From contig NBIV01000041.1 of NCBI GenBank assembly GCA_003194525.1, positions 248,001 to 312,000 of the forward strand: a stretch of 64,000 bases of DNA, given 5' to 3'. The stretch is from Gracilariopsis chorda. Lineage: Eukaryota; Rhodophyta; Florideophyceae; Gracilariales; Gracilariaceae. A model generated the notes under the pieces. That model was not told the DNA's origin, made no database searches, and was given only the letters and a program-made list of their open reading frames with translations. The translations under genes and the position numbers were made by a program. Within the stretch, counting starts at the first letter, position 1. The number at the start of each line of letters is the position of its first letter. Below, piece after piece: positions 1-64,000 of the stretch.

Positions 1-28
1 TCACCTGCATCACGAAAAAAAAAAGATG

Positions 29-954
29 TCAGTAGTAAGCGCGCTTTCGAGCGCCCTCCAGAGCCCAAAGGAATCTGTAGATTGACGCGCTCTTTGTGAG
101 GATGGTGTATCGACCATGTCCCCTCGGTTCCAGCGGAGTTCCACTGTTGAAATGCTTCTGTCGCTGCCGGTGCGACCCCAAACACGTGAAAACCATGTCG
201 CTTTCACCCCGATCCATAACGGTGCGACAGTTGTCAAATACCCGACCCACCATCGTTCCTAGCCGTGCGGAACCTTTGGTGCCACGCAACGTCTCCACAG
301 CTCCCCGCACGGAGCATAAATTCTCTCCCAACCACCGCCACAGCTCACCCACCAGTGCGCTATAGACCACGCACTTACTGCCAGTCAATTCATTCCGAGC
401 ATTTGTTTGGGCAAAACACATCGCCGTCGTTCTTGCCGTCACCGTCGCCGCAGTTTCTGCCGCCCGCGCTGCGGCTGCCTTTTCACCCCACACATCGGTT
501 CTTGCGCGGCCAAAGTCGGCACCCACCAGCGGCTCGGTGCCCTTCTGTCTGGCAGCTCATCTATGCACTTTGCGAAATCGCCCGGCACAAACACCTCCCT
601 GCCGCTTGTGACCACGCTGTCGCAGGTGCGCTGGATTTCTTTTGCCAGGCTGACGGCTGTGCTTGCGGAGCGCCAGTACTGCATCACATGCGTTTCTGCG
701 TCGCCGTACAGTGCAGAGCCTGGCAGCCCGTGCAGTTCCGATTGCGGGTCGCGGTGTCGGATGTGTACGCCGATGGACGACGTTAAGCGCTCGGAGATCT
801 CGCCCACGCACTCACCCACCAGTGATACCGGGTGCAACGCTCGTAACACCGCGTTCATTCGCTTCACGCTCCGTTCGTCCTTCACTTTTGGCACGTATGC
901 CTCCAATAGTATATCTGGCGCCATTTCGCCCGTCGGCGGTATCTCGCTTGTCAC
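29..954 (-). pseudogene. Broken glycosyltransferase-like gene (tentative)
   Basis: Two overlapping minus-strand reading frames make one damaged coding region. The first (954 to about 540) contains VGVHIRHRD-like residues (IGVHIRHRDPQSE) followed by LYGDAETHVMQYW and a tract ending VFVPGDFAKCIDEL. This layout, a beta-strand ending in HxR plus a later acidic loop, recalls O-fucosyltransferase-type GT-B folds, but I cannot name the family. Coding then moves to another frame (526 to 29) with FAQTNARNELTGSKCVVYSALVGELW, so there is at least one frameshift near 520-545. Upstream sequence to the gypsy boundary at 1328 is GC-rich and shows no clear extension. Alternative: a spliced gene whose intron I misread as a frameshift. 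Confidence 0.35.
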
Positions 955-1332
955 CGTCGTGCCACCGCCACACGCGCTCGACCTATAGCGCCACCCGCGC
1001 TCCCAGTGATTTCTCTATCTCTTCTCCTATCGTTTGAGGAGAACAGGGGGGGTGACACACACACGTGTACAATTTCATGCCAAGCCACGACCCCGGTACC
1101 TCCCGCGCGCGTCCTGGCGCGGAGGCGCAAGGGAGCCCTTGAAGAGGACGACCTACAAGGAATAAAGAAGCGCCAGCACGATGCTGGCGTAGGGAGCGGA
1201 CAGCCAAGCGGAAACTCCAGAATTATATCCCTCTCGGTTCTTCGCGTTTCGCCTCTCACTATCCAACCCTCCGAGCGCAGCGATGACTCAGCCTTCCTTA
1301 GATTTACCATTTCCTAAGACAAATGTCATCCT

Positions 1333-1858
1333 TGTAGTAGAATACTACGTCCTTCGGCCGACTGGGGTAGTAGTCTACCAAGGGGCTGTAGCGGCAGAGA
1401 GCCAGCCACTGGGGTGACAATCCACTGGGTCTACTAGTGACGCGGGCACCAACTGGCAGCAAGGTGCAATGGGCGGGCACTATCTCAAGTCCCTACAGGT
1501 CGGGAGAATTGTAGCGTTGGCTTGGAGGCCTTCGGCGTCCTACTGGCAGCATATGGCGGCAAGAAGACGGCCATGTTGCTTGCCTTTACTCTTCGGAGGT
1601 CGGCAGCATTCGAGAAAACTTATCTAGCTGGCGAGGCGCTCTGACCTCCAGAACTATCCTAAAATATCAAATAAAATAAGCTACATAATCAAAACTATGG
1701 CCACAATGCCCTGGCACTTGCATTGCCCCCTTAGCGTCCCCTGAAACGGCACTCAGCTCATCCACGTGGAATATTTAGGCCAGCAATGGTCTGATCTCTG
1801 CTTGCCCATCCACGTGGTTACCTTACCGCTCCACCTACCCAGTGGTCATTCTCCTACA
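1333..1858 (-). repeat. 3' LTR of the gypsy element
   Basis: This 526-bp unit starts TGTAGTAG, ends CTCCTACA and is preceded by TSD ATCCT. It aligns along its whole length with the split 5' LTR and, in inverse orientation, with the solo LTR at 8114-8639. The landmark tract around 1390-1420 (agagagccagccactggggt) is found in all three. By eye it differs from the 5' LTR at roughly one base in eight to ten, so the insertion is old. Confidence 0.93.
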
Positions 1859-1873
1859 GACCACTCTCCTTAA
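1859..1873 (-). other. Polypurine tract of the gypsy element
   Basis: Read on the minus strand, TTAAGGAGAGTGGTC directly abuts the start of the 3' LTR. A purine-rich run in this place primes plus-strand DNA synthesis in LTR elements, and it independently fixes the element as minus-strand. Confidence 0.7.
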
Positions 1874-1928
1874 GATCTGACGTCCTGTCGGTTCCTTCCA
1901 AGTTGAGAGTCTCACCTTTCTCGCCAGC

Positions 1929-4153
1929 ATGCGTCTTCTCTCTCCAATGAAGGGGAAGAATCGTCCTCAGGTCCGCTTACGGGTGGAGTTCATCCGTCCT
2001 TTGGCTGAAATGGCACACCAGCCCTCTCGCGCTCCGTATGGCGGAGGTACCGTCGTGCGTCCATTTGGGTGTTTTCTCAGCACCTGGCACGTGGCCCCTG
2101 CCATTCCATTGGTCGCCTGGGACATGGTCTCCTCCCGTACCGAGCATCCATCTCAAGGCACGCCCCGTGCTCTTGCATTCCTCCGACCCCTTCGGCGGTC
2201 ACCGACACCTCCCTTCAGATTCTCTCGTCCTTTCGGCCTTGCCTTTTCCCGCGTTCCGCCTTGGTATATTCATCAACCTCGACCCTTTGGTGCCCCTGGT
2301 GGTGTTACTTTGGCCTTTCAGGTTCCAGACCGTTGGCTTCGCTGGGCACCGTGTCCGCTGGGCCGGCTCGCCGATCGCGCCCACGCCATGTCTACGGGGG
2401 CGTGTAAAGGCTCCCATGGTTACTTGCTGTACTATGATGGCTTCGAACGAATTTCACGGGTGGCCATCACGGTAGATTCGACCAACATTGCTCTCGTATC
2501 CAGCAGTGTTTATGCGCATCCCGGGGACAAATCCGACTACACCTTGCGTCGTAATCCCATCGCCGTGAGGAGTAACCATCTGCCCAGCTCGGTGGCAGAG
2601 TTCGTGCGATATGCTGACCAATACTTGGACGCCCGTCGGTTCGCTGCCATCCCAAACTACGCTCGCGAGAAGAAGAATTCCCAAGAGAACTCCTGGTACA
2701 ACAGCTGGCTCCATCTTCCTGCCTATGCCCGTTCGATCGCGCGATGCCACAATGTGGTCCCCCCCGACATGCGGTTTGTCCTCTGTGGCGAGGAGGTCGA
2801 TTACCAATGGAGAGTAAACAAGCACCTGGAGGACTTGTATTCGATGCATGGCGACCCTAAGGCCCCCTTCTCCCCTCCAGGTCATAACCTCCTCGGGCGG
2901 GTGTGCTTCAAGCCCCCATACGGCCGCCTGTACTGGTTATCCAACCGGACCTTTTGTAATAATATGATCGAAGCAGATGGTCGCATCCGGAATAACTTGA
3001 AGTACTTCTTCTATTGGCACCAGATGAAGTTTCAAGGTATGCCTCCTTCCCGCAGGTCTTCCCTATACCTTTCCTTGCCTCCACTTAGCGCTGGCCCTGA
3101 GACTGCAATTTGGCACGTTTTGAATCTCCTTATGGTCCCCACTCCACCCATTGTGGCTTATCATACCCACCAGCTCCAAAGAGACTTCACCAAGCGTCTC
3201 CTGTGGTTGACCTGGCAGGTGCTCTTCGCCGAATGGGCCGTCTTCTGTCTCATGGCCTTTCTGTATAATGCCGGTTATTGTGTCCAGGCGAACTTCCGGG
3301 AGTTCAACTACGGTATCTGGCATGAGCCAGGTCTCCTCAGTCCTGAAGGCAGACTGGTGCCCCTGCCGCAGCCCTTTATTCGGCTCATTCGTGAGTTGGG
3401 GGTGCACAACATCGTTCGGGACACCGAGTAAGGAGTGGAAGAGGCCGAGGCCTGATTGGATTATGTCCTTCAGGTCGACTGGGCGCAGACCCCCGGTTTC
3501 CTTTGGTATGATTACGACACTGACACCTTTGCTCCGATTCCGCGACACCCTCTCGGCAATGAAGATGGAAATGTAAACCATGCCAAACAATTGTTGGCGG
3601 TCCCCGGGAATGAACCGCGCCAGTCCGTACCAGATTACTTTCCTCAGGCCATTGGATTCCACGCAGATTGTCTTCGTCCTCCAGTCCAGGAGCAGGTAGC
3701 AGTCCCAGTACCGGCCCCGTCAGTTGCGCTGTCACACGTGCCAGCTCGCAATAACGAGGCGATAGAGCGTCCAGAGCTATCCCCTGGTCCCCTGGTTCCG
3801 CAACCCTCCGTGTCCTTGACGGTGTCCGCTCCCTTGGTCCCTGCTGCTCCTCCTGCGCCGGGTATACCTGAGACCATTACTGTGGCCTTTGACGACTCGA
3901 AGAAGGTCTGCGCGTCCGTGGGTGTTGTTCAACCCGCTCGCATTGTTGAGGCTCTCAGTGCTGCCCAATAATGGGCTCGACGGGCCTCTCGGTACCACTC
4001 CTTGATGCAACGTAACCAAGAGGTTAAAGAGGCATTGGCAACCATCCTGGAGGACAATGCGAAGGTGTTGTCGGAGCGTGTCACAACGTACCTGGACAAC
4101 CGTTTCGGCTTAAAGCTTTCGGACACGGAGTCTTCTGGCGGAGCCTCGTCCTA
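1929..4153 (+). pseudogene. Antisense ORF of the gypsy element (about 740 codons, three stops)
   Basis: A long reading frame runs opposite to gag-pol, between the integrase end and the 3' LTR. One frame stays open from ATG 1929 to a stop at 4152-4154, apart from three in-frame stops at 3429 (TAA), 3453 (TGA) and 3969 (TAA). The text remains protein-like across each stop, so a single protein of about 740 residues is inferred. The N-terminus (about 150 residues) is Pro/Arg/Phe-rich. The middle has a compact region with LPSSVAEFVRYADQYLD, DMRFVLCGEEVDYQW, RVCFKPPYGRLYWLSNRTFC and WLTWQVLFAEWAVFCLM. The end is Pro/Ala/Val-rich and then helical (QEVKEALATILEDNAKVLSE). I recognise no family. Antisense or extra ORFs downstream of integrase are known in some plant Ty3/gypsy lineages. 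Confidence 0.6.
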
Positions 4154-4540
4154 ATCAGCCCAGAGTCCAGCCCGTAAGCGCATCTGCACGGGGTCCCCTT
4201 CTTAGCCGGCTGCGATGTCCTAGTGGTCTCCTTTGCGGATAATGATTGCTAAGTAAACACTGTAGTTCACCTTGGGCCCCTCTGGCGTCTGTGTGTGCCT
4301 CATCTCCGCCGCGCTCCATTGGTCTTCGTATTGAAACTGGATACCTGTAGGCCAGTTTCGGAACAAGTCCCTGGGGTTTCGATGCGTCTTTTCCATAGGG
4401 TAGCTCCCCACGCGTCCTTCCCGAGGGTTCCAGCCTCATTGGCCTAGAAACTTCGGAGTTATGTGACGTACTATTCGGTCATCGTTGCGGTGAACCTCGG
4501 GAGGCACCAGCGAGCGAGGGTCAGGCGGGAACCGGATCTT

Positions 4541-6283
4541 TCAGCGCCGTGGCAAGCGGCGGGCTGCTGGAGGCGTTTCCATAAGCGCCATGGCCAGTGG
4601 CTGGGTTCTGATTGGACGGAGGCGGGTTAGGTACGTGATGGCACAAATTTGTGGCCATGGATACCCCCCTTTATTAAGGTCACGCTCCGTGTGGCCTTTT
4701 TTCGACCAATAGCGGGTCACAAAATTTTCCGGGATTTCTGATCTCAGGAGCCAGGTATCGTCCTTGGGTTCAAAGCCATACCAGCGGGCTTTGTAGCGCA
4801 CTTCGCCATGGTCGGTCAGCCCAGCGGAGACAAAATGGTCAATTATGTACTCCCGTTGGTGGTGCCAGTCCGTAACCCCTGGCACCTCCATTTGGTTCAG
4901 GGGGCCCTATCCGTGAGCGTCTGAAGGGAAAGCGTTGTGAGCATGTGCAGCAACGCTTATCGGGTCTTGTGCTTCTTTAGGAAGTAGCATTTCGTCCACA
5001 GGGGCGTAGCCATCTGAGGAAGGGCTTCCCGGATCGCTGGAGACCTGTGGTTTTCTAAAACCTGTAGGGTCCGGTGGACTTAGGCAACAGTTTTCTTGTG
5101 ATGTCTTCGGCCTCGTGCTTTTCTTGCGGTGGTCTGTCCAAATGGACGAAATCTCCCACGGCCACTTGCGATGCAAACCAAACGGCCCGATCGAAATAGG
5201 CCTTACAGCGCGCTTGCGCTTTGTCGAACGTGGTCTGCGTAGCCTTCAGGATAGAATCAATTTGCTTCGGCGAATACTTTTTGGCCTGGGCGGGAGTCAT
5301 TTGCCCTGTTGTGTCCTGAGGCGCTCCTAAGTCCTGTAGGTCAGTCATGTATGGCGCAGGTGCACATACGAGGGTGAGGTCAAAGGGAGTTGTACTGGTG
5401 GACTGATGCACTTGATTATTATATGCATAAACGAGCGGTTGGACATAGTCATCCCAGTCTAATTGGTGCTCGGAAACGTAGTCAATCAAAATCATGGCCA
5501 GGGTTCTGTTGATCCTTTCGGCTTGTCCATTGGTATGAGGGTGGTACGCTTAGTGAGGAGATATTTTAGACCTAAGGCCGAGCACAAGTGCTCAAAGAAT
5601 TTGGAGATAAACTGAAAGCCGTTGTCCGTAAAGAGGTAGAGCGATAATCGATAGGGATAAATCCAACGGAATAGGAAAGTCATGGCGACGTCCCTAGCGG
5701 TCGTTGATTTAAGCAGAACTGTTCGGGTCAACTAAGTGAACCTATCGTTTATGACTAATATAAATCGGTTATCATGGGTCGAATTTGGAAATGGACCTAG
5801 GATATCCAAAGCAATGAACTACAACGGCCCGGCCGCTGGGAATAACTTCAGTTTCCCTTTGTATAGTGCTATTGTCCCTCGGATTTCTGCGCATGCTGCA
5901 CAAGTTCTCGCGGTTTTCATTACGTCATTGGCCATGAAAGGACACTAAAAATATCTCCTCAGGGTCTGATACATCTTAGTCCTTCCGGGATGGCCAGCCA
6001 ACCTCGGGTAGTGAGCGAGGTAAAGAAGGCGAGCGCGTATGGCCTTAGGAACCACCCGCTGTATCGCCCCGTCCAACGGCGATCTACGACATAATATGCC
6101 GGCGGTCATAATCGAACAAGGACCCAGGCGTCCCTACCTTTTCTCTTACCTGGACGCAGTATTCGTCCTTTTTCTGGGCCTGAAGGAATTCTTCGAGGGC
6201 TATTGGCGTAAGATCCGCGCTTTCCGACTAGGTCATATGGACATCCAGTGGTGGATCTTCCCACTACATGGTGCATAAGGTCG
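4541..6283 (-). pseudogene. Gypsy integrase with C-terminal chromodomain (decayed)
   Basis: This is the 3' end of pol. In minus-strand order there is a broken N-terminal region (about 6280-5736); an RNase H-fold core with LFTDNGFQFISKFFEHLC (about 5640-5585), which holds the second Asp of the DDE triad; a frame change near 5540 where the usual YHPxTNGQAERxNR stretch sits; then AMILIDYVSEHQLDWDDYV and AYNNQVHQSTSTTPFDL (5500-5370). The C-terminus (4891-4680) reads HQREYIIDHFVSAG and RYKARWYGFEPKDDTWL, a chromodomain fold with the YKARWYGF and DDTW signatures that direct chromoviruses to chromatin marks. At least two frameshifts separate these parts, so no intact integrase can be made. Confidence 0.8.
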
Positions 6284-8108
6284 CTGCACCGTTTCCGTCC
6301 GTCTCTGCAGCCATTTTGACCTCTGCCATCCGTGGGTCCCCTACTTCCTCGTCCTTGTCCTGTGACCCATCATAGATGGTAGGAATCTCATCTTCCAGTG
6401 CTGTTTGGTCGGTAAAATTGGTCACAATGCATGACAGGGCATTCGCGGCTTGATGTTTCAGCCCTGGCCTATAGGTTACTTCATAGTCGAATTTGGCCAG
6501 GCGCAATCTCCATCGGGCCAGACGAGAGGATGCGTCCGTCATGTCTAGTAACCACCGGAGGGAGTGGTGATCTGTACTAATGGTAAAGCGAGTTCTTTCC
6601 AGATAAGGCCGGAGATGGAGCACTGATCATACAATAGGCAGACACTCCTTTTCCGTGGTGCTATAGTTCCTTTCGGCCATGGTCAGGAACCTACTCCAGT
6701 AGCCAATTGGGCGATACCCCTTAGGGTATTCCTGCTCTTGAAGAAGAGCACAGCCTATTTGTGTCGCGGATGCATCCGTATCCAGGATACACGGCTTATT
6801 GGCCCTGGGTAGCACCAGGATCGGCGCGTTAACCAAATGGTCTCTGAGGTTCTCGTAGACCTCATATTGCTGGTCCGTGAGGTCGTCAAATTCCTTAGGG
6901 GTCCGTTTCTTCAACATTTCATTGAGAGGCGCTGCAATTTTCGCGAACTCTGGGACAAACCTACGGTACACATTGCATAGGCCAAGGAAGGAACGCAGTT
7001 CTGTATGGGTCCCAGGAGGTCGTGCTTTTCGTATGGCCTTATTTGTCGCCATCGCTACTTTTAGTTTTCTAAGAAAAACCACATGTCCAAGTTACTCCAC
7101 CGAGGGCTGAAAGAAGAAACACTTCCTCAGCTTCAATGTTACGCCCGCCTGTTGGAGCAACCTAGAAAATCCCTTCACATGTGCGAAATGTTCACTAATG
7201 GACCTGGAGAAGATAATCACACCATCTAAGTAGACCAAGGCGAACTTCCATTTGACCCTGGACAGAATGATGTCCATGGCCCGCTGAAAAGTGGCTGCCG
7301 CATTCATGAGACCAAAGAACATCCGTGTAAATCGGAATAATCCCTCGTGGGTCGTGAATGTGGTTAGCGACTTCGCCTTGTCGTCCATGAGTACTTGCCA
7401 ATATCCACAATTGGCATCCAGCAATGGTGAAGATTTGCGCGTCCCTAAGGGAAGCCAGACAGTCGTCCATTCGTGGGATAGGATAGGTATCTCTTTTGGT
7501 CACCGCATTTAGTTTGCGGTAATCAATACAAAGACGTACCGTCCCGTCCTTCTTGGCCACCAAGACAAAAGGGCTAGCCCATTCGGCCTCCGAGGGCGGT
7601 GCTTGCTCAATGACCCCTGCGGACTTCATTTTCTCAATCTCCTTGGCCATCACTCTCGCCCTTTTAGGCCAGTTTGATAGGGGGTGTTTATATTGGGGCA
7701 TGGCCTCGTCCTTAAGGTCAATTCGATGCTTTGTGGCATCGATTTCGTCCAGCTTACCACTCCAAATGCCAGCGAAGCCCTTGAGGAGATCAATTACGTG
7801 TTCTCTACATTGTTCAAAGTACTCGCCCAGGTTGAATTCATTTCTCCAATTGGCCGGGGGATCACCTTCGGAGAGCAACTTCTCCGCATCAATCTCCATA
7901 ATTGCCACGGGAGCGGGCATATATATCCCCACCACTGCACCCTTAGGCAACCTTGTAGGCTTATCACGGACGTTGCTCATGGTAACCGCAAAAGGCCGGT
8001 TGGGTACCACATTCACTATTCCATTGGCCATGAGGGATAGGTGTTTCATTACCAACTTGGGATGGTTTTGCAACAAAACCAGACCTGAGGATTCGCATAC
8101 CGCTGCAG
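6264..8108 (-). pseudogene. Gypsy reverse transcriptase and RNase H (decayed)
   Basis: This is the catalytic centre of pol. RT begins near 7800 with IDLKDEAMPQYKHPLSNW, EWASPFVLVAKKDGTVRLC and IDYRKLNAVTKRDTYPIPRMDD, then continues in another frame (7424-7092) with LDANCGYWQV, FRFTRMFFGLMNAAATFQRAM and ALVYLDGVIIFS. RNase H follows (7082-6264) with RSFLGLCNVYRRF, CILDTDASATQIGCAL, TISTDHHSLRWLL and RPGLKHQAANALS. Two key residues are changed: the YxDD box reads YLDG, and the usual HQAADALS reads HQAANALS, so both polymerase and RNase H lack a metal-binding Asp. There are frameshifts near 7400 and 7085. The upstream end was cut by the solo LTR at 8114. Confidence 0.88.
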
Positions 8109-8113
8109 CAGCC

Positions 8114-8639
8114 TGTAGGAGAATGACCATTAGGCATGTGGAGTGGTGAGGTAACCAAAGGTCCGGGCTGGCAGAGGTCAGACCATTGCTGGCCTAAATA
8201 TCCCACGTGGCCAAGCTGGGTGCCGAGGCAGGGGATACCAAGGGACTGTGAGATTGCCAAGGCACTGTGGCCTCAAGTTTTATTATGTAGCTATTATTAT
8301 TTATTATTTTAGGATAGTTTTCGGAGGTCAGAGCGCCTCGCCAGCTATATAAGTTAGCTCGAGTGCCGCTGATCTCCGAAGAGTAAAGGCAAGCACCCTC
8401 ACCGTCTTCTTGTCGCCATATGCAGCCAGTAGGACTCCAAAGGCCTCCAAGCCATCGCTACCATTTTCCCGACATGTAAGGACTTGAGATGGCGCCCGCC
8501 CATTGCGCTTCGCTGCCAGTTGGTGCCGGCATCACTAGTAGACCAAGGGGATTGTCACCCCAGTGGCTGGCTCTCTGCCGCTACTACCCCCTAGTGGAAT
8601 ACTGCCCCAGATGGCCAAAGGACGTAGTATTCTACTGCA
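8114..8639 (+). mobile_element. Solo LTR of the same gypsy family inside pol
   Basis: This 526-bp LTR starts TGTAGGAG, ends TCTACTGCA and is flanked by a perfect TSD, CAGCC, at 8109-8113 and 8640-8644. It lies inverted relative to the host element's LTRs and interrupts pol between protease and RT. No internal sequence remains, which is the usual result of LTR-LTR recombination. It shows that the family was active after this element had landed. Confidence 0.93.
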
Positions 8640-8644
8640 CAGCC

Positions 8645-9462
8645 CCCTGAGTCATCGGCGGTGTGACTACCGCCCTTGCCAATGTGACCTTGTTGGACAC
8701 AGTCCTCGTTGGAAACTTGACGGTAGCTGGGGTAGCCTCATGTCCCGGGCGCGAGTCGACGATCGCCAATGTTGGGCCAAGATGGAGGGCAACCCGCTTT
8801 TGGCCAGGATAGATCGCTTTTACATACCTATCAATAAAGCTCGTCCCTAGGATTCCTTCTGCCCCCAGGTTCGGACAGACAAGAAACCAAGTCTTAACCT
8901 TCAGGCGATCGACTTGGACATAAACCGGCAGTGTTCCACGAATGTCCATCGGCTGAAGTGATGCGTCCGTTACCTTCGGCGATTTTTTCTCTTGTATCAT
9001 TCTTTCCCATCCCAATGGTAAGACCTTCGGATGTACCAGATTGGAGCCTGTTCCACTATCCCACACGGGCGTAAACATCCTTTTGGGGTTGGCCTGCAGT
9101 CCAAAAGTTCCATGTACCTTGTAATTATCCTTCCTCGGAGACAAACGGCGTCCACCAGGTCTTTCCATTGGTCCACAGCATACACCTGACTCGAGTCCAC
9201 TGTCATTTCGTCCTCTGGTTTTCTTTGTTTCTTGGCTCCTGTGGTCCGCGAGTCTGATGGTTTGAGGCGGCAGTTCTGAGAGAGATGACACGCCTCTATG
9301 TGTCCCTCTGGTCGTTTTCCTGCGGCGTGGGCACTGCAGTATCGCCTTGTCCGTCCAGATATTTGACGCTATCCCTCAGGTCTTCAACCATGTTGATCTG
9401 AGGTGGTTTTACCGGTGTGGTGAGGGGAGTCACGTACTTGGAGCTCTCTGGCGTCCCAGTGG
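8645..9462 (-). pseudogene. Gypsy protease and zinc-knuckle-like region
   Basis: This is the pol segment upstream of the solo LTR. The open part (9291-8645) carries WDSGTGSNLVHPKVLPLGW, an aspartic-protease active-site loop (D-S/T-G type), and AEGILGTSFIDRYVKAIYP, the conserved ILGxxFL-like flap strand of retroviral-type proteases. Just upstream (about 9350-9290) the frame reads CSAHAAGKRPEGHIEAC, which may be a worn nucleocapsid zinc knuckle. Joining across the solo LTR continues into the N-terminal RT linker (CESSGLVLLQNHPKLVMKHL). The 5' side is cut by the solo LTR at 9468. Confidence 0.75.
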
Positions 9463-9467
9463 GTCCT

Positions 9468-10119
9468 TATTAGAATTAGTTATTGTTTACCTTTCTTTGG
9501 GTATACTTGGCTTTAGCATTAGTTCTAACGTGCACAAACCAGCTTTTTTTATTCTAATCGATCTGCTGAAGAAATCTGTTGCCCAATTGCCATACCAAAC
9601 TGGCCTCAAAGCCGAGTAGACATCTTCGTGACACCCTGTTAATATGACATCACTACATATTCATTTCAAAGAAGTCTTGGTCGACCACGTGAACATATTG
9701 GCTCTAAAGTACACGTTGTCTACTACTCACAACATTGACAGGCACTTCATACGGTTCAGCAGGGATCGAACGGTCATGGAAGATTCCCGAGGGAGTCGTG
9801 CGAAGTCATCACTGGCACTCTGGGTTCATGCCAGATCATCAAGACCTTGTCTGATGACAAGTCATCAGCATTTATGGAGTTTGGCAAGTCATCAAACGAC
9901 TAGATCTGGCACTGAACCCGGTAAACCAGTCGGGTACGGAGGCCAGCACGAACACCAAGCATCATACCGAGTAACTCAGACGAATTCTCACCGACTAGTG
10001 GCACTGATAGAACTAGACTAGAAACTCTATATAAACCCCGATGGATGTTCTGAACTTCTAACTCCGATAATCATCATCGAATTCCAACCAATTCCACCAC
10101 TGCACCTCTGTTCCTAACA
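9468..10119. mobile_element. Solo LTR of a second family between gag and pol
   Basis: A 652-bp insertion is flanked by a perfect TSD, GTCCT, at 9463-9467 and 10120-10124. It ends CTAACA and begins TATTAG, which fits TGTTAG/CTAACA termini with one G-to-A change. It contains a promoter-like ctatataaacccc at about 10027-10039 and several copies of a tcatcaa/agtcatca motif (9801-9900). It has no sequence in common with the gypsy LTR, and no coding region. It could be copia-type. Confidence 0.78.
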
Positions 10120-10224
10120 GTCCTAGAGGAAAGCTCCTCCGGAAATAAACCCCGGCTCGGCGCGCCGGGCAGTTCTCCTACCTTCGCGCCATAATCCGCT
10201 TGCGGATGTCCTCAGACATGTATT

Positions 10225-12046
10225 TTATGCAGTCACACGGTCGAGCCGTGGAAGTGCAAATATAACCTGATTGGGCTTTGTAATGACGTCCCTCCTGGGG
10301 GCAATCTGAGAATAACGGGGTGTCGCCTGGGTCGATGGAATGGTCGTTCCTGACCAAAAGGCCGATGGTGCTCCCGACGGAGCTGAGGAGAAGCTCACCG
10401 CAAGAGCATCCGCGGTGTCGGAATTTCCCAAGGCCGAGTCCGACTCCGATGCGGATTCTACCATGTGAGCCTTGAATTCCCTGTGTAGGAGTCTCAAACG
10501 ACCCCTGGTGTCTGCGTCACCCGTTCGACGGGAAGTCCTATAGGTCCTGCCGTATCCTTCGGCATACGTCACTAATTGACGCAGCGCCATGTCTGGGTGG
10601 GCAGTGTAGTGGTCTCGGACATGAGTCCGTGTCGCAGGGAGCAACACCGCGATAAAATGTCGCTTCAGCCGACCCTCGGAGAACACATTCCCGCATCTGC
10701 GTGCTCTAGTCCAAAGCTGGTTGGCGTAGTCCTCTTCGGAAATGTTCGAATTCTGGTGGTAGCCAATTACGTCCTGGTAGGAATCCATTATGTGGTTATC
10801 AGTCACATACGTTTCCAACAGGTAATGAACCACCTCCAGATAGGTCCTCAAAAGCTCCGGATCTCGGGTATCAATGGGGTTGGCCGACCCGAAGATCTTG
10901 GCAACTACTTGGTCCTTCGCTTTTCCACTTAAAAAAACTGGAAGCAATAGAGCGCAGCTCCCTCATGGACTCTATTCTGGTCACAGGCCGCCTGGAACCA
11001 GCTCAAGAATTTAAGGACGGTAATGGGATCCTTCCCAGAAAACTTGTCCGGAACGGTCAACTGCGTGCTCTGCGCCCACCTGGTAATCTTCTTGGCGACC
11101 AAAGAGATGTACAACGTTGAAAGATCCATCAAGTGGTACGTTTTCAAGTCTAAGACCTTCTGGAAAAGCTCATTAGTCGTGACCAATAACTTGAGGTACC
11201 GAACATCCGCCTCATCGATATCGGTGTCGGAAGAGTCCGACGAGTCCGAATAGTCATTGCTCGAGTCCGAGTGGTGCCTCCTCCGATGGTTCGTCTTCGA
11301 CTTACGCCTTCCGCTGCGTCTCTTCTTTCTATGGGTCTTGGTATCTAAGAGATCCTTTTGGGCGAGCTCTTCATCGTCCTCGAGATACTCGCCGGCGTAC
11401 CAAACGCCGTGCTCTCCATTGGCTTTATCTCCCGCGCAGCCTCTTTGCCTCCAGAGTTTCTCTCCTCCAGGCGGTTTATAATCCAATGGGCCTTCCTGTG
11501 TTGTACCCAGGCGAGGGGCTACCTCTATAGCTGCTCCCTGAGGTCCGGTGTATGATGGCCGATGGACATCCAATAGTAAAATTTGAGAAACAGCCCGAGA
11601 GTTGTGAAATAGGCCTGCCTGGCGGGAAATTTCCCCTTGGATGGTCGTGGCAATGGACTCCACGAGGACGTCGGATTGGACAACCTGAGGAACCAGTTGG
11701 TCAGCCAGAGAGGAGAGGCGCTCCCATAATACTCTATCCAAATGGTCCCTGAGGAACTACTCCACTTGGTTTTCGCACCAAGAGCGGAGTTGCGGCCATA
11801 GGAGAGCGGCGACATCGTCCACCATACGGGGGGAGGGGCGCTTTGGGGTTCCAAGTCCTGAGGCCGGTCTTCATCATTCCTCGGGCCTCGCGAAAGGTTA
11901 AGCTGGTCCATCCTCTCGCGGAGCCGAGCGACCAATGGTAAGTCTCTTGTTATCCTTTCCGGATTGTCCACACGGTCTATGACACGTCCACCTGAGTGGC
12001 TGCGGGTACTACTATGGTTACTATTATTGTCCGCTTGGGCGGCCAA
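10225..12046 (-). pseudogene. Gypsy gag (decayed)
   Basis: Three overlapping frames make one capsid precursor. The N-terminus (12046 to about 11820) is MAAQADNNSN followed by an RLRERMDQLNLSRG helix. The middle (11741-10929) has a Lys/Arg- and Asp/Ser-rich linker (KTHRKKRRSGRRKSKTNHRR, then a run of D/S), then the capsid-like SQLTVPDKFSGKDPITVLKF region with LSWFQAACDQNRV. The C-terminal part (10947-10225) has SGKAKDQVVAKIFG, EEDYANQLWTRARRCGNVF and RRDVITKPNQVIF. The pattern FSGKDP followed by LSWFQAACDQN is typical of the gag N-terminal capsid lobe in Ty3/gypsy. Frameshifts lie near 11,800 and 10,945. Confidence 0.8.
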
Positions 12047-12242
12047 TGGGGTAACAGCGACTACGAGAGGTGCGGCTGCACCGCGGTTCCTTCGTGGTCC
12101 TCGTTCCTTGGGTTGGGTTGTTGGTTATCAATATGGTCAGTGTTGCTTTCCAGCCAGTTTTGTCGACTAATAATCCAATGGTAGAAGTCCTATGCGTAAA
12201 CCTCTTTCCTTAGGGTCAAATATGGCGGTTCCTGTAGGCTTC

Positions 12243-12257
12243 TAGGTCGGGAGACCA
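12243..12257 (-). other. Primer-binding site of the gypsy element
   Basis: Two bases inside the 5' LTR, the minus strand reads TGGTCTCCCGACC, beginning with the TGG that pairs with a tRNA CCA end. The matching tRNA would end GGTCGGGAGACCA; I cannot say which tRNA that is from this window. Its position next to the split LTR confirms which LTR is 5'. Confidence 0.6.
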
Positions 12258-12259
12258 GT

Positions 12260-12518
12260 TGTAGTAGAATAATACGTCCTTTGGCTATCTGGGGTAGTAG
12301 TCTACCAGGGAGTAGTAGAGGCAGAGAGCCAGCCACTGGGGTGACAATCCACTGGGTCTACTAGTGACATGGGCACCAAATGGCAGCGAGACGCAATAGG
12401 CGGGCGCTATCTCAAGTCCCTACAGGTCGAGAGAATGGTAGCGATGGCTTGGAGGCCTTTGGCGTCCTACTGGCAGCACATGGCGGCAAGAAGACGGCGA
12501 TGGTGCTTGCCTTTACTC
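12260..12518 (-). repeat. 5' LTR of the gypsy element, inner fragment
   Basis: This 259-bp piece matches 1333-1591 of the intact LTR and stops abruptly at gcctttactc, where the 9.2-kb TIR element begins. The remaining 267 bp resume at 21703 and run to 21969. Together the two parts give 526 bp, exactly the length of the other LTR. Confidence 0.93.
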
Positions 12519-12541
12519 CGTCGGTGTTCTCGGAATGCTAG
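12519..12541 (+). repeat. Left terminal inverted repeat of the 9.2-kb element
   Basis: It starts CGTCGGTGTT and ends ATGCTAG. It pairs with 21678-21700 at 19 of 23 positions; the first ten bases match perfectly. It is preceded by TC. Confidence 0.88.
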
Positions 12542-12753
12542 ATAGAGGTGCTAGATCGCAAGTTTCTTAGGAAAAAGCTCAAGAATACTACGAAAATGAT
12601 AGATTCTGCTAGTTTCTGGCGCTTGCAAAGTAAAGAAAATTTTTTTTGGAATTCACACTTCCATATCTTACAGAGCCTTGCCTCACCTGCACTGCGCATC
12701 GCTAGTTTCAAGTTTGGACCAAGTCCATTCTCCACTAAAAGGTAGATACAGAT

Positions 12754-12796
12754 CTCGAAATGGCGCTGGACGCTGCGCGGCCAGCGTCATTTCGAG
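12754..12796. repeat. 16-bp-arm inverted repeat downstream of ORF A
   Basis: Arms CTCGAAATG(G/A)CGCTGG with one mismatch enclose an 11-base GC-rich loop. It sits about 190 bp past the stop of the minus-strand gene at 12985, so it could be a transcript-end structure or a protein-binding palindrome of the element. Confidence 0.6.
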
Positions 12797-12984
12797 CACC
12801 CAACCAAAACTAACATTTTTATTTCCATCTTTTGATTTTCAAACTTCATACTGCCCTAGTTTGACTTCCAACCCATCCTCAGGAACTCATCTGGGCAGCT
12901 CTCTCCGTTCTCAAACACCCGATGCACCGCGCATAAGATTCCAATACCACCCATTCCGTCGTCCTAACGGCCTCAACGACACTC

Positions 12985-13997
12985 CTAAACATCACTAACC
13001 ATGTTCTTCGGAAATCGAATGTTGTGGATATCGATTACGCAATTGTACTGGTCATAATCATCTCGATTGATGTCTAAGACCCCCAAACTGTTATCCACCT
13101 CTTCCAAAGCAACAGCATCACCGTCATCATATAAAACCCTCTCCTCCGGATCAAGGTCGTTCCTGGAGAGTACAGGCACCTCTATGAAGTCATCATCGGA
13201 GCTCGCTCCGACTTCAGGGCCTCCTCGGTTTCCAGAACCGCCCGCGAGAGCACCTGTTGTTCTTCCACAGCTCTGGCGGGTTTTCACCGGAGCCTCTCCA
13301 CCGCTCTCAAGGCTCTTCACCGGCGCTTTGGTCACCAAAATGCTTGATGTTGTACCAGCAACAGCGGGAAGGCACTTGACTTGTCTTGCAGTGGTCCTGG
13401 AAGCTGCACTTCTGTGGACAGTCTTCACATTTCCTCCCGACTGCGGTGGAACCGACTCATTCCCCTCTCCGCCTTCATTTTTGACACCCATCATCGCAAT
13501 GTCCCATGCATATAAACCCGCTGAAACCATCTCCTTCAAAGTTGCGGGCGGTTCCTCGGGACCCCCAAAAACAGAAGGGTACTTCTCATCTGGTGTGACG
13601 AAATATTTGTCCTAAAGATAACCACCAAGTCCTCTCCAGGTCTCTGCGTAGAGGACAGGGGATGGTTGTGTAGTGAACGACAGAGTCTCGTCCGCAGCAC
13701 CCCAGAAACCCCCACACCGCGCAATTTCGCCTCTCCTACCTTCACCTTCGCAACACTACTCCCAACTTGTACGAACAGATTGACCTCCGCATCGCCCTTA
13801 AGCACCTGACCCGTATTGCCCCCAGTTGATGGCAAAGGGTGGCTGGCAGTTAGGGTGGCGCCCCGGCTCTTCGCTTTGCTTCGTGTTGTCGGCATGTCGA
13901 TAACACGTCTCTTCGGCGAAACAAGCTTCCTCGGAGTCCGCTTCCGTAATGGCGCGTTTATCTTATTCCCAGTGGAATCCATGGCTGAGTACTTCAA
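12985..13997 (-). CDS. ORF A of the 9.2-kb element: spliced basic/acidic protein, 294 aa
   Basis: Unrecognised protein. Exon 1 is 13997-13740, the intron 13739-13612 (128 nt, GTAGGA...TTTAG, phase 0) and exon 2 13611-12985. Splicing joins SVAKVK to DKYFVTPDEKYPSVF, and the upstream part of exon 2 reads as good protein before any start codon, which supports the intron over a frameshift. The N-terminus is strongly basic (LRKRTPRKLVSPKRR, then RSKAKSRG), fitting nuclear entry and nucleic-acid binding. The centre is Gly/Ser/Thr-rich and disordered. The C-terminus is acidic (SSDDDFIEVPVL, LDPEERVLYDDGDAVALEEVD). It is the only gene of the element without a stop or frameshift. It diverges from the methyltransferase gene across the foldback at 14190. 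It might be a DNA-binding accessory of transposition. Confidence 0.6.
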
Positions 13998-14189
13998 AGG
14001 TCGCGCTTGCGTTTTCTTGGCACCTGCTGACGTCGAATGCTCCCGTGATCACGTATGCTTGGTTCCATAGAGATGGACGTAAGCCCTATATATCGTTTTC
14101 AAGACGTTTCATGACATCCATTGTCGTCAACGTAGCATCCCTGTAATTCCCCTCCCAATTACTTGCATTGCAAAAAGAATTTGATAATT

Positions 14190-14347
14190 TTTTGGTCGAG
14201 GACCATGGTCCGAGGTGTCGTGGTGCTCCACCGCGAACACGATGGAGCGCCAGGACGCGAAATTTTAATTAAAATTCATGCCTGGCGCTCCATCGTGTTC
14301 GCGATGGAGCACCATGACACCTCGGACCACGGTACTCGACCCAAAAC
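14190..14347. repeat. 158-bp foldback between the divergent genes
   Basis: Two arms of about 65 bp are near-perfect inverted copies (about five mismatches and one length difference), meeting at an AT-rich centre that is itself palindromic (AAATTTTAATTAAAATT). Each arm also contains a short internal stem, GCTCCA/TGGAGC. It lies between the starts of ORF A and the methyltransferase gene. It could be a bidirectional promoter or operator, a replication or recombination hairpin, a source of small RNA, or a separate foldback insertion. Confidence 0.85.
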
Positions 14348-14386
14348 GAAGAGAAACATATTCCGAAGGAAACGGGTTCATTCAAG

Positions 14387-16888
14387 ATGCACGGAACCGG
14401 AGAAGAGCTTAGTGATGCTTATCTTGCAGTTCGTGATGACTACGCAGCGACGAGGCAAAATTTGGATGAGCCGAGAAGTTTGAAGCACACCGACTTTGTG
14501 TAGTTCGCGGTACAAAGTAGCACCGTTCATGACTCTGCCAAAAAAATGTTTCTCACTCTCTTTGGACAGGATTACATCTCGTATTCGGACTCCTAGCTCC
14601 GTAACATGTCTCTCAGAGGCCCTCAACGTCAACTCTATCTTATGGCAAGAGTGGCGGACGTCAAGGACCGTGAAGAAGACATGCCTGTAACGGACTTTTG
14701 GAAGGTTTATTGTAAAAGGGAAGGGCTTAGAGGAATTCTCCGTAACGTGTTGCTATCTGTCTTTTGCAAGTCCGTGTTCTGAGAGCAACCAAGAAATCTT
14801 CCGCTTTCCACACGGATCCTTGCACCGACTTTGAAATGGTCATTGGGTTGTCTATGGTGCAACAGAATGCCGTGGATAAGAAAGGAAGTGGTAGAAAGAG
14901 GAAAATGGGCATGAAAGCTAAGAAGTTCTCGAAAGTGAGTTTGGCGGACAAGACCCAGAGCCAAAGAGTCGGGTATGGTGTGCAGCAGGTGACCAGCGCT
15001 TGGGATTGTTTCGCCCAATTTTTCGGGTTTCCCAACGTTGAGGTTATGATCTTGCCTTACATTCGACTCGACTATATCAGTGTAGTCTTCACCGATATCG
15101 CACAACGCTCCATGGGCTTCCAACACAAAGATTGTTCCAAACAGTTTGTGGAGGAGAAGAACGTCACCACCGTAGAAGAAAACGTTACCAAATGGGCATG
15201 GAATCTGCCGGACCCAGTGGATACAGCGCTTCCCCTTTGTGCCAAAGAATACCTTGGTGACCTTTCTAATGTGGTGTTACAAGAGAAACTGTTCGACATC
15301 TCTGCTCCCAGCAAATGGGATGCCCTCAAAAGTTTCATCATCACGAGAACGAGACTTTTCCCTCTGCGGTTTGAGAAGTTTAGTGAATCTCTTGTCACTA
15401 CGGTTCAAGAGGCCATAAAGCCTTTGAAGCTCATTGCATTGCATGGAAGCAATGTCAAAGTACATCAAGCTGTGAAACCAGAGCCCGCAGAAGACGTTGA
15501 CATCATTATGGAGCCGGTTGAAACTGGTACGGCTGGTGGTGGGAACGAACGTGCTGAGCGTGTGGAAGGTGGTTATCAGGGTGAGTTGGAAGAAGTGGAA
15601 GAGATAGAGATGGTATAGGATGCGGAACGAGGTACTGCGGAACGTGGTACTGCACCATAGGCCATTGACGGACTGCAGACAACAGCATTTTCGCAGAACC
15701 TATCGTATGATGTCGAAGGCACGGGGATTCGTGTACCACCGTACCCTACGACTTTGGATGATGTGATAGCTTACAAGTATTGTGAGAAGGAGATGTCCCG
15801 CAACTTCCGTCTCCACAACTGCAAGTGCGAAAATTTCATCGAAGTTGGCGACAACAAGCCCGGCGAAAGCGAGGTATCTATTGAAGGAAAGGTACAGTTC
15901 CTGCTTTCCAATCCGCCATATGGGACTCATTCTGAGCGTCGTTTGGAGAACAGCGAACACGATATTCTGACAGAGAAGGGCATGAGCAGGTCAGCGAGGA
16001 GGTCGTCAAAGCTTCTACGTCCTGGTGGACATATTATACAGTTCTGCTCATGGGATCAGGTACCGTTGTGGCGGGATGTGCTACGGAAATTTACCTACAT
16101 GGATGACTCTGATACGATGCGTTACTCCTTTGTCGTCGACAAACAGCCCCTCCATTTCGTACTGTCTTTAGGTAATACGACGGGTAACGTTGGGAGAAGA
16201 AGTTGCCGGTTGCACCAGACGACAGAATACGCTGTACATGCTGTTAGTTCTGGAGTTCCTTATGCACAACAGCACTGGATGGTCAACAATGAGAACTTCA
16301 ATTATGTTGCTTCACGATATCCAGCGTATCATGCAATCACGGATCAGGTGCCCCCGATGTCAAATAGTGAGATGCTCATGTGGTCTTTGAAAAACCCGGA
16401 TGGGAAGTATACGAGGAAGAGGGTGCGACCGGAACAGAAGTGTAGGGCACTGTTGAAAGAGCTCATTTGCAGGTTCAGTCAGCCAGGAGACCTCGTGGTC
16501 GACATGTTTGCCGGAACGTTCTCGACAGCGATGGCGTGCATGGAACTGCCCAAGTCGGAAGTTTGTGGGGTGTGAACCGGACGTAGCTTGCTTTGAACAC
16601 TCCAGGCATGCCGCTATTGTTCGCTTCGCTTCCATAATACGGGAAGGACACACGGATATTGGGAAGAGCCAGGAGCTTCGAAAGACGGCCCATTGTGTTT
16701 CGTCTGCATTCCCAATGGGAAGAAGCAGGCACACTGTGTTATGGAGGGCTGTCGACGGATTTTCACCGTACCAAATTCTTCCCCCACACCTTGTCGACTT
16801 TCTCTCCACTTTGTGGCAAAGTGAAATTCTAGGGAAGTTGGGAAGGAAGAAAGCTATGGATGGCAGACGAAGCTGCAGGGAAGAATGA
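14387..16888 (+). pseudogene. ORF B of the 9.2-kb element: class-beta DNA methyltransferase (decayed)
   Basis: This remnant is of an amino-methyltransferase that would modify adenine (N6) or cytosine (N4) in DNA. The N-terminal 430 codons (14387-15618) are of unknown fold, with a basic patch KKGSGRKRKMGMKAKKFSK. The catalytic part (15661-16888) has motif IV as LLSNPPYG (15900-15923), KLLRPGGHIIQFCSW after it, and motif I as VVDMFAGTFSTAMACMEL near the C-terminus, then CEPDVACFEHSRHAAIVRF. Motif IV before motif I is the class-beta order. Breaks are TAG stops at 14501, 14594, 15616 and 15658 and frameshifts near 14775 and 16570; the text continues smoothly across each. All four stops are TAG, as expected from CAG-to-TAG change. 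The SET gene follows at once, overlapping by 29 bases. Confidence 0.8.
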
Positions 16889-17498
16889 ATCTGGAGAACA
16901 TGAAGTCTCTAATGGCAATGGAGGCTGTGCAATATGGTTGCGAGTGGGCAAGTCTACTATTCGTCACGAAAATGCTGGTGTTGGAGTGTTTGCAACTCGT
17001 CCAATTGCTGCAGGCGAGATAGTGTGCTATTTCTACGGGACGTTGGTTTATCATGACCTTTCGAATCGGAAAGAAGGGCACAATACCTACGGGGAGGGAG
17101 TCATGGGTGTGACGAAGGATCGCTTTCGGAAGTATGCGGTGGAGAAAGAAGTCTACGGTCAACAGTTCCAATCACTTCCGCATTGAAAACAGCTGACTAA
17201 TTGGCATGGAAAACAAGCAAACCCCATTTTATGGGTGGTTCCTGCCCCTTTTTTTATTGTGGGGTATATCAACGATCCAAATTACGTGGAAGGGGATAAA
17301 CAGTTAGATGCCATGGTGTATGGCCTCGTGAAAGAAAGGGAGGCGAATGTGCCAATGAAACGGACACCGGGAATGGGACGAACACCAGGAGGAATAACGG
17401 ACTACAAACTTATTAAGATGGAGGCGACAGCCGACATAGAGCAAGGAGAGGAACTGTTCGCAGATACGGTGCTGTTTATGACTGGCAAACCCATTTGA
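16860..17498 (+). pseudogene. ORF C of the 9.2-kb element: SET-domain protein (one stop)
   Basis: SET domains transfer methyl groups from SAM to protein lysines, most often on histones. The N-terminal strand pair is clear: NAGVGVFATRPIAAGEIVCYF then YGTLVY. The later half has YINDPNYVEGDKQ in the place of the NHSxxPN motif and ATADIEQGEELFADTV in the place of the C-terminal strand, where the usual LxxDY tyrosine is Thr. One frame is open from ATG 16860 to TGA 17496 except for one TGA at 17184. At about 210 codons it is a short, SET-only type. It follows the methyltransferase with a 29-base overlap in another frame, so the two may once have been one transcript or even one protein. Confidence 0.72.
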
Positions 17499-17849
17499 AT
17501 GTGGAGGATGGAACGATAGTCATTGATTAGTTTGTTGTTATAAACCTTTCTCCACAGCCTGGCTAAAGAATGTCGTTTATTACGTGAACGGATGTCTAGT
17601 CCTAACTTAGGACAACATTACTTTTCAATAGGGATAGAAGATACAAATCGATATAGATGTGACACAGAAACGTCCATTTTTGGTACCACCGAGGATTGTA
17701 TTTTCAAGATTTCACAAAAAGCAAAGATTTTTGTGCGTATCGGGTGGCGAGATTTTCCCGGATAACACACGGAGTGCACCAACCCAGAGCGTCACCAGCC
17801 ACTTGCGCAAGAGTTTTGACTCCAAGAATCGCGCCGAAGGGAAAGAAGT

Positions 17850-20043
17850 GAGGCCCAGGAAGGGGTAGTGCGGCGAGTGCGGCTAAGACGCAGCGAAAGG
17901 CTATTGAGAAGCGAACCGCGAGTGGAACGAAAGCAAAATCATGTGTTCCCAGGAGCGGATTATCGGGGAGAAGGTCAGGAAAAGGTGCTTCGAAGAGAGG
18001 GGGAAGAGGTGGGGCAAAGAACGTCGGATCCGAGCGCACGACGAGTGAGCGCACGACGAGTGAGAATTTGAAGGCTGATGCCCACGCGCATATAGCAGGC
18101 GGGAGAGATTCGGTTCGAGGACAGCGATCTATGCCTGGGTCAGGTGGTAGAGTGGAGGGTAAAAAAGGGTTGGTTGTTCGGAGAACGGAAGAGGTAACAG
18201 ATCAGGGAGGGTTGAGAGGAAATGCGCCGGTCGAAGACCGAAATAAGGATGAAGATATATCCGGAATGAAACAAATAGAAGAGGCAGGTGCGCTGAAGAG
18301 AAGTGGGGCCCCAAGTGGAAACCGAGATGTAGGAGAGGTAAATGTCTCTTTGGTACACAGTGATGGAAACGAAGAGGATCACATTGTGAAGGAGAGATGG
18401 ATGACAGATATGATAAACGAAAGAGTGGGACGCCGCTCTAATTTAAAGGAAACGCAAGAAGTGGAAGAAGTGGTCAGAGTGACGGATGGGATACAGGAAG
18501 CATCGAAAAGCGGAGACCGTACAAGCACACTCGTGCAGAAGCGAAAGGTGCAAATGGCTAAAAAATTGGAAAGTGATAGAGGAAGCAGAACGCTGCAGAC
18601 TCTGGAAGGCATGCGAGAGAGAAAATGAATTGTTCATCGGTCGCCAAGTGAACCTGCTGACGAACGAAGCCTGCCTGTCAATGTTTTGGGAGATGCAGGA
18701 AATGACGACATCGGTGTGATTTCTTGATCTTCGTTAGTGGAAAGGATCAATATATTGGGGGCAGAACTCGGACAGATCAAAAGGGACCACTGCAGCCTAA
18801 AGATTTCGCTGAAGCTGACGCAAGAGGAACTGAAGAGGACGAGAGAAGAGATGAGCGACAAGAATACATTGATAGATAGCTTACGGGAATGGATGAAGGT
18901 GGGAAGAGGGGAGAGAAAGGGATCTGAAGGTTAAAATGGCTTGAGAGGGCGTGGGAAGTATGTAGTTGATGTGCAAGAGAGTTTTTTTGGGTTTGCCAGG
19001 TTATTATATGATAGGTTGTTGTACTATGCGAAGGTGGAGGTATCGGAGTTTTGTTTTACTTCGGAGGGTGTGGAAAGAAACTGGAAGAATCGATGCAAAT
19101 TATTGGGGAAGGGAAGAGAGTGGGGTGTGTTTGTCGTCGGAGGAAGGGAAATTTTGCCTCGATGTCCGTTTGAGATCGCGTCTGAGATGAGGTCGTACAC
19201 GCCTTCGTCCCGAGGAGGAAGTAATGATCAATTGAAGTACATGGCTGGCGTTGAGATTGAGGGGGAGAGATGGCAGTCGATTAGTGATGCGGGTAGGTAG
19301 GATCAATGCGTGCGGGAGGTTGTTGCGGACAGGTTTTTGAGGCAACGTATGAAGCAGAATTTGAGTGATGTGATTGGGATTCGGAAGCGTGCGGCACCGG
19401 ACGAAATGCTTTCGTTGCTTGGATATGAGTTGATCGCCAGACGTGTGAGACCGCCAGAGGGGACGGGGCTAGACATTGAGTTGAAGAAGCAGTTGCAGGA
19501 AGCAAAGAGGAAGTTCAAGGGGGATTGGGAGGCGAAGAGCGGTAGTTTATGTTCTTGGAGGATGAGAACAATCGAGGATCTTACGTAATCTGGAATTGGG
19601 GTTGCTGGTCGGCTGAGGGAGTTTAGTGAAGGGGACATTTACTTCAAGAACGGGGCTGCGGTGGAAGTGTTGGAAGAATTCATGTGATATGAGGTGGGGA
19701 CGGAAAGGGAGGGGAAGATGGAGTACGTTGATGGGACAGTGATGCATTTGGCTCGTTTGGATGCGTGGATCGGATTTGTTTTGACAGCAATGGACACAGA
19801 TATGGGGCGTGGAGTAAGAAGGCAGTTGTTATTTTCTAGTTGTACAGGGAGTATCTTCCGCTTGCGGTGGAGAAAATACTTGGGGTGGCGTGGGAGAGTG
19901 TGAGAGAACTACATCATGAAGAATTGGAAATTGAAGGTTGCGATGACGGTGACCGGCGATTTATAGCTAAGAATGGGAGTAGAGAAGCGAAGGTAGTGCT
20001 GTGGATACCTTCGAAACGGAAGATTGCTGAGATGGCGCGCTGA
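17850..20043 (+). pseudogene. ORF D of the 9.2-kb element: coiled-coil protein of unknown function (decayed)
   Basis: This is a long purine-rich coding remnant. It starts after a stop near 17848 with a basic, disordered stretch (RRSGKGASKRGGRGGAKN, a tandem SERTTSERTT), then an acidic linker, then a coiled coil (KKLESDRG; EEAERCRLWKACERENELF; LGAELGQIKRDHCSLK; LTQEELKRTREEMSDKN). A globular part follows: FFGFARLLYDRLLYYAKVEV, GREWGVFVVGGREILPRCPF, MKQNLSDVIGIRKRAAPDEM, LDIELKKQLQEAKRKFKGDW, then YREYLPLAVEKILGVAWESV and KVVLWIPSKRKIAEMAR. Frame changes occur near 18600, 18720 and 19840, with stops at 18932, 19298, 19586 and 19684. I recognise no family. Its end overlaps the opposite-strand ORF E by about 130 bp. 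Confidence 0.5.
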
Positions 20044-21161
20044 ATGAGGGCCATTCTTGTTTTACGTGGGATGTTGGAGGAAGAATGTGGGATGGAGTAT
20101 CCGTCGCCGGGGGAGGAAGAGGGGGAGAAGAAATTTGGGAGGTATCCGAGTAGGGTGAGGTTTTGGGAGACACACTTTTGGTGAAATGCGTCGGAGAGGT
20201 TTAGAAGGGTGATGTGAAGGGGGTAGGAGGTGATGGAGGAGCCTTTGAGTGAGGTTCCTGACGTATTGGAGTATAAATGGACGAGACTGACGAATGATTC
20301 CATACCGGTTGTTTCGGGGGTGTGCCAAATGATGTCATTGATGTGGCACTGCATGATGGCTTGTTTGAAGGCAGGAACGACTTTGTTTCCAAAGGCTGCG
20401 TCCATAGGATGAGCGAAGGTGGGGGTGGAAGAGGAGGAAGGGGACGATTGGGAGACGGGTTTGAAGAAGGTGTTGTTGAAGTGTGCGAGAGCAAGTTGTT
20501 GCTTCAGGACGTCTGTGGCGCGTTTTTGGAAGAGGGTTGCGGAGAATGAGTTATGCTCGTCGGTGAGTGTGAGAGGGAGGAAGCCAATGGAGCTGATGCG
20601 TTCCTTGAGGAGGTGTTATTGGAGTGCGAGGCACTGCTTTGCGGAGGAGATGGATTTCTGGAAGGCTGACTTGGAGAAGTCCGGGTAATTGAGAGGGGAG
20701 ATGAGTTCGTCGACTTTGCGTGTGCTGAAGGAGGAAGCGATGGAGGAGATGCAGAGGAAGACTTGCTCGAGATGGGGGTTGTTGAGGAGAGCGGAGGGGG
20801 ATTGGGAGGAGGTATGGGGAGGTGGGTCTGAGGAGGAGACTGAACAGAGGGCGTGACTTGCCATGTGGTGTGCGTCTTGTGCTTGGAGAGAAAGGGAGGC
20901 CTGTTGGATGTGATAGGGTTCATCTTCGGCGAGGGGGACGTTGTCGGAGGGGTGGTGTGAGGGAGTGGGAGGAGGAATGGTGGAGAGGTTTGGAACGGAT
21001 TTTCGTCGCTCGGTCCTTGGAGGGAACTGGATGGGAGCGTTGGCGGAGAAGGAAGGGCGTTTGTCGGGGGTGAGTCGATGAGGGCACCTGCGTTGGTGAC
21101 TCTGGAGAGAGAACGCAGTGCGGCCATAGAAGGTGCAACGGGGATGGCAACAGGGTGTCAT
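19914..21161 (-). pseudogene. ORF E of the 9.2-kb element: zinc finger plus Plavaka-like transposase segment
   Basis: One minus-strand frame runs from ATG 21161 (an upstream ATG is at 21359) to TGA at 19914, with one in-frame TAA at 20616-20618. It starts with a C2H2/C2HC-like finger, CHPRCTFYGRTAFSLQSHQR plus a following Cys. A long Pro/Ser/His linker follows. The C-terminal part reads HLYSNTSGTSLKGSS then SYPLHITLLNLSD and NLTLLGYLPNF. This spacing matches the SDKTxL, YPVYLTIGNIS and LLGYLP block of Plavaka-type transposases as I know them from fungi. The catalytic region that should follow is not found downstream, so this is a truncated transposase or a derived DNA-binding protein. The coding strand is pyrimidine-rich. 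Confidence 0.55.
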
Positions 21162-21545
21162 GGCGGGGGAAGGAGAACGGAGAACGGGATGCTTGGAAAC
21201 AGAGAAGGGAGGGTGGTGGCGGAGTGTGATATCGGGGAGCGTAATATTATGGCGCACGTAGATGAGGTGGTGCATGTGATGCTGAGCGTCTTTTCGTAGG
21301 GCGTGAGGTAGAGCATGCGATGCAGGGAGCAGGTCGGGCAACAAGTGATAGAAAGCCAAAGCTATTTGGTTATGTAAACGCTATGTATCTATTCTATCTA
21401 TTCTATGTTTTCTATTTTGCTATTTGAAGGGGCACTCGCTCAGGACCAGTAAGATTTGGATTCCACGTGCACCTAAGAGGGTAGGTATTAGTGGAGTCTG
21501 GCGCTAGTTTTACCTCCAAAGAAACTGGGAAATGTCTAGTATACT

Positions 21546-21573
21546 GCTAGTCTTTTCTCCCAAGAAAACTAGC
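21546..21573. repeat. Subterminal palindrome of the 9.2-kb element
   Basis: GCTAGT...TTTTCT and AAGAAAACTAGC form a 28-bp inverted repeat about 130 bp inside the right end. CTAG-containing motifs also occur close to the left TIR. Such motifs are often transposase-binding sites; that role is inferred. Confidence 0.5.
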
Positions 21574-21677
21574 TCTGTGCTATGTATGGAATTATTTTGA
21601 GAAATTTGATTCATTCAAAAGTGGGTTTGAAAAGTCGTTATTCGTTCATTTTAATTCTTTGCCTTTTGAATGCCAAA

Positions 21678-21700
21678 CTAGCATAACGATAACACCGACG
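21678..21700 (-). repeat. Right terminal inverted repeat of the 9.2-kb element
   Basis: Its reverse complement starts CGTCGGTGTT and ends ATGCTAG, like the left end. It is followed by TC (21701-21702) and then directly by gypsy LTR sequence. Confidence 0.88.
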
Positions 21701-21702
21701 TC

Positions 21703-21969
21703 TTAGGAGGTCGGCAGCACTCGAGCCAACTTATCTAGCTGGCGAGGCGCTCTGAGCTCCGGAACTCTCCTAAACCATTAAATAAAATTAGCTACATAAT
21801 CAAACCTATGGCCACAATGCCCTGGCAATTGCACTATCCTCTTAGCATCCCCCGCACCGCAACCCGGCTTGTCCACGTGGAATATTTAGGCCAGCAATAG
21901 TCTGACCTGTGCCTGCCCATCCACGTGGTTACCTCACCACTCCGCCTGCCCGATGGTCATTCTCCTACA
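21703..21969 (-). repeat. 5' LTR of the gypsy element, outer fragment
   Basis: This 267-bp piece begins ttaggaggtcggcagc, matching position 1592 onwards of the intact LTR, and ends ctcctaca just before TSD ATCCT. It contains the shared landmark ccacgtggaatatttaggcc. The bases TC at 21701-21702 repeat 12517-12518 and are the duplication made by the inserted element. Confidence 0.93.
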
Positions 21970-21974
21970 ATCCT

Positions 21975-22497
21975 GTCCAAAATTCCCTTCCGAAACGCAT
22001 AACCTGAGGTCGCTTGCAGAGCGACTCCAACCATCGATCCATCATTCTCCTTTGGTGTCGTGTTCTTGTGCGCCCTCACCGACTATCCATCTTTTCTTGG
22101 CTGTCACGCTCTCGTGCACGTTCACCAACGATCAATCATTATCCTTGCCTGTCGCGCTCTCTTTCTTGTACTGTACTACAATGAGTACTGAAAGGTGTTA
22201 AAATCATGATGATAATGTTGATAAGAGTAGAGTTCAAACAGAGAAGATGGTAAAGATGGTGTCAGACTAGATGGTTGAAGCCATCTAATTTTTTCTTTTA
22301 TACTAGACTAGACTAATATATATTGACAGAGACTACTCCTCTGTGAACCTGGAAGGGACTCTTTGCCGTGATCGGAACGTACGCAATAGTAGATAATTTG
22401 GGCACGGGACTCAAAGTAGCGTGGGTGCCAAATATGTTACCCACACAAGCTTATAACTCGCTTTTTTGTACTAAACAGATTATCTCTATTATTAGAG
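21975..22497. other. Probable copia LTR region, boundaries unclear
   Basis: No gene is seen here. Read on the minus strand it follows the copia polypurine-like GGAAAAAGAAG and contains a TATA-like tataaaag (about 22298) and an AT-rich tract. It is the expected place of the 3' LTR of the copia element at 22.5-26.6 kb. I could not fix its end or find the matching 5' LTR. Confidence 0.4.
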
Positions 22498-22501
22498 TCC
22501 A

Positions 22502-23463
22502 TTACTTCTTTTTCCAGTCTGGAAGTATCCATTGCTCAATTTTGTGGCCTAACTTATTCCTCGTTGCAATTGAGGTGTACAGTTCGTTAGACATGCTTTT
22601 GGTAAAAATATCAGCTAGATTGTTTTCGTATTTAACGAGACCAACATCGGATATTTCTTGGGCATCGTAGGCCTCACGAACTGACGTGGTATGTATTAAA
22701 AATCTTTTCTCGGCGGTTGCAGACGATTTAGTTATCACATCAAAGAGACTTCTGAGATCGGTAAACATTCTTAGCGGGATGGATTGCTCCAGTATTTGTT
22801 TCAGATCGTGTTTCAATATATAGGAGTACTCAAATGCGTTAGCCAACGCATACAATTCTGCTTCTAGTACTAATCTCACAACCCGACGACTTTTGTAACT
22901 CCGATAATGAATAATGGTGCACTTGTTGTACATATCCGCAAGTAGCACTACATATCCCAGCTGATAAGTCATATAGTCGTTGTTAATGAAAGAACCGTCT
23001 GAATAAAGTCGTAGATGAATTGGTGTTTTATCTTGTTCACAGTAACGGAGTCTTGAGTTTCCTGAGTTCAGTTGTTTAATGATCTGATTCATTCTGTTGA
23101 CGATCTTACAATTGAAACATTCCTTCGTAACTTGTGCTATTTTGTCAAAGTATGAAATATGTGGATTCGAGTAAACAATCCAAGCCAGTTGGGCGCGCTT
23201 CGAACGAAATTCCTCAAATGAATCTTGGTTATTCATAACTCCAATTTTCTGAAAATAGTCGTCCTGATTAATCTCATACTTTTCTGTTCTTGATTCAATT
23301 TGTCTGCCAGCAATTTTGAAGTTATCATGAATTCTATCCCGGAACTCAAATCTTTCCAGGTTCTTGTTGGTCAAAGTCAAGAAATATTTCGTTCCTGTAA
23401 TAATCGAGCCATCGACGTACGACACAAGAAGTCCAGTGAGTGTCCGCTCAGATCTTTTGAAGA
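22502..23463 (-). pseudogene. Ty1/copia RT C-terminus and RNase H
   Basis: This is an open 308-codon frame with the copia order: SYVDGSIITGTKYFLTLT (RT active-site strand), SSNPHISYFDKIAQVT-like thumb region, RLRYCEQDKTPIHLRLYSDGSF (RNase H start), GYVVLLADMYNKCTIIHY, SRRVVRLVLEAELYALANAF and a C-terminal VKYENNLADIFTKSMSNEL, the copia hallmark. The RT box reads YVDG where YVDD is expected, so a catalytic Asp is lost. The frame ends DWKKK-stop at 22502, next to a purine tract. Upstream it is cut by the solo LTR at 23469; the missing RT sequence resumes at 25177. Confidence 0.82.
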
Positions 23464-23468
23464 AATCT

Positions 23469-25171
23469 GAAGTGCAATGCCCTCAGGGAGGGATTCCAGG
23501 TACTTGGTTGATTTCCCGAATGTTTCGGTAATGTAGTCATTGCATGAACTACGACCACTAGTAGTGGATTGGACACGTGGGACATGGAAGATTCAATTGG
23601 TGCTTGGCCACAGTAGTGGGCATGAACCACCATAGTAGAGTAATTTAGTTATTTCTATTTATTAATTTTACACCCATTTCTGGGATGGTTAGTACTTAGT
23701 GCGCTGGCGAGTTGCCGTTGCACCAGTAAACCTCCCCAGACAAGGGACCTTAAGCTGGGGATTTGGCTCTAGACCTCACCGCCTTCGCGTGTTCTCTAAT
23801 CCTCTTTGGAGGGAAGCACCGTCGCATACGGGAAGTCTAACCCCCTTGCCTATCTAAAGGACCCGAGTATTTGGATTGTCATTCCAACTTTCTTGGTGTT
23901 TGCCTTCTATAAGGTTTATATACTGGCATCGCCGTTAGTCTTCGTCATGACATTCGTGACTCAGCTCCCCCTTATTCTCCCCTTTACAGGGTGGGTCTCC
24001 CGCTACCCACGGCTCGTGTTTGCGCGTGCCACTTGTGGAGCAACGCGTTTGCGTAATATCCGCGCGGATGCAACTCATAAGAGTGAGACTTAGTCGTGGC
24101 AATGGCTCTACGGTATATGACTTGGACTCACGTGGAGTGGCACCAAGTCGATGGTTAGTGTGTGCAAGTTCACCTAGGAAGGTAGAAATCTGGAGTGGAT
24201 TGCAGAATGATGGACGCGTGTGCTACAGCGCAATGCTGGGATGTTATGCTTTACTTGGGACGACCCTTCAAGGTGCCTGACACTGGTCTAGCCACGTTTG
24301 TCGACCTGAGGAGGTGTGCACTATTTTAGTTAATTATTATTATTCATTTCTGTAGTGTACCTACTTAAGTTAGCGCGACCTCACTGTCGCGAGCGCTAAG
24401 TAAATTCATCCCGAGTCTTCAGTCCCACATAAGTGTTCAGTTTGACCTGAAGAGTCCGGCTCTGGATTGCATTGCCTTTGCAGCGGGCACTACTCCACCT
24501 GGAGGGTCACCGCAATTGGTTTGTACTATCTACCCGCTCGGTACGACTACAGATATACTGTGTTCACTAATTGTCGTGTGACTTCTATTTTCTCTGTGTT
24601 ACAGATATAGACCCTGTATTGGGTATTCTTTTGTTTTTTTCGTGTTGCTTTTGCACCCACCGTCGGGTCTGTTTCCGCTCTCCGCACGACCCGTCGGGTG
24701 GTACCGTCCTGTTTTTGGATAGCCCCCTTTTCTGGGTTCGCACTGGTCCACGGTACGCGTGTTCCAACGTTTCCCAGTTTTATCGTTCCTCTTTACATCC
24801 GTTATATTTCCGAGCTACCGTCGGTCTTACACCCGACGCCGGGGTAGACGGAGGGCGCAACCACTGAGTCCACCTCGCAAGAGGGCAGGGACTAGGACAT
24901 CCTTGAGTGTCACCCATTTCCGGAGTTTGCACTACACCAATAACGTGGAAGCCTCACCTCTCTAGAGGACGACCAACCCCATAACCAGCTCCTGCGGATA
25001 CCCGATTCTTGCCTCAACCTCCCTGCGCAAGTCGTGACGGGTGGCCTCGGCCTTAGAACCCAACATACTCGTGCCACTCTTGGGAGGGCTGTACCAAACT
25101 GGGCTCACCTCTAACGAAGAAAGATCCCGAACGTCTTCCGGTGCACTCCCGCTTCCGGGCATTGCACTACA
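23469..25171 (-). mobile_element. Solo LTR, itself containing a second solo LTR, inside copia
   Basis: A perfect TSD, AAATC, lies at 23464-23468 and 25172-25176. The ends are long imperfect inverted copies: TGAAGTGCAATGCCC and GGGCATTGCACTACA. Removing the nested unit at 24034-24936 leaves about 795 bp that align with the solo LTR at 25513-26324. Coding frames within it are shadows. Confidence 0.9.
24034..24936. mobile_element. Third-level solo LTR (903 bp)
   Basis: It starts TGTGGAGCAA, ends TTGCACTACA and is flanked by CCACT (24029-24033) and CCAAT (24937-24941), a 5-bp TSD with one change. It is absent from the sister LTR at 25513-26324, which proves it is an insertion. Its ends resemble those of the host LTR, so the two families may be related. 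Confidence 0.82.
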
Positions 25172-25176
25172 AAATC

Positions 25177-25507
25177 TGAAATAACTGTTTTGAGGGGTCT
25201 CATCTTCAAATCGTTCTTGACGTGGGACATGATGGTTATGTTCCAATAATCGCTAGCATCAGGTAATTCGTCAAGCGGTTTTATCAGAAGAAGCACGTAA
25301 TCACTTGAAATGTTCATATCCGGTAGCAGTTTGATGTAAACGACATGTTCAAGATTCTGGTTATTTCGTATGTACGCTTCGGTTACATCATGGCTCCATA
25401 TGGTCCAATTATCTATTGCTGCAATTGAAATTATGAGTCTGATCCTACCATGCCTCACAGTTGTCGCATTGTGGATTAAATAGTTTTGCTATTTGTCAGA
25501 GACAACT
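25177..25507 (-). pseudogene. Ty1/copia RT, middle fragment
   Basis: The minus strand reads RLIISIAAIDNWTIWSHDVT then EAYIRNNQ, VYIKLLPDMN and LLLIKPLDELPDASDYWNIT, the palm region of copia RT in which the WSHDVTEAY strand holds the first catalytic Asp. It is bounded on both sides by solo LTRs and continues into 22502-23463 and from 26330-26616. Confidence 0.75.
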
Positions 25508-25512
25508 TGAGC

Positions 25513-26324
25513 TGAAGTGCAACGCCCTCAGGGAGAGATTCTTGGTACTTGAATGCTTTCCCGATATTATCGGTTGTGTAGTGTGTATATGAGCTACGCC
25601 CCAAAAGGTGGATATGGACACGTGGGACACGGTTTTGGGTCAATTGGCGGTTGGCCACAGTACTGGATGTTGCCACGAAATGTGGAGTATTTTAGTTGAT
25701 TTTATTTATTATTTTCACACCCATTTCTGGGAAGCTAGTACTTAGTGCGACGGCGCACTGCCGTCGCACCAGTAAACCTTCCCCAACAAGGGACCCCAAC
25801 CTGGGGAATTGGCTCTAGTTGTTACCGCTTGTGTGCGTGCTCTACTCCTCCTTGGAGGGAAACGCCGTGAACCACGGGACATATAACCCCCTTGCACATC
25901 TAAAGAGGCCAATCCTTGGGAGTATAATTGTTCCAATCACATTGGTGTTTCGCCCTGTATAGAGAGTCCTGTCCAAGGGCATTGCCGTATTTGTTCGTCG
26001 CTCTCGCGACTCACCCTCGCCCACTCCTCCTTCTTTCCCCCTTTCAGGGTAGTACATCCCGCTACCCGCAGCCCTCCTGTGTGCAACCGCTCACACTTCC
26101 CCACTTACGTGGAAACATACCTCTACTGAGGATCACACCCCACTCACGCGGATACCAATTCTTCGACTTCACCTCCCTGCGCAAGTCGCGACAGGTGTCC
26201 CTGGTCTTACAAACCGGCTTCGCCGTGACACCTCTGGCAGGGCTCTACCCAACGGGGTTCACCTCGTGAGAGGAAGATCCCGAACGTCTTTTGGTGTTTT
26301 TCTCCTTTGGGGCATTGAACCACA
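25513..26324. mobile_element. Solo LTR inside copia RT (812 bp)
   Basis: A perfect TSD, TGAGC, lies at 25508-25512 and 26325-26329. It starts TGAAGTGCAACGCCC and ends GGGGCATTGAACCACA. It belongs to the same family as 23469-25171 and serves as the clean reference that shows the nested insertion there. It ends in the same place relative to copia RT only by chance. Confidence 0.92.
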
Positions 26325-26329
26325 TGAGC

Positions 26330-26616
26330 TACTAATCGTGCTTTGAAACCTCCTCTTTGGTTCCTGAGTTCTTTATTGCAAGTAAAAAACGAGATCCTAT
26401 GACATTTGCTTCTTCTGGAAGGTCCGCTTTTGAAACTACTTTCCACGTTCGTTTCTTCATATTTTCTTCTATTTCCTTCTTCTTGGCATCTCGAAACTTC
26501 TTGGAGTGTCTCCAAGGGTCTCTGGGGTCCACTAATTTGATTACAAATAGTGAGCTAGATCGTTCTACATAACACAGGCTAAACTCGTGAAATCTGACGT
26601 TATATGAGTTGAGCAA
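26330..26616 (-). pseudogene. Ty1/copia RT, N-terminal fragment
   Basis: The minus strand reads DPRDPWRHSKKFRDAKKKEI, ENMKKRTWKVVSKADLPEEA and NVIGSRFLLAIKNSGTKEEV, the conserved start of copia RT (change of target DAKxKEI, GTWxxV, xxGxRFxxAIK). It is the upstream end of what can be recognised; the integrase and gag parts that should lie beyond 26.6 kb are not identifiable. Confidence 0.72.
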
Positions 26617-27159
26617 CCACCGTCAGGCATTGCTAGCATTCTGGAGATGCAGTTGAGACAGAAGATGCCACTGCACTGCAGTTGATGGGCTTTTTCCATG
26701 CAGTCGAGAAATATGGAACATGTGAAAATGGCGGCGAGTTCTTCGACGAGTGGTCGAAGCTTTCTGATAGGTTGTAGAGCAATGGCTTGATTTTCAGTGG
26801 CTAGACGTGCTCTGGAAGTTAATAAAAAGGTCCGGAAACTATCAAAATGGTTGAAGAAACGGGTTAAAAAAGCCGCAAAACGAAGTGGTTAGCTGATTGG
26901 ATGTTTGAGCTGTTGGCAAAGCTCCACTATGGAAAAATCGAAACGAACGTTTATGTGACGTGGTCTGAAGTCGTAGTACGAGATTTCAAGAGGCAGCGGG
27001 CATTAAGAAGTGGTAAAAATTATACGTAAATGCATTATATGCTCAGTGACAGGCAACAACTCTCCTTACTTTCTCTTCAAGGTGGTTACTGAGGGCCCTA
27101 TATCTCACTGCCAGACTCTTAAATAGATTCTTTCTCACCATTGGAAGCTTTCAGTATCT
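26617..27159. other. Unassigned AT-rich stretch
   Basis: Only short reading frames are present, and no terminal repeat or RNA gene was found. It is probably degraded mobile-element sequence. Confidence 0.4.
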
Positions 27160-27758
27160 ACTAGATGCTCAGAAGGGCTTTCGTGCGTGAAAGAGGTCCT
27201 CTACGATGGTGTTTTAGTACTAAATCTCTGGGTGCGCTCCACAGCGCCTTTGATGTTTCGTTCTGTATACTTTCTTTGATTATTAGCAGTGGTACGACAT
27301 TGGACACATCACAAAATGCTTGCTTAACACAATTGGCAACCTCTATTATTGTGTTAGTCATGTTTTCCCTATGTTTTCCAATAACAACATGCATAAGCTT
27401 GGCTAATGAAATTTGACAGTCATGCGGTATTTTACTTTTGCTTTTTTGGGCTCAAAAACCTTCTAATTTGTACGGCGCACTGCATCTGCTCGTTTTAAGG
27501 CCCTTTGTTTTCGTTCTCGTTACTGAAAGCCGTTGCTTGTGTTTTAGCTAGGATATCCTGATATATACGCTTCGCACGATGTACTTCTAGCTTGTTAGTT
27601 GGGTCACCAATTTTTGTTCCTGGCATATACAGAGTTACGAAACTTGCCTTACAGACTGTCCAATGTTGTTGGCGGCCTTTTGTTGATCTCCACTCACTGT
27701 TTGAAATTCTTGGCTAGGGCTGCCCAGTAATTTATGGCGAAGGGTTCGACTTCTGCTC
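27160..27758 (-). pseudogene. Decayed coding remnant left of the Harbinger element
   Basis: On the minus strand, PFAINYWAALAKNFKQ, INKRPPTTLDSL and GKFRNSVYARNKNW, separated by stops, look like a worn SANT/trihelix-type DNA-binding region (W-x-x-LAKNF, then Arg/Ser then KFRNSVYARNK). The piece nearer 27160 (27394-27161) is an open frame with IIEVANCVKQAFCDVSNV and SKALWSAPRDLVLKHHRR, of unknown kind. The whole may be one dead gene of an older transposon. Confidence 0.35.
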
Positions 27759-27950
27759 TAAGATCAAGTCTACCAGTGTTCTATATTATAGACATTTATT
27801 TTGAAAATAACATTCAATTTAGCATCCCAAAGAATGTGCAAGTCTACCAGTCGAGTGCGATATGCTTGACTACGAGTAAGAGCCGTTTGCAATACACGAA
27901 ACGCTAGCCAATCAATTCAGCACTCAACCAAGCGCCCTGTATGAGGTACA

Positions 27951-29416
27951 ATGAATCACAGCCAACATGTTCGAACGACACCCTTCGATCGCCTTGCCTC
28001 TGCTCGATTGCTCTCAGCACTGAAGTTACAAGCTGATGACTTTGGAGTTATGAATGCAAAACGTAGGAGAAACTTACATGTTTTTATTCGAAACCGAACC
28101 GTAGCAGTTGCTGGAGCTCTAGCAGCTTCATCATTGATTCGAAAACGCACGATGAACAAACAAAAAGGCAGACAACCTGGTTCCAAAAACATTCAAAGAG
28201 GTCAAAGCACATGGATTGCCAACTATCTTGGTGATCATCCAACCTATTCCTTGCGTTCATTTCGGCGTCGTTTTCGAGTTCCCAGAGCCATGTACAAAAA
28301 ACCATTGGACGACTTGACTTTTTATTTCCACAGATATGGAAGCAGCAAAAGAATGCGGCGGGGAAGAAAGGAATTCCTGCTGAAATAAAGATATTAGCAT
28401 GCTTAAGAATACTGGGAACTGCTCGCTCTTTTGACGACCTGGATGATGGGTGTCGAATGGGTGTAGAGACTATCAGAAGTTACTTTTACCGCTTTTGTTC
28501 TTGTATCATTAATTTATACGGAGACAGGTACCTAAACAGACTGCAGACGAAAAGCGAACTACAGGACATATCAGAGAGATACAGTGAAGATGGTTTCAAG
28601 GGATGCATTGGATGCGTTGATTGCTGCAAGATACACTGGAAAAACTGCCCTGGTTCACTGAAAGGACAGTACCATAACACGAAAGAAGGGAAGCTTGCTA
28701 CAATTGCTGTCGAAGCATGGGCAGATAGGGATCTTTTTGTGTGGCATTGGTTCGCGGGTCGTTGTGGCACAAACATTGACAAAACACTTTTAGAAGTATC
28801 CCCTTTATTCAATTCTATCTTGAACGGTACGTATGATATAAATCTCCCTACTGACTACAGACTGCATCGTAATGCGCAGAACAAGCGTCTAGGTTATTTT
28901 CTCGTGGATGGAATATATCCCATTTGGACTATATTTGCACGTCCGATTCATTCTCCGGCGAGCGTGGACGAAGGGCAGTATACAAAAGTACAGGAAGCAT
29001 TACGAAAGGACATCGAAAGGGCTTTTGGTGTTCTACAGGCTCGGTTTCAGGTAGTGCGAAGAGAATCTTTCTTATAGTATAAGAAAAACATGGTCATGGT
29101 AAGTAAGGTCTGTGTTATACTACACAACATGTTGGTTCGCATGAATCAAGAGGGAGTTTTTGTTGAGGATTCGCAAGCTGAGGGACAAGGAGTAAACCTC
29201 ATTACGGAACTGCACGATGAAGAGACTTTCCGTCTACAGGAAAGAAGGACAGAAGAACTTCAACAAGAACAGGAAGCCAAAGAGGCAATCATGGTGGACG
29301 GCGGATTGGACTTAGAGGCACTGTGCATAAAGGAGAGCGTTATTACGTCACCAACTGGCTTCAGTGCTCTACGAAAGGACCTCACTAGATGCATGGAAGA
29401 ACGAAGACGCAGGTAA
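27951..29416 (+). pseudogene. PIF/Harbinger transposase (one frameshift, one stop)
   Basis: This is a DDE transposase for cut-and-paste movement. The first part (27951 to about 28360) includes GDHPTYSLRSFRRRFRVPRAMYKK, the conserved entry of the family. After a frameshift near 28360 it continues KGIPAEIKILACLRILGTA, FDDLDDGCRMGVETIRSYF, then GCVDCCKIHWKNCPGSLKGQ with the first Asp, LGYFLVDGIYPIWTIFARP with the second Asp, and RKDIERAFGVLQARFQVVRR with the Glu. The D, D and E residues are all present. A TAG at 29075-29077 precedes VSKVCVILHNMLVRMNQEG, the normal C-terminal block, and the frame then runs to 29416. The damage is light for a copy that otherwise keeps its catalytic core. Confidence 0.9.
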
Positions 29417-29473
29417 GAGAACTTGGCGTAGGTTTATATTCTGTTACATTTGTAGTTGGTAAGAGTAAAGGGA

Positions 29474-29501
29474 CCCTCTCAGAGTAGATTAGCTGAGAGG
29501 G
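29474..29501. terminator. Hairpin after the Harbinger transposase
   Basis: Nine-base perfect arms, CCCTCTCAG and CTGAGAGGG, with a 10-base loop, lie about 60 bp past the transposase stop. A role in transcript ending is only inferred from position. Confidence 0.3.
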
Positions 29502-29600
29502 CTCCCCCTGTTTTCGCTTTGTGTTCACGCGGGCGGCGGTGCGAACCGATATAGCTTCCGCATCTGGGCTACTGGCGTCGACGTCACGCACCCGGTTTGG

Positions 29601-30089
29601 ATGCGGACTGCTTCGTTTTTGGCCAAATCTACGGCTGCCAATGCTGTTTTGTTTGCATTTGCCGCTGTGTCCGGTAGCGTTGGGGTTAGCGGTGAAGCAG
29701 GTCTAGGAGCAGGGACAAATCACACTTCTGCTGTAGCTAATGCACTGGGGGGACGTGCGTGTGCATTATTGACGAACGGGGCAAACGGGGGTGTGATGTC
29801 TGGAACGGCAGCAACTCCACTACATGTGGCGTTAGCAAAGCCGTCAATGCCGTGTCAGCTATGGCGCACAGATCGGGCACTGGGCGTAACGTTCTTTATG
29901 TTGGGATTTCTAGGGATGATGATGGAGGAACGCGGCATGTCGCGCGGAATGGGCATAAACATGGACAAGGCGCCTGAACCAGAGATCGGGGACGCAACGA
30001 CATTTGGAGACGTGAAGGGGTATGAAGAGGCGAAAGCGGAGCTCGAGGAAATTGTTCACTGCAAGTCCGAGAGCAGAGGACCAGTATGA
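29601..30089 (+). pseudogene. N-terminal fragment of an FtsH/YME1-type AAA protease
   Basis: The frame encodes an Ala/Gly-rich leader like an organelle targeting sequence, a membrane segment LGVTFFMLGFLGMMM, a short linker, and then TTFGDVKGYEEAKAELEEIV, the signature that opens the AAA domain of i-AAA/FtsH metalloproteases (TFxDVKGxDEAKxELxEIV). It then runs into unrelated residues and stops. Walker A, Walker B and the HExxH zinc site are missing, so it cannot work as a protease. Its position inside the Harbinger element suggests capture of the 5' part of a host gene. It could still be expressed as a short membrane protein. Confidence 0.75.
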
Positions 30090-30253
30090 ATTATCATCTA
30101 TGGCGATATTGCGAAACTAGTGTACAAGGCTAGCCCGTAACCCTTTATCTACGCTTCTGATATGCTTTCCAAAGATTCAGTTAGAGTATGGAGATGGTTA
30201 TACTGCCAAGGCATCGTAAAAGGACATGGCTACAACCACTACACTACGCGAGC

Positions 30254-31723
30254 CTATTCATCTATACCCAGCACCGTTGCAAACAAATCGTTGTAGCTGT
30301 CGGAGCCACTCTCCAACCGTAACACCCCAAGGCGACTCTTCGGGCTAATATTCTCTGCCCTCAGCTCCGGACCCGCCAAGAAGAACGGCGACACAGCATC
30401 CGGGTTTACCCGGAATGTGAAGTTTATGCCCGGGTTTCTTTCCTCACTCTGCTTGACACGATGGGCGAGGTATACCACTATAGTGATAGCCAGCATCATG
30501 GCCACGGCTGCCAGAACCGCCCCAACCCAACCCCTGGTGCCATCTGCGCGCATCAGTTTGACAATACCGACTGCAAACGCAAACCAGAAGACCGCTACAC
30601 CATTCAAGCTGTTCCCGATCCACAGCATGGAATCCCCAACATCCCCCAAAATGTGCACCGCTGCCTGAGATGGCCCTTGTTCAAAGTCGGGGTTATGGGC
30701 GCAGCGGCTAGCTTGGCCAACGCCACCGCAGACGAGGTGGGCTGTCGATAGTCCAATCGAGACACCAATAGCCCCTGCCAAAGCCCCCGCAAGAGCACGT
30801 TGTCCGAGGGCGAGACCGCTGGCGAGGGGCCATATGACTGCCACAAGCCCGATTACGACAGTCTCCAGTCCGGCCTCTCTTCGGGCTTGGGCCGCGCGAA
30901 GTATCCACTCGGTTGCAGAAGACGCAATTGCAGCTGCCCCAGTTCCGGACCCCTGTCGGCACTTCCTTCTCACTGCATCTCGTGTGTGGTGGGCGCCGAA
31001 TATCATCGCTGCAATAAACAACATTACCCCCCAAACCCCAACTACCATGGAAAGGAAGACCAGTCTTTCTGAGATGTCTATCATATCCACATCTGTGATG
31101 TGCCTCGACGGGCTCAAGGTTTTCGTGCCTCCGAGAGAGCGGGATCCCGACAGTAACCCGGTCTCTTGCAACAGTACCCATTTCAACACCAAGCAGCACA
31201 TGACCCCACATACTCCCAGCAAAGCCGCGAACATTGTCCAGAAGCTCTGCGTAAAGCCCTTTAGCTTCGAATTGTCATCCATACCGACTCCTGATAATCC
31301 ACAGAGTTTGTTAATGGCATGTGCGCTTTCCATGATACGGCCAACACAGCATATTGCGAGCACAGGAGCCATGTTGCACAGCATTTCAAGGGCACATAGA
31401 CCAATCCCGTAAGCTCGGAGTAGAGTGTACGACACCAAAGTCGCTAAAACGGCAACGAACATGCCTCCGACGGTCCATAGGAGGCCCATCCCCAGGGCTT
31501 CCGTAAGGTACGCACCATCCTTGTCTGTCGTCTTCTTCATTACCCGCTGAACACAGGATTCCATGACGCTTGTACCTTGTTCCACAGATAGGCTATATAG
31601 AACAGCACAAATACTCCCAAATAGCATGCACAGGAACAGGCACAACGGGATTTGAGACACTCGAGGGAAGTCAAAGCCATGTGAATCGAGTAGTTGATAT
31701 CGTACATTGTTCAGATGGAGCAC
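30254..31723 (-). CDS. Truncated, catalytically altered H+-pyrophosphatase-like membrane protein
   Basis: This is a 489-residue, stop-free protein with about nine or ten membrane segments. It lines up with the C-terminal half of membrane H+-pumping pyrophosphatases. LVSYTLLRAYGIGLCALEML fits LVSYxLAGLYGIALAAVGML; AVHILGDVGD (356-364) and GNSLN (370-374) fit the AAVxGDTVGD and GPSLN motifs. The catalytic block that should read YGPISDNAGGIAEM is VGRIMESAHAINKL (127-140): the conserved Asp, Asn and GG residues are gone. The usual protein is near 760 residues; the N-terminal half with its own pyrophosphate-binding motifs is not found upstream. It lies inside the Harbinger element between other gene fragments. 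It could be a captured host gene evolving a new, non-pumping role, or a fragment that has kept its frame by chance. Confidence 0.68.
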   Translation of the reverse strand: MLHLNNVRYQLLDSHGFDFPRVSQIPLCLFLCMLFGSICAVLYSLSVEQGTSVMESCVQRVMKKTTDKDGAYLTEALGMGLLWTVGGMFVAVLATLVSYTLLRAYGIGLCALEMLCNMAPVLAICCVGRIMESAHAINKLCGLSGVGMDDNSKLKGFTQSFWTMFAALLGVCGVMCCLVLKWVLLQETGLLSGSRSLGGTKTLSPSRHITDVDMIDISERLVFLSMVVGVWGVMLFIAAMIFGAHHTRDAVRRKCRQGSGTGAAAIASSATEWILRAAQARREAGLETVVIGLVAVIWPLASGLALGQRALAGALAGAIGVSIGLSTAHLVCGGVGQASRCAHNPDFEQGPSQAAVHILGDVGDSMLWIGNSLNGVAVFWFAFAVGIVKLMRADGTRGWVGAVLAAVAMMLAITIVVYLAHRVKQSEERNPGINFTFRVNPDAVSPFFLAGPELRAENISPKSRLGVLRLESGSDSYNDLFATVLGIDE

Positions 31724-31799
31724 GGGGAGTTCGCGGTTCCTGTTGTTCGCTCCTTCCGTGACAAGACGACGCGGTCTGCACCTTCTGGCTGCATTCGCC

Positions 31800-32340
31800 G
31801 TAGTTAATTGTGGCAGCTCGTACCTGTCAATGGTTGCGTCAGCGACTTTCTGAAAGCTTGATCACGATCCAAAGAGGGACCAACTCAGTCCTGCAGCACA
31901 GACGGGCGAGCAGGTGCGACTGGCTATGAGGGGAGAGCTGCGTGATCTGCGGATGAGCGCTGCGCTGGACAAGCGGCGCGAAGCGCAACACGCCACCGGT
32001 GCTGATGCCGTGCTCGAGTCGCCGCGCGCCGTGGGCGGCTACAGCAGTCTGTGACTGTTCGCTTTTTTTTGTGTTATTTTTGAGCGCTTCTCGTTGGTCG
32101 CTGGTGGTGCTTTTTGGTTGCTGTATGACTGTGGCTGTTTGAGCTTTGCGCTTCGCGCGGAGTGCGCTTTTGCTTTGCGCCTGACTGCGCTTTGGCTTTG
32201 GCTTCGCGCCTGACTGCGCTTTGGCTTTCGCTTTGGCTTTCGCTTCACGACTGGCTGCGCTTTCGCTTCGCAACGCACTGCGCTTTCGCTTTTGCTTCGC
32301 CACCGCCATCTCCCCACGCCGACGCCGCACGAAAGACCAG
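31800..32340. repeat. Low-complexity GCTTTGGCTTCGC-type repeat tract
   Basis: Short, irregular tandem units such as gctttgGCTTtcgc fill about 32150-32310, giving a Lys/Ala/Arg-rich frame on the minus strand and a Phe/Leu/Ala-rich one on the plus strand. I do not call a gene from either frame. Confidence 0.45.
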
Positions 32341-33060
32341 CGCGAGCGTGCAGGGCGGCGTGCACTTGCACGACGACCCGGCCACGTGGGGAAGGGACCC
32401 GCGAGCGCGTCTGCTACTCTCTTATCACGACCTGGAAAGAGCGCTGGAAAGGCACGGCTTGAACCGCGCGCGCGTTATCATCGGCGGCGCGCTGCTGCTG
32501 TTTGGCGGCGTGGTGGTTTGTTGGCCGCGAGTCAAGAGGTGAGACGTGGTTGAAGGCGTGGAGGTTGCGGCGGCTTCCTTGCCGGAGCAGCAATTGCAGA
32601 TGCAGGCGGCTGTTACGGTGAGGGGTTTGTTGCAAGAGAGGCCTACTGTCGATTAAGTTCAGGCGCTTTTGACGCAGGCTGTGCTTGGCTTGTTGCAGGA
32701 TGATCACTGTTGTGAAAGTGCAGTGGAATAAACTGCCCGCGTGTTCAATGACGCTTTGCAGTGGGATAATGTTATACAACAGAGATCTGAATATGTTTCG
32801 GCCGTGTTTGAGAAGGACAAGAGTAAGGAAAGTGCTTGAGTTTCTCATACTGAGGCGGTTCAAGCCATCGTGGACAACAATGATGTGCAGGATAGCGTGG
32901 CTACGGCTTTGTGGTCGGGGGTTAAGGCTATTATTGTTGATCGGAGAAGAAAGCATGTGCCGAGCAATGAGAGTGAGCGGGGTGCTAAGGTTAGTGCCGA
33001 TTGCAGCGCTGATGAACGCGATAAAAGCCACAATTACCCTCTTTTCGTTCGTATAGATGC
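32320..33060 (+). pseudogene. Remnant of a membrane-anchored protein, likely captured host gene
   Basis: Plus-strand coding text is broken into pieces. It begins HLHDDPATWGRDPRARLLLS, LERALERHGLNRARV and a membrane segment IIGGALLLFGGVVVCW, followed after a frameshift at about 32545 by ASLPEQQLQMQAAVTVRGLL, VQALLTQAVLGLLQDD, TARVFNDALQWDNVIQQRSE, YVSAVFEKDKSKES and VDNNDVQDSVATALWSGVKA, interrupted by three stops. The second part is a string of related helices (LLxxxLxxLLxDxxV), which suggests a helical repeat. I do not recognise the protein. It lies between the pyrophosphatase-like gene and the SANT gene inside the Harbinger element. Confidence 0.4.
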
Positions 33061-33227
33061 CGTGAACCGATATCAAGACGCAGCTTGCTGTTCACTGGAG
33101 CGACAAGATAGACGCCATTCGAGCATTACGTACAAACACGGGCACCACCCTCGCCAGAAGCGAGAATGACAGATGAAGGATATCCTTTGGCTAAGTCTAC
33201 TCCAAAGAATTGCTTTTTACTTAGACT

Positions 33228-34390
33228 CTATTCTATTTTGCCCCTGTCACCGTCGCCACAATCGTTTCTGATGCGCGGCACCGTGCTATTTTGACTTCCG
33301 TTCGTGTACCTCTTTACCCTCCGTCGCCTGCGGCTCATCAAATCCGCCATGATCTCCTTGAACTCATAAGATTTAGGGTCCAAGAGTTTAAGCAGTTCCA
33401 CATCCTCTACTTCCTGCCTTTCCAATTCTGACCGCTCCGTTTCTTGCCTCAAGATCCTATTAACCTCGACTACACTTGATTGAATTCCCCGTAGAGTGTC
33501 CGTTACCCTTGATTCTTCTTTAGCGTTCTTCTCTTCTATTCTTCTTTTTTTTATTCCTTTCGGGCGTATTTCTTCATCCCTGGAAAGCAATGCTTCCTCG
33601 ATTTCCCTTTTCTTCGCCACATAGACATTCTTATCCATGTAAGGTTGAGCCTGTGAACGCTCATCAGCGCATTCTTTACCAACTGCTTCCATTCTAATTG
33701 TTTTACTCTCTTTTGTTGAGTTTGACCTCGTCTTTTTCTTGCCGCCTTCACCCGAAGACTTATCTGCTCAGAGAGATAATCTGCAGTAGAAATCCATTTG
33801 TACGGCGCCGCATACGCAATTATTCCATCTTTAGCCTTTCTGCCTGCTCTCTTTCGATACGGTTCTTGCACAATATCGTCCAATAAGTCGTCGTTTGCCC
33901 CTGATATATTCATTAACTTCACCCTACTCCGTGCAGCCAGAATGTGCTGCGTTTCTCTGGCTACCCTATGCCAAGTGCTTCTTAGAGACGGAGAGCTGCG
34001 ATCCATTTTGTACTTCCTTCTACATATGTCTTCTATTCCAGCCCACATTTTCTTGTCGCGCTGATTACAACCCTTTGCTGACTTTTCAATCCAAGCCTTT
34101 GCAAGAAACAATGTCTCATCTTGTGTAAAACCTTTTCCTCTACCACTTCGTCTCTCTGGTTTGTGTGTGCTTTCGTTCATATCGGTGCTATTCTCTTTAT
34201 CGCTTGATTCGCAATCTACATTACTGAATAAAGTATGATCGTACTGTTTTGATTTGCTGACTGACGATTGTTGTTGGTTTTCATTCTTTTCACAGGAGTA
34301 TTTTAGAGCGGATATGTATTTTGTTGTGTGCTCTGCTTCTTGTTTATTGCAATTGGACGCCTTCCACGTTGAAAATGTGGTTGGAGCCAT
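33228..34390 (-). pseudogene. SANT/trihelix partner protein of the Harbinger element (one frameshift)
   Basis: Harbinger elements need a second, Myb/SANT-like protein that carries the transposase to DNA. This frame has the trihelix signature KGFTQDETLFLAKAWIEKSA, then MWAGIEDICRRKYKMDRSS and SLRSTWHRVARETQHILAA, typical of the NAM/SANT-type partners of plants and algae. An Arg/Lys tract (RKRAGRKAKDG) follows. Near 33,690 the frame shifts, and the C-terminus continues MDKNVYVAKKREIEEALL, a coiled coil and LLKLLDPKSYEFKEIMADLM then RRRRR. The gene starts about 400 bp from the right TIR and converges on the transposase, as expected. Confidence 0.8.
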
Positions 34391-34886
34391 AATTTTGCGG
34401 GTTAAGCTGAAGAAAGGTTAAGAAACGGTGGAGAGGTTGATGGAATCATTTTGAAGCAAGATTTTAAGTTGTGAACAGATAGACTTTGTAGCAGAAAATG
34501 CTTTTCGTTGGCGCGAAGACTTGTTTCCCGCGCATTCTACCTGCCAGAAATCTGTTTCATATAAAAACAGTGCTCTGATAGGTCAATGCAGTCCTCAAAA
34601 CCCATTAAAATTTCAAAGCACGGTGTCTACTTTCATTTCTATATTTTCCCCGTAATGAAATGAAAAAAAAATCACAAGGCGGATATGGCAACGAGAAATG
34701 GCAATAACAACGCTGGTAGGGATGCCAAAATCGCCCAGGGCACGATATTTTAGGATTCTTTGACGATATAGAGCACTGGTAGACTTGCTCTAAGTCCAAC
34801 AGATACTCAACATTACTAGGGCTATAGTTACGGCGTTTTTGAGAATGTTTTGCGTTCTCGCAGATATCATCCACCTTGCTCATTAT

Positions 34887-35348
34887 TGTGATACGACTGG
34901 GCTACAAAAGCGTCCGGCCAGACACTGATGCGAGCTTGTCCAGCGATACTTGTAGTGAGCTTCCACGAGCGTAGGCGGAACCGAGTTTGAATGAACGAAT
35001 CAGCTTGTAGTGAGCTCCCACACTCCCCGGTCAAACTCGGTGGAGCCGAAGCGAAGCGTATGTAACGTTTTGACAACGTGTTGTGTAGATGTGTAGATGT
35101 GTAGGTGTGATTGTAGTGTAGATGTGTAGGTGTGATTGTAGTGTAGACGTGTAATACTCCCCGGTGATCGGTGTGACTTTGTGCGACGGAAAGTGCGGAG
35201 CAGAGGCAATGGTGACTGGTGAGAATCGAACTGTGTACCACAGCGGCAGCGATGAAGGCCCATAACCTGTGATACGACTGGGCTACAAAAGCGTCCGGCC
35301 AGACACTGATGCGAGCTTGTCCAGCGATACTTGTAGTGAGCTCCCACA
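34887..35348. mobile_element. Miniature LTR element (TRIM-like), 462 bp
   Basis: Direct repeats of about 80 bp begin TGTGATACGACTGGGCTAC at 34887 and 35270 and end near CCCACA; the TSD is ATTAT at 34882-34886 and 35349-35353. The interior is about 300 bp and non-coding, with a partial copy of the LTR end (cttgtagtgagctcccaca at about 35005) and a small tandem array of gtgtagatgtgtaggtgtga-like units (35087-35151). Frames crossing it are repeats of one another, not genes. Confidence 0.85.
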
Positions 35349-35479
35349 ATTATAACTTGTAATATGTGAACGTTATAACGGTAAATAGTTAGCTGTTTCA
35401 GAATCGGAAAAGAAAAGAATGATGCGTATGATTTTGAGCATGTTGACGGAGAGAGAAGTCATGAACAAAATTCAATGGT

Positions 35480-35541
35480 TTCCCTAGCGCACAAATGGCC
35501 ATGCAACTCTAATAAAGGTATAGCCATTTGTACGCTAGGGA
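35480..35541. repeat. Hairpin with 20-bp arms
   Basis: TCCCTAGCG(C/T)ACAAATGGC pairs with its inverted copy across a loop of about 22 bases, with one mismatch. It may be the remains of a small foldback element. Confidence 0.6.
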
Positions 35542-36029
35542 GATTCGCGTATTGCTCTTTTTTGACAGACGTAAGTGGCCAACATTTGGCAAAACGTCTG
35601 CAAGTCTCTCAATTGTTATTGTGTCCGATTTTGAAAAGCCTCACTTTCAGCAAACGCGGTTAAATTCTAAAGGAGCTCATTGGCTTCAACTTTGTCACTC
35701 CCTTAGAATGGCTTTTCTTGGAAAGGCCCAATGTTCTAGCGGACATGACCAGTTAAGCTGTAGGACTATTGGTTGATATCAGAGATTGCCGTACAAAGTA
35801 GATCCGCTCTCACATTTTTTGCCCGTCTGTTCTTGCACCAAGTGAGGGAAGCGATATGGACTCGCCGCCTGGTCTTTGCAAGAGACAGACGACAAACTGA
35901 CAAACCGACAACCTGTACCAAAGACGGACATCGCTCTTGTTCTCTGCTTGCCTTTGCGAGTGTAGGAATTACTTTAGAAGTATTTGCATAGAAGCTCAGA
36001 ACTGGCTTGGATATGCTGTTGAATACTCG

Positions 36030-36083
36030 CTGGTGAGCGCCAACGCGGCTGCTGGAAGGCGGGAGGAAGCAGCCGTCATTGGC
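36030..36083 (+). repeat. Dispersed repeat, copy 1
   Basis: The stretch gtgagcgccaacgcggctgc followed by a gggaggaagcagccgtcatt-like part is about 85% like 56785-56838. It lies in no recognised gene. Confidence 0.5.
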
Positions 36084-36875
36084 GGCATCCTGGTGGCTCT
36101 GGAAGTTAAAACAGAAGCCCGCGAAGCACCATTGTTTTCTGCAAGCCATCTGCATTTTTTTTGATCATGCATTCTTGATTTTGTAATTAAACCTTCATGG
36201 GTTCCTCACGACGATAGTCGGGGACTCCCGATCTGATCGTCGATAACCCTTTACTCCGAAGCTCGAGTCTGATCCAGAACTGGATGACCGGTGTCTGTTT
36301 ATAGCCTTCTACCCTTGGCATGTAAGAACTAAGCAGAGGTTGCGCACCCTTCCCTTCATATACTTGAAACACGAACATTGGCTGGCGGAGGGCAAGATAG
36401 AATAATCTGGTTACGGAAAGGAACGATTTAAGTTCCACGTGGCCTTTGCTGAGAAGCACAGCACGGTACACGAATGAAACCATACCAGAACAAGCACGTC
36501 ACCACACTTCGCGCACGTATGATAGATACCTTTGGTAGCTACCACGGGCACGGAAGGGCAGACTGGATTTTAAAACCACACTCAATGCCCTAACTTCAGC
36601 GTGGGTGGTTCATCTTCTGCCATGTTCAAAAGCCTGCTGCATCCGGTCGGCTACAACGCAAATAATCTTTGAGATACTCTCCACGTCTACCGAGAAGTGC
36701 ATCGAATGAGGGGAACGAGAACACATCACTGAGTTCCAACACCGAATGCTCAGGAATCTGCGCACTGCTTTCGGTCCTGTATATGTTGTGAGGTTATCGT
36801 GGACGCCTGTTCTCTTCCCAAACTCTTCAACAATCGTCAGAGTCGTCGAACACTGCTTGTCTGAGGTTTCCTACG

Positions 36876-37364
36876 ATGTCCACGTCACACGCTGATACGT
36901 CAACGGTTGCAATACCATGGTTCAATAACATATGGCTCAATGATAACTCTGCCGAGGCTGCACCGAGTACGCCATGTCGACGTCAAAGACCAACTTCACA
37001 GTCTGCTTCAAGCTCGCTTCATACTATTTCCACTATGTCTGCTATTGATCGGATATCTGTATGCAGTGTTCCGTCTTCAGCCCGTCAGTGCAGCGCACAG
37101 GAACTAGGGTGTGCTACGTCTAGTTCAGCCTCTTACGATCAGCTCTCAACACAACAGAAAAGTATTCCGGAACCTGGGAGGGACTTCGCGCTACAGATGC
37201 GACTATTGCAGATGAAGTCAGTTGGTCAAGGTCATTCTAATAAGGCACTCATAAGATTGGCGATGCGCGCTGATCGGGCAAAGACAACTGGATCGATCAA
37301 TAGACACAGAATGACAATCCAGGAGAATGGAACAACTGCGGCTGACATTTACAGAACCAGCTAA
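36876..37364 (+). CDS. Hypothetical Ser/Thr-rich protein, 162 aa
   Basis: Unrecognised. The frame starts MSTSHADTSTVAIPWFNN and is rich in Ser, Thr and Gln. The C-terminal part has a helical, basic stretch (DFALQMRLLQMKSVGQGHSN, then ALIRLAMRADRAK) that looks more protein-like. The stop at 37362-37364 is followed within 60 bp by a strong inverted repeat. There is no membrane segment or known motif. It is the first frame on the gene-island side with a plausible start; it could also be the end of a mobile-element gag. Confidence 0.35.
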   Translation: MSTSHADTSTVAIPWFNNIWLNDNSAEAAPSTPCRRQRPTSQSASSSLHTISTMSAIDRISVCSVPSSARQCSAQELGCATSSSASYDQLSTQQKSIPEPGRDFALQMRLLQMKSVGQGHSNKALIRLAMRADRAKTTGSINRHRMTIQENGTTAADIYRTS

Positions 37365-37421
37365 ATGCAAGTCGTGTGGAAAGGAAGGCCCAAACCATTA
37401 TTGTGTGTACAGTTCTCAACA

Positions 37422-37490
37422 GGTCATTGATGACTTCAACTCAGTAGGGGAGGGATTCCCTACCCTACTAAGTTGAAGTCATCAATGGCC
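37422..37490. repeat. 69-bp near-perfect inverted repeat
   Basis: Arms of 33 bp (GGTCATTGATGACTTCAACT then AGTAGGG and AGGG) with two or three mismatches meet over a tiny loop. It lies between the ends of the convergent genes at 36876 and 37623. It could be a shared transcript-end structure or a small foldback insertion. Confidence 0.8.
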
Positions 37491-37622
37491 TATTAGGGAA
37501 GTGTAAACTTGTATTTTGCCAACTGCATGGCAATGCGAGCGTGACCAGAGATTAATTTAGACTTGCCAGTGTTCGAGTTCTACCTATTTTTTGTTTACCT
37601 GGAATCCTACGATTAGTAGAAG

Positions 37623-38150
37623 TTAGGTGTTCAATCCTTTGTTTCGCTTCGATGATTCTTTCCGCCTTTTCTTCCGCTTCTTGCTGATTCCTTTGTCAAG
37701 AACTTTCTTTCCTTTCCCAAGCTTCTTCGTCTTGCGAGCTTTTTGGATCCTAGCAGCGATGATGTTGTCTTCAGTTTTTGAATCTTGGGCACTTCCGACG
37801 GTTTCAGCTATTTTGGTTTCATCGTACGTCTGCATAGTCTTTTTATCATGAGCATCAAGACGGGCCAATTTGGCGGTGCCATGCGGACGACATCTACGGC
37901 CTTCGCACGCCTCAAAGAGCGCTTTGTCATCAACAACTGTTTTGGCGGCTCCATAAGCGCTTTCCATCATCTTCTCCCACCATGCATCTTCAAAAGGACG
38001 TCTTTGAGCACCAACCCCCAGGTTGTCAAATCTCTTCTTGTGGACGAGTGCATCTACTATCCCGTTGCGCTTCCTGCCCAGCCCTGTGCCTTCCGTCCAT
38101 CCCATTTTAGAGAGCAGCTTTGCTCCAATACCGCCGATTGCCCCCATCAC
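37623..38150 (-). CDS. G-patch domain protein, GPATCH4-like
   Basis: G-patch proteins bind and stimulate DEAH-box RNA helicases. The motif opens the protein: GAIGGIGAKLLSKMGWTEGT then GLGRKRNGIVDALVHKKRFD and NLGVG, followed by FEDAWWEKMMESAYGAAK. The order NGI-x-x-AL, GVG and then F-x-x-x-WW fits GPATCH4 (a nucleolar partner of DHX15) better than PINX1, where the WW part is absent. The C-terminus is a very basic tail (RIQKARKTKKLGKGKKVLDK, then KKRKKRRKESSKR), fitting nucleolar location. The 175-residue protein is intronless and begins ATGATGGG at 38150; the second ATG is equally possible. Confidence 0.72.
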   Translation of the reverse strand: MMGAIGGIGAKLLSKMGWTEGTGLGRKRNGIVDALVHKKRFDNLGVGAQRRPFEDAWWEKMMESAYGAAKTVVDDKALFEACEGRRCRPHGTAKLARLDAHDKKTMQTYDETKIAETVGSAQDSKTEDNIIAARIQKARKTKKLGKGKKVLDKGISKKRKKRRKESSKRNKGLNT

Positions 38151-38899
38151 GAGAATCTGCTGATCCGGAAGGAATTGCCCCTAGCCACGACTGCTCATTC
38201 AACCGACGCCTTCACGTGTTGCAAATTGCCAGCTCGCCGGTCCGCCGGCGTCTCTATCGACGTCAGCTTTCATAAAATACAACCACGTGACAGTCTGACA
38301 TGTTAGTTGACACTTCTGCAACTCAAGCGTCTGGTTCGGTTTTTACTGGAAGATTATCAGAGTGTTGGATCGTGTACAACGGTACACGATACAAGACGGA
38401 GTGCTCTTCCTAAAGTAAGGTCTCGCACAATTTGTACTCCCAGCTACAGTAGCTAAACTTCAGGGTTCCATTCACTTGCCGGTTTATACGGAAGAATTTT
38501 GGTGTGTCGCACCTTTGGTAGGATTGCTAACCCTGTTGCATTTTAAATTGAAGCAACAGGTTGGTACATCATCATATCAATGAGTTTGAAGACGTTCCAC
38601 TATTAGGCCTGCTCAGCCTTGTTGCGACTTTTTGAACATCTTTCCTTTAAGCAAGACAGAGGAGAAACGGGTGAGATGTCCAATAGCCACATGATACTCG
38701 GGAACAAATCTGGTTCTAATCGAAATCCTTGTGAATTTCTATCCAAGGCGCCAAGTTACTTCCGGACGGATTCCAGTTGTGCAAGGCGATTTTTTTGAGG
38801 GATCATCCCTTGGCAGAGAGAGACAGCCTTGTAACCTCGTACCCGCTGCTACCTGATCTCCGCGCCGGGTGGGGAAGCATTTGAACACTCGCATCTCGA

Positions 38900-39943
38900 A
38901 TGGATTACGTGAGGTACCTGCAAGCTAAGAGCACCGTAGACGCTCGCGCCTTTAACTATGCGGTTCTGAATGACTTTGAAGACTATCTGCGCCAAACAGC
39001 TTCCATTCGACGCTCTTCTACCAACGCCCCTCTGCGAGTCATTGAAGTTGGTGCTGGTGTTGGGATTATGTTTCAGCGCCTTCTGGAGAGAGATGTAACA
39101 TTCTCTACGGCGTCAACGCACTATACAGTGATTGATATTAAACCGGAGGTCGTCAAGGCAGCACAGGAGCTTATTAAGTCGAAACTTACGATTAAGAACG
39201 ATGACATTCTTGCAGGTCAAGTGTCACTACCGGTGCAGTCTCCTACGGTCACTGGTAGCTCAGGAGTACACCACCACAGTTCATGCGATGAAAGTCTTCG
39301 TAATCTCGGGGAAGTTTCTGTAACCGAGAGTTTGACTATTAGCTTTTTGGTTGGAGACGCTCTGGAATACGTCAGGTCCAATAAGGCTCGTTTCGATGTC
39401 ATAATAGCTGCAGCAGTCTTAGACTTGTGGCAACTCGAAGAAGCAGTGGAATCTCTTCTGGGAGCCTTGGACGTTAATGGTGGCGTATGTGCCTTTTATT
39501 TCCCGATCAACTTCGACGGAACGACAAGCTTTTTCCCAGAGTCTTGTGAAGGAAGTACCTATGACAAGAATGTTGAGGACGAGTACCATGCTGCAATGGG
39601 GCATCGTCTAGTCTCGGGAAGCGAAGTACAAACATGTTACACAGGGCGCTCACTAATCCCTGTTTTGAATAAGGAGAATATTGAACTGACTTCGTACGGG
39701 AGCTCCTCATGGATCGTCAAGCCGAACAGTGACGGCACATACGAATGCGATGAGCGTTACTTTCTGAACTGCATACTTGACTTTATCGAAGCAACGCTAG
39801 AAGATTCTGGTATAAGTGGACCAGAGTTTGATTCGGGCGCGTTCTCTAGGTACATGGCGTGTCGTCGTGAGCAAATCGCTAACGGCCAATTGTATTTCCT
39901 TGCGCATAACATTGATTTGTGCGGTCATTTGAAACTGCGATGA
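38900..39943 (+). CDS. Class I SAM-dependent methyltransferase, 347 aa
   Basis: This is a soluble methyltransferase of unknown substrate. Motif I is LRVIEVGAGVGIMFQRLL (about residues 44-61), followed by the ribose-binding acidic residue in YTVIDIKPEVVKAAQELI. Motif III/IV is FDVIIAAAVLDLWQLEEAVE, and the strand after it GGVCAFYFPINFDGTTSFFP. It lacks the NPPY/DPPY motif of nucleic-acid enzymes, so a small-molecule or protein substrate is more likely. An insert rich in Ser/Thr/His (about residues 112-140) lies between the Rossmann strands. The start at 38900 follows a short leader and gives a full-length fold. It is convergent with the gene at 39967-41131; the two stops are 24 bp apart. Confidence 0.7.
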   Translation: MDYVRYLQAKSTVDARAFNYAVLNDFEDYLRQTASIRRSSTNAPLRVIEVGAGVGIMFQRLLERDVTFSTASTHYTVIDIKPEVVKAAQELIKSKLTIKNDDILAGQVSLPVQSPTVTGSSGVHHHSSCDESLRNLGEVSVTESLTISFLVGDALEYVRSNKARFDVIIAAAVLDLWQLEEAVESLLGALDVNGGVCAFYFPINFDGTTSFFPESCEGSTYDKNVEDEYHAAMGHRLVSGSEVQTCYTGRSLIPVLNKENIELTSYGSSSWIVKPNSDGTYECDERYFLNCILDFIEATLEDSGISGPEFDSGAFSRYMACRREQIANGQLYFLAHNIDLCGHLKLR

Positions 39944-39966
39944 CAGTGTCAGGCACAAAACATGTT

Positions 39967-41131
39967 TCAATCATGGGCATTCCCGCGAAGCACCTGTTCT
40001 ACTTTGTTGAGCGTCTTCCTAAACTCTCGACGTTCCTCCACGCAGTTCTTAGCTGCAGTGGTGATGGTGTCTACTTCCTTGGTGAGCTTTGCAGTGCGTG
40101 CAGTGTGCTCTGTCCGTAGCGCTGCGACCTGACTATCGAAGGCATTGGAGAGATTCTTCAGGGATGAATGCAAGGAGCTTAAGGATTTCATCTCATTAGA
40201 AGTCATGGTCTAGTAGAAATGAGTCAGTGCCATCTACAGTATCCCGGCTCATTCGAGGTATGTCTCAATCGACGGACGCGTACATACCTTGACTTTCTTC
40301 AACTCCTCATCCAGAGTCCGGGGAGCGTGCTTCAACTCATGGGCAGTTTTAGAGATATCACATGCCACGGAGCTGACCAGATTCCTCATCGTTTCTTCCG
40401 CTTTCCCTACCTTGACGTTCATCTCCTTCGCAATCTGCGTGTTTTGCTGTTCACAGCGACGCTTCTCGGCCTAGCAAAATTTCAGCAGTCAGAACGTTTC
40501 GAAGTCAGTATTGGATTCTTTTGCATAATCGACAAAGAGAACTTACTCGACGTCTCTGCTCCGCCATGTTCTTGAGTTTCTGTAGAAACTGCAGATCAGA
40601 TTTATCCTCTGACGTCTGACCTCCTTTTTCAGATTCCTTCAAATCATTGTTGGTTCCCAAGGGGCCGCTACCTCCTCCGTTCTGATGTGATTTCTTTGTC
40701 TTCGCTTTGCGCTTCTTGGGAGAGAAACGATGCGCATTAGTTATCTTCTGTTTTCGCTTCTTTTGTCCACGCAGCTCAGATGCGGGTGCCTCAGAACGCT
40801 TCGCGGCATTGGGCTTCCTACTCTTAATGATGGTCTTCGAGACACCCAATCGCGGAAGCAGATCCCGCTTTGCATTAGTTGCTTCTTTTGGATTATTGTG
40901 TTCGTTTCCATTCAGCGGCATCCATGAAGAACTGGTGATATCCTTTGCTCCGCATTCCGTCGGTTTCGGGAACAGCTGCGCGTCTGGAGGGCCTTCTTTG
41001 CGGAGAGAATCGAGCATAGCCTCGATGCTGTCAAGCGCTTCTGCTAGAGGATTGGGCATCTTGATGTCAACGCTTCCGAACGGACCCGCGATGTTACGCG
41101 GGTGAGCAAGTGGAACAAGGAAAGGGGGCAC
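39967..41131 (-). CDS. Three-exon nuclear coiled-coil protein
   Basis: Exon 1 is 41131 (or 41059, the second in-frame ATG) to 40547, exon 2 40470-40288, exon 3 40209-39967. The introns are 76 and 78 nt, both GT-AG (GTAAGT...TTGCTAG and GTATGT...CTACTAG) and both phase 0. The N-terminus (MPNPLAEALDSIEAMLDSLR) is a short helix. The centre is full of Lys/Arg clusters (RGQKKRKQKITNAHR, PKKRKAKTKKSH), strong nuclear signals. From LQFLQKLKNMAEQRRR onward, across exons 2 and 3, it is almost all coiled coil (EKRRCEQQNTQIAKEM; LHSSLKNLSNAFDSQVAALR; EERREFRKTLNKVEQVL). A kinetochore, centromere or recombination role is conceivable but nothing proves it. Confidence 0.65.
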
Positions 41132-41844
41132 GAGTGAAGAGGGAAAGAAGGGGGGACATCATACAACTGGGGTTATACGATATAGGTACATCAACGCTAC
41201 GTTGTTTGCTTTTCATGAAGAATTGTGTTAAGTTTCGGTTTACACGAGCCAAGTCTCCTCTGGCCTCTACGCACGGAACATGAAGCGAAAGATTTCAGTT
41301 CGTCACCATCTATATCTTCAAAACGAAAACCTGAAGCAGAAGAGAAACGAACATGCATCGTACTGGAAAAATGGTATGTGTTAGACGATATTGCCGCACT
41401 GCGCAGCCTTTTCGTTGAAGAGCTTTTGTTCCAAGAGGGTGTGCCACGTAGCTGCCAGAGACAGGTGTGATTCAGTCGTCCACTTTTCAGAGCCGTCTCA
41501 CCTGCGTATGGAGCAGAGGAAAGATGAAGGTGTCAAAACTCTTGTGATTGCGCGAACAAATAGCATTAAGATACACCCACGAAAAGGACAGTAGTTTGTA
41601 TTTGGGGGTCATATTCTCTTACCAGCCCACACTCGTGAGGCGGGTAGTAAGAAAGGTTAAAGCTTGAAGAACACATGTTAAAATAGGGATTTGACGTGCC
41701 CGTCAAATGCATACAATCATTACGCACAAGTCGCGGTGAAGACGACTGCAAGTTCTATACAAGGATATTATGCTAAACAAGCACTGGTTCAAAGTGGGAC
41801 ATAGATCTGGGAATGGTTGGAAAAGGAAGGAAGGACAGAGCAAC
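41132..41844. other. Intergenic region
   Basis: Short frames only. No RNA gene, repeat or known motif was seen between the coiled-coil gene start and the CCT gene end. Confidence 0.5.
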
Positions 41845-42459
41845 TCATGTAGAAGGCTTGTCTTTCGTTTTTGACGCGGTGTGGTCTTTGGCGGATGAGG
41901 TGGTCTGCTTGGTTGATTGAGACTTGGGAGGTGGTCCGGGGGTCCCGTCGTCGTAAGTCTCGCCAGGCGGTGGTTTGGAGAAGCGACCCTTGTATCTTGG
42001 CCTTGTCTCCGCCAAGCGTTTACGAACCATGTAGCGCACCCTTTTTCTGAACTGGCGACGCCTCTTTTTCTCCCGGAAACGTTTGAGGGCCTCTTGTCTT
42101 TCCTCGCGGGTGTACTTGAAAAAGGTTGCGTCACCGCGGGCAAAGGTCGGGGGCACGCCCCGTGGAGAGGTGGAGGGTGGAGTGGTTATCTTCTGACGGA
42201 GGGCTGGGGATTGGGCTGAAGTAGGGGTACTATCGATTGAGTCTGAGTCGTCGCTCAAGTCGGCAGGCATGTCCGAGGAAGTTGCACTGCTTGAATGTGG
42301 GCGACCGTGTTGGGTTGAAGGGCGACAATGGCGAGCATCACTGACGGCGAGCAGCAGTTGAACTGCGAGGTTGGTCTCGCTGCTTATTCTGGACAGTGGC
42401 GGGGCTGCTGCGGTGGTGCCGGATCCCATCGTGTTTGGAAGTACGTTGGGAGGCACCAA
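41845..42459 (-). CDS. CCT-motif protein
   Basis: The CCT motif (named for CONSTANS, CO-like and TOC1) is a plant and algal DNA/NF-Y-binding and nuclear-entry module. Here it reads EERQEALKRFREKKRRRQFR then KRVRYMVRKRLAETRPRYKG and RFSK (about residues 118-162), matching the RxxALxRxREKRKxRxFxKxxRYxxRKxxAExRPRxKGRF pattern at nearly every key place. The rest is Ser/Thr/Pro-rich and disordered; there is no B-box finger or response-regulator receiver domain, so it is a CCT-only protein of 204 residues. The first ATG is at 42459; the region upstream is GC-rich and has an AAATATCT palindrome about 550 bp away. It is likely a transcription regulator; a light or clock role is only an inference. Confidence 0.85.
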   Translation of the reverse strand: MVPPNVLPNTMGSGTTAAAPPLSRISSETNLAVQLLLAVSDARHCRPSTQHGRPHSSSATSSDMPADLSDDSDSIDSTPTSAQSPALRQKITTPPSTSPRGVPPTFARGDATFFKYTREERQEALKRFREKKRRRQFRKRVRYMVRKRLAETRPRYKGRFSKPPPGETYDDGTPGPPPKSQSTKQTTSSAKDHTASKTKDKPST

Positions 42460-43878
42460 AACGGTATGGCAGGGAAGGCAGAGCGAGTTGAAAGGCTATG
42501 CCGCACGAAGAGGGAAGACGAAGACCGGTGGGAAGGGGATAACGTCGGAGCGAGAGGTGAGAAGGATGGTCAAGTTGTAATGGAGACCCGATGCGTTAAG
42601 AGTGACAGACGGTTGCAGGAGGAGAAGGGGATGACCAGGGGATGACGAAGATGAGATGAGTGACGGGAAGACAGAGGTGTGGGAAGGCGGATGTACGGGA
42701 AGGAGTTGGCAGTGGGACGGGAGTGGGCAGCCAAGAAACGGTGAACAGCGATGTGGGAAAGCGAAGTGGTGTGTGGGAGAAGGGTGAAACGCTGAGAGCA
42801 CCTGCGAAGAGTTGCAGAGAACGTGTGTGGCTATATGCAAAAATGCACTGGGCGCGAGGAGGGTGAGGTGCTACAGCGGCACTGGAAATGGAATCGGCGC
42901 GAATGGCGGGTGCACGACGCGACGGGGGGGCGATAGGACATCAGTCCGGAGCGTGCGCCGTCGTCGCGCAGGTGCACTGCGCTCTGAACGCGCGCGCGCG
43001 CGCACGTTCCAAATATCTGCGTAGATATTTGGGTTGTTTTTGGACGCGTGCCCGCTGCTGATTGGCCGATTTTCAGATAGGAATCTTGTGCGATGGTTGG
43101 TTGTGACGGCGTTGCATTAGATGGGCGATGTGGTTGGCGGAGGCGCTGGTTGGCTGCGTCCAGATTCTTTCGCAGATATGATTTCACAAGTGGTCCAATA
43201 CGGTTGGAGCATTGCTTTCGTCGCTGCGGCTGGACGATGCCATTGGCTGTTGTGGAGCGGTGGCGGTTTTGTGCGATCCTGGTGGGCTGAGCTGGTGACA
43301 GTGGCACGTGCTCTGCTATCAAGGCGGACGGCGCGCGCGCGCGCTGCGCCACACACACAAGTCACGCCTGCATTGCGCTGCGCTGCGTGCCACAGTGCGC
43401 AGATTGGCTTGGCGCATAACTTGCAATTCGCCATATCGTAAATATCGTGCGCGACAAACGTGTGCCATACATAACTTTATCTCATCCTTACCCCCCGCCC
43501 TGTGCAGGAAAGCATCCTCCACTTCCCTGAAACCACTGCGCCCACCCGCCACCGGTTCGCGTCGCAGTAGCTACTGCGCGTAGTTTCTCAGCAAAATATT
43601 CCGCCCCGTCGCGCTGCCTCTGCCAGACGCCGCTTCAGAACGCCGCCGCAGATACCTCTTGGTTGTGCCCCACTGGAGCTTCACTGAGCAGTTGGCTGTT
43701 CTCCCTCCTCTTTTCGGAGCATCACCTGTAGAACGTCTTCAACCCATGCGTGGCATGTGGGCATAACCGGTACATATCATTGTACCGTTGGTGGTGGCAG
43801 GAAAACGCGATCGCTTGCACAACAACAACAACAAATTGTGTCGTTGTGGGCGGGTGTCCTTTTGGTATCTCGCTTTAA
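42460..43878. other. GC-rich upstream region without a supported gene
   Basis: This contains gcgcgc runs and several long frames on both strands that look like by-products of GC content (Arg/Ala/His-rich, no domain). The palindrome at 43009 is the only clear site. Confidence 0.5.
43009..43032. promoter_or_regulatory. Palindrome with evening-element-like core
   Basis: Ten-base perfect arms, CCAAATATCT and AGATATTTGG, flank GCGT. AAATATCT is one base short of the plant evening element AAAATATCT. It lies about 550 bp upstream of the CCT gene start. The same CAAATATCTGC string recurs at about 63890. Confidence 0.4.
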
Positions 43879-44553
43879 ACCACTCAGCCATCTCTTCGTG
43901 TCAAGTACAGTAACCCAGTTACCCTTGAACTGTTATGTACGGATTCCGCCCACTTCCCGCAAACGCCTCCTCTGCTGAACAAACGTCAAGTAGGCACTCT
44001 TGCATCCTCCAAAAACCCTCCTCCAACAACTGCCCGCCTTAAATCTTTGTCCACGTTAGAAACAGCTGCTGAACAAACACAATCTCCGTTCCTCATCGTC
44101 ATCAATAAAGCTCAAAAAACCCATCATTACACTCCGTCCTACGTCGTTGCCACTGACGTAAAACTCGTCACTGCGCTCAGAATCATTTTCGACTCGCTGG
44201 GAAGCATTAACTTGAGAGTCTCGAGTTTAATGCCACTTCCCGTCCACCAACCAGATGCTAGCAAGCGCCCTGCTGTTACAACTGACGCTGTTCCGTCCTT
44301 TGTGGCTTCGGCAACACCGCGTCGAAACCATTTGGCTTCACGATATCTTCAACTCATCGCGCTTTCTTGTCACTTGTTCAGCATACACTCGTTCGCAATT
44401 CCTCTGGTGCCAAATTTGGCGTGCAGCGGCCACACTCGTTTCCATCGGTATCGTGTCCTTACTATCGACATTCCGTTCTTCAGAAACGCCATGATACACG
44501 TCTGCCTCGCGATGGAAGTTCTTACATCTGCCGTTGGTACAGTACAGCGGTAA
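43879..44553 (+). other. Open frame without a good start (possible exon)
   Basis: The frame is open for 225 codons from the stop at 43876 to TAA 44551; the first ATG is at 44047. It reads KRQVGTLASSKNPPPTTARL, then SPFLIVINKAQKTHHYTPSY and TDVKLVTALRIIFDSLGSIN, which looks like protein, but later parts look random. It shows no domain. It could be an exon of a spliced gene, a dead gene, or chance. Confidence 0.25.
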
Positions 44554-46210
44554 AGGTTAGCGGTAACCCTTTACTCCTTTCGCAATGGCTGTTTGACAAC
44601 TTTGCAGTAGCTAGTACTTTTTGGTACGAAGTACATCCTTTGGTGAGATCTCAGCGGGCATGTGCAATTTAGGGCATGCAGCTGGCCGATCGTGACTCAA
44701 TTCCAACATCGGCACTCAATTTATCTACCTATGCCAAGTAGTATTCAGCGCTCTCCATTCGTCCTCAAACAAACGCCCACCCTCTTTGGCAGATTTTGGC
44801 CTGTAAGCCTTCAAGAAAGCACTGAACGCGAGCGTAAGGGGCTAGCAGTCTATCCTCCTCACTCTTCTGGTCCAACGCCTGTAGAGGCGTGGTTAGTTAA
44901 GGATAATCGCCTCTACGCGAATGCTTGGAGTCTTCAGTGTAGTATCATCATCGCAGTTGGGCGGTCAAGACTTTCTTTTGTGAGGCTTAAGTTCAGGGCT
45001 GAACTCAACCACGCGCGCTACTGTTCGTCTCGACAAGAAAGTAGCGTAGTATCATTGCATTTGGTTTTTGCTTTTATCTTGGGTTGATGTTTGATGTTCA
45101 TGAAACGAAACTGGTGTGTTGCAACAACTATAATAATCTTGTTGGTGGTTGCGTATACTGTTGAATGCGAAACTTCACCGGTACACGTACAAAAGTGCGA
45201 CGGTAAAAGGTTTCGGAATGGCAGGGACTTTGAAAGTTGACTCATATTTGCTTGCAAGCAACTGAACTGCCCCGAGACCACTGACTGTGCTTGAGCTGAA
45301 GGAAAAATGCTCCGACTAGGACGCTGAGAGGGTTCTTAACTCATCACACCAAAACACTGGCAGCACAAGCTCGCAGTACGGCACTGGGAATCTACGTGTT
45401 AAAGTTGTAGCAGGTATCAAAAAGGCTCAGGTTTGCTGGCCCAAGTTGCCAATGTTAGGAGACTACCAGGGGATAGAGGGCTAGCTCGATGGGTATGGAA
45501 AACGTCCCGGTGCCTCAAGCCGTCGCCGTTGCAGCTCGGCCTAGACATTCGCGCGGAGTTGGATCCTCTTTTTGCGGATTCCTTCGTCTCCATCTCGGAG
45601 TTTTCGTTGTCCTGCCTTCTCCCTTCCCCAGTTCATTGTTCTGTTTTTATGTGCTACCTTCGTATAACTTGCACGGCTGGGAGTCTCTGCATATCGAAAG
45701 CAAAACGAAGCAGACGCCTTCTGCGGCGGCACAAGCTCGCTCCGGGACATATAGTGCAGCGACGCAGGAAGGCACCTGTTTTGTCCGACGCGAGAAGCCT
45801 ACTTCAATAAATTCTTTTAAAGAAACATATCACCGTCTTGCAGCGGTGCCTGCTGCAGTATTCTGCATTGGTGCCAAGCTTGGCGTCGGCGATATATAGT
45901 GTGGATCAACTCTGCACCCTCAACTGTCCGGGAGCAAACAGAGCAAGAACGGAAAGGATGACTTTCGTTCACATGTTCCAAGGAGCGCTTCCACTCCTTT
46001 CCCGCTGCTAGCTGACTCTGCCACTGGATACATCAGAAAAAAAGGAGAACAGAATAGAGGAGGCCTCGCGTTGTGCTTGTACATGCCCTGGCAGAAACTT
46101 GCTTTCATTCTTTTTTCTGCTTTCCCTCTTGATTCTAAGCAAGACATACACAAGCGCTGAACTTCCCCACTTTTTACTCTGCGTAACGCGTTTTTAAAAC
46201 AATACTCATC
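44554..46210. other. Intergenic region before the RRP12-like gene
   Basis: Frames of up to about 140 codons overlap on both strands (for example 45433-45810 and 45489-45899), but none has a recognisable motif or a consistent reading. Nothing else was identified. Confidence 0.45.
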
Positions 46211-49200
46211 ATGGTACAAGAAAATGGTCACCCGGCTTCCTTACGGGTAGCAGATCTCGCGTCGGCATTGCCGACCGCGACGACAACCTTTCGACGGCAT
46301 CGGGGGAAGGGCCAGTCAAAACCCATGCCCCCATCCCTTCCGGAGTGCTTTGCAGAGATATGGCGACGAAGAAAGTCAACATTACCTGCACACAGACGAG
46401 AACGTGCATCTTTGGAAGCAGTTGCATCGACGATCCCCGAAGAAGCGCGCAGTTTCTCAGGAGAAGCAGCTGCTGCGGCATATCTGGCCGCATTAATAGT
46501 ATCACTGGAAAGACTTGTTGCCAGCACCAAGCCAGCAATTTCAAAGCTGGGAGGAGGCGGTCACGTTGAGAAGATGACCAAAAAGCAGAGAAAGAAGCTC
46601 AAGAAGAAGGAACAAGATGCAGAACAGTCTGTGCGAGACATGACTGTACCTGAGCTTATGACTTCTGCTGCAACTGGCGCACACGATAAGGACCAATTGA
46701 TGAAAGATGATGATCAGAAGGATGTCGAATCGAACGAAGACATCGACCTCATATCCAGTTTAGTTTTCTTGGCTGGCCTAGCAGCATCTGCATGCAGTCA
46801 GGCTGTACTCAATGCGAAAGCAGAGCATGTTGTTGATGTCGTCATGCGAGCCCTTGACCATGTCGCTGGGCATCACACTGTTGCGAGGCATAGCAGCGCA
46901 GTTTTTTCCACTGTCCTAGCAGTTCTGGGCTCTTCTTCATGGTCGAACCCAAAAATGCAAAGAGCATATCTCTATTTGTTACGTCAGACTGCTGATGCTG
47001 ATAGCAAGACTCGGAGAAGAGCACGCGAGGCACTGACTGAGTTACTCAGTAGTCCAAGAGCTGCAATCATAAGGGCCAAGACTTCTTCGACAATGACGGC
47101 ACATTACGTGAATGAACTCAAGGTTTATGAGGAATTCTTCAGTTCTACCGTGCGAGATGTGGGTGGGGCAGCGTTGCAAGTAACCTCTCTAATCCACCTC
47201 TTGACAAGTGTGGAGCTTTACTCAATATTCCTGAATCCCAGTGACGCGGCAAAGGTTGCGAAGGAACTTGTCGTCATTGCAGCCAAGAACCAATCTGGTG
47301 TTACCTCTTTTGCCTTCCAAGCACTGACAAACCTGTTGAATCAAGATGCAGTTAACCAAGATCACTCTGGGGAGGGAGACGTGAAGTCGATCCGGATTCC
47401 ATTAGGCGATCTGAACAAATTGATGCTAGCCATTCTTCAACATAACCTTCCTGACGATCCTTCCGACGACTTGAAACAAGCATACGTGAGATGTTTGCAT
47501 ATCGGGAGCATTGTTCATTCTTCTTATTTTGAGTACTCATCCCCCTCAAAGGAGTTCATTCTGAAGCCCGTTCAACGCGTGTTTGATATGGTGACTGCGT
47601 CCACGGACACTAAAGTCACCCGTTCCCTTTGTGGAACCCTACGCGATCTGGTAATTCAGAAGTGGTTTTCCGGGAGGGCGGATGTTTTGCGCATTCTGGA
47701 AGGCTTTCTGAAAACTACTTTCAAATCAGCTTGGGGCGAAGTTTTTCCCGTGCTCAAGACGTATTTGGAAAACGATATGGCTGCTGGTAGCTCCTCTATG
47801 TCAGGTCCTGTGAGAAAACTACTACAAACGCTACTGAAGAAGCGTCAAGCATTTTTGGATTCCAAAGACCGCAAGGGTCAGGACGCGATACAATCTCTGA
47901 TCGCTTCTATTGCACGTGGCGGGGGTGCAGTTCATCTTGTTGACTTATGCAAACTCGAATACGACGACAAAGAACACATAACTCATGCTTGGATGTTGAC
48001 TTTGCTGCGTGACAATCTGCGGGGTGCTCCAATCAGCTTATTTGAACAAGTTTTCATTCCTCTAACGTCAAAGCTCGGTGATAAGTTGACTGTTGTGAGC
48101 AAGCAGAAGCGTGTTGTGGAAGCGAAGAATATTGCGAATTATATCTCTCAAATATGGAGGTTGTTTCCACCGTTTTGCACAAAACCATCTGACCTGAGCA
48201 AAGATGGTGCGTTGAACACTGCTTTTCAAGCTATATATACCTGTCTCACTCATGATGATCAGCTAATTATGTATCCGATAGGTGTTGGAGGTTTGAGACA
48301 ATTGAGTGTTTCAGTAGAGGCGCTGCCGTCTGAAGGAGAGGAACGTGAAAGGACTCAATCATCGTTTACGTCTCGCTTGAAGAAGTTATATCCCGTATTA
48401 CTAACTGTCAGTGAAAAGGTCTCCGAAGAACGCCGCCGAATGTTGCTTGAAGCTATCACAGTAGCTTGTAGAGCAACCCGAAATCCAATCGTTGTTACAG
48501 GTCTCCTGAGAAAGTCTATTCGTCGACTCCTAGAGCTCCAAGCACAAGCGTCCACTGAAAAGGAAAAGTCATCATCTATGTCAGACAGCGACTCACAAGT
48601 CTCGCAAAAGCAACACGCCGCAGCTGACATCGCGATTGCTATTGCAGAGAGCAAAATTATGCCCTTTGATGCATCAGAAGTCAGTTTTCTTGAGAAGGCC
48701 TTGAATCCCTTCTTCTTCAATCCGAAAGAATCTTCCTTGCAGAAGAAGGCGTACCGGGCATCGACGTTACTTCTTTCACTGCGAAATGATAGCCCGTCTC
48801 AACCCGAATGTCAACAGTTTCTGAGCACCATCTCGGCAGCTGGCGACACGGTTGCACCTGGTGCAAAAGCAAGACGACAATCCCTCATTTCTGCTCTTGT
48901 TCAACAGAGCCTACGAATAGGCGCCGGGGCACAACGTACCGATTATCTGCAGGGTCTCAATGATAGATTTTTGTCTGAGGTTGTGCTGGGAACAAGAGAC
49001 GTTTCAGAAAGAACAAGAGCAGCTTCCTTTGAAACACTTATTGCACTTGGAAGGAACTGGAATTTATCAAGTCCAGGAAAGGACTTCAGCGGCCTGCAAA
49101 ACTTCTTTTTCGCTGTCGCAGCGGGACTTGGCGGACGGACTGTGCAGATGCTGTCATCTACACTGACTGCGCTCGGTCGACTGATCTACGATTTCCGTGG

Positions 49201-50386
49201 CGAGGCTGTGGCAAGTGAGTCCTTTAGAAACGTTGTTGATTCCTTGTTTGCCAGTACATTGCAGAGCCAGGACGTCTCTATGACTGGTGACAAAACGAAG
49301 AGAGAGGAGAAGCAAGATTCGACAACTGTTCAACCGGGGCCTATCGCTATTTTGCTGCGTCACAATGACCTCGAAGTACAGAAAGCAGCACTCGGTGTGA
49401 TTAAGGTGGCCACAAAGGCACTCGCTGAACCATCGGAGCGCATTAGCGCGATTTTGCGAGGTATCTTGCCAGGGCTTGTTCACGTAGCTGCGCGTTCAAA
49501 GAAACAAGAGATACGGCTTCGAGTTAGAGTTATTCTTGAACGTCTTCTACGGAGATGTGGATACGAAATGCTTCAAGCTGCTTTCCCTTCAGAGCACTTG
49601 AAGTTGCTATCTGCTGTGAGAAAGAAGCATAGCCGTGACCTGGTGAAGAAGCATGCAGCGAAAGATAGGCGAAGAGAATTGGAGGCTTCTAAGCTAGAAA
49701 ATTCTAACGCTGGGCATGTAAAAAGTGGGGACGAGTTGGATGATTCAGACTCCGACGTTGAACGTGAGATCCTTGATGGGGATGAGCTTATAGAAAACTC
49801 AAGAGCAAGCACGTTCCCCAAAACAGAAGATGAACAACCATCTGATTTCTTAAACTTGCTTGAGGATGGAGTTGGGAACGTTGAGCACGGAAGAAAAGGA
49901 TTGCAGGTAAAGTCATCACGCACGAAGGAGAAGGGGGGTACAGGTGATGTGATAAAATATGCTACGGATGGCCGCCTAATCCTTGTTGAGAGTGATGATG
50001 ACAGTGGAGTTGCTGAGCTTGGAAGCGTAAGTGAGTCCTCGGATGAGGAAGGCGAACATGGAATGCAAAGAAAGCTCGCTACCAAAGTGACGACTGGGAA
50101 ACGAGGACGGCCCGATGCGCACGAAAGTGGTCGACAAACCAAAAGGCTGAAAGGCTCTTTTGGAGACGAGTATCGCAGTCGCAGAGGAGCCGGAGACGTG
50201 AAACGTGCCGGCCGTCCCGATCCGTACGCTTATGTCCCGCTTGGAATGGAGATGATGGGGCCTGGAGCTCGTCCTGGTTTAATTGGTGCCAGACGAAATC
50301 GCAAAGGCTCGAGCCTATCAGCACTCGTTGCTACGAAAGGAAAGAAGAAGAGGTGGAAGTCTGCTGGAATTCCTGGAAAACGTTAG
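46211..50386 (+). CDS. RRP12: RRP12-like HEAT-repeat ribosome-biogenesis protein, 1391 aa
   Basis: RRP12 is a nucleolar karyopherin-like factor needed for maturation and export of both ribosomal subunits. The protein is a long run of HEAT-type helical pairs after a basic linker (KKQRKKLKKKEQDAEQ, about residues 125-140). The C-terminal block is diagnostic: AILLRHNDLEVQKAALGVIK, LRGILPGLVHVAARSKKQEI, RLRVRVILERLLRRCGYEML, EHLKLLSAVRKKHSRDLVKK. In the family this reads REIxxAALGFxKV, then RxxVxxILERLxRxFGY, then LxxIRKxRxR. A Ser/Asp/Glu-rich acidic tail and a basic end (KGKKKRWKSAGIPGKR) follow, as in yeast and human RRP12. The length is close to the family's 1,200-1,300. The gene is one exon; the start ATG at 46211 follows an A-rich leader. 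Confidence 0.85.
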   Translation: MVQENGHPASLRVADLASALPTATTTFRRHRGKGQSKPMPPSLPECFAEIWRRRKSTLPAHRRERASLEAVASTIPEEARSFSGEAAAAAYLAALIVSLERLVASTKPAISKLGGGGHVEKMTKKQRKKLKKKEQDAEQSVRDMTVPELMTSAATGAHDKDQLMKDDDQKDVESNEDIDLISSLVFLAGLAASACSQAVLNAKAEHVVDVVMRALDHVAGHHTVARHSSAVFSTVLAVLGSSSWSNPKMQRAYLYLLRQTADADSKTRRRAREALTELLSSPRAAIIRAKTSSTMTAHYVNELKVYEEFFSSTVRDVGGAALQVTSLIHLLTSVELYSIFLNPSDAAKVAKELVVIAAKNQSGVTSFAFQALTNLLNQDAVNQDHSGEGDVKSIRIPLGDLNKLMLAILQHNLPDDPSDDLKQAYVRCLHIGSIVHSSYFEYSSPSKEFILKPVQRVFDMVTASTDTKVTRSLCGTLRDLVIQKWFSGRADVLRILEGFLKTTFKSAWGEVFPVLKTYLENDMAAGSSSMSGPVRKLLQTLLKKRQAFLDSKDRKGQDAIQSLIASIARGGGAVHLVDLCKLEYDDKEHITHAWMLTLLRDNLRGAPISLFEQVFIPLTSKLGDKLTVVSKQKRVVEAKNIANYISQIWRLFPPFCTKPSDLSKDGALNTAFQAIYTCLTHDDQLIMYPIGVGGLRQLSVSVEALPSEGEERERTQSSFTSRLKKLYPVLLTVSEKVSEERRRMLLEAITVACRATRNPIVVTGLLRKSIRRLLELQAQASTEKEKSSSMSDSDSQVSQKQHAAADIAIAIAESKIMPFDASEVSFLEKALNPFFFNPKESSLQKKAYRASTLLLSLRNDSPSQPECQQFLSTISAAGDTVAPGAKARRQSLISALVQQSLRIGAGAQRTDYLQGLNDRFLSEVVLGTRDVSERTRAASFETLIALGRNWNLSSPGKDFSGLQNFFFAVAAGLGGRTVQMLSSTLTALGRLIYDFRGEAVASESFRNVVDSLFASTLQSQDVSMTGDKTKREEKQDSTTVQPGPIAILLRHNDLEVQKAALGVIKVATKALAEPSERISAILRGILPGLVHVAARSKKQEIRLRVRVILERLLRRCGYEMLQAAFPSEHLKLLSAVRKKHSRDLVKKHAAKDRRRELEASKLENSNAGHVKSGDELDDSDSDVEREILDGDELIENSRASTFPKTEDEQPSDFLNLLEDGVGNVEHGRKGLQVKSSRTKEKGGTGDVIKYATDGRLILVESDDDSGVAELGSVSESSDEEGEHGMQRKLATKVTTGKRGRPDAHESGRQTKRLKGSFGDEYRSRRGAGDVKRAGRPDPYAYVPLGMEMMGPGARPGLIGARRNRKGSSLSALVATKGKKKRWKSAGIPGKR

Positions 50387-51017
50387 TTGCTTCAAAGAGA
50401 TAAAGGTAATCCGTCCCCATAGTAGTCTGAGTACCAGGCATCAGTTTATGATAATCGGTAAAGAGTTTGGTAGACGTTAGATGCAAGCATCATAGAGCCC
50501 GAACGATATCTGCGAAAGGGGCGACTGCACTCTGCACCCATGCAACCCTGTGGACGGTAACTTGCTTTTGAAGGCTATAAGGATCGCCTTCCGTTCCAAA
50601 ACTCTTTGTCTGCCCAACGAGTTTGCCAAGAGTAGACTGCCAACCCTTATCTACCAAAGTTGGCCACAAGGAAAAACTGTGGTTGCCTGCACAAGACCAT
50701 GCGTGTCAGAAACCTGAGGCGCCTCTATGGTGCCCAACCGGCGATTGCTCAGAAATTGCACTAAAGAACCATCATACAAGATGTAGACTATGTAATACAA
50801 ACGATAAAAAATCGATGCTTCCTGCGATCCTCTGCTTCCTCTCAGAAGACAGCGTGCTTCGCAGTGTGGCGAAGGGTAGGTATCTACGTACAGACAGGTA
50901 GCAACTCTTTGCATCATTTTAGCCTTTTCAGTGTACCTTTTTTTTGCAAACCCTGTGCCCCGTGCCCTCTTCACTTCGAAAAGATCACATCCGATTGACT
51001 CCGAAGTTCTCGCAACG
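50387..51017. other. Intergenic region
   Basis: This separates two same-strand genes. Only short frames are seen; no RNA gene or repeat was identified. Confidence 0.5.
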
Positions 51018-54000
51018 ATGCAGCGACATCCCGAAGGATGTGATCCAAGCTCTTACCATACCTACTCTTCTCACCGCAAACCGGCAACCACTCGTGAAAG
51101 GGCACGAAACAGAGCATCATGGGACCCGGCCTTAATCACGCTTCCGGGAATGCAGACCGCCCTGCGCGAGTTAGAACGCCTTGGACCAAGTCTCTACCGT
51201 GGCACCATACCACGACACAACATGGATCGTCTCGCACATGACCTCACTAGTATTCTGCTCACGCATGTCAACCAAATACGAACGCAATCCAAACGACCGT
51301 CACCCACAGAACCAAAAAGAGAAGGCGTCGGCGATGATGTTCGTTCTTCCAGGATACAGAGCTTGGGTTCTAAAGAGGACCGTGACCAACCAGCGGGTAG
51401 ATATCGCTTGCGAAGAGGAGCACCCTCACGTGATCCTACGGATGAACGCGAAAAAGGCGTGCGCCAGCGAAACTCGCTTCAACATGATATCCAAGACAAC
51501 GCGCGACCAAGACGCAGGCGCCGTTCTGCTTACTATGATGATTATTCTGAAAGCGAGGCTGACGAACAGTTCCGACGATCGCAACGTCCGCGCCGTACGA
51601 AGGAGATCCGAGAGAATTTGAACGACGACCTGGCTTACGAATACATCGCGGAGGCGGCTCGTCAAGAAGAGGATAGACGGAGGAGAGAATCAGAAGAAGC
51701 ACAAAAGGCAAAGGTTGCTGCAGAAGCTGTCCAAAGTTCGGACGAATCTGAAGAAGAAATCTTTTTGAAAGTGGTTCGTCCAAAACCCTACGTGAGAGAA
51801 CGGACTCTTGAGTCCGACTATGCATCTTTGACCCCGATATCCACGGAACGAGATGACGACACGGACACAGAAATGTACAGGAAATGGAACGCTAGAAGGG
51901 TTCGAAAGCCTGCTTACGCATATGGCGCGCAAGAGAGCAGCATTCGTGAGCTGTGCTCTATCTTCCCACTTGGCAGGAAGAATCGGCTTGTCTCTGATAT
52001 GCTTGTTAACATCAGTTTGATGAGGCGCTCTGCAGCATACGGACAGCGTGCGATCGTCAACTCAAGTGTTCTGCAACGGCTCCCTCGTATTCCGAGCAGG
52101 TGCATCGTTCCTGGTGGGTGGAATGTGCGTGATGTGGAACTAACTCATGGGTTTCGAAGCTCGTCAGCAAAGGCCGAATCAATTAATAGGGATCTTAACA
52201 GACAACATGTGTTACCCGCACCAAACCAGGGTTCTATTGCTTCTAGCGAGAAGGTACTAAACGACAAGGGCCACGCCCCACAACAAGCAGGGCCCCTCCC
52301 TTCAAGCAACCGAAGCCTTAAGGAAGTGTCTCGAAACGCACTATTCGCTCGCCGTAGGCCTCCAATGGCTTCTCTCAATGGTGTTGGATCCGGACAAGGA
52401 TCTGGATTACTGAACGCAGAGTCAGGCGGGTTTCCTCACGCGGCTTTAACAAGCACGCAGTCACCTGTGAATCCTGGAGCGTTCACCACTGGTCATTTGG
52501 GAGGTGTGAACAAAATATCAGTGGATAATCACTTACCTCTAGATCGAAGCAACCCCTTGAGACTGACATCAGGGGCTGTAGAAGGTGCTGGAAACCTGCA
52601 ATTAGCACCCAGTTTACAACAGTCTTCAGACATAAACCAAACGCAGCTTCACCCAAGCAGTGGACATGGAATAGCGCGGGGCACCACAGGGGTCATGGAG
52701 CGACAGATGCAGAATCGTTCAACACAGCTATTGCCATATGGCACCGTTCGAGGAGCTCACATGGACCAGTCACAACTTGTGGGAACTCCCAGTGCGAATC
52801 AGATACATAGGTCAGCAACGTATGGTTATCATCAAGGGACGCAACAGTCGAAAACTCAGCTTGGTCGAGCTACGGGGCAGATATCTAGGTCCAATGTGCG
52901 TCTGTCGCATCCTCATCCTCAGCATTATGCAACTGAGTTACAAGGCTCACAAATCCTTGCATCGGATCAGCATACTAATTATCAGCGACAGATGCAAAAT
53001 CTCTTATCGCAAGAACAAAATCGAATTCTCGAATCTTATCGACAGCGTTCACTACAACAACAACAGCGGCAGCAAATGTTCCAAACGCAACAATATGGAC
53101 ATGTGGACCGTAGACTCTCTGGGCAGCAAAGACAAACGCAGGTTCTATCAACTCCCCAATTAACAGAGGAAGGTAGAGTGTATCAACACCTGTTACAGCA
53201 GCAGCAATCTCAGATGCAGTCATCTCGAGCGCAACTCCTTCACGAACAAGCAGTTCAGGCAATGAGGCAGCAGATACAGCTTCAGAACCTACACCAACAG
53301 CGAAACCTTCAGTATCCGATGCAGTTTCCACAAAATCAAGCAGTTGCCATGCGGAACAATCACGTCCAGACGTTTCAACCTTCTCCACATATCCGCCAGG
53401 GTACTGTTCAACCAAACCTGGAACGTGTATCCCAACCACAATCCTTAGCTAGAGTATCGGATCAAACACATCAAACCAAGAATGCTGTGAATAGCAAGAA
53501 GGAACGCAATTCGAGTGAAAAGCGTATACCACAGACCCAAAGGATTTCGTCACCTGCACGTGAGCATAGCGTGCCATCACGTACAGTCCCAGAGATTCCA
53601 ATAGAAATGCCAGAGATCGGAACGGAAATGGAAATGAATGTTTTGCCAGATGCACGCGTCTCTTCTCACAGCGGCCCAAGTCCAGTGGAAGCAACGCAAG
53701 CCCCAGCCCTAGCGAAGATCCAGTCGCCAGCAACAAAGCGCACAGTAAGTGCAGGAAATGCTTCCTATGCTCGCGCCGTACACTCGCGAACTGCGGATTC
53801 AGGAAACATCACTAGCTCACAGGAAAAGAATGGCGTTCAGATTAGTTTAGCAAGTACCCCCCTCAAAGGAATAAACCGCCGGCAGTGGCCAGCAACTAGT
53901 CGCTCCGCTGGTCTGAAGAACGGTTACGGTGGAAGCGAACGCTCTGGGGCTGAAAGTCAACAGATGAGCCCCACAATAGGCCAACTGAGAGATCAAATGC

Positions 54001-54116
54001 AGGAACGCCAGAGGCAATACGAAGAGGCTTACAAGAAGCATTATGAGCTCCAGTTGAAGAAGGTGATGGAAGAATTTGGGAAGAAGAATGGTGATAGACA
54101 TGAGCCCAACAAATAA
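51018..54116 (+). CDS. Large Gln-rich low-complexity protein, 1032 aa
   Basis: Unrecognised nuclear-looking protein. An upstream in-frame ATG exists at 50931, but MQRHPEGCD at 51018 begins the better text. A helical N-terminus (ITLPGMQTALRELERLGPSL, NMDRLAHDLTSILLTHVNQI) is followed by charged linkers (RRRRRSAYYDDYSESEADEQ) and a compact part, SSIRELCSIFPLGRKNRLVS then DMLVNISLMRRSAAYGQRAI (about residues 320-370 from 51018). The second half is Gln/Ser/His-rich and prion-like, like a transcriptional coactivator, and the end is a coiled coil (LRDQMQERQRQYEEAYKKHY then ELQLKKVMEEFGKK). It could belong to a chromatin or Mediator-type complex; that is a guess from composition. One exon. Confidence 0.6.
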   Translation: MQRHPEGCDPSSYHTYSSHRKPATTRERARNRASWDPALITLPGMQTALRELERLGPSLYRGTIPRHNMDRLAHDLTSILLTHVNQIRTQSKRPSPTEPKREGVGDDVRSSRIQSLGSKEDRDQPAGRYRLRRGAPSRDPTDEREKGVRQRNSLQHDIQDNARPRRRRRSAYYDDYSESEADEQFRRSQRPRRTKEIRENLNDDLAYEYIAEAARQEEDRRRRESEEAQKAKVAAEAVQSSDESEEEIFLKVVRPKPYVRERTLESDYASLTPISTERDDDTDTEMYRKWNARRVRKPAYAYGAQESSIRELCSIFPLGRKNRLVSDMLVNISLMRRSAAYGQRAIVNSSVLQRLPRIPSRCIVPGGWNVRDVELTHGFRSSSAKAESINRDLNRQHVLPAPNQGSIASSEKVLNDKGHAPQQAGPLPSSNRSLKEVSRNALFARRRPPMASLNGVGSGQGSGLLNAESGGFPHAALTSTQSPVNPGAFTTGHLGGVNKISVDNHLPLDRSNPLRLTSGAVEGAGNLQLAPSLQQSSDINQTQLHPSSGHGIARGTTGVMERQMQNRSTQLLPYGTVRGAHMDQSQLVGTPSANQIHRSATYGYHQGTQQSKTQLGRATGQISRSNVRLSHPHPQHYATELQGSQILASDQHTNYQRQMQNLLSQEQNRILESYRQRSLQQQQRQQMFQTQQYGHVDRRLSGQQRQTQVLSTPQLTEEGRVYQHLLQQQQSQMQSSRAQLLHEQAVQAMRQQIQLQNLHQQRNLQYPMQFPQNQAVAMRNNHVQTFQPSPHIRQGTVQPNLERVSQPQSLARVSDQTHQTKNAVNSKKERNSSEKRIPQTQRISSPAREHSVPSRTVPEIPIEMPEIGTEMEMNVLPDARVSSHSGPSPVEATQAPALAKIQSPATKRTVSAGNASYARAVHSRTADSGNITSSQEKNGVQISLASTPLKGINRRQWPATSRSAGLKNGYGGSERSGAESQQMSPTIGQLRDQMQERQRQYEEAYKKHYELQLKKVMEEFGKKNGDRHEPNK

Positions 54117-55057
54117 ACCCAGCCTCAGTGCTTGGAAGCGTTGCATGAATCGCATAACTGTAAGTTTCTGGGGGCCAGTGTAGTGCAGGCTCGGAAGCTG
54201 CGTAGAATGAAGTGAGACTTCGATCATTTTTGCTAACGACGATGATGATATCGCAATTGGAGAGGGTGAGATCTACCGATGAAACCGTTGTTTTGGTTTG
54301 CATTATTCAATGTTTGCTCTGGCAAAGAATGCCTTTTTTCGCAGCTTGGCAATCGTTCAAAGCAATAGGTCTGCGGCGTCGATTGGATTTACCAACCAGT
54401 CAGTGTCCGACCAGTCTCTACACATGCTGTCTCTCTTGTGCCTCTCATTACTCTGTGTCGACCACAACAGAGTTCTAAACAGGATCAGACCAAATTTCTG
54501 CCCTTGTCACATCTTGCATCATCAAAACTGTGAGATTAATCTCACTTTCTGAATGGAGGATCAGTCAATCGCCGTTACGAAGAATAGTAATCACCAAGCA
54601 GAATCGTGTTTGCGTAGTTCTATCTCCTGTACGAGTTCGGATGGATCTGTTCGAACTTCGGTCTATTAAGATACTATTTATGTATCAGAAGACCATCCTT
54701 GTATCCGTGGCACATGCAGTCCGGCAAAAGCCGCTCTCCGAGTCGGGTGTCAGGGATAAACCTATCAGGTGGACACATGGATTGCTCAGAATCTCATCCT
54801 ATTTGTCCAATCGCAGCATTTGTCCGCTTTGAAGTTCAAAGTTTGAACCTGTGAGACAAGTTTCTGTACCAAAGGTACCAAGCGTACTGGGTCTAGCGGT
54901 TGCTAGCCTTCCGTTCGTAGACGCGATACTGGATAACGATCAAGGGTTATTAGGGATAGACTTCCTTCTCAAAGTTCTGAATCTAAACGACGTATCGTTG
55001 TACCTACGATACCGATTTGTACTTCTGCCAGCTACTAGACCTACCCTTCTCGCTCTT
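54117..55057. other. Intergenic region or upstream exon of the next gene
   Basis: The reading frame of the downstream gene stays open back to 54851 without an ATG. No other feature is visible. Confidence 0.4.
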
Positions 55058-56389
55058 ATGAACTCTGCAGGACCTCAGGAGTCTACGGAGGCAAGGCCAG
55101 ACACCTATGAATCTGCCTGCAAACTGCTGTATAACACCAGACGTTGGGGGCCACGTCTCCTTCAGCGGACGTGCGTTCGGTTTAAAGTGTCGCCACAACG
55201 TTTGCTCCGTGCATTCTGCATAATTTCAAGCATTCGACGCAGTCGTATCAAGTCTCATCGTCATCAAACGCGCCCAAAGAAGGCTAGAATAGACCCTGAA
55301 ACATTGAAGCTGGCCCGTGAAACTCTTCTCGCAGCATCCTCTTCGACGTATGTAGACCAGCAACATGTACACTCTCTGGTGAATGGCACTCAAGTGCAGA
55401 TGTGCTTGAGGGACAGTTCTCGGTACGTCGATGTAGATTCTGAGCATGACCCGTTTCTAAGTGCTGTGCGTTCTCTGCCTCACTCTGCGTACGTGTCGCT
55501 TAGTGCACAAAAACGAATTGCAAAACAACTTGGTGTCTTTTACCGATCAATTCACTCCCGATCTACAAGAGTAGACCAAGAACCCTGTCGTCCGGTTGCA
55601 CGGCTTACAAAACACATTGCGCGCTATCGAACCCATGCGTGCCTATGGCGCCAGCAGATTTCGTTACGTGGTCCTCTAGCTCTTTACAATGAGCTAAAGA
55701 GTTCCGCTGAGGTTGCCAATCTAGATAAAGACGTGGTTGATGTCGGTATCAGGGCAATTGCTAGTGCCTTCGAAACAGAAGAAGCGATAATGAGGTACGG
55801 AAGAGGATTGGAGGTGTTCACCGATCTCTTGAACGGGGAGGAATCGTCGCTCTGGAATGCGCTTGTGTCCGCTAAATCGAGATTGGATGCGATGCACAAA
55901 ATAGAATTGGAATCTCTTCCGCCTCTGGAACATGTTGAAAGAATACGGGTTAAATTGGGAGGATTGGAAGCTATCCGTGCAAACCCACAGGTCCTGCTCT
56001 CATCGAAATTTGTTTCAAGCGACGATTTTGTTCTGATATCCCTCTCTTTTTGCAAGGATACACGGCGATTTGAAGAGCTTGTTGCAATTTTCGACGCTTT
56101 CTGTTCGGGAACCTCAGCAAGTGATTGTCGACGGGCAACAGAGTTGGTGTGGAAAGAAGGGGGATTACAATGGATCAATGGTGCCAAGATGAAAGTTATC
56201 TGTGACAAGTTAGACTTAACTGTCGCTGAAGCTGGTCGATTACGGTGGTTTGCGAATAACTTTCTTCTAGGTGGCAAACAGATCACAATTGAACGCGTGA
56301 AACAAGCAGTTTCGAAAATAACAATGCACTCTGAAATCGTTGAACAAGCAGATCACGAAGCAAGTTGGTTATGTTCCGAGATTGGATGA
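55058..56389 (+). CDS. Unrecognised helical protein, 443 aa
   Basis: The first ATG (MNSAGPQESTEARP) is at 55058; the same frame is open for 69 codons upstream, so an alternative start or upstream exon is possible. The protein is mostly helical and basic-to-neutral: ACKLLYNTRRWGPRLLQRTC, RFKVSPQRLLRAFCIISSIR, then RRSRIKSHRHQTRPKKARID, a possible nuclear signal. The second half has ALYNELKSSAEVANLDKDVV, DVGIRAIASAFETEEAIMRY and FARNNFLLGG-like text near the end (LRWFANNFLLGGKQITIERV). There is no known catalytic motif, membrane segment or signal peptide. It follows the Gln-rich gene on the same strand and overlaps the end of the minus-strand gene 56369-56770 by 21 bp. Confidence 0.5.
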   Translation: MNSAGPQESTEARPDTYESACKLLYNTRRWGPRLLQRTCVRFKVSPQRLLRAFCIISSIRRSRIKSHRHQTRPKKARIDPETLKLARETLLAASSSTYVDQQHVHSLVNGTQVQMCLRDSSRYVDVDSEHDPFLSAVRSLPHSAYVSLSAQKRIAKQLGVFYRSIHSRSTRVDQEPCRPVARLTKHIARYRTHACLWRQQISLRGPLALYNELKSSAEVANLDKDVVDVGIRAIASAFETEEAIMRYGRGLEVFTDLLNGEESSLWNALVSAKSRLDAMHKIELESLPPLEHVERIRVKLGGLEAIRANPQVLLSSKFVSSDDFVLISLSFCKDTRRFEELVAIFDAFCSGTSASDCRRATELVWKEGGLQWINGAKMKVICDKLDLTVAEAGRLRWFANNFLLGGKQITIERVKQAVSKITMHSEIVEQADHEASWLCSEIG

Positions 56390-56770
56390 GCATCCGTAAC
56401 ACCTTAGTACCTTTGGTAAACGGTACCTTGGAAATACATTAGGCGCAAAAAGCATGTTCACAAAAAGCATTGTGATTGTAAGAGCTAACCCTAGATTAAC
56501 ACCGAAGAACGGCTGCTTTTCAAACTCACATGGTTTCAGAGCACATACCGGTCCATCTTCTAGAGGCGAGTGCTCACTGTAAATCTGTATCTCTATCTCA
56601 TGATGCTTCATAAGGGTTGAACTTTTTCTTGAGATGCTAGCGCTCATCACATCCTCGTTCATTTCGACAAGGATTCTTTGTACGGACATTGTATCTATTC
56701 TGCACATGACATGGTCGGTATGAATCAGATCTCGGGTCTTCCCGTAGAAGCTTGGTGCTGATCTTTCCAT
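56369..56770 (-). CDS. Small single-membrane-pass protein, 133 aa
   Basis: Unrecognised. The central part (SVQRILVEMNEDVMSASISR, then HEIEIQIYSEHSPLEDGPVC) reads as a folded domain, and the C-terminal third has one clear hydrophobic helix, FFGVNLGLALTITMLFVNML, followed by a basic tail (PRYRLPKVLR), which is the layout of a tail-anchored membrane protein. Its stop lies inside the last codons of the plus-strand gene, so the two genes overlap tail to tail. The start is 15-70 bp from a dispersed repeat at 56785. I cannot assign a role. Confidence 0.42.
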   Translation of the reverse strand: MERSAPSFYGKTRDLIHTDHVMCRIDTMSVQRILVEMNEDVMSASISRKSSTLMKHHEIEIQIYSEHSPLEDGPVCALKPCEFEKQPFFGVNLGLALTITMLFVNMLFAPNVFPRYRLPKVLRCYGCSSNLGT

Positions 56771-56784
56771 GTTCCGAGATAGTA

Positions 56785-56838
56785 GCTAGTGAGCGCAACA
56801 CGGCTGCTGCAAGGTGAGAGCATGCAGCAGTCATCGGC
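56785..56838 (+). repeat. Dispersed repeat, copy 2
   Basis: The stretch gtgagcgcaacacggctgct followed by a gagcatgcagcagtcatcgg-like part corresponds to 36030-36083. It sits just upstream of the small membrane protein gene. Confidence 0.5.
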
Positions 56839-57333
56839 TATATTCCGGGGACATGAATAGAGATTGGTACTACAGGACCGAGAAAATCTTTCTTTCCGAG
56901 GAGCTTTTCGTACATAGAGTTTAGCATGCTAGAAGAAAAGCTCCCCTGTAGAGATTCTACCACAATACCGTAATCAGGTAATATGTGCTCATAAAAAAGA
57001 AAGAAGACTTGGTCGGTCGTACAGGCCTAGGTACAGTATAATTCTGGCGCCAGAATTGATCTACAGTGTGGATTCTGCACTTGATTGCGTACTGTATAAA
57101 CACTGTAAAATAGTGGAAAGAGGTCAATTTTACCCTTTGTAGTACAAAGTTTGTACCTGTATCCTCTGCCTATTGATGCCAAGGATCCCCTGGCTAGCTA
57201 GAGAGCCTCTTCACCGACTGGCCTTCGAGGTCTGTCAACATTAAGGCGACTTGAAGTTTACCAGGCGTGCGTCTTACCGTTTATTTCGTTTCCCAGTTCC
57301 AAGTCCCGATCGATTTAGAACACAAAAGCTCTA
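56839..57333. other. Intergenic region
   Basis: The upstream region of the Rsa3-like gene. It holds a short palindromic piece ttctggcgccagaatt at about 57040 and nothing else recognised. Confidence 0.45.
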
Positions 57334-58104
57334 ATGGGGGCCACGAACAATGTGAAGAACAACCGATTGTCTAAAACGCCGCGCCGGCTTAAAATAAAAC
57401 AGAAGGACGATAAACATCGTCGCTCAGCAACAGGTGTTCAGAATGCGAAGAAGAAGGACCTTAGCATTAAGGAGTCGGTACAACCGCGTGTTCTGGATTT
57501 CGATGTACGAATCCCACAGCCCGATGCTTCCCAGGCGTTGTTTCACGGCATGTCCGCACTTGATCTGCCATCTGGAAGCGTGATACAATCCATGCCTCCA
57601 GAAGCACAGCACGGATATTTTGAGAGTGTAACAGGTGTGTGTGAGAAGCTGATTCAGCTCATAGATGAAACTGTGCGAACGTTTTCAAAGACCTCGGAAG
57701 AAGTGAGCGCAGAAGAGCAACTTATATCGGATATGGTACGGCTTAAAAATGTTCCAATGGCGCGGAGATATGTAGACATGACGCTATGGAGGAGGGTTAA
57801 GAGCTACAGCCGAGAACGGTTGCGAACCGCCAGGGATCTCGGTTACGGAAGTGGAAATAGAGCCAGTCGGGATTCTGGCGCTCTCTTAGTTCATTCCCAA
57901 GGGGACATCGACCCCGACTTTTTGTCCTATCGTGATGCTTATTTGAAGACAGTCATTCACCGTTACGAGGACGATTTAAACAAGATTAGAGAGAGCGAGC
58001 GCCTCGACGCAGAACAGGCCACTTTCCTGATGCGTTGCCTCGAGTCAGGTGCCGACTTATTCGGCAACCTGAAGTCTCTCGAGAAAGAGGAAGAGAAGCG
58101 GTAG
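57334..58104 (+). CDS. Rsa3-like ribosome-assembly protein, 256 aa
   Basis: The N-terminus is basic with a possible nucleolar signal (LSKTPRRLKIKQKDDKHRRS). The middle is helical and of unknown type (VCEKLIQLIDETVRTFSKTS). The last 60 residues, FLSYRDAYLKTVIHRYEDDL then NKIRESERLDAEQATFLMRC and LESGADLFGNLKSLEKEEEK, resemble the C-terminal domain of Rsa3 (F-x-x-YYLxxxTxEFxxDLDxLR, then an Ile/Leu-rich helix ending A-x-LF). Rsa3 helps 60S pre-ribosome assembly in yeast. The match is short and made by eye, so the name is tentative, but the neighbours RRP12 and RPL29 fit a ribosome theme. One exon. Confidence 0.45.
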   Translation: MGATNNVKNNRLSKTPRRLKIKQKDDKHRRSATGVQNAKKKDLSIKESVQPRVLDFDVRIPQPDASQALFHGMSALDLPSGSVIQSMPPEAQHGYFESVTGVCEKLIQLIDETVRTFSKTSEEVSAEEQLISDMVRLKNVPMARRYVDMTLWRRVKSYSRERLRTARDLGYGSGNRASRDSGALLVHSQGDIDPDFLSYRDAYLKTVIHRYEDDLNKIRESERLDAEQATFLMRCLESGADLFGNLKSLEKEEEKR

Positions 58105-59071
58105 AGCCGTTTCTAGTCACAAGAGTTGGTCGAAGGTGAAGATGCACAGAATAGTTTGTCTCGATCCTTGGCCTTTTCCATTTCATCTGTCCTATCAACG
58201 GCCAACTCCCGGGATCGGCCATTACCTCTATTACGGTGGAGGGCTGTACGTCGATGTTGGAATGACAAACCATGCTCCCACAGCATGAATGCGTTCAAAC
58301 CCTTTTACGTCTGTGCGATGAGAAACAGAGAAATATTGACGAAGAAGAACGCAAAGGATCCGTTTCGGATAGAAGCAAGTACCTTGGTGCTGGACCCTGC
58401 GTTATTCGTATACTCGATAGTTGCTCGAACGAAGAAGGGATAGGTCTAACCCGTTCATAGAATTGAAAGATTGGTCGATTGACAAGGCGTTCAAGAAGAG
58501 CTTCGTACGGCGTACTTGTAATATTGTTCTTGTCTACATGGCCTGCGTTTCTAATTCCGGATACAGAAGGCAGACCTTTGGCACACGGCAGGGCATCCTA
58601 CGCGAAAAGCTCGATTTCTGTAGCCCACTACTGCAACGACTGGGATCTCTTTACTGAGACTGTTCTTCTGACAGGTCGATAGTGCGATTGTCGCCGGAAG
58701 AGGTAAAAGGTTACTGGCTCTTATCTAAAGAGAAGGCTCCTTATAAAGGAATCCTTGCCGCTTATTCTGTGTTAGAATCGCGGCCCACATGCATATAACA
58801 ACCCTTTCCTGAAGCCACGCAACAGATTTTCTGGGATTTCTCCCATAATATCTTCGACGTCTAGCACTTTCCTCTATCGCAGTGGCTGCAGCTGTCTACA
58901 GGTCGAGAGGTTGTGCGAGGGTGGCATCGGATGTTGAAATGATCGACGCTATTATATTGTCTATAATGGATACGGTACTTGAAGTACCATATCCATTATG
59001 AACACGCACTAGTCTGGTAGCCTTGTACGTCTAGCAGCAAGTTCGTCTTCTAAATTAGGATTATCTTGATG
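58105..59071. other. Convergent intergenic region
   Basis: Between the ends of the Rsa3-like gene and DNA ligase IV. Frames at 58126-58443 and 58421-58657 have no good features. It contains the inverted repeat at 58963. Confidence 0.5.
58963..58999. terminator. 37-bp inverted repeat past the ligase gene
   Basis: Arms of 18 bp, ATAATGGATA(C/T)GGTACTT, with one mismatch and one central base, lie about 75 bp beyond the DNA ligase IV stop. It may mark a transcript end or be a binding palindrome. Confidence 0.45.
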
Positions 59072-62000
59072 TCATGTACTTAGCAGTTTACCGGCATCTA
59101 TACACTCTTCAACCCAAATCTCCGTGATAATTTTGCTCTGGATAGCAGGGTTATCCTTTTCAAGTTCATCCCGTAGCGATGAATGAATGAGAACGAACTC
59201 CGTCCTTTCATCTAATTTTTCCACTAATTGGGCCCCGTATGCTTCCAGCAACAGCTTGCTACCCGCTAGTCCAATACGTAGAGGAGGAACGAACACATTT
59301 GTGTTAGCAAACACGTTGTTGCATACTCTGCTCACTTCTGGCAGGCCTTCATTAATTCCGAGCGGTTCGTCCTTGTCGTCGATGTTTGTTTCTTTAGTCC
59401 ACTTTTCAACCTCTCGTAACGACTCCGCGATTGAAACTTCATCACAATTGCGATCCCAATAGTCACCAAAACGATCAGCAAACTTGAATACTATTGCTGC
59501 CAGTGTTTGCGACGCTAGTACTACGTCTGATCGCCGAATATCGATTCTCGACAGTCGGTCGTGGCAATCATCCACCCATACCCTCCGCAGAATAGAACAT
59601 TTTTGAGTATCGTTTTTGTTTGACGATATGACGTGTTTAAGTCTTCGGGCTTTGGGTAAGGATGGCGTCGTGCAAATTACGAAATCAATTTCGGACGTAA
59701 GACTTTGAAGGAATCTACCACCCAGTTCGTGTATCTTCAATTCAAGTTCTTCCTTGGACTTGCAGTCTTCTGCAACTACGTAAAAGCATGTGTTCTGAAA
59801 TGCGCTGGTTTTGCGTTTGACGTTACTGACATCGAGGCCGGCTGCTGACGATATAAGTTTACGCGTGCTTCGTCCACCAGTGACAATATGCCCTTCGTTT
59901 CTGGCTCTCTGCACTGCGTCTTCTTCATCGCTTTCTAAGGTGCCCCTTTTTCTTTTTTTGTTGCCAATATCCAGAACATCATCCACATCATTTTCGTCTG
60001 CAACAACTACTGGTGGTGTTTTGTTATCGTCGAGGTCTATAAGCTGCGTAAACGTGGGGACATCATAATATGGTTTCTCCCAATTGATTCTTTGCACTCG
60101 AGGAAACCGCAGAGCTGACAACCGACGGTTTAGCTCATATGCTTGGACGGTAACAACGACAGACCTCCATGGCTGAATCCATTTTGCAACGCCGGCAAGT
60201 AGTGATGGCGCATACTCGCGCTGTTCAAAATGCTCAGGAAGGTCGAGATTATGAAAGTCTTTCCATTCACCTCTAAACCTGTGTTGTAGTTGTGCAAGTT
60301 CGTCATCTGAGTAGCCCGTGCCAATGCTACCAACCGGAATCCATTTGCACTTCTTCATTCGCTCTTCCCATTCTTCGTTCCCGTGCATCTGAGACGACGC
60401 GTATAGCTCAGTAGATCGAACGCCAATGAGAAAGGAGCTCAGGCTTCCTGCTCTTTGAGTTCGATGCCCGCGACTATCACTATACCGAGCACCAAGAATC
60501 AAACAGTCTAGATCTTGGATTCCCCCATCGAAATAGTCTGGCTTTAGTTTGATTGCAACTCTGATGTTTCGTTCTGCGAGCAAATAAGGCTGATCTGGGT
60601 TCTTTGCTATGACCCCCTCGTATCCCAAAGTTTCATATCTTTGAAGCGCTTGAATCAGCTCTGTTTCATTACTTCCCCTTTCCATTCTGATGAGTTCCAC
60701 TCTAGTGCGAACACCTGAACCAAAACTGACTTCCTTCGGTTGAATTATTTTCTTAAGCAGTTCTCTTCTCTGATAAAGCGGTAGTCTAATAACCTTACTA
60801 GCGGCTCTACGGGCGTCTTCACTATCGTCTTGAGCGATATAAAGAACATCGAATACCATGAATCTGAGAACATATGACGCACTCTCAGAAACGCTTCTCT
60901 TCGCAATTGATGTTGATACTTCTCTCATGTCTTCAAATCGCACCCATGATGCTCGAAGTTCATCCCATATCATAATCTCTCCATCCAGAATAACATCCTC
61001 TGCCTTAACGGCGAGAAGAACTGCCTCAGTGAGAGCTTCGGCGTACATGGCGCTAGAATCGTTTCCTCTTCGAGAAAACGTGCGAATATTATAACCACCG
61101 AAGTCCTCTGATTGAGACTTGGCCTTCCACTTATGCAATTGCATACGTTCTCCATCAAGTTTTGGTTCCATGATGAAGTATGAATTATCCGCATTTTCTG
61201 AAGATGAGGGCTCCGCTGGCCCATTTCCTAGAAGATTCTTGCAAACGAGGTCTAGCTTCCGCCGGGAGGGTCGCATCGTCAACATAACGCTGGCATAATG
61301 GCCAATCTGCACACAAGCTTCCCCAATCTCAAATTTGGGATCATGGCAGTCAGACAGGAGTTTGTGAATATCATGCATCTGCGTGTAATGTTGCTTCGCA
61401 GCAGGGTGAAACCAATTCAGAAATGAATCTTCATTAAGACGTATGTCCAGATCTTTCAAGACAATCCGTGATACCTCTGAGACATCTTCTGCTGTACCGG
61501 AGGAAACCAAACTCCGAATGGCGTTGGCCCTCAACACATCGGGTTGAAACGAATCATGTTGCCGACCAGCAACTGAAGCGTTCGATGTTGATGATGGCTC
61601 GGGAAGCTGGAAAACTTTTGCAATTCGTCGATGCCTTCTTTTTGCCGTTTGAGTGAGGGTTTCAAGTGCATTCCAAACACAACCTATTGTAAGCGAGCTC
61701 TCCTGCGCACATCTTTCCTTCAACAGTGCTTTTAGAACAGTAGGTAGATTTCCATCTACTATGTCGATATCGCGTTTCCATTTCTGGGGTCTGTAGTCCT
61801 TCTCTTTGTAGTGCCTGAGCCATTGTGCGTCGGCTCCATTCGGGTCGAGATCAAGCGATTTGATGAAACAGTCCGCTAGCTTGGATTCCTTCATTCCCAT
61901 GTACGCATGAGCAGAATCGAGAGCAGGAACAAGGAGAGAAACAAGCTTAAAGCTTTCTGAAGGTGGAAATACGTGTGCCGGAACGAAGTTGCGGTTGTCA

Positions 62001-62236
62001 TGCTGTATGCTGGGCAGCTGGCTTGTTCTGCCGCACAGCTGAGCAATGTGAGTCCATGCGGCGGAGAGGAGTGTGCCCCTTCGAAGATCAGCCTGTTTCC
62101 CATTGTTTGAAGCGCTTCTCTGCCGTGTGGCTCTAGCGTGTCTCAAATCGCGGTACAAGTTTGTGAGAATTGAGAAAGGAATTTCATCAACGGTACGAAA
62201 ATGCGGCGAAGACGTGGGTGCAGCCTTTTCTGACAT
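59072..62236 (-). CDS. LIG4: DNA ligase IV
   Basis: LIG4 is the ATP-dependent ligase that seals double-strand breaks in non-homologous end joining, with XRCC4. Residues 1 to about 310 form the N-terminal DNA-binding domain. The adenylation site is FIMEPKLDGERMQLHKWKAK with the active-site Lys at residue 359, the same KLDGERMQxHK text as in animal and plant LIG4. Further nucleotidyltransferase motifs follow: NIRTFSRRGND, EDVILDGEIMIWDE, YVLRFMVFDVLYI, YEGVIAKNPDQPY and VAIKLKPDYF. Two BRCT domains end the protein: CFYVVAEDCKSKEELELKIH to RVWVDDCHDRL, and RIGLAGSKLLLEAYGAQLVE to ITEIWVEECIDAGKLL. Ligases with two BRCTs are specific to LIG4. At 1054 residues it is longer than human (911), partly from an insert before the adenylation site. 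One exon. Confidence 0.95.
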   Translation of the reverse strand: MSEKAAPTSSPHFRTVDEIPFSILTNLYRDLRHARATRQRSASNNGKQADLRRGTLLSAAWTHIAQLCGRTSQLPSIQHDNRNFVPAHVFPPSESFKLVSLLVPALDSAHAYMGMKESKLADCFIKSLDLDPNGADAQWLRHYKEKDYRPQKWKRDIDIVDGNLPTVLKALLKERCAQESSLTIGCVWNALETLTQTAKRRHRRIAKVFQLPEPSSTSNASVAGRQHDSFQPDVLRANAIRSLVSSGTAEDVSEVSRIVLKDLDIRLNEDSFLNWFHPAAKQHYTQMHDIHKLLSDCHDPKFEIGEACVQIGHYASVMLTMRPSRRKLDLVCKNLLGNGPAEPSSSENADNSYFIMEPKLDGERMQLHKWKAKSQSEDFGGYNIRTFSRRGNDSSAMYAEALTEAVLLAVKAEDVILDGEIMIWDELRASWVRFEDMREVSTSIAKRSVSESASYVLRFMVFDVLYIAQDDSEDARRAASKVIRLPLYQRRELLKKIIQPKEVSFGSGVRTRVELIRMERGSNETELIQALQRYETLGYEGVIAKNPDQPYLLAERNIRVAIKLKPDYFDGGIQDLDCLILGARYSDSRGHRTQRAGSLSSFLIGVRSTELYASSQMHGNEEWEERMKKCKWIPVGSIGTGYSDDELAQLQHRFRGEWKDFHNLDLPEHFEQREYAPSLLAGVAKWIQPWRSVVVTVQAYELNRRLSALRFPRVQRINWEKPYYDVPTFTQLIDLDDNKTPPVVVADENDVDDVLDIGNKKRKRGTLESDEEDAVQRARNEGHIVTGGRSTRKLISSAAGLDVSNVKRKTSAFQNTCFYVVAEDCKSKEELELKIHELGGRFLQSLTSEIDFVICTTPSLPKARRLKHVISSNKNDTQKCSILRRVWVDDCHDRLSRIDIRRSDVVLASQTLAAIVFKFADRFGDYWDRNCDEVSIAESLREVEKWTKETNIDDKDEPLGINEGLPEVSRVCNNVFANTNVFVPPLRIGLAGSKLLLEAYGAQLVEKLDERTEFVLIHSSLRDELEKDNPAIQSKIITEIWVEECIDAGKLLST

Positions 62237-62992
62237 ATTCTTTCATCGGGCGTTTCGATGATCATGGGTTGAGGTTGCTCCGGACGCAATCTCAAGCACC
62301 GTTGTACAATGTTGAAGAGATTAGCAAGGAACAAAAGACGATGTTGAGATGCAAGGCTAAGCGTTAGCAACCCAAATATGCATCCATTGTACGGGCGCGG
62401 GTTCAAACCGCGGAGCGTTTTGAATGAGGTGGTAAATTTTGGTGTACTGAGACCAAAAAAAAATAGATGTTGGTTGCTCTGTGCGAACCTACGATGCCTT
62501 GAATGATAACGCATCGTTCGACAGGATTCGGGCAGGAAGTCCAAGGGTTTAACCCTTTACCGTTCACGTTCATGAACAAGAACAAGTGGCGTTTTAAGAA
62601 CGGTTTGCCAAGACCATGCGACACTCGGTATGATGAGTTGTGGTGCGCTTTGCATTCTGATCCTAAACTGATCCACAACGTAGCGTGGAGTTGCTATCTA
62701 GCACCTTTGCCACTGTCTGTATTCCGCTTGTGTTCAGTTGGATGGTGGGAATTGGTAGAAGGGCGGATCGCCCATACTGTTCGCATTGTGACAGCGAGAG
62801 GAACGGCATGATGGCAAGTTTCAGAAAGGGAAGGCAAGCAGATGCTTAAGAGAGTGGATATGCGGACATGCATGTAGAGTGTAGTGAATTGAATGCAGCA
62901 GAACAAACGGAAGGCGAAAGTTGGACAGGCAGCTGTTTAATGAGAAGACAGCAAGCGGGGTTGTTCAAACAAGACGCAAAAAAGAAAGCAAG
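62237..62992. other. Intergenic region
   Basis: Several 60-130-codon frames exist without any motif. A GC-rich palindrome at about 62395-62412 looks like a tRNA T-arm but lacks the rest of a tRNA (see rejected list). Confidence 0.5.
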
Positions 62993-63396
62993 TTACGCTG
63001 CAGCTTTAGCAGCTTGAGCAGCTTGAGCAGCGCGCGCAGCCTTCTTACGCGCAAGAATAGTGCCCCTCAAGGCGTATTTTTGGTTCTTCAAGAACTTGAG
63101 ATCCATCTGTGAAAGCGTAGCGAAAAGCACGCAGCGCGAGAAGTGCGAAACGGGTAAGTGTTCGGAATGGAGTTTCGATGGGGAAAAATAGCGGAAGCTG
63201 TGAGGGTGCGATGTTGAAATGATAACGTACGCCTTTTCGAGAGGGGATGGTTTGCTTTTTGGGCTTCTTGATGCCGTTGCGATGATCTGACGGATTGATT
63301 AGTTTTTGCCAGTTACGGGGATTGGCGAGGCGAAAGGGCGGAAGACGTACTTTTGTAGCTCTGATTGTGAGCGGTATGGTTCTTCGATTTGGCCAT
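62993..63396 (-). CDS. RPL29: 60S ribosomal protein L29 (eL29), three exons
   Basis: A small basic protein of the large cytosolic subunit. Exon 1 is 63396-63351 (MAKSKNHTAHNQSYK), exon 2 63286-63231 (HRNGIKKPKKQTIPSRKG) and exon 3 63106-62993 (MDLKFLKNQKYALRGTILAR, then KKAARAAQAAQAAKAAA). The introns are 64 nt (GTACGT...CGTCAG, phase 1) and 124 nt (GTACGT...TTCACAG, phase 0). The spliced 71-residue protein matches the family text MAKSKNHTxHNQxxKxHRNGIKKPK...KGMDxKFLxNQxYA throughout, and the alanine-rich tail is common in algae. The exon junctions were chosen because they restore this conserved text with GT-AG ends. It diverges from tRNA-iMet 230 bp away. Confidence 0.95.
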
Positions 63397-63628
63397 GGCG
63401 ACAGAGAAAGCGTGAGAGCGTGAAGGCAGGCGCTTTGTGTGACGGCGGGGAAGATTGGCATGCGGAGCGGGACGACGGGCGTGAGTGAGCGGGGGAGCGA
63501 TCGTCGGGCGTGAAGCGAAATCAGGAACGTATGCCACGCGTCCACGACGGCGCTCATAGCTGGCGCACTAATTTGTGTTTATACATGGTAAATTCGGCTG
63601 GATTGCAGCACGTGAACGTGTACTCGGA

Positions 63629-63701
63629 AGCATCGTGGCGCAGTGGTCAGCGTGCTGGGCCCATAACCCAGCGGTCCTGGGATCGAAACCCAGCGATGCT
63701 A
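63629..63701 (+). tRNA. Initiator tRNA-Met (CAT)
   Basis: A 73-nt cloverleaf: acceptor AGCATCG/CGATGCT plus discriminator A, D-stem GCGC/GCGT, anticodon stem CTGGG/CCCAG with loop CCCATAA, T-stem CTGGG/CCCAG with loop ATCGAAA. Eukaryotic initiator hallmarks are present: the A1:U72 pair, three G:C pairs below the anticodon loop, C33, and A54/A60 in the T-loop in place of TTC. There is no intron. A T-run (tttttttttt-like, 63721-63730) about 20 bp downstream suits RNA polymerase III ending. Confidence 0.97.
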
Positions 63702-64000
63702 CGCAGCGGTACGCGGGAGTTGTTTTTTTTTGAAAGCGGCGCACGCCGACGTCAGTGACACGGGCGACGCTGTCAGTTTGCAGGCAGCACGTGCGCCACG
63801 TGTACTTACTGTGCGCGGTGTACTCGCTGTGCGCGATGAGTGGCCGCCACGCGCAAAAAGACGCATGACGTCACCAGTGCGCTGCCACAAATATCTGCAG
63901 CGCCAACCGGCGCGCACCAGTGGCGGCGCGCCATGGAACGCGTTCTATCCGCGCGCCATCTCGCCCGCACAGCGCACCGTTCCGCGCTGCAGTTCCGCGC
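63702..64000. other. GC-rich flank without a gene
   Basis: A T-rich run directly after the tRNA is followed by GC-rich sequence with an AAATATCTGC motif at about 63890. No coding region is supported. Confidence 0.45.

Follow-up and report, generated by a model that had tools for sequence, protein, structure and literature searches.

How does a 9.2-kb insertion in a red algal genome come to carry enzymes that could mark both DNA and histones, and might it use them on itself? The locus lies in Gracilariopsis chorda (GCA_003194525.1, contig NBIV01000041.1, positions 248,001-312,000 of the forward strand). We refer to this whole analysed stretch of 64,000 nt as the window, and all positions below are window coordinates. 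The inserted element spans 9,182 bp at 12519-21700 and has 23-bp inverted ends, the left at 12519-12541 (plus strand, CGTCGGTGTTCTCGGAATGCTAG) and the right at 21678-21700 (minus strand, with the reverse complement CGTCGGTGTTATCGTTATGCTAG). It divides an LTR, and an undivided copy of this LTR at 1333-1858 (plus strand) shows the site without the element. The left piece (12260-12518, plus strand, 259 bp) matches LTR bases 1-259 at 90.3%, and the right piece (21701-21969, plus strand, 269 bp) matches LTR bases 258-526 at 86.2%. Because the two pieces overlap at LTR bases 258-259, the TC at 12517-12518 and the TC at 21701-21702 are the copies of a target-site duplication. The initial annotation had proposed a 9.2-kb transposon with terminal inverted repeats (TIRs), and the inverted ends, the TC duplication and the divided LTR are all confirmed. 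Its left boundary at 12518 also holds, but the right boundary, placed at 21703, has to be moved, since the element ends at 21700 and is followed directly by the second TC. A third LTR copy, inverted, lies at 8114-8636 (84%), indicating more than one LTR insertion in the window.

The element is one member of a large family. With up to three mismatches allowed, the TIR pattern occurs at 299 places in the 91.3-Mb genome (149 forward and 150 reverse), against three forward and three reverse places for the reversed pattern in the same genome, so its abundance is not a matter of chance. Beyond the window, stretches of the element about 4 to 9.2 kb long were recorded at no fewer than 17 places, their main pieces being 90-94% identical to the window element; this copy count is a lower bound, with 18 of 446 candidates scored. 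Exact 2-bp target-site duplications flank 17 of the 18 elements for which the count covered both ends, C134 being the sole exception, and 3-bp duplications flank none of the 18; C187, represented in this count by its right end only, was excluded. As a control, mispaired element ends agreed over 2 bp in 25 of 306 cases. Among the 17 copies, the duplications read TC, TA, TG, TT, AT, CA, AC, CC or CT. Between their 23-bp TIRs, the fuller copies have four long genes in a consistent order: a large gene (minus strand), a methyltransferase-SET fusion gene (plus), a gene for an 821-aa protein (plus) and a transposase gene (minus). By eye, this order is the same in every copy compared that holds at least two element genes. 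The expectation of a multi-copy TIR family with variable 2-bp duplications and an agreeing gene order was thus borne out.

The transposase places the element among known transposon groups. In the intact relative on contig C53, it matches PF18759 at 76.6 bits (cut-off 26.3). Across 29 transposases, C510, C513, H788 and H792, which make up the C(2)C and H(3)H motifs, are invariant, as are D374, D490 and E812 in fitting places; these DDE residues are assigned by position, other acidic columns being likewise invariant. Together with the 2-bp duplications (17 of 18 two-ended copies), duplications of 2 bp or 2-3 bp being typical of Plavaka, these features make this a Plavaka-type DNA transposon of the CMCT clade, a relative of CMC/EnSpm, and the Plavaka assignment made at the outset is upheld. 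The transposase remnant of a sister copy (L013) scores 21.0 bits against PF18759, below the cut-off, and the window copy is absent from the 114 Plavaka matches listed for the genome. Membership of the fungal PlavakaA and PlavakaB subgroups was rejected on the termini, which are CGTCGGTG..CACCGACG and neither TGT..ACA nor CATCA..TGATG. A KDZ transposon was likewise rejected, as a Pfam scan of six element proteins showed no KDZ family at E values up to 5.

The most unusual cargo is the fusion gene. Five gene remnants had been placed within the element, with the methyltransferase and the SET domain on separate genes. The remnants do lie inside its limits and both domains are carried, but in intact relatives the two share a single reading frame, so that five remnants become four genes and the two-gene reading is rejected. 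The C53 relative encodes a 1,065-aa N6/N4 methyltransferase-SET fusion, and the genome contains four open full-length copies. In beta-type N6/N4 methyltransferases, the DPPY motif precedes the SAM-binding FxG motif. The C53 protein has DPP[YF] at residues 524-527 ahead of DLFAGTFST at 721, the fusion matches PF01555 (N6_N4_Mtase) at 66.8 bits, and DPP is invariant in all 13 aligned fusion sequences. Judged by its sequence, this part is a beta-type N6/N4 amino-methyltransferase. A search with the predicted model gave CcrM as its nearest fold among the PDB matches listed.

The SET domain is the weaker half of the identification. It matches PF00856 at 23.3 bits, just above the cut-off of 22.4. 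SET lysine methyltransferases possess an NHxxxPN motif and a catalytic Tyr. The usual NH..PN is missing from the fusion, which reads IND with an N further on, the His being replaced by Asp or Glu; the Asn of IND is kept in 11 of 13 sequences, as is the final Tyr. Viral SET-domain proteins match the fusion at E values of 1.5e-4 to 1e-3. No SET chain occurs among the best 50 PDB matches to the fusion model, a list filled by the methyltransferase part. Twelve homologous proteins were found, eleven at 26-38% identity. Six have a SET annotation and six a methyltransferase annotation only, the latter group including P0001, which is 94% identical to the fusion. The two activities are not always retained together. 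The SET end motif is degenerate in homologues P0005 and P0010, and in an intact third fusion paralogue from the same genome (C637, L093:104-3220, 34.6% identity) DAPT replaces DPPY and the SET motifs are kept; this paralogue is possibly a SET-only descendant. Pfam gave methyltransferase and SET families only, and reported neither a chromodomain nor a ParB family in the fusion. A viral origin of the fusion was considered and rejected on the basis of a single viral scan, in which 39 loci on viral contigs match residues 450-816 only, that is, the methyltransferase part, at 24-49% identity.

The remaining genes are less readily characterised. The large minus-strand gene is intact in C550 (1417 aa, L072:153-4403), and a further copy is found in C46 (L071:3421-7394). 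By eye, part of it looks ParB-like, and an HxD..H stretch at its C-terminal end resembles a 2OG-Fe(II) dioxygenase. The gene and its pieces gave nothing significant in Pfam, NCBIfam, PHROGs or PDB, and none of 7990 scored candidates reached E 0.001 as a homologue of the 1417-aa protein. Its predicted fold (1018 aa, from three sequences) has a mean pLDDT of 30.8, too low to be informative. As these motif impressions lack support from the tools, we do not claim either function. The 821-aa protein gene lies between the fusion and transposase genes. At their left end, some copies have an additional gene encoding 400-417 aa (L071:1590-2789 and L028:1547-2797), which resembles a membrane protein by eye and has no Pfam match.

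Between the divergent large gene and fusion gene of the window copy lies a near-perfect 157-bp palindrome (14190-14346), with a folding energy of -80.6 against a shuffle mean of -24.05 (z -18.7). Palindromes stand upstream of the fusion gene in all three copies examined, namely the window, C53 (arms of 61 bp) and C46 (exact arms of 16 bp). We conjecture that the palindrome could be a site where the fusion protein acts.

The window copy itself is dead, a non-autonomous deletion derivative. All that is left of its large gene is an N-terminal remnant at 12997-13967 (minus strand), covering about residues 58-458 of the 1417-aa C550 relative. An internal deletion with its junction at 12993-13007, about 5.7 kb relative to C46 and with about 14 bp common to both sides, removed the 3′ part of the large gene and what adjoined it on the left. 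The fusion remnant at 14372-17527 (plus strand) spans residues 24-1065 of 1065 and has seven stops among its mapped codons. Within it, the PF01555 match lies at 15895-16551 (plus strand), with motif IV reading NPPY here and DPPY in the intact copy, and the PF00856 match lies at 16977-17465 (plus strand), with one TGA inside. The 821-aa gene remnant at 17765-20025 (plus strand; residues 26-770) meets the N-terminal transposase remnant at 20019-21328 (minus strand; residues 19-457 of 1160) in a junction at 20019-20025, where the loss of the 3′ ends of both genes points to a second deletion. In the transposase remnant, D374 reads Asn, and the second Asp, the C(2)C, the H(3)H and the Glu are gone. 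With its seven fusion stops, the Asn at D374 and its internal deletions, the window copy makes no whole protein. Of 18 copies, 17 (all except L024) run across the transposase/821-aa junction and three (the window, L010 and L021) across the left junction. A derivative has therefore been amplified, and for this a transposase must have been provided in trans.

The association of methyltransferase, SET domain and Plavaka transposase extends well beyond this locus. Genome-wide Pfam searches, in which 150 of 175 methyltransferase, all 146 SET and 123 of 133 Plavaka candidates were scored, gave at least 150 N6_N4_Mtase matches above the cut-off, in an apparently eukaryotic genome, together with 85 SET and at least 114 Plavaka matches. 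A SET match follows a methyltransferase on the same strand, 373-430 bp behind it, in 59 of the 85 cases. Of the 150 listed methyltransferase matches, 71 have a Plavaka match no more than 10 kb away on their 3′ side, convergent in 70 of the 71, and none has one at that distance on the 5′ side; density alone predicts about 1.2% for such proximity. These counts indicate that the linkage is a general architecture and not an accident of one window. Against it stand the other 79 listed methyltransferase matches, which have no Plavaka match at that distance 3′ of them, and the 26 SET matches that do not follow a scored methyltransferase. Among 27 TIR pairs, drawn from the first 100 of the 299 listed ends, 18 enclose a methyltransferase and 19 a transposase; both occur in 12 pairs, and two pairs have neither. 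The initial annotation had regarded TIRs with one gene each as evidence against a composite element. Single-gene copies do exist; we read them as deletion derivatives of an element of fixed order.

Selection has acted on all four genes. Estimates of dN/dS were made by the Nei-Gojobori method, and since dS between families is often near or above 1, their magnitudes are rough. When 15 of the 18 window-family copies retrieved are compared with the C53 family, the fusion gene gives 0.16-0.22, with 0.14-0.19 for the N-terminal region, 0.13-0.27 for the methyltransferase and 0.15-0.29 for the SET part. The transposase (four comparisons over 403-447 codons) gives 0.17-0.32, the 821-aa gene (four comparisons) 0.24-0.26 and the large gene (two comparisons) 0.19. 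Such low values between families imply that the genes were in use while the families diverged. Among eight window-family copies (28 pairs), the fusion gene gives 0.70-1.04, and each of 15 window-family copies has one to eight stops in it, indicating later decay of the window's family.

The window holds a dead copy of a large Plavaka-type transposon, and we consider it probable, taking the evidence as a whole, that the fusion protein encoded by its relatives marks their own DNA and histones. Their transposase would cut at the TIRs and insert with 2-bp duplications, and relatives whose transposase is whole would mobilise the 9.2-kb derivatives in trans. The fusion protein would bind DNA or nucleosomes of the element itself, perhaps by way of a helical region at its N-terminus. 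Its methyltransferase part would methylate element DNA, producing 6mA more probably than 4mC in view of the DPP[YF] of motif IV and the nearest fold, CcrM, and its SET part would methylate lysine on nearby histones. An anti-silencing role has been proposed for the TET/JBP genes in fungal transposons. By analogy, the most likely role for the marks would be to create private, permissive chromatin that shields transposase expression from host silencing, a role to which we give slightly less than an even chance. The direction of the chromatin effect is pure inference.

The same enzymes might instead serve self-restraint, with the fusion placing repressive marks on the DNA and histones of its own family and so limiting copy number. 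We think this unlikely, though worth serious attention, and with the same reserve we note that it would resemble a one-protein version of the bdelloid loop of N4CMT plus SETDB1. N4CMT, however, is a host gene and the fusion gene is borne by the element. Constraint on the fusion comparable to that on the transposase is not decisive, but in a gene carried by the element it is more expected of one that helps the element to spread. A less probable use is the licensing of transposition, in which methylation of the TIRs or the palindrome would confine excision to the period after replication when the DNA is hemimethylated, with the SET part targeting the transposase or another non-histone protein. 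Dam methylation controls bacterial transposons, which offers a precedent, and the palindromes that precede the fusion gene in the window, C53 and C46 would suit such a scheme. Yet the palindrome varies between families, with exact arms of a mere 16 bp in C46, there is no known target sequence, and the linkage to a SET domain is left unexplained. It is very improbable that the methyltransferase-SET gene is idle cargo, acquired in a single capture from the host or a bacterium: nine of 27 TIR pairs are without a methyltransferase, and methyltransferase-less copies (C7b, C14, C15 and C23) have exact duplications, but the between-family dN/dS of the fusion speaks against it, as do its four open full-length copies, its linkage to the Plavaka transposase and the retention of the fusion in homologues at 26-38% identity.

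The self-marking transposon that we favour has several partial counterparts. Fungal Plavaka transposons, some with TET/JBP genes, share a DDE transposase with C(2)C and H(3-4)H, 2-bp duplications and cargo of epigenetic enzymes, according to the available sections of PMC12730594, but that cargo is a 5mC dioxygenase where ours is a methyltransferase-SET fusion, and their termini are TGT..ACA or CATCA..TGATG where ours are CGTCGGTG..CACCGACG. SET histone methyltransferase genes also occur in HarbingerS and oomycete MuDR elements, DNA transposons of other superfamilies for which those sections mention no DNA methyltransferase (PMC12730594). Sola1-1_Ec32 of Ectocarpus, a 21.5-kb transposon, likewise encodes a methyltransferase (N4C/N6A, in a 1104-aa protein), but its transposase is of another superfamily and the partner domain is ParB-like and not SET (PMC12477816, in part). 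The same text credits Petroll et al. 2025, on the Bostrychia genome, with giant EnSpm elements bearing accessory genes in red algae and with ParB plus methyltransferase proteins in algal transposons (PMC12477816). These giant elements, known here by description only, are likewise large, of CMC type and equipped with several accessory genes, and may include relatives of the window element. Bdelloid N4CMT, as presented in part of PMC8885841, is a host gene with a chromodomain, a reader, whereas the element-borne fusion has SET, a writer. In Amoebidium, Plavaka-flanked giant repeats contain tyrosine recombinases, with such a fusion unmentioned in the portion of PMC11244446 available.

The initial annotation knew of no described element with this combination. 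Since red algal transposons with accessory methyltransferases have already been cited in print (PMC12477816), the combination is only partly new; the part that stands is the methyltransferase-SET fusion, which was not found in any transposon in the literature searched, a scope outside which Petroll et al. 2025 falls. Within the portions covered, epigenetic cargo of transposons has so far been described one enzyme at a time, with TET/JBP in fungi and SET in oomycetes (PMC12730594) and a methyltransferase in brown, green and red algae (PMC12477816). With an element-borne fusion that purifying selection has maintained and that is still open in some copies, it can be asked directly whether chromatin is written by the parasite itself, whether physical fusion couples DNA and histone marks, and whether transposons can be a source of eukaryotic 6mA or 4mC. 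We speculate, with considerable doubt, that an old eukaryotic Plavaka lineage has a core protein that marks both DNA (probably with 6mA) and histone lysines as a private two-layer chromatin code, that it supplies most of the SET matches here, and that a second large gene of this lineage may serve to bind DNA and to erase modifications.

Counts of methyltransferase and SET domains in such genomes may accordingly be dominated by transposons, given the 59 of 85 SET matches found behind a methyltransferase. According to the initial annotation, methyltransferase and SET genes in fixed host positions without TIRs would refute its reading. Of the 85 SET matches, 26 have no scored methyltransferase in front; some of the 26 are far stronger matches, lie in long frames and look like host genes, while at least one, at C112:203655, is inside an element copy. 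Several copies (C12, C37, C64, C144 and C232) represent a further deletion derivative of about 7.98 kb, which keeps an open frame over fusion residues 425-1019 at 98% identity.
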